This document shows, one piece after another, positions 1 to 21,636 of a DNA stretch of 21,636 nt. Positions within the stretch are counted from its first letter, which is position 1, and each line of letters starts with the position of its first letter. The notes beneath the pieces are model-generated. The model searched no databases and was not told the origin of the DNA. It saw nothing but the letters and a program-made list of their open reading frames with translations. The position numbers and the translations under genes were made by a program. Origin of the DNA: Caldisericota bacterium (lineage in GTDB: Bacteria > Caldisericota > JANLFM01); assembly GCA_024655865.1 (NCBI GenBank), contig JANLFM010000002.1, positions 1 to 21,636 of the forward strand. Direction: 5' to 3'.

Positions 1-71
1 AATTTAAGAGGTCTGCGACCACCTCTACTCGCCACCTTTGCCTTCAGCCTCTGTCGAAACCTTGCGCCCCC
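1..71 (-). ncRNA. ssrA: tmRNA (ssrA), 5' end only, cut by the left edge
   Basis: Read on the minus strand from 71, the sequence opens with GGGGGCGCAAGGTTTCGAC, the tmRNA 5' signature: the acceptor-stem strand followed by the GGTTTCGAC D-loop-like motif. A hairpin of AGAGGT with ACCTCT follows, then an A-rich run, in the place of pseudoknot PK1. tmRNA acts with SmpB to rescue stalled ribosomes and tag the unfinished protein. The tag-peptide reading frame and the 3' CCA half lie outside the window. SmpB is encoded upstream on the same strand at 1323-1799, which supports the call. Confidence 0.9.
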
Positions 72-79
72 TCGTAACT

Positions 80-85
80 ATTCTA
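80..85 (-). promoter_or_regulatory. Probable -10 element of the ssrA promoter
   Basis: TAGAAT on the minus strand (five of six match TATAAT) ends 8 bases before the first G of the tmRNA, the expected -10 distance for a tmRNA whose 5' end is close to the transcription start. No convincing -35 hexamer lies 16-18 bases further upstream. A plus-strand TTGAAA at 93-98 in the same interval could belong to a promoter for the gene at 189, so the two promoters may overlap. Confidence 0.45.
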
Positions 86-188
86 GCATAAATTGAAACA
101 GAAAACCTTGAGAAATAATTCCTACCATCATGAACGAAACCTGTAAATCCTCGCTCTAATCATTGGAAGAGAGGGTATTTAAGCGAAA

Positions 189-1319
189 ATGAACATGCTA
201 AAAAAGTCAATCTGGGCACTATTAATCGCCCTTCTTATGAACATGGTCCCCTACGCCACGTTCGCCCAAGAGCCCGCTTATGAAAGCGCGCATTTTCGCT
301 TTTATTTCGATGACCCATCATTAAAGGAAAAAGTAAGTGCCCTGGCCGAAGAGAGAGAGTCCTTCTTCCAGTTCCTGAAGGGGCTTTTTCCCCAGGCGAA
401 GGATCCAGGGAAGATTGACTGCCAGATTTACACTTCCTGGGAGGAAGCCTACGAAAAAAGTGCAAAACTGAAAGAGGGCTTTGTTTACAATATTTATCAG
501 GAGGGAATTTTTATCAGAAGCGAGGATATCGCCCTGATGGTGAAAATTTCCCTGGGAGAGAGCGCTTCCTTCCTCCAGAGCGGGCTGGTCAAACTCCTCT
601 GGGACCAGTTTAGAGGCCTTAGCCCCCATAGCTCGACTCTCCTCCTGCTTAAGGAAAATCGGTTCTTCACGCCTTACGATATGATGTACCGACCGTATTC
701 CCTTTATGCCACCTGCACCTTTTCCTCCTTCCTCGCCTTTCTCTGGGAAAAATACGGCCAGGAGAAACTCCTTCAGCTTTTGGCGGGAATAAAGGATTAC
801 ATGCTCTCGAAAGGGCAGAGCTATCTGATACCCAAAACCATTCAGCAAGTTTACGGAAAAAGTATCGATCAACTCACGCAGGAATGGAAAGCCTATCTAT
901 TAACACTTCCTCAGCCTCCCTTTGACTCGAAGTCCTATGCTGCCGCAGCGGAGTTCATCAATAGGGCCGGAGCGGAGTTCTATCTCTGGATGGACTTTCC
1001 CAATTTCGTGGAAATCCTGAAAAATTACGGGACCCTGTACTTCTATTTCGACAGTTTTGACATGGAGAAAACTTCACTCTGGCTCGAACGCACAGAAGAG
1101 ATCGTCACCCGAAGCGAAAAAGCCTGGAAATCCCTGCGCAATCCGGGTACTTACTTGATATGGGGCGGGATCGCCCTGGGAATCATCCTTTTTGGAGTCG
1201 CCCTTTATTTCATTATCATGGGGCAGATCAATAAAAGAAAAGTCCTCGCCCTTAGGCAAAAGCGGGATAAAGAAGAGAAAAATTACGAGGAGTTCCTGGA
1301 GAAAAGGCTGAAAGGGTAG
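189..1319 (+). CDS. Secreted, membrane-anchored peptidase-MA-like protein without HExxH
   Basis: A 376-residue protein of unproven function. Residues 1-26 form a signal peptide with a likely cut after ATFA. Residues 322-345 form a transmembrane helix, followed by a short, highly charged tail that should face the cytoplasm. The part between resembles gluzincin-type 'peptidase MA-like' domains: it has the helix FLAFLWEKYGQEKLLQLL (residues 181-198) and the closing IQQVYGKSIDQLTQEWKAYL block (218-236). However, the helix where HExxH would be expected reads SLGESASFLQSGLVKLL (121-137), with no His pair. It is therefore probably a non-catalytic relative. The ATG at 189 is preceded by a purine-rich GGAAGAGAGGG, rather far upstream; the ATG at 195 is an alternative. 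The gene converges on smpB with a 3-base gap. Confidence 0.75.
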   Translation: MNMLKKSIWALLIALLMNMVPYATFAQEPAYESAHFRFYFDDPSLKEKVSALAEERESFFQFLKGLFPQAKDPGKIDCQIYTSWEEAYEKSAKLKEGFVYNIYQEGIFIRSEDIALMVKISLGESASFLQSGLVKLLWDQFRGLSPHSSTLLLLKENRFFTPYDMMYRPYSLYATCTFSSFLAFLWEKYGQEKLLQLLAGIKDYMLSKGQSYLIPKTIQQVYGKSIDQLTQEWKAYLLTLPQPPFDSKSYAAAAEFINRAGAEFYLWMDFPNFVEILKNYGTLYFYFDSFDMEKTSLWLERTEEIVTRSEKAWKSLRNPGTYLIWGGIALGIILFGVALYFIIMGQINKRKVLALRQKRDKEEKNYEEFLEKRLKG

Positions 1320-1322
1320 GGG

Positions 1323-1799
1323 CTATTTTAGTTTCCTGAGCTTGGCCTTCATGGCCTCAGCAATCGCCTTCCTCTCCTCTTTTCTCCTGATGGCCTCTCT
1401 TTTATCGTATTCCTTTTTCCCCCGGGCCACGGCGATTTCCAGTTTCGCCAGATGGTTTTTGAGATAAAGGCGCAAGGGGATGATAGTCAACCCCTTTTCC
1501 TGGGATTTCCCCAGAAGTCGCCTGATCTCCCATTTGTGCAGGAGAAGTTTCCTTTTCCGCGTGGGATCGGGAGCGAATGCGGCCGCTGGCTTGTAACTTC
1601 CAATGTGCAAGTTATGTATGAAAGCCTCGCCATTCTCCACGCGCACAAAGGAATCTAGGAAGTTTACTCTGCCCTCGCGAATAGCCTTAATCTCGGAACC
1701 AAAAAGAGCGAGTCCGGCTTCAAATTTCTCGAGAATTTCATATTGATGAGCGGCGCGGCGATTAACCGCCACCACCTTAATTTCCTGATCTTTTTCCAT
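1323..1799 (-). CDS. smpB: SsrA-binding protein SmpB
   Basis: 158 residues, the usual SmpB length. SmpB binds the tRNA-like domain of tmRNA and delivers it to stalled ribosomes. Recognisable blocks are NRRAAHQYEILEKFEAGLAL (residues 13-32) with the following GSEIKAIREGRVNFLDSF, the PTRKRKLLLHKWEI stretch near residue 80, and a long basic C-terminal tail (KKEYDKRE onward) that enters the mRNA channel. The ATG at 1799 is the natural start. Upstream, a CATAAT at 1821-1826 on the minus strand may be a -10 box but lacks a good -35. ssrA lies downstream on the same strand, separated by one gene of opposite orientation. Confidence 0.97.
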   Translation of the reverse strand: MEKDQEIKVVAVNRRAAHQYEILEKFEAGLALFGSEIKAIREGRVNFLDSFVRVENGEAFIHNLHIGSYKPAAAFAPDPTRKRKLLLHKWEIRRLLGKSQEKGLTIIPLRLYLKNHLAKLEIAVARGKKEYDKREAIRRKEERKAIAEAMKAKLRKLK

Positions 1800-1907
1800 G
1801 TTTCTTGCTCAAATCCCTTTATTATGGAAGGATACCACATAGAAGTAGAACTAAAAAGGAACAAGGCAGGCTCTCAGACCGTCTAAAAAGGCAAAGGAGG
1901 TTAAGCG

Positions 1908-3890
1908 ATGAAAATCGGAGCTACGGCTCTTATCGTTATTCTTTTAGTTTCGACCTTCGCCCCTCTGGGGATGTCCGCAGGCCAGAGCAAGAGGGTATTT
2001 GGGGCTGAGATTCCAGGTACGATCGCCTTTTCAATTACTCCCGAGAGGGATTTTTACTATACGGGTGAAGTGGCAGGCTTCTTAATGGAAGTGGAAAACA
2101 AGAGCACGGAGCCCGTAGAACTTACTTTTAACACTTCACAGCAGTACGACCTGGAGGTCACCGGGCCCAATTCCTATTACTGGAGGTGGTCTCAGGGAAA
2201 ATTCTTCCTCATGGTGCTCACTGCCTACACATTGAACCCCGGCGAGAAAAAGATTTACCGGGAATCCTGGAGTATTCCGGAACAGGCTTTGCCAGGAATT
2301 TACAACATAAAAGCCCGTCTTACCTCTTTTAATTTCAATCTGGAAGGTTCTTGCCAGATTCAGGTAAAGGAAGGAACTGGTTGGGGAGAGATCTTCTTCC
2401 AGGACGATTACGGAGAGGTGATCACGATTTCCTCCTTCAAACAAGACTTTCTGGAATCGGTTTCAAAAGCGGACACAGCACAAGAATATTGGGTCGGGGG
2501 CAAGGTTGAGCAGGCGGACAATCCTCCCTGGCATTTTCGTTTCCGCCCGGATTCCCTAATTGTAACTACTGAGGCGCCAAAGGATACTGTGGCGCAAAGG
2601 ATAGTGGAGATCGAAAACAACCTGAACTACTGGACGAGCGTGCCCACGGTTTTCCTCCGCCTGAAACCTCTTTCCAGATCCCAGGGAACCCCATTTTCTG
2701 ACATCCAGGGACACTGGGCAAAAGCGCCAGTGCTTGCCCTTTTTCAGGAAGGGGTGGTGAGCGGGTATCCAGACGGCACTTTCCGGGCTGACGGGCTCTT
2801 AACCAGGGCGGAGTTTGCCAAAATGGTCATTATGGCCCTCAAGATTTCCCCGATCTCCTCTCCCACTCCAACCTTCCCGGACGTCCCCAAGGATCACTGG
2901 GGCTATGCCTACATTGAGACCGCCGTAAAGGTGGGGCTCTTCAAGGGATTTCCAGATGGCACCTTCCATCCCGAGGAATCGGTCACGCGGGAACAAATTC
3001 TTACGGTAATTGTAAGAAATGCTGGTTGGAAAATCGCGCAACCAGCAAGTCCCACCTTTCCCGATTTAGGACCTGAGCACTGGGCTTATCCCTACGTGGA
3101 GACGGCCATTGAGGAAGGGTTTCTCGAGAAGGGAGACCCTCGCCTGTGCGGGGAATTCTGGGGTCCTGGGACTCCGGCTACTCGGGGGCAAACAGCTCTC
3201 CTCCTTTCACGGCTGTTATACCTTTTTGAGAAAAAAATGGATTACATAGTGATCAAGGCTGATCACGGAGGAGGCCTAGTTCCCGCCGAGGTCGTGCGTC
3301 AACATGTTGTCACCTTTCACCTTTACGGGGATGGCACTTTTATCGTTTTGAAGGATGGATTCGTGCGTACAGGGAAAATTTCCTATGCTCGAGCTCTGGA
3401 CCTGGTTACCTTCCTCTCCTCTTATGGGTTTTTCAGGATGAAGGAACTCTATCAACCTGAGCCTCAGGTTTACGACGCACCATCCACCTATATTCAAGTA
3501 AATTTAAACAAAATTCAGAAAATGGTTACAGAGTACGCCTGGGGTGCGCCCGGAGAGTTCCGCTACCTTTACACTTACCTGAGAAGGTGCGACCTGGGAA
3601 AGACTGAGGAGTATATTCCCCAAAGAAGCACTCTTTTCGTGAACCTTTTGGGCCCCTTAGAGGGATTGAGCGAGGATCAAAAGGGAAGGGAGGTGGAGCT
3701 CCCCGAGGAATTCAAAAAAGGGATTCCCAGGTTGAGCGAGTTGGCCAAGCTGGCAGAGGGGTTTGATCTGAAGCCCGAGCTTTACACCCTGATCGCTCCC
3801 ATTCTGGGAGCGCACGAGCGCGTAATTGTTGCGGCAGAGGATGGCCTGGCCTACTCCCTGATAGTAAAGATCACCCTGCCTTACGAATAA
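1908..3890 (+). CDS. S-layer-homology mosaic protein with BsuPI-like domain
   Basis: 660 residues, exported by a signal peptide (residues 1-24). Domains in order: a BsuPI/intracellular-proteinase-inhibitor-like beta domain (about 36-140, with VENKSTEPVELTF and PGIYNIKARL); a region about 160-252 whose NPPWHFRFRPDSL and VEIENNLNYW resemble the BP74 N-terminal domain; three SLH repeats beginning PFSDIQGHW (262), FPDVPKDHW (323) and FPDLGPEHW (384), the first two with the GYPDGTF/GFPDGTF and LTRAEF/VTREQI cores; and a C-terminal region (about 445-660) whose first 110 residues have an emfourin-like look. SLH repeats bind secondary cell-wall polymers, so the protein should sit on the envelope surface. 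The ATG at 1908 follows a strong AAAGGAGG. The third SLH repeat carries an insert (GDPRLCGEFWG). Signal peptide, BsuPI and SLH are firm; the other assignments are tentative. Confidence 0.88.
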   Translation: MKIGATALIVILLVSTFAPLGMSAGQSKRVFGAEIPGTIAFSITPERDFYYTGEVAGFLMEVENKSTEPVELTFNTSQQYDLEVTGPNSYYWRWSQGKFFLMVLTAYTLNPGEKKIYRESWSIPEQALPGIYNIKARLTSFNFNLEGSCQIQVKEGTGWGEIFFQDDYGEVITISSFKQDFLESVSKADTAQEYWVGGKVEQADNPPWHFRFRPDSLIVTTEAPKDTVAQRIVEIENNLNYWTSVPTVFLRLKPLSRSQGTPFSDIQGHWAKAPVLALFQEGVVSGYPDGTFRADGLLTRAEFAKMVIMALKISPISSPTPTFPDVPKDHWGYAYIETAVKVGLFKGFPDGTFHPEESVTREQILTVIVRNAGWKIAQPASPTFPDLGPEHWAYPYVETAIEEGFLEKGDPRLCGEFWGPGTPATRGQTALLLSRLLYLFEKKMDYIVIKADHGGGLVPAEVVRQHVVTFHLYGDGTFIVLKDGFVRTGKISYARALDLVTFLSSYGFFRMKELYQPEPQVYDAPSTYIQVNLNKIQKMVTEYAWGAPGEFRYLYTYLRRCDLGKTEEYIPQRSTLFVNLLGPLEGLSEDQKGREVELPEEFKKGIPRLSELAKLAEGFDLKPELYTLIAPILGAHERVIVAAEDGLAYSLIVKITLPYE

Positions 3891-3907
3891 TTAAAGGAGG
3901 AGGGAAC

Positions 3908-4381
3908 ATGAAGGAGGAAGTCGCCTGCTGTACTCTTTATTGTGGTCTGTGCGCCTCAAGGCGCCGGATCCCTCAGGAAGCTAAAAAGCTTCGGGAGATG
4001 CTCAAAGAAGAAGGCTACGACCTAGGTTACTTTGACGTCCCGGAGTTACACCCGATTTTTGGGAAATTTTGGGAGGGCCTGAACCTTCTGGCTGATATTC
4101 CTTGCAGGGGTTGCCGGGGCGGGGGTGGTTACCCTGATTGCCCGGTGCGGAAATGCGTCAGGGAAAGACAGCTCTTCAGCTGTGCGGATTGTTCGGAATT
4201 CCCCTGTCAGATGCTTAAGGATTTCCTGAAAAATTACCCTCTATTTAGCGCTGATTCCAGGAGGCTGAAAGAGATCGGGTACGAGAAGTGGGCAAGGGAG
4301 CAAGAAGATAGAGCTATAACAGGGTTCTCCTACGCCGATGTAAGGCTCCCCAGAATGGAGGAAGAAAAGCTTTCCGGGTAA
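3908..4381 (+). CDS. DUF3795-like cysteine-rich protein
   Basis: 157 residues with eleven cysteines in the first 100: CCTLYCGLC (residues 7-15), CRGC (66-69), C78, C83 and CADCSEFPC (92-100). This arrangement matches the DUF3795 family, small proteins believed to bind metal; their function is not established. It is probably cytoplasmic, as no signal peptide is visible. The ATG follows AAAGGAGGAGGG at an ideal distance, only 17 bases after the SLH gene stops, so the two are likely cotranscribed although their predicted locations differ. The last 40 residues are charged and lack recognisable motifs. Confidence 0.8.
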   Translation: MKEEVACCTLYCGLCASRRRIPQEAKKLREMLKEEGYDLGYFDVPELHPIFGKFWEGLNLLADIPCRGCRGGGGYPDCPVRKCVRERQLFSCADCSEFPCQMLKDFLKNYPLFSADSRRLKEIGYEKWAREQEDRAITGFSYADVRLPRMEEEKLSG

Positions 4382-4755
4382 ATTGTTGATTGAAAAATAA
4401 AGACAACCATTTCATACAGAACCTACTAGATAGCTCTGCCCAAATTCGCAAAGTCAAAATAAACTTGCTGGAAACCATCACAAAAACACTCAGATTAGCC
4501 CGTAGAGACGGACGAGGGGGCCTAAATAAAGACAACACAATATTGATAGTTTTGAGGGGAAAATTGAGGACATTTCCGCATCGTTCTTAAGGATCCCTCA
4601 GAGACAGGGGCTTGCCCGCTTGCGAGCCTCCTCACCAGAGCTCTCAATTTTTCCAGGAATCGAGGGTCTCTTTCTGGGTCCTAACTCTATTTCTTAATTT
4701 TGCGATAATCAAATAGGAGCTCGTTCTTTAGCACATCGCTTCCAACTATGATTTG
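4382..4755. other. 374-base gene-poor interval
   Basis: No ORF here is convincing. A 66-codon plus-strand frame at 4390-4590 has no clear Shine-Dalgarno site and no recognisable family. Its end (LNKDNT...) and the nearby TTGAGGACATTTCC recall worn insertion-sequence ends, but I cannot establish that. The second half holds the hairpin-forming stretch listed at 4591-4681. No terminator with a T-run is seen for either flanking gene. Confidence 0.5.
4591..4681. other. Possible structured element (long-range hairpin)
   Basis: GGATCC at 4591-4596 can pair with GGGTCC at 4676-4681 (one G-T pair), and AGAGAC at 4600-4605 pairs perfectly with GTCTCT at 4666-4671, with a small internal loop (CTC/TTCT) between the two stems. 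Inside lie GGGCTTGCCC and GCTTGCGAGC, which can form small stems. It could be a small RNA, an untranslated-region structure or a repeat remnant. The strand is not decided and no promoter is evident. Confidence 0.3.
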
Positions 4756-5208
4756 TCAGAGAGGTTCCTCTTCTTTTTTCTCCTGCAGAAGGCCCAGCAA
4801 TTTAGCCTGAATCCCAATAAACTTTACGAATTTATCTTCTATCCTGGTGAGTTTCTCTAAAGTATCGGCCAGGAATTTGATCGCCCCAGAATTGACTGCG
4901 CTCGTAACTTTGGCATTGTTGAAAATTCTCCAGGCCTCCTGAGTAGTCTCTTGTGCCTCGCTCCGGAGTCTGTTTAGCTCTACCAGAATGCGTTTTAGTT
5001 CCTCTATGATGTTTAAGCCGCTCTCAATTTCCCGGTCCGCTTGTGCTTGCCTTATAGCTACAGGGATGTGTTTTATCACATGGTTTCCTACAGCTGACTT
5101 GCTCACGCTGAATTGCTTTGCTATATCTCTATAGGAAACGCCCTCAGAGATTTTCTTTTCAATCTCCAGGCGATTTGGGTGAGTGCAAATAGAACATTTT
5201 CCTGGCAT
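4756..5208 (-). CDS. Small Cys-motif / helix-turn-helix protein, phage-like
   Basis: 150 residues. The N-terminus CSICTHPNR (residues 5-13) looks like half of a zinc-binding knuckle. A helix-turn-helix follows (about 24-48: VSYRDIAKQFSVSKSAVGNHV). The remainder is helical and probably coiled-coil (about 60-140). Proteins of this pattern occur in prophages and mobile regions, sometimes beside terminases, and are presumed to bind DNA; no phage gene is seen here. The ATG at 5208 is preceded by AGAGGA at normal spacing. The gene lies 92 bases downstream of the radical SAM gene in the same direction with a hairpin between them, so cotranscription is uncertain. An AT-rich stretch just upstream (GATAATTAATTTAATAAG) may hold its own -10 box. 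Confidence 0.65.
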   Translation of the reverse strand: MPGKCSICTHPNRLEIEKKISEGVSYRDIAKQFSVSKSAVGNHVIKHIPVAIRQAQADREIESGLNIIEELKRILVELNRLRSEAQETTQEAWRIFNNAKVTSAVNSGAIKFLADTLEKLTRIEDKFVKFIGIQAKLLGLLQEKKEEEPL

Positions 5209-5280
5209 TTAAGCAATCCTCTTATTAAATTAATTATCTCTCAAATCGCCTTAGTGTGCCAGCCTGATTCGAGATTAAAA

Positions 5281-5298
5281 TATTCCACTATAGGAATA
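5281..5298 (-). terminator. Hairpin after the radical SAM gene, possible weak terminator
   Basis: A perfect 6-6-6 inverted repeat, TATTCC-N6-GGAATA, starts a few bases after the radical SAM stop codon and is followed on the minus strand by TTTTAAT. The stem is short and AT-rich, so it may attenuate rather than fully terminate, or serve as a protein-binding site upstream of the HTH gene. Confidence 0.4.
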
Positions 5299-5300
5299 CG

Positions 5301-6701
5301 TTAAGCGTCTGGATTGCTTCCCGACCGTCCTCCTTTGAAGGAAACGGCTTCCTGGGCACTGGCTGTTTCTTCCCAGAGTTGATCCGCCACAGCACCCCAT
5401 TCCTGAGCATAGCCATAGAGCGGCTGGCAGAGTTGAGATACCGAGATGCCATTTCTCTGTGTGGGATAAGCCCCTGTCTCATTTACAATCTTCTCCAGCT
5501 TTTGGGGATTGTCAATAATTGGACAAGGCCTGAGGTGGTTTAAATTAAACGGTTGGTTGGCCTGATAGGCCATGAAGAGAGGACTCTTTAGCGCTTCCAC
5601 TAAAGTGGTATTCTTTATATTTACATTGGCATAGTGCACAAAAGCGCAAGGCTCCACGTCACCAGCAGCGTTGATGTGGAAGTAGCTCCTACCACCTGCT
5701 ATGCAGCCGCCTACAAGGTTGCCATCATTCCAGAAGTCAATTACGAAAATGGGTTTTTCCCTGCGCCAGCGCTGAAGGGTCTGGTACATAAAACCCCTCT
5801 GCTCCGGAGTAGCCATATACTGTAGATCTGGCTCCCCTCCTGTTGGAATATAAGTAAAAAGCCATCCCCAAAGGCACCCTTTCTCTATCATCAGATCTAT
5901 AAAGGCATCGCTGGCGATCTCTTCGGTATTCTGCCGAGTATAAGTGGCGGAAAATCCAAAGGCCGCTCCAGCTTCCCGAAGATTGTCCATAGCTTCCATC
6001 ACTTTCCTGAAAACCCCTTTTCCTCTTCTTAAGTTGGTGTTTTCTTCCAGCCCGTCAATACTGATGGCAAAGGCGATGTTCCCCACCTCCGCTACCTTCC
6101 GGGCAAATTCTTTATCGATGAGTGTACCGTTGGTGTAGACGTGGAAAATGTCCTTGCTATGCTTTTTGGCGAGATCCAAGAGATCATTCTTGCGCACGGT
6201 GGGCTCCCCTCCGGAGACTACTAAGAAACGCATCCCCAGACCCTCAGCTTCTGTTAAAATTCTGTCCAGAGTAGCGAAGTCCAAGTCCTCCCTGGGAAAC
6301 TCAGCAGCCCAGCATCCTTTACACCTCAAATTGCATCGTTCGGTAAGATCGAACAGCATTACCGGGGGCACATGTACGCCATATTTCTCCTGCGCTTTCC
6401 TTATCTCTTCCGGGCTCAGGACAAGGGCATCAATGAAGAAATTGCTGATAAGGGTGTCCCTAACCTTGGGGGAAAGCTGGCCAAAAGCCCTGACCGCCAG
6501 CTGCCGCCAGTTGTTGTTTTCATCTGAGAGGAACTCGACCACGGATTTGGCGTAGTTTTTGTGCAACTCGCTTCTGGCAATTTTCTCTCCCCACCATTTT
6601 GCTAGCTTAACCATGTTTTTCTCCGGATCCCGTGCAAGGTACCTCAGCCCTTCTTTCAGCACCACTTCTCCTAATGCTGCTTTAACGCTTTCAAAAGCCA
6701 T
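5301..6701 (-). CDS. Radical SAM protein with C-terminal auxiliary cysteines
   Basis: 466 residues. The CxxxCxxC motif (C123, C127, C130 in ERCNLRCKGCW) binds the [4Fe-4S] cluster that cleaves S-adenosylmethionine, and SGGEP (163-167) contacts SAM. A helical N-terminal extension of about 110 residues precedes the barrel. After the barrel, C333, C352 (in GDVEPCAF), C393 and C425 form a SPASM-like set that could ligate one or two auxiliary clusters, as in peptide- or protein-modifying enzymes. No precursor peptide is obvious nearby, so the substrate is unknown. The ATG at 6701 is preceded by AAAAGGAGG. Its promoter is strong and carries an inverted repeat, which suggests regulation. Confidence 0.88.
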   Translation of the reverse strand: MAFESVKAALGEVVLKEGLRYLARDPEKNMVKLAKWWGEKIARSELHKNYAKSVVEFLSDENNNWRQLAVRAFGQLSPKVRDTLISNFFIDALVLSPEEIRKAQEKYGVHVPPVMLFDLTERCNLRCKGCWAAEFPREDLDFATLDRILTEAEGLGMRFLVVSGGEPTVRKNDLLDLAKKHSKDIFHVYTNGTLIDKEFARKVAEVGNIAFAISIDGLEENTNLRRGKGVFRKVMEAMDNLREAGAAFGFSATYTRQNTEEIASDAFIDLMIEKGCLWGWLFTYIPTGGEPDLQYMATPEQRGFMYQTLQRWRREKPIFVIDFWNDGNLVGGCIAGGRSYFHINAAGDVEPCAFVHYANVNIKNTTLVEALKSPLFMAYQANQPFNLNHLRPCPIIDNPQKLEKIVNETGAYPTQRNGISVSQLCQPLYGYAQEWGAVADQLWEETASAQEAVSFKGGRSGSNPDA

Positions 6702-6725
6702 TTCATTGCCTCCTTTTGTTTAATA

Positions 6726-6754
6726 ATTATATCATAACTGTCCTGTTATGTCCA
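6726..6754 (-). promoter_or_regulatory. Sigma-A-type promoter of the radical SAM gene
   Basis: On the minus strand, TGGACA (6749-6754), a 17-base spacer and a perfect TATAAT (6726-6731). The start would fall near 6718, giving a leader of about 17 bases that contains the Shine-Dalgarno site. Confidence 0.8.
6733..6750. promoter_or_regulatory. Candidate operator in the radical SAM promoter spacer
   Basis: Perfect 6-6-6 inverted repeat CATAAC-TGTCCT-GTTATG filling the -35/-10 spacer and touching the -35 box. A dimeric repressor bound here would block RNA polymerase. Its regulator is unknown; the neighbouring HTH protein and TrmB-like regulator are possibilities without evidence. Confidence 0.5.
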
Positions 6755-6837
6755 GTAATGATTTAAATTTTTCTTTTTGGGAGAAAAGCTGGAGTATGTA
6801 CCTGGGTTTGAAATAAGATATTCCTCGAAATCTGCGC

Positions 6838-6866
6838 TTTACTTAAGGGTCAGAGGCTTATATCAT
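6838..6866 (+). promoter_or_regulatory. Likely promoter of the zinc-ribbon/sigma operon
   Basis: TTTACT (6838-6843), a 17-base spacer and TATCAT (6861-6866). The start would be near 6873, just before the GGAGG ribosome-binding site. I looked for a SigR-type promoter (GGAAT and GTT about 18 apart) and did not find one. Confidence 0.5.
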
Positions 6867-6893
6867 AAGAGAAAAACTAAGGAGGTGGGTTAG

Positions 6894-7523
6894 TTGCCAC
6901 TGATTAAATTTGTGAGAAATTACCAAGACCTTTCCACGGATCGGGGATTTCAGTTTGAATTCTTCTGCGACATCTGTGAAAATGGTTACCAGAGCTCCTT
7001 TCAGGCAAGCAAGTCCGGTTCTATAAACGATGCTCTCGATATAGCCGGTGGGGTTTTAGGAGGAATTTTCAGCAAAGCCAGCCACGTAGGGGACAAAGTG
7101 CACTCCGCTCGCTGGGAGAAAGAACACGATCAGGCCTTCATCACTGCCATTGAGGAGGTTAAGGGTCATTTCAAGCAGTGCCTGCGCTGCGGCAAGTGGG
7201 TCTGTCTGGATATCTGCTGGAACGAAGATCGCGGACTGTGTGTTGAGTGTGCCCCCAAGCTTGCAGGAGAAATCGCCCACGCTCAATCCCAGGCTACCTT
7301 GGAACAAATATCGGAGAAGGTCAAAGAGAAGGACTGGACTAAGGACCTCAATCTGGAAGCTCCTGCTGTGGCAGTTTGCCCTAATTGCGGCGCGGATACC
7401 AAGGGGGCCAAGTTCTGTCCAGAATGCGGGACTCCTTTGAGACAAGCCGGGAAGTGTCCTCGCTGTGGTGCCGATACCGGAAACGCTAAATTCTGTCCAG
7501 AGTGCGGTTTGAAGCTCACTTGA
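6894..7523 (+). CDS. Multi-zinc-ribbon protein
   Basis: 209 residues with sixteen cysteines arranged in pairs: C25/C28, C96/C99, C104/C108, C116/C119, and two C-terminal ribbons C162/C165 + C175/C178 and C188/C191 + C201/C204, the last two being near repeats (CPNCGADTKGAKFCPECG and CPRCGADTGNAKFCPECG). It could hold about four zinc ions. A glycine-rich segment (about 44-60) and a helical linker separate the modules. The start is TTG at 6894, chosen because GGAGG lies 8 bases upstream and the N-terminus reads well. It is the first gene of a four-gene operon ending in a sigma/anti-sigma pair. A role as zinc- or thiol-sensing adaptor is inferred from context only. Confidence 0.85.
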   Translation: MPLIKFVRNYQDLSTDRGFQFEFFCDICENGYQSSFQASKSGSINDALDIAGGVLGGIFSKASHVGDKVHSARWEKEHDQAFITAIEEVKGHFKQCLRCGKWVCLDICWNEDRGLCVECAPKLAGEIAHAQSQATLEQISEKVKEKDWTKDLNLEAPAVAVCPNCGADTKGAKFCPECGTPLRQAGKCPRCGADTGNAKFCPECGLKLT

Positions 7524-8683
7524 GCGCAATTCCCGTTCACTTTAAAATTTACGGCCCTGCGCCTCAGGAAGGAGATGGTTCCCTCTTCGTTCAGGAGATG
7601 GGGATCCAGGTAACTCCTGAATTTGGGAGCGCTTTTCTTCTCCCTCATTTCCAGATGGATTGGCTGAAAGAGGAAGATTATTCACTTACCCTGGGATTTG
7701 AGAAAGAAGGGAAGTTAGAGCTATCCCGTCTGGGAGCAAAGAAGGAGGAGGCCTTACGCCAGATCTGGGAGGGATTTCAAAAAGCTTGCTTTAAGGCGCT
7801 TTTCTTAAAGGACGAGGAACTGCGGGGAATCTCTTCTTTAAAAATATCCACTCCAAATTTTACGGAACCTGGAAAAATAGCGGTTTTTCCCTGGGTTTTG
7901 ATTATGTTTGCAAGAGGGAACGGGGTGAAAGTTATCCCTATGCGCTTTTTAAAGGGTGTTTCCTTCGACGAACAGAGCTATTCCGTCCACCTTGAGACAG
8001 CACAGGAACGCTTTTCTCTTTCCCAGTTGGGGGCGCTACGGGAAAAGTTCCTCAGGGATACCAGGGAAGCTTATGAAGCAAGCAATGCTCGCCTTTCCGA
8101 GCTTTTCGGGGAGTATCTTCCCGAAATTGATTCCTTCACCAGACAGGCGCTTTCCGCTCTCCTCTTTAAGGAAGGAACGTTAAGAAAGGTTGATGTAAAA
8201 GATGCGGAAAACTGGGAAGAAATGCTTTCCCTCATCCCCGAGGAGAAAAAAGAGTACGTCAGGATCTTTCTTACGATGGCACCTCCAGAGAACACTTACT
8301 TCGGCCTTGCTCCTTCTCCTTCCTTTAGAAGTGATCTTCCCTACCTTTCATGGTTATCTGCGCAGTTTGGGGACCTCCTGGCCTTCGAGGTCACGTCTAT
8401 AGAGGACTTCGCTACCTACTTTTTCCGCATCCCCGGAAAGACCCCTGAGGAAAAGAAGGAATGGATCAAAAGTGTGCACATCTTCTGGCCCCTTTTAGGG
8501 TTTCACCGGGAGATTCTCTTTAAAGAAGAGGCCGAGTTATCCGAAAGTGAAAAATACTCCACTTATCTCCTTTTAAAACTATTGCCCATTTTTGCTTCAA
8601 TGAGGGAAAATTTCATAAAAAGGGTAATACATACGGAACCTAAGGAATGGGAGAAACAAATTCGAGAAGTGACAGGAAAATGA
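7520..8683 (+). CDS. Uncharacterised protein with two PH-like repeats
   Basis: 387 residues from a TTG at 7520 that overlaps the previous stop (TTGA), which suggests translational coupling; a GTG at 7502 in the same frame would add six residues but has no better ribosome site. Two related modules are visible: about 20-97, ending KLELSRLGAKKEEALRQIWE, and about 115-196, ending ERFSLSQLGALREKFLRDTR. Each has beta strands followed by a helix, which resembles bacterial PH-like folds. The C-terminal half is mainly helical without known motifs. No signal peptide or membrane segment is seen. I do not recognise the family. Its last codons overlap the sigma factor start (ATGA). Confidence 0.8.
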   Translation: MSAIPVHFKIYGPAPQEGDGSLFVQEMGIQVTPEFGSAFLLPHFQMDWLKEEDYSLTLGFEKEGKLELSRLGAKKEEALRQIWEGFQKACFKALFLKDEELRGISSLKISTPNFTEPGKIAVFPWVLIMFARGNGVKVIPMRFLKGVSFDEQSYSVHLETAQERFSLSQLGALREKFLRDTREAYEASNARLSELFGEYLPEIDSFTRQALSALLFKEGTLRKVDVKDAENWEEMLSLIPEEKKEYVRIFLTMAPPENTYFGLAPSPSFRSDLPYLSWLSAQFGDLLAFEVTSIEDFATYFFRIPGKTPEEKKEWIKSVHIFWPLLGFHREILFKEEAELSESEKYSTYLLLKLLPIFASMRENFIKRVIHTEPKEWEKQIREVTGK

Positions 8684-9219
8684 GCAAGGGAAACAGCGAA
8701 GAAAAAAAAGAACTCTTCGAGAAGCAAGCTTTTCCCCTGATGCCCATGCTCTATAGAACGGCCCTGCGCTTGACCCGGAACCAGGCTGACGCTGAGGATC
8801 TCGTCCAGAATACCTTTCTGCGCGCCTTTAACTTTTACGACAAGTTCACCCAGGGGACCTCCTTCAAAGCCTGGATCTTCAAGGTAATGACTAATATTTT
8901 CATCAACGAGTATCGCAAACAGGCCAAGGATCCGCAGAAAGTCTCTCTCGAGGATTACCTCGTGGGTACTCCTGATCCAGAACACCTCTTTTTCGAAAAC
9001 CTCGTGGACGAGGACATCAAGAGGGCCATAGAGGAGTTACCGGATCAATATCGGCTGACTTTCCTCTTATACACCGAGGGTTTTTCTTACAAGGAGATCG
9101 CCTCGATCACTGAGACCAATCTGGGGACGGTAATGTCCCGATTGCACCGGGCGCGACGCTTGTTGCAGGATAAACTTTACCACCTAAGAAAGAGGGAGGT
9201 TCAAGTAAGTGAGCTGTGA
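8680..9219 (+). CDS. ECF sigma factor, SigR-like
   Basis: 179 residues from the ATG at 8680, which overlaps the upstream stop as ATGA; an ATG at 8647 is in frame but lies inside the upstream gene. Sigma region 2 (about 17-84) includes RNQADAEDLVQNTFLRAF and FKAWIFKVMTNIFINEYRK, close to the wording of actinobacterial SigR (thiol-oxidative stress). Region 4 (about 112-165) includes LPDQYRLTFLLYTEGFSYKEIA and the recognition helix NLGTVMSRLHRARRLL. It directs RNA polymerase to a stress regulon and is presumably held inactive by the anti-sigma factor encoded next. Confidence 0.93.
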   Translation: MSKGNSEEKKELFEKQAFPLMPMLYRTALRLTRNQADAEDLVQNTFLRAFNFYDKFTQGTSFKAWIFKVMTNIFINEYRKQAKDPQKVSLEDYLVGTPDPEHLFFENLVDEDIKRAIEELPDQYRLTFLLYTEGFSYKEIASITETNLGTVMSRLHRARRLLQDKLYHLRKREVQVSEL

Positions 9220-9433
9220 ACATTTGATTGAGAAGCTATATCTCTTTATCGATGGAGAGCTTTCCCCAGAAGAGGAGTGCGAAATAGAAGCCCATCTTGC
9301 AGAATGCGTTCAGTGTTTGCGCATTTACGGTTTGGAACTTCAGTTCAAAAGAACGATAATTCAAAAGCTGAAGTGCGAGGAAGTCCCGGCAAGGTTGATG
9401 GAGCGAATTCGGATCGCTCTCGAGGCTTTTTAG
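9209..9433 (+). CDS. RsrA-like zinc-binding anti-sigma factor
   Basis: 74 residues starting at GTG 9209, with GGGAGGT about 9 bases upstream; it overlaps the sigma gene by 11 bases. H29-x3-C33-x2-C36 is the zinc anti-sigma (ZAS) motif. C3 sits 26 residues before H29, the same spacing as C11 to H37 in Streptomyces RsrA, where thiol oxidation expels zinc and frees SigR. C24 and C56 are extra; C56 lies near the place of the RsrA C61/C62 pair. A redox switch is therefore likely but inferred. Its stop codon overlaps that of the convergent glmM. Confidence 0.9.
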   Translation: MSCEHLIEKLYLFIDGELSPEEECEIEAHLAECVQCLRIYGLELQFKRTIIQKLKCEEVPARLMERIRIALEAF

Positions 9434-10764
9434 GAAGAAAGGCGCAGCTCAATCAGATTAGACAGTCTTGAAGCAACCTCTTCTGCTTCTCCCTCTTTGA
9501 GGGATTCCACCATTATACGAATTATCGGTTCTGTTCCTGACGGTCGAACGACCACTCTCCCCCTGCCTTTTAAATCCTGCTCATATTCGCTGATTACTCT
9601 CTGGAGCTCTGGATCCTCGTAAAATCCTGCTTTATTCTTCACCTTTACGTTTAAAAGCACCTGCGGCACGGGCTGATATTCTTTGCCCAGTTCAGATAAG
9701 TCCATCCCAGTTTCCTTGATCAATTGAAGGAGCATCAGCCCAGTGAGCATACCATCTCCGGCCCAGGATATCTCCCCAAATATAATGTGACCGGATTGCT
9801 CTCCTCCCAGAACAGCTCCCTCCTCCAGCATCTTCTCCAGAACGTAGCGGTCCCCGACTTTTGTTCTGATTAGCCTCCCTCCCCCTTCAGTGATGGCTTT
9901 TTCCAGAGCATAATTGCTCATAACGGTTGTTACGACAGCCTTCTGGGGGAGAGTGCCCTGACGCAAACGGAATAGGCCATAGGCGCAGAGGATTACGTCC
10001 CCATCAACGATTCTTCCGTTCCGGTCTACGGCAATTAACCTATCCCCATCCCCATCAAAGGCAAATCCTAAGTCGGCCTTTCTTTCAAGTACCTCCCGGC
10101 GCAAAAACTCAATATTCGTAGAGCCACAGTTTACATTAATTCGGAAACCGTCAGGCAAAGCGTTCAACGGATAAACCTCGAGCCCGGTTTTCCGGAATAG
10201 CTGGGGGGCAAAAAGAGCAGTGGATCCCCAAGCACAATCGAGCACTAACTTAAGGGGCTTTTTAAAATGGGGAGCATATTTCCTGAGAAAGGAAAAGTAC
10301 CTCTGGCCACTATCGGCCAAGGCCACTGGTGTCGAGGGAAATTCCGGTCCTTTGAAGGAAAGGGACTCCAGAATTTCTTCAATACGGGCTTCTTCGGCGT
10401 CCGAAAGCTTCATGGAATTGGCCCCGAAAATCTTGATCCCATTGTCCTGAATTGGGTTATGTGAAGCGGAAATCATGACTCCGGCCTGGGCTTTATATTC
10501 TCCAATCAAAACGGAAAGAGCTGGCGTGGTAACAGTACCCAGAAGGCCCACTTTCACTCCCGAGGAAAGAATCCCTGATGTCAAAGCGGCCTCGAGCATG
10601 TCGGAGGATAGCCTTGGGTCCTTGCCTACGAGCACCAAAGGATCAGAAGACTTCTCTTTGAGGTAAAAACCTAGGGCTCGACCTAATTTTAAAGCGAGAT
10701 CGGCAGTTAATTCTACGTTGGCCACCCCCCTCACACCATCAGTGCCAAATATTTTTCTATTCAT
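9430..10764 (-). CDS. glmM: Phosphoglucosamine mutase GlmM
   Basis: 444 residues, typical length. It converts glucosamine-6-phosphate to glucosamine-1-phosphate for UDP-GlcNAc and peptidoglycan. Visible motifs are the phosphoserine loop ISASHNP (S101), the magnesium loop DGDGDR (237-242), GEQSGH (321-326) and the phosphate-binding RPSGTEP (407-413). The ATG overlaps the cdaR stop as ATGA, so translation is coupled. In Bacillota GlmM can bind and inhibit CdaA, and the same gene order occurs here. Confidence 0.97.
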   Translation of the reverse strand: MNRKIFGTDGVRGVANVELTADLALKLGRALGFYLKEKSSDPLVLVGKDPRLSSDMLEAALTSGILSSGVKVGLLGTVTTPALSVLIGEYKAQAGVMISASHNPIQDNGIKIFGANSMKLSDAEEARIEEILESLSFKGPEFPSTPVALADSGQRYFSFLRKYAPHFKKPLKLVLDCAWGSTALFAPQLFRKTGLEVYPLNALPDGFRINVNCGSTNIEFLRREVLERKADLGFAFDGDGDRLIAVDRNGRIVDGDVILCAYGLFRLRQGTLPQKAVVTTVMSNYALEKAITEGGGRLIRTKVGDRYVLEKMLEEGAVLGGEQSGHIIFGEISWAGDGMLTGLMLLQLIKETGMDLSELGKEYQPVPQVLLNVKVKNKAGFYEDPELQRVISEYEQDLKGRGRVVVRPSGTEPIIRIMVESLKEGEAEEVASRLSNLIELRLSS

Positions 10765-11948
10765 TCAGGAATCTCTACCTCTATTTGTGCTGGATCTACC
10801 TTGAGGATAATTATGCCTGAAGGACCCTCTACCTTCACAGGAAGGCTGTAGGTTCCAATTGTCAGCCCGGAAGCGTCAACCCAGGCATTGAAATCCCTGG
10901 CTCTTAAGGTATCTATTAAGGACTTGGGACCGGAAACGTACACTGAAACTTGAGAGGTTTTCAGAGTGACCGGGGTTCCATCCTTTTTCACCTGCACAGG
11001 AACCTCCACCATAGTCCTGCCCTCTTCCTCGATTTCCACCTTTACCGTCACCACCGGGTCTGAGATCAAGCGGGCACTGGTACTGGAAACATCAATGTAA
11101 GTGCGCTCTTCAAAACTCTCCTCCCTTCTGGAAAGGGAAACAGGATAAGTGTAAAGGGTAGCAATTCCTTCGAGGACATCCGCGCTTCCCTCCAGGGTGG
11201 CTACCTGGGGCTCGCAATAAACGCTCTTTACCACAAATCCATAAGGAAGAGAGCCATCAAGCAGGGGAATGACGGGCACCGTCTTGGAAATGGTCTGCAC
11301 GTTTACGCCAATAGTCACATCGACGTTTTTAGGGTTTACTTCTACCTGAGTCACTTCCTGACCTCTATCGTCAATTACCCTGAGGGGGACGGTCTGGGAA
11401 ATCTGGCTGGTGATTCCTGTAAGAGTAACTGGAGCGATGACCCTTTGAGCGCTTTCCAGCACGCTTATGGCCCCTTTGACTTCCACCTCTTCAGGTTTGA
11501 TTTCTTCCACGGGACCCAGGGTGAAACCTTGAGGGAGCTTGCCCAGAAACATAATTTCCACGGGCATAGTCTTGGTAGTTATCCTTTCTAAAGTAATGAG
11601 CACCTTCTCGGGTTTCACTTCTACGAAACTGGCCCCAGGAATGGGCTTCAGTTGAACCGGAAGTAGCCATTGTCCCTCCCCCTGACCTTTGAGATCCACG
11701 TAGGCATCCAGGTCTTCAGTACGTATCTCCATACGTACAGGGGCTCTTAACCTTAAGGAGACGCTGCTTGGAGCCTGAGTGAGAGCCAGACCTTCCTCTA
11801 TGTTACGGGCTTTCAGGGGAACATTGAGCACTCTCTCCATCTGAGGAGCTTCCGCGGAAACCACGTAGACCCAGAGAAGCAGTGCCAGGACTATTGATAA
11901 AAGAATCAGTTGCCAGTTAGTCTTAAGGGCGTTTGCCAGTTTTTTCAA
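10761..11948 (-). CDS. cdaR: CdaR, YbbR-domain regulator of diadenylate cyclase
   Basis: 395 residues. One N-terminal transmembrane helix (NWQLILLSIVLALLLWVYVV) is followed by an extracytoplasmic beta-rich region of several YbbR repeats (for example the LNVPLKARNIEEGLAL and VEIMFLGKLPQGF segments). YbbR proteins modulate the membrane-bound cyclase CdaA. I chose the TTG at 11948 because AGGAGG (11956-11961) lies 7 bases before it; the frame also opens at a TTG at 11972 but that has no ribosome site. The start overlaps the end of cdaA by 26 bases. Confidence 0.93.
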   Translation of the reverse strand: MKKLANALKTNWQLILLSIVLALLLWVYVVSAEAPQMERVLNVPLKARNIEEGLALTQAPSSVSLRLRAPVRMEIRTEDLDAYVDLKGQGEGQWLLPVQLKPIPGASFVEVKPEKVLITLERITTKTMPVEIMFLGKLPQGFTLGPVEEIKPEEVEVKGAISVLESAQRVIAPVTLTGITSQISQTVPLRVIDDRGQEVTQVEVNPKNVDVTIGVNVQTISKTVPVIPLLDGSLPYGFVVKSVYCEPQVATLEGSADVLEGIATLYTYPVSLSRREESFEERTYIDVSSTSARLISDPVVTVKVEIEEEGRTMVEVPVQVKKDGTPVTLKTSQVSVYVSGPKSLIDTLRARDFNAWVDASGLTIGTYSLPVKVEGPSGIIILKVDPAQIEVEIPE

Positions 11949-12762
11949 CTTTCTCCCTCCTTTGGGGAGCAAGAAGCGAGGTCAAGCGAGTCCGTAAATC
12001 CATGGAACTCAGGTCAGCCTGAAGCTCGCCCTTGAAAGCCAGGGAAATGGCCCCAGTTTGTTCGGAGACCACCACCGCTATGGCGTCCGTTTCCCTGGTA
12101 ATCTCCAATGCGGCCAGATGCCTGGTTCCCAGTCTCCGTAAGCCGGTGACATCAGGAAGGGGAATTACTACCCTGGCAGCTAAAATGCGATTTCTGGAAA
12201 TTACTACCGCACCATCGTGAAGCGGGGAATTAGGATAGAAAATTGAGGAAAGAACCTCTGCCGAGACGAGGGAATCCATCTTTACACCCTGCTCCACTAG
12301 CTCCTCTAATCCAGATTCCCTCTGAATAATAATCAAGGCTCCCATTTTCTTTTCCGCCATCTGATTTACTGCCTGGCAGATCTCGTTGATGGTTTCCTCG
12401 TAACCGGAGGCATGAGTGAGGATGCTGCGACTGCCAAGTCGGGCAAAAAAATGACGAAGCTCAGGTTGAAAAATAACTGCCAGAACGAGGGGCAGGGTAG
12501 CAACGATCATGGTGACCACGGTGCGCAAGAGCCACTCTAAAGTAATTAGCCCTGCCCAGCCTGCAATGATAGAGATAACGAGCATCACCGCAAGAGCGAT
12601 AGCCAACCCCATAAAAAGTTGAAAAGCTCTGGTGCGCTTAATGAAGTAAAAAAGAAAGAAGAAAAGGGCGGCAATGATCACTACATCAAGGAGATTCAGG
12701 GCCAAGGAGGGAACCTGAATCTTACCCCAGAATTCCTGCAACCACTGATATAAAGAAGTCAT
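11923..12762 (-). CDS. cdaA: Diadenylate cyclase CdaA
   Basis: 279 residues. Three N-terminal membrane helices (about 20-41, 49-69, 73-98) are followed by a DAC domain with the catalytic LHDGAVVI (D183-G184-A185) and GTRHLAALEIT (212-222). It makes c-di-AMP from two ATP, a messenger controlling potassium and osmolyte transport and wall homeostasis. The usual RHRAA motif reads RHLAA here. The ribosome site AAGGGCGG is weak. The upstream ornithine carbamoyltransferase gene ends 17 bases before it, so it is probably transcribed with that group. Confidence 0.96.
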   Translation of the reverse strand: MTSLYQWLQEFWGKIQVPSLALNLLDVVIIAALFFFLFYFIKRTRAFQLFMGLAIALAVMLVISIIAGWAGLITLEWLLRTVVTMIVATLPLVLAVIFQPELRHFFARLGSRSILTHASGYEETINEICQAVNQMAEKKMGALIIIQRESGLEELVEQGVKMDSLVSAEVLSSIFYPNSPLHDGAVVISRNRILAARVVIPLPDVTGLRRLGTRHLAALEITRETDAIAVVVSEQTGAISLAFKGELQADLSSMDLRTRLTSLLAPQRREKVEKTGKRP

Positions 12763-12779
12763 TTACCGCCCTTATAAAA

Positions 12780-13712
12780 CTAAAGTAGCAGTGCCAGGAT
12801 TGCCTTTTGCACGTGCAACCTGTTTTCTGCTTGATCAAAAATCACGGACTGTGGACCGTCCATTACCTCGTCGGTAATCTCCAGGCCCCTATGTGCGGGC
12901 AGGCAGTGCATCACTATCGCGTCCTTTTTGGCGTGCTTCAAAAGCTTAGATGAGAGCTGGTAAGGTTGGAAGACCTTAAGCCTTTCCTCTTTCTCCTTCT
13001 CCTGGCCCATACTCACCCAGGTATCCGTGTACACCACATCAGCATCACTCACTGCCTGAACGGGATCCTCAAAAATCTCCAATGATCCCCCAGATTCAGA
13101 GGCAAACTTCTCGGCTGTCTTCAGTACTTCCTCAGGAGGACGATACTTTGAGGGAGTCCCTAGCCTGACGTGCAGTCCCAATTTTGTCCCTCCAAAAATA
13201 AGGGAATTGGCCACATTGTTGCCATCTCCCACGTAAGCCAGGGTAAGACCGGAAAGTTTCCCCTTGTGTTCCAAAATAGTGTAAAAGTCGGTGAGCCCCT
13301 GGCAAGGATGGGTAAAATCTGAAAGTCCGTTGATCACTGGAGCTCTTGACCCTTCAGCCAGATCCACCACATCCTGATGCCCGTAAACACGGGCCATGAT
13401 CCCGTCCACATAGCGGCCCAGGACACGGGCAGTGTCCAGAATTGTTTCTCCGATTCGCAGTTGCAGATCGTTTGCAGACAGGAAAAGGGCATGGCCTCCC
13501 AGATGAGCCATGGCCACTTCAAACGAAACTCTGGTTCTGGTAGACGTCTTTTGGAAGACCATGGCCAGAGTCTTTCCCTCTAAAAGGCGAGGGAAATGCC
13601 CCATTTTCGCCAGGGTTTTGAGCTCCGTTGTAGCCTCAAAGACTAACTCTATCTCTTGCCTGGTTAGATCGCGCAGGGAGAGCAAATCCCTGCCTCTAAG
13701 CTCGCTCCTCAT
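12780..13712 (-). CDS. argF: Ornithine carbamoyltransferase
   Basis: 310 residues, standard size. It transfers carbamoyl from carbamoyl phosphate to ornithine, giving citrulline. Motifs: STRTR (57-61, phosphate binding), HPCQ (135-138), GDGNNV (162-167), DTWVSMG (230-236, ornithine side) and HCLPAHRG (269-276) with the catalytic Cys. A good AAAGGGAGG precedes the ATG. No other arginine-synthesis gene is in the window; instead it follows a racemase and an aminotransferase that could share ornithine as substrate. It might work in the anabolic or the catabolic (arcB-like) direction. Confidence 0.95.
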   Translation of the reverse strand: MRSELRGRDLLSLRDLTRQEIELVFEATTELKTLAKMGHFPRLLEGKTLAMVFQKTSTRTRVSFEVAMAHLGGHALFLSANDLQLRIGETILDTARVLGRYVDGIMARVYGHQDVVDLAEGSRAPVINGLSDFTHPCQGLTDFYTILEHKGKLSGLTLAYVGDGNNVANSLIFGGTKLGLHVRLGTPSKYRPPEEVLKTAEKFASESGGSLEIFEDPVQAVSDADVVYTDTWVSMGQEKEKEERLKVFQPYQLSSKLLKHAKKDAIVMHCLPAHRGLEITDEVMDGPQSVIFDQAENRLHVQKAILALLL

Positions 13713-13724
13713 ATATTCCTCCCT

Positions 13725-15044
13725 TTAAATCGCTGGAAGCTTTTCCCGGATAATTTCCTCTAAATCCGGGTGGCCCACTTCCTCCAGTTCATAATAAACC
13801 CGAACGGTTTCCTTGTTAATCTTCAGGAATCTGGTTAAGTTAATAGGTGTGCCTACGATCACCAGGTCACAATCCGCGGCGTTAATGGTCTCTTCAAGCT
13901 CTTTCATCTGCTTCTCTCCGTAACCCATAGCAGGGAGCACGTCCGTAAGGTGGGGGTATTTTTTAAAGGTTTCCCTGATTGACCCCTTGGCAAAGGGGCG
14001 AGGATCGACGATTTCCCTGGCTCCCGCCCTTTTTGCCGCTATATAGCCAGCGCCAAAACCCATTTCCCCATGGGTCACTGTAGGGCCGTCCTCCACTACG
14101 AGCACTCGTTTTCCTTTGATGGCGTCCAGATTTTCCGCCTTTATCGTGGACCGCGCCTCAATTATTAAGGCATTGGGGTTTAAACACTCCAGAGATCTGC
14201 GCACGGTCTCCACTTGCTCCCGGGAAGCCGTATCCACTTTGTTGATGATCAGGACATCCGCCATCCTGCTGTTGGTCTGTCCGGGGTGATAGAGACGCTC
14301 GTGTCCCGGTCGCAGGGGATCAGCAACCACGATCTTTAAATCGGATACGTAGAAGGAAAAATCGTTGTTTCCCCCATCCCAGACTATAACTTCCGCTTCC
14401 TTTTCGGCTTCCTTCAAAATAGCACCATAATCTACGCCAGAATAGACAATAGCTCCTCGTTCAATATGGGGCTCATACTCTTCCCTCTCCTCGATCGTGC
14501 ACTTGTAGTTGATCAGGTCCTCTAAAGTGGCGAAGCGCTGTACAGCCTGTTCCTCTAAATTGCCATAGGGCATGGGATGCCGGATTACTACCACTTTTTT
14601 CCCCATCTTCCTTAAGATGGCCACTACCCGTCGGGTAGTCTGGGATTTCCCCGAGCCCGTGCGCACTGCACAAACGGAGACTACAGGCCTGATGCTCTTG
14701 AGGGAAGTGTTTCCTGGCCCCAGAAGGACGAAATTGGCTCCGACAGCCATGGCTTCCGCGGCCTTACCCATCACGTACTCGTTGGAGACGTCGGAGTAAG
14801 CAAAAACAACGTCATCTACTTTAAACCTTTTGATTAAATTCGTGAGCTCCTGCTCACTATAAATAGGAATACCTTTCGGATAGAGCTTCCCAGCCAGCGC
14901 TGGTGGGTAAATCCTGCCTTCGATGTCGGGAATCTGGGTGGCAGTGAAGGCTACAACTTCGTAGTTTTCGTTGTTCCGATAAAATACGTTGAAGTTATGA
15001 AAGTCCCTTCCAGCTGCCCCCATAATCAAAACTTTTCTCTTCAT
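13725..15044 (-). CDS. Cyclic-2,3-diphosphoglycerate-synthetase-like P-loop GTPase
   Basis: 439 residues. The N-terminal part (1-120) looks Rossmann-like (KVLIMGAAGRDFHNFNVFYR). A P-loop domain follows, with Walker A RTGSGKS (128-134), a VWDGGNNDFSF block (221-231) and NKVD (268-271), the guanine-specificity motif of GTPases. This layout matches proteins annotated as cyclic 2,3-diphosphoglycerate synthetase, an ATP-using archaeal enzyme. With NKxD and this context, a GTPase role linked to ornithine or carbamoyl phosphate metabolism seems at least as likely. The ATG follows AAGGAGG and overlaps the racemase stop as ATGA; the carbamoyltransferase follows after 12 bases. Confidence 0.85.
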   Translation of the reverse strand: MKRKVLIMGAAGRDFHNFNVFYRNNENYEVVAFTATQIPDIEGRIYPPALAGKLYPKGIPIYSEQELTNLIKRFKVDDVVFAYSDVSNEYVMGKAAEAMAVGANFVLLGPGNTSLKSIRPVVSVCAVRTGSGKSQTTRRVVAILRKMGKKVVVIRHPMPYGNLEEQAVQRFATLEDLINYKCTIEEREEYEPHIERGAIVYSGVDYGAILKEAEKEAEVIVWDGGNNDFSFYVSDLKIVVADPLRPGHERLYHPGQTNSRMADVLIINKVDTASREQVETVRRSLECLNPNALIIEARSTIKAENLDAIKGKRVLVVEDGPTVTHGEMGFGAGYIAAKRAGAREIVDPRPFAKGSIRETFKKYPHLTDVLPAMGYGEKQMKELEETINAADCDLVIVGTPINLTRFLKINKETVRVYYELEEVGHPDLEEIIREKLPAI

Positions 15045-16132
15045 AAGCCCTCCTTAAAGTAATCTGATGGGGTAAATTTTTTCTCCACATACGGTGAAAC
15101 CGATGCCCGGAGAATAGCCTGATAAGAAAGCGCAAAACTAATCGTTTCACCCACCACCGTAGGAACCTCCCTCTCTGTGACATCCAGAACAAGATGGTCT
15201 GAGGAAGCACCAACGATTTTTATCCCTTTATCCAGAGGAGATATTTTTCCCAGATCCACGTCAATTCTGCCCAGGGAAAGGACTGCCCTTTTGCGGGGCT
15301 CTGTCTCTAAGAGAGAGGTAACTTCACCAAAAGCGTTCCTTCCTAAAGGAGCAGTATCTTCAGCCTGTTTGGTCTCTACTTCCAGAACCGTGGCACGAAG
15401 GATACAGGTATCCTGCCTCGTCCCGGGGACCAGACGGTCTCCGGAAGTATCTGTGCCGCAGACGATAGCCTCTCCTATGCGCAACTGGTTGATGCCCCTG
15501 GGCATTTCCCCTTTTTCCAATAAGCCCAGGCTCACAGTAGCTCCACCAGAGTAAACCTCAAGCGGTCTTCCTATGGCCTGTTCCACTTCCTTCCCGGCCT
15601 GAACGAACAGGCTGGTGTTCTCCTTGGTGGGGAGCACCCCGCTCAAACAGGCAAAGTTCGCGGAAACGCCCAGAAGCTCTAACCCCTTGAGTTTTTCCAC
15701 CTCCACTGCCAGCTCGGGGAGCTTTTCAGGAAGGATCCCTTCCCTTAAATCGCCACATTCTACAGCAAGAAGGACTTTGTGCCGCCGCCCCAGCGTTAGG
15801 GCTGCCCGGGAAAGGATCTTCATGGTCTCCAGTGATGTGTTTATGCTGATATCAGCGGTCTCCACCGTAAGTTTCGCTTCCAGGGGAGAGGGAGGTCTAA
15901 GGAGCATTAAGGGAACATTCAGGCCCGCCCTTTTCAGGTTAACTAAATTAGGCAAGCGCGAATCGGCAATCCCTGCTACCCCACCGCGAACCATAGCCCA
16001 GGCTACAGGAGGATAACCACAGGTTACTTTTGTAACTCCGAATACATTTATCCCCGCGCTCTGGCAGATGAGGACAACGTTTCTGGCGTTCTCCTCTATG
16101 TGGTTAAGGCGGAAAACTAACTGAGGGTACAT
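15041..16132 (-). CDS. Ornithine/alanine-type PLP racemase
   Basis: 363 residues of the alanine-racemase-like fold (TIM barrel plus beta domain). K35 in FGVTKVTCG is the expected PLP lysine. The N-terminus YPQLVFRLNHIEENARNVV and the ADSRLPNL segment resemble clostridial ornithine racemase (Orr), which makes D-ornithine for ornithine fermentation. The adjacent carbamoyltransferase favours ornithine over alanine, but this is inference. It starts 3 bases after the aminotransferase stop and overlaps the GTPase gene by 4 bases. Other steps of the D-ornithine pathway (aminomutase, thiolase) are not seen in this window. Confidence 0.85.
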   Translation of the reverse strand: MYPQLVFRLNHIEENARNVVLICQSAGINVFGVTKVTCGYPPVAWAMVRGGVAGIADSRLPNLVNLKRAGLNVPLMLLRPPSPLEAKLTVETADISINTSLETMKILSRAALTLGRRHKVLLAVECGDLREGILPEKLPELAVEVEKLKGLELLGVSANFACLSGVLPTKENTSLFVQAGKEVEQAIGRPLEVYSGGATVSLGLLEKGEMPRGINQLRIGEAIVCGTDTSGDRLVPGTRQDTCILRATVLEVETKQAEDTAPLGRNAFGEVTSLLETEPRKRAVLSLGRIDVDLGKISPLDKGIKIVGASSDHLVLDVTEREVPTVVGETISFALSYQAILRASVSPYVEKKFTPSDYFKEGL

Positions 16133-16135
16133 AGG

Positions 16136-17470
16136 CTAATTCTTCAAAGCATCAATAATTGCTTCCCGGAGGATCTCCAGGCCTTTCTCCACTTCCTCCC
16201 GGTTGATCACCATGGCAGGCGTGAACCTGATGGCTGATGTGCCGCAAGGGAGGAGAAGGAGGCCTTTTTTGTAGCAATTTTCTATGATTCGATCGCGCAG
16301 TTCCCGGGCTGGCGTTTTGCTCTCCCTATCCTTCACTAACTCGATAGCCAGCATCAAACCAAGACCGCGCACATCCCCGATTTCCTCGAACTCCTTCTTT
16401 AAATCCAGGAGACCTTGTTTGAAGACTTCCCCCATCCTCCTGGTATTCTCGAGGAGATTCTCTCCCTCAATGGCCTCAATTGTAGCCAGAGCAGCTACTG
16501 CGGAGATTGGGTTTCCACCGAAGGTGTTGGAATGCCTGCCCTGAACGGGAAAGTCCAGTTCTGCCTTGAATACTGTGGCTCCCATGGGAAGACCTGAGGC
16601 CATAGCCTTACCCAGGTTGATCACATCCGGGACGACGCCGAAATGTTCGATGGCAAACATTTCCCCAGTTTTCCCGAAACCGGCCTGGACTTCGTCCGCT
16701 ACAAAGAGGATGCCGTATTTCTCGCAGATCTTCTTGATCTTTTGCACGAATCCTGCAGGGGGGACCACATAACCTCCTTCCCCCTGAACCGGTTCCATAA
16801 AAACGGCAGCCACTTCCTCCGGGGGAAGAACGGATTTAAAATAAACGTCCTCCAAAATTTGCGCACACCAGAAATTGCAGGTATCTGGCTTCATCTTGTA
16901 GGCACAGCGGTAACAGTAAGCGAAAGGAAGGTGAGTTACTCCAGGCATCATGGGGAAGAAGGATTCTCTCTGCACAACCTTGGAGGCTGTAAGTGCTAAA
17001 GCGCCAAGGGTCCTTCCGTGGAAAGCGCCAAGAAAGGCTACAAACTGCTTTCTTCCAGTGCTGGAACGGGAAAGCTTCAATGCTGCTTCATTGGCTTCCG
17101 CTCCCGAGTTGGAAAGGAAAACCTTTTTAGGAAAATCTCCCGGAGTGATTAAGCATAGCTTTTCCGCAATTTTGCTCTGGACTTCGTAGTAGAAATCCGG
17201 TCCGTTGAAAAAGAGGAATTTTTCCGCCTGGTCCTTAATGGCCTGGACCACTTTGGGATGGCAATGTCCGGTACCCGCTACCATACCATTTGTGAAATCC
17301 AGAAAGAGGTTGCCGTCCACATCCTCAAACCGCACTCCCCTCCCCCACTTGATTGCCACCGGTGAGCCCTTGGTTCCCGTGGCAAGGTATTTATCATCCA
17401 TGGCTACAATTCTCTGAGTCTCTTTTCCTGGAATCGGAACGCTTATTTTTGGGCCCTCTGTCAAGCGCAT
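16136..17470 (-). CDS. Class III PLP aminotransferase (ornithine/acetylornithine/GABA type)
   Basis: 444 residues. PLP-binding features: SGAEANE (122-128), FHGRT (150-154), DEVQ (259-262) and the Schiff-base lysine K288 in NLGKAMASG. The long form with an N-terminal extension is like archaeal-type ornithine or GABA aminotransferases rather than short ArgD. C186, C189, C198 and C202 (YCYRC...CNFWC) form a four-cysteine insert that could bind a metal. The ATG follows TTAGGAGG. It is the first gene of the seven-gene minus-strand group and may supply or consume ornithine; the exact substrate cannot be read from the sequence. Confidence 0.88.
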   Translation of the reverse strand: MRLTEGPKISVPIPGKETQRIVAMDDKYLATGTKGSPVAIKWGRGVRFEDVDGNLFLDFTNGMVAGTGHCHPKVVQAIKDQAEKFLFFNGPDFYYEVQSKIAEKLCLITPGDFPKKVFLSNSGAEANEAALKLSRSSTGRKQFVAFLGAFHGRTLGALALTASKVVQRESFFPMMPGVTHLPFAYCYRCAYKMKPDTCNFWCAQILEDVYFKSVLPPEEVAAVFMEPVQGEGGYVVPPAGFVQKIKKICEKYGILFVADEVQAGFGKTGEMFAIEHFGVVPDVINLGKAMASGLPMGATVFKAELDFPVQGRHSNTFGGNPISAVAALATIEAIEGENLLENTRRMGEVFKQGLLDLKKEFEEIGDVRGLGLMLAIELVKDRESKTPARELRDRIIENCYKKGLLLLPCGTSAIRFTPAMVINREEVEKGLEILREAIIDALKN

Positions 17471-17507
17471 AATTTCCTCCTAAGGAAAAAGTTTCAACTG
17501 TTTTTCA

Positions 17508-17536
17508 AATTTATCATTTAAAAAGGCAAAATACAA
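17508..17536 (-). promoter_or_regulatory. Weak candidate promoter of the aminotransferase operon
   Basis: TTGTAT (17531-17536), a 17-base spacer and TAAATT (17508-17513) on the minus strand in an AT-rich region. Only three and four bases match the consensus hexamers, so the operon may use another promoter in 17471-17604. Nothing else is recognised in that interval. Confidence 0.3.
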
Positions 17537-17604
17537 GACTAATTCTTATAAAAAGGGCTCAGAAAGGTGATCGCTATAGGATTTAAAATTTTTCTCATGT
17601 AAAC

Positions 17605-17632
17605 AAAAAGGGGGCCCTTGCGGGTCCCCTTT
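17605..17632 (-). terminator. Rho-independent terminator of rplM-rpsI
   Basis: On the minus strand, AAAGGGG-A-CCC pairs with GGG-C-CCCCTTT (ten pairs and one A-C mismatch) around a GCAA tetraloop, followed by TTTTTG. It begins 12 bases past the rpsI stop and separates the ribosomal operon from the aminotransferase operon. Confidence 0.92.
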
Positions 17633-17644
17633 AAGAATTTTTGA

Positions 17645-18040
17645 TTAACGCTTGCGGTACTGGGATGCCTTACGTGCCCGTTTTAAGCCGTATTTCTTGC
17701 GTTCCTTTTCCCTGGGATCGCGGGTTAGAAGGCCAGCCTTTTTGAGCACGGGGTGAAATTCTGGATTGTACTCAATCAAAGCGCGGCTCACAGCGTGACG
17801 CACCGCCCCGGCCTGCCCTGAGATACCCCCACCCTCGACATGGACACGAATGTCAAACTGCCCCACGGTTCCGGTGAGGACGAGCGGTTGCATCACTATG
17901 TCCACCAGGGTCGGACGGCGGAAATACTCTTCCGGAGTTTTGTTGTTTACAAGAAAAAGCCCTTTACCGGGGGTAAGGAACGCCCTGGCTGCAGCTGTTT
18001 TTCGACTACCTGTTGCGTGAGTTTTCAATACTCCTTCCAC
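17645..18040 (-). CDS. rpsI: 30S ribosomal protein S9
   Basis: 131 residues, normal length. S9 sits in the small-subunit head and its C-terminal tail reaches the P-site tRNA; the tail here is [17 protein letters not shown], ending in the usual basic KR. Other signatures are [14 protein letters not shown] and [21 protein letters not shown]. The start is GTG at 18040, ten bases after GGAGG. It follows rplM after 9 bases, the conserved rplM-rpsI order. Confidence 0.98.
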
Positions 18041-18049
18041 TTCTTCCTC

Positions 18050-18475
18050 CTAATCTAAAGGCTGCGGATTCTGCGCAACGTGCGGGTGTTCCGCTTCAGG
18101 ATATACTTTTAATTTTTTGAACATCTTCCGGCCCAGAGTGTTCTTTGGAAGCATCAGGCGTACGGCGTGTTCAATTACCCTTTCAGGGTGTTTTTTCAGC
18201 ATCTCGGCAAGGGTTCGCTTTTTTAAACCGCCCGGGTAGCCGGAATAATGGTAATAGATTTGCTCTTCAAGCTTGGCTCCCGTGGTTCTGATGTAGCGGG
18301 CGTTAGTTACGATCACGTAATCACCCATGTCCAGAAAAGGGGTGTAATTCGCCTTGTGCTTGCCCATGAGAATGCGGGCAATCTTTGAGGCTAACCGACC
18401 AAGGGTTTTGCCTTTGGCGTCCACTACAAACCACTGGTGTTGAATTTCATCCTTTTTGGGAATATAGGTCTTCAT
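18050..18475 (-). CDS. rplM: 50S ribosomal protein L13
   Basis: 141 residues, typical length. L13 is an early assembly protein of the large subunit. Signatures: [47 protein letters not shown] and [17 protein letters not shown]. The ATG follows GGAGGAATTCG. A near-consensus promoter lies upstream; the leader is only about 30 bases, so there is little room for an autoregulatory structure. Confidence 0.98.
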
Positions 18476-18511
18476 CGAATTCCTCCATACTATTTCCGTG
18501 AAACGTGAGCA

Positions 18512-18540
18512 ATTTTAAAGGAAATGAGGGAAGGTGTCAA
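18512..18540 (-). promoter_or_regulatory. Strong sigma-A-type promoter of rplM-rpsI
   Basis: Perfect TTGACA (18535-18540), a 17-base spacer and TAAAAT (18512-18517) on the minus strand. The start would lie near 18505. Confidence 0.9.
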
Positions 18541-18582
18541 ATGAAAAGCGAAAACTTTTTATCGCATAGGAATATATACCTC

Positions 18583-18610
18583 TTGACTTTTCCTTCTATG
18601 GAAATATAGT
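18583..18610 (+). promoter_or_regulatory. Promoter of the TrmB-like regulator and permease
   Basis: TTGACT (18583-18588), a 16-base spacer and TATAGT (18605-18610). The -10 box and expected start are covered by the tandem palindromes listed next, so the promoter is probably repressed by a bound regulator. Confidence 0.8.
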
Positions 18611-18630
18611 AACTACTATAGTGAACACTA
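18607..18630. promoter_or_regulatory. Tandem 12-bp palindromic operator
   Basis: Two abutting 12-mers, TAGTAACTACTA (18607-18618) and TAGTGAACACTA (18619-18630), each an inverted repeat with a two-base centre (5-2-5) and identical in nine of twelve positions. They overlap the -10 box and run past the start site. Autorepression by the TrmB-family protein encoded 20 bases downstream is the simplest reading. Confidence 0.65.
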
Positions 18631-18649
18631 AATTGAGGAGGAGTGAAAA

Positions 18650-19426
18650 ATGAAAGAAGATGCGCTGGAAAAGCTTGGCTTTTCCGAATACGAGAAAAGG
18701 GTCTATCTGGCTCTTTTGAAAAAGAACCCCATCGGCGGTTACGAGTTAGCCAGGGTCTCAGGAGTTCCTCGCTCCCGGGTTTATGAGACTTTAGAAAAGC
18801 TGGAAGCCAGAGGAGTGGTTCTCGTCTCTCATCAAAGGCCCACTCTTTATAGACCGATTAGCCCGCGGGAACTGGCAGAGCGACTGCGCAACGACTTCGA
18901 AAAAGCGGTGGGCTGGTTAGAGGAAAACGCCGAAGCGCTTCAAGAGGAGGAGATGTTCTCCTCTATCTGGTCTCTGGAGGGAAGAGAGGCTGTTCTTTCC
19001 CGGGCTCGTTCCATGATCGAATCAGCCAAAAAATCCATCTATCTGGCTTCCGGTGAAAGTGTTTTAAGGGAACTGAAATCTTCGCTGAAAAGGGCAGTTG
19101 CCCGGAATGCCCGTTTGGTTGTGGTGGCCTGCGGCTCTTTTTCTCTTGAGGGTGCCCACGTTTTCCCGCACGAGAGTTGCTTCAAAGAGGACGAGACCTT
19201 TATTATTTTGATTACGGATGGGAAGGATGTCCTTTTGGGAGACACCATGCCCACGGATTCCTGCCGGGCAGCCTGGTCCCAGAACCCGGGAATTGTTTAT
19301 GTGGCCGAGGATTACATCCGCCATGAGGTACACCTGCAATTGCTCAAACGCCTCTTTAAGGAAGAGACCACCATTTTTGAGCAGGCGAAGCAAGAGATGC
19401 AAAAACTGATCCCTCTCCATCGCTGA
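18650..19426 (+). CDS. TrmB-family transcriptional regulator
   Basis: 258 residues. The N-terminal winged helix (about 5-75: KLGFSEYEKRVYLALLKKN, SGVPRSRVYETLEKLEARGVV) is typical of TrmB proteins, which sense sugars or other metabolites. A predicted coiled coil (about 75-105) is followed by a domain with SIWSLEGREAVLSRARSMI and IESAKKSIYLAS, as in shorter TrmB proteins with a PLD-like effector domain. The ATG follows GAGGAGG. The permease gene starts 22 bases later, so the regulator probably controls that transporter and itself through the tandem palindromes. Confidence 0.88.
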   Translation: MKEDALEKLGFSEYEKRVYLALLKKNPIGGYELARVSGVPRSRVYETLEKLEARGVVLVSHQRPTLYRPISPRELAERLRNDFEKAVGWLEENAEALQEEEMFSSIWSLEGREAVLSRARSMIESAKKSIYLASGESVLRELKSSLKRAVARNARLVVVACGSFSLEGAHVFPHESCFKEDETFIILITDGKDVLLGDTMPTDSCRAAWSQNPGIVYVAEDYIRHEVHLQLLKRLFKEETTIFEQAKQEMQKLIPLHR

Positions 19427-19448
19427 GCCACCTGACTGGAGGAACAGA

Positions 19449-20777
19449 ATGTCCACCCTATACCTTTTTCTGATTTTTGCCCTGGTTTTAGCGGGGCTGA
19501 TTGTTCTCACGACGCGCTTTCGCTTCCCAATTTTTCTGGTAATGCTTTTTGCTACTTTCGCTTTCGGCCTGTTGGCGGGCCTGGATCCTGTAGTAGTGGT
19601 TTCAAAATCCTTAGAGGGTTTCAAGCAAATGATGGGCGGCCTGGCGGTTTTGATCGTTTCTGGCTTCCTCCTGGGGGAATTACTGGAAAAATCTGGGGGC
19701 ACGGTAGCCATTGCCAATGCAACCCTTCGGCTTCTTGGGAAGAAAAGGGCACCCTGGGCTATGGCCTTAACCGGAGCAGTAATCTCGGTGCCCGTGATGT
19801 GCTGCGATACTGCTTTCATTATCCTGTCACCAATATCCAGAACTCTGGCCAGAGGAGGAAGATTGCCTCTGACATTGATTTCCCTGGCTCTGGCCACCGG
19901 GACATACAGCGCCTTCAAGCTGATCCCTCCTGCGCCAGGCCCACTGGGGGTCATGTCCTTCTTCGGAGCCAACTTCGCCAAGACCTTTTTTCTGAGCTTG
20001 CTCGTATTCTGTCCAGTATTTCTCGTGGGGATGTTTTGGTCCTTAAAAGCGGGAAAGGCAGTGCAAGATCAATTTCCAGCAGAGGAGGGAGCTCTTTTTC
20101 AGGAAGAAAACGAGCTGAAACCAAAGACAACGGTATGGATGGCTCTTTTACCAATCATCTCCCCTCTTTTCCTTATCATCATACATTCTTTCGCTCCCTC
20201 AATTTTTCCCGACACCCCTATTCTCCAGTCATGGGCTTTATTTTTAGGGAACCCGGCCGTAGCTTTGCCCCTGGGGGTAGTGATGCAGATGGCCCTCAAT
20301 CGGAAGTCAGGGATGGACAATCTTAATCAATGGTTTTCTCAGGCCGTCAATCGGGCTGCTTCAATCCTCTTGATTGTGGGAGCAGGCGGCGCATTGGGAG
20401 CGGTAGTTCAGGAAACCGGGCTGGCAAATACCCTGGGGGAATTCCTGATCGAAAGCCAGATGCCTGGGCTTCTGGTTCCTTTCCTACTGGCCGCCCTGTT
20501 CAAGATTACCCAGGGTTCCTCTTTAGTGGCCATGTTGACCACTCCTGCTCTCATCGCTCCGTTCCTTCCCGCTCTTCATCTTTCGCCTGAAATAGCGGCT
20601 CTGGCCGTGGGCGCTGGCGCCTTAGCGGTTGTGCACATTAACGACAGCTTCTTCTGGGTGGTCACTCGTTTTGCAGAAATGGACGTCCGCAGAGGATTTC
20701 GCACCCTGACGCTTCTGAGTTTGTGGCAAAGCCTCGTCGCCATCTCAGTAGTGTGGATTCTGGGATTGTTTTTCTGA
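19449..20777 (+). CDS. GntP-family permease
   Basis: 442 residues with about twelve hydrophobic segments, the usual GntP size. GntP carriers bring gluconate, related sugar acids or D-serine/glycerate into the cell with protons. Family features: GGLAVLIVSGFLLGELLEKSG near residue 65, VPVMCCDTAFIIL (about 115-127), the PPAPGP loop (about 158-163) and the HINDSFFWVVTRF segment near the C-terminus. The ATG follows TGGAGG. The substrate is not decided by the sequence. It ends immediately before the stop of the convergent PLP gene, leaving no room for a terminator between them. Confidence 0.92.
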   Translation: MSTLYLFLIFALVLAGLIVLTTRFRFPIFLVMLFATFAFGLLAGLDPVVVVSKSLEGFKQMMGGLAVLIVSGFLLGELLEKSGGTVAIANATLRLLGKKRAPWAMALTGAVISVPVMCCDTAFIILSPISRTLARGGRLPLTLISLALATGTYSAFKLIPPAPGPLGVMSFFGANFAKTFFLSLLVFCPVFLVGMFWSLKAGKAVQDQFPAEEGALFQEENELKPKTTVWMALLPIISPLFLIIIHSFAPSIFPDTPILQSWALFLGNPAVALPLGVVMQMALNRKSGMDNLNQWFSQAVNRAASILLIVGAGGALGAVVQETGLANTLGEFLIESQMPGLLVPFLLAALFKITQGSSLVAMLTTPALIAPFLPALHLSPEIAALAVGAGALAVVHINDSFFWVVTRFAEMDVRRGFRTLTLLSLWQSLVAISVVWILGLFF

Positions 20778-21636
20778 TTATAATAGGCCGGTTCTGCGAT
20801 TGAACTCCGTAATCAGGCGGTCCCATTCGGGAACCTGGGAGAAGACCTCGTCCCAGAAATCAGGGGACCAGAGGGCCTGGAGCTCTTCTACGGTCTTGCC
20901 CTGCTGCTCTACCCAGGTGAAGTACTTTAAATTGTGCAGGGCCTTGCGTTCCCAGTATCCTAACTCCTTGATCCAATCCGCTCCAATTCCCTGAAGGTAA
21001 TGGTTGAAGTCAATCAACGCGTCTTTCTCGCTGTAATCCCCCCTCTCCTCCTTGAGCTCTTGAATTCGGGAGCGGTACATATCGGCGGAGTCCGTGAAGA
21101 CGGTGAAGACAATGTCTTTTTCCTCCAACTCGAAGTATTTGGCCAGGCGAATGGAGCTTAAGAGGTTGGAAATGGAGGAAATCCCTAAAAGGGAGAGGGA
21201 ACGAACGATTTCCTCGGGAACTCCTTCCTTGGTTAGGAACTCCTTCCCTTTTTCCTCATTAAAGAGGCGGAGTAAGCGCATAGGGTATTCATCGTCTATG
21301 GCAATCACCACATCAGTGTTGCGCACATTGTGAATCCAGGGGACGTGCTTGTCTCCGATGCCTTCGATCCTGTGGGCGCCAAAACCGTTTAAGAAAAGGG
21401 TGGGACATTGCAGGGCTTCGCTCGCCGCTACCTTCAGAAGAGGAAACTTCTTGCGCAGATAGTCGCCAGCGCCGATCGTGCCCGCGGAACCGGTAGCGGA
21501 AACGTAAGCCGCCAGGCGAGATTGCGGCTCTTTAATCTGATTAAAAACCTCCTCTATGGCGGAACCGGTGATCTCGTAGTGCCAGATGCAGTTTCCAAAC
21601 TCATCGAACTGATTGAAGATTACGATTTTGCCTCCT
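20778..21636 (-). CDS. Fold-type II PLP enzyme (cysteine/threonine synthase superfamily), C-terminal part
   Basis: The frame is open on the minus strand from the right edge to a TAA at 20778-20780, giving 285 codons; the apparent GTG start at 21326 is internal. SATGSAGTIGAG (near 21468-21501) is the glycine-rich PLP-phosphate loop, and HRIEGIGDKHVPW corresponds to the HKIQGIG block of cysteine synthases. A long C-terminal extension includes ALHNLKYFTWVEQQGKTVEEL. The PLP lysine lies in the missing N-terminal part. The reaction cannot be named; a lyase or synthase acting on an amino acid is likely. Confidence 0.85.
   Translation of the reverse strand, partial: GGKIVIFNQFDEFGNCIWHYEITGSAIEEVFNQIKEPQSRLAAYVSATGSAGTIGAGDYLRKKFPLLKVAASEALQCPTLFLNGFGAHRIEGIGDKHVPWIHNVRNTDVVIAIDDEYPMRLLRLFNEEKGKEFLTKEGVPEEIVRSLSLLGISSISNLLSSIRLAKYFELEEKDIVFTVFTDSADMYRSRIQELKEERGDYSEKDALIDFNHYLQGIGADWIKELGYWERKALHNLKYFTWVEQQGKTVEELQALWSPDFWDEVFSQVPEWDRLITEFNRRTGLL

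Follow-up and report, generated by a model that had tools for sequence, protein, structure and literature searches.

How are a multi-zinc protein and a PH-like protein connected to a thiol-type sigma factor and its zinc anti-sigma factor when all four are encoded by overlapping genes? The question is raised by positions 6894-9433 of a 21,636-nucleotide stretch of Caldisericota DNA (the window; source genome G000, 1.82 Mb in 63 contigs), where the following genes are located.

6894-7523, plus strand: gene A, TTG start with the Shine-Dalgarno sequence aggaggt; 209-residue zinc-ribbon protein with 16 cysteines
7520-8683, plus strand: gene B, TTG start; 387-residue protein comprising a tandem pair of PH-like domains and, at the C-terminus, an alpha/beta domain
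8680-9219, plus strand: gene C, ATG start; ECF sigma factor, SigR/SigH-like
9209-9433, plus strand: gene D, GTG start; 74-residue soluble CHCC zinc anti-sigma factor

In the G000 sequence, adjacent genes overlap by 4 bases (TTGA, A and B), 4 bases (ATGA, B and C) and 11 bases (C and D), and a strong Shine-Dalgarno-like sequence is present 5' of A and of D. These coordinates and overlaps match those of the initial annotation, and its description of the products is likewise upheld: A, taken as a zinc-ribbon protein, has 16 cysteines by count and a Pfam DZR match above cut-off; B, called PH-like and unrecognised, contains PH-like domains in its predicted structure and belongs to no Pfam or NCBIfam family above cut-off; and C and D, regarded as a thiol-type sigma factor and a zinc anti-sigma factor, have Pfam sigma-factor and zf-HC2 matches, respectively, above cut-off, with CHCC ligands in D. 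Judged by this layout, A-B-C-D is one operon. An Rfam scan of the window gave no match, and no PADLOC anti-phage defence model matched A, B, C or D at E ≤ 0.01.

The sigma factor and anti-sigma factor have clear relatives. C matches Pfam Sigma70_r2 and Sigma70_r4_2, and its best solved relatives are Mycobacterium tuberculosis SigH entries (E = 4.4e-41 and 3.4e-38). TIGR02947 (SigR/SigH) is the top scorer for C among 102 NCBIfam models, yet its 157.8 bits are under the cut-off of 251.55; D reaches 62.2 bits with TIGR03988 (RsrA), 0.3 bits short of the cut-off of 62.5. As both proteins score under the equivalog cut-offs, they are termed RsrA-type here and not RsrA or SigR equivalogs. The zinc ligands of RsrA are Cys11, His37, Cys41 and Cys44, and the N-terminal ligand cysteine is required for redox sensing (PMC4960319). 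RsrA is also the best PDB relative of D (5frf; E = 2e-6), and D aligns with it over nearly the full length, with C3, H29, C33 and C36 at the four ligand positions (the PDB construct has Ser at 41). These four residues are invariant in five genomes.

The pair can be compared with SigR-RsrA of Streptomyces and SigH-RshA of Mycobacterium, which combine an ECF12 sigma factor with a CHCC zinc anti-sigma factor and in which the ECF sigma factor is likewise followed by a soluble, single-domain CHCC anti-sigma factor. Unlike in those systems, both proteins here fall under the equivalog cut-offs, no canonical SigR promoter was found and two unrelated genes are located 5' of the pair. ECF12 class I anti-sigma domains were restricted to Actinobacteria in the data set of one study (PMC7406223), and ECF270 and ECF271 have been named as ZAS-linked groups (PMC8999054). 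The five D sequences of the family described below were used to search 201 Chloroflexota and 201 Armatimonadota genomes, and D-like matches were obtained in 84 and 169 of them, respectively. At the best 40 of these loci, the short CHCC layout and a nearby C-like ECF sigma gene were present in every case, as in C-D; unlike in the present operon, neither A nor B was encoded nearby in any of the 40 (flanks of ~1.5 kb). Within the phylum, RsrA-like matches are confined to this family except for one weak match in another family. By sequence comparison, C-D is an ordinary RsrA-type pair and adds one more member to an established kind.

Conservation of the whole operon was assessed in the family, for which a small sample of five genomes (G000-G004) was available, all draft metagenome-assembled genomes labelled Caldisericota or Coprothermobacterota. 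G001 (labelled Caldisericota) is of the same genus as G000, G004 and G002 are labelled Coprothermobacterota, and G003 (~340 contigs) represents a third genus. The order A-B-C-D is present in four of the five (G000, G001, G004 and G002; two genera), with a contig end interrupting the operon inside A in G002. Amino acid identities to G000 are 85% (A), 50% (B), 93% (C) and 81% (D) in the same-genus genome, and 68, 31, 64 and 43% in the second genus. This conservation of all four in relatives supports their being real, coding genes. Consecutive overlaps along A-B-C-D are 4, 20 and 11 bases in G001, whereas in both G004 and G002 a gap of 3 bases between A and B is followed by overlaps of 46 and 1 bases. 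Compared with B of G004, that of G002 (L009, 233-1354) is missing ~29 residues from its middle helical part.

In G003, C-D is present without A-B, between smpB and glmM. The sigma pair is flanked by smpB and glmM both in G003 (L040, 2201-4992) and in G001 (L007, 2906-9492), indicating that the locus is common to the family and that A-B is its variable part. G003 carries B elsewhere, on a contig different from that of the sigma pair, in a row consisting of B, another gene encoding a double zinc ribbon, an A of Clostridial type and a gene of the Spore_YtfJ family (L010, 4610-7827). The A protein of this row groups with Clostridial A proteins (support 100/96 inside a 100/100 branch) and apart from those of its own family, so that the row is a differently related module and not a relocated copy of the same one. 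B was detected in five of 54 genomes of the phylum, every one of them in this family, and in none of the others.

Protein A consists of an N-terminal domain with conserved CxxC pairs and a C-terminal double zinc ribbon. The DZR match (38.1 bits, cut-off 27.3) covers residues 162-205, leaving the N-terminal 120 residues outside, and the cysteines are mostly invariant across 49 sequences; about four zinc ions are predicted to be bound by each A. The structure model of A is of moderate quality (mean pLDDT 74.9), and a fold search with it returned no solved structure at E ≤ 0.001, which does not by itself indicate a new fold. Among the genome stretches scanned, 229 relatives of A were found, in Chloroflexota, Bacillota, Armatimonadota, Acidobacteriota and others. 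Their neighbours mostly change from one relative to another, and B is the recurring gene directly after A across phyla. The Filifactor zinc-ribbon protein FA519, which is associated with oxidative stress, was set aside as a relative of A by its description, in which only two CxxC motifs, C-terminal ones, are named (PMC8579941). PSP/YdjFGHL operons with zinc ribbons were taken as an analogy only (PMC11237479).

Protein B gave no match as a single-sequence query against genome contigs, and an alignment query was needed to find its relatives. Its model (mean pLDDT 88.4, pTM 0.86) comprises a PH-like domain at ~1-93, a second at ~100-199 and an alpha/beta domain at ~200-387. In the model each PH-like domain has seven strands and a helix, with the barrel closed by the C-terminal helix, and the PH-like label is therefore right. 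Double-PH proteins such as Pob3 are the top Foldseek matches (E = 2.2e-5); in VIA comparisons, the first domain aligns with 1j0w (Z 12.1, rmsd 2.1, 90 aligned residues) and the second with 5yqr (Z 13.6, rmsd 2.1, 95 aligned residues). The FACT double-PH domains (Pob3 and Spt16) and other PH proteins share with B the fold and the tandem arrangement of two PH-like domains, but identity is ~12% and the C-terminal domain is a different one; the likeness shown is one of fold. Tandem-PH proteins of this kind are protein-binding platforms.

A and B also occur together outside the family. B comes immediately after A at the Clostridial loci L118, L121, L122 and L123 and at the Armatimonadota loci L104 and L098. 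A search with B only, outside the phylum, revealed ten further genomes, of Clostridia and Armatimonadota, and in nine of them A adjoins B (the exception is G220). Two of the loci, those of G097 and G186, have a small zinc-ribbon gene between the two, in the order B, zinc ribbon, A. The order A then B in Clostridia and Armatimonadota is that of the present operon; unlike in the present operon, no RsrA-type pair is beside it, and the Armatimonadota A-B flanks read (~1.5 kb) contained no sigma or anti-sigma match. Some Clostridial B proteins lack the middle helical part, and at Armatimonadota loci L177-L184 a second, partial A-like stretch is often found on the far side of B (A-B-A'). No description of this two-gene module was found in the literature searched. 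A-B is an independent two-gene module present in at least three phyla.

A promoter scan placed one candidate site upstream of A.

6838-6866, plus strand: sigma70-type promoter-like site, TTTACT-17-TATCAT, upstream of gene A

As the scan returned seven sites, compared with 2.7 ± 1.8 in shuffled sequences, this site is weak by the scan alone; the same hexamers with the same 17-base spacing are present upstream of A in G001. The operon would probably be transcribed from this conserved sigma70-type promoter and translated through the overlapping gene ends.

A and B might instead be members of the regulon of C: they would be targets of C in its own autoregulated operon and, following disulfide stress, would repair or buffer zinc proteins. 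Autoregulation is established biology for SigR-type operons, and the layout points to a single transcript for all four genes. However, the SigR pattern GGAAT-N16-19-GTT is absent from the operon leaders of G000, G001, G004 and G002 and from the region before the sigma gene in G003, and the conserved upstream site is sigma70-like. The thioredoxin genes inspected likewise had no convincing SigR-type site immediately 5' of them. Genome-wide, GGAAT-N17-19-GTT occurs 263 times against 190 for the reversed control in G000 (1.4x) and 317 against 157 in G001 (2x), an excess which is not decisive; the lineage could also use a promoter motif differing from the SigR consensus. With no canonical SigR promoter 5' of the operon, autoregulation by C is not supported by these sequences, and it and the status of A-B as targets of sigma C are unproven; on balance, regulon membership is an unlikely account of A-B. 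A closer tie has been considered in which A-B forms a genuine additional layer within the switch: the zinc-thiolate sites of A would provide a second sensor, of redox state or of zinc, and the PH domains of B would dock the sigma or anti-sigma factor, thereby tuning the release of C. The richness of A in zinc-thiolate sites, the protein-binding role of the tandem-PH matches of B and the tight linkage over two genera, with genes overlapping or nearly touching, are consistent with such a layer, but C-D does without A-B at the G003 locus and at all 40 loci examined in other phyla, A-B is widespread without C-D, and B has diverged between genera much faster than C (31 and 64% identity), which is unexpected for a tight partner. 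We regard this extra layer as distinctly unlikely, and the same doubt applies to the proposal that A and B form a conserved bacterial complex which the present family has connected to its thiol-responsive switch, where it would supply a second input of zinc or redox signals or a platform for docking the sigma factor. At the other extreme, A-B might be a neutral insertion that separates smpB from the sigma pair and is merely carried along, without a functional tie. The A-B-free locus of G003 and the autonomy of A-B elsewhere would fit such an insertion, but order and close packing have been kept in two genera although B is down to 31% identity, and mere carriage is very improbable.

The reading that we favour, and consider reasonably probable, is that C-D is an RsrA-type redox switch and that in one family its operon also holds a phylum-spanning zinc-ribbon/double-PH module, which is probably co-expressed with the switch and is not an obligate part of it. 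A-B is separable from the switch because C-D occurs without A-B and A-B occurs without C-D. The close packing of all four genes across two genera despite the divergence of B speaks for a link that goes beyond accident, and this counts against the favoured reading. The proposal of an undescribed four-part system in the initial annotation thus stands in part: there is an operon, and the association is kept in two genera of one family, whereas membership of A and B in the sigma system itself is not supported, each module occurring alone. The same holds for the expected conservation of the neighbourhood, which extends to four of the five family genomes and breaks down beside C-D in G003 and at the 40 loci examined in Chloroflexota and Armatimonadota. 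Production of the four proteins in a fixed ratio, and roles of A and B as sensors or zinc stores, which that annotation also proposed, are conjectural. The union of A-B and C-D is a family-level variant, and the new elements are protein B and its conserved pairing with A.

In the favoured reading, and by analogy with RsrA, zinc-bound D (C3-H29-C33-C36) would hold sigma factor C; disulfide stress would join C3 of D to C33 or C36, upon which zinc would leave and C would be freed. A and B would probably constitute a joint cytoplasmic protein-protein module, built from a multi-zinc-ribbon protein and a tandem-PH scaffold, and their supply would be tied to the switch by the shared transcript. With the sigma half of the operon, RsrA-type redox switches gain a representative in a little-studied lineage. 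The A-B half brings to light a gene pair that spans three phyla or more and whose double-PH protein is unnamed by Pfam and NCBIfam models, and the operon offers this pair a testable context, namely thiol and zinc stress. Elsewhere in the window, a row of minus-strand genes at 12780-17470 presumably encodes carbamoyltransferase, P-loop/cyclic-diphosphoglycerate-synthetase-like, alanine-racemase-like and aminotransferase proteins.
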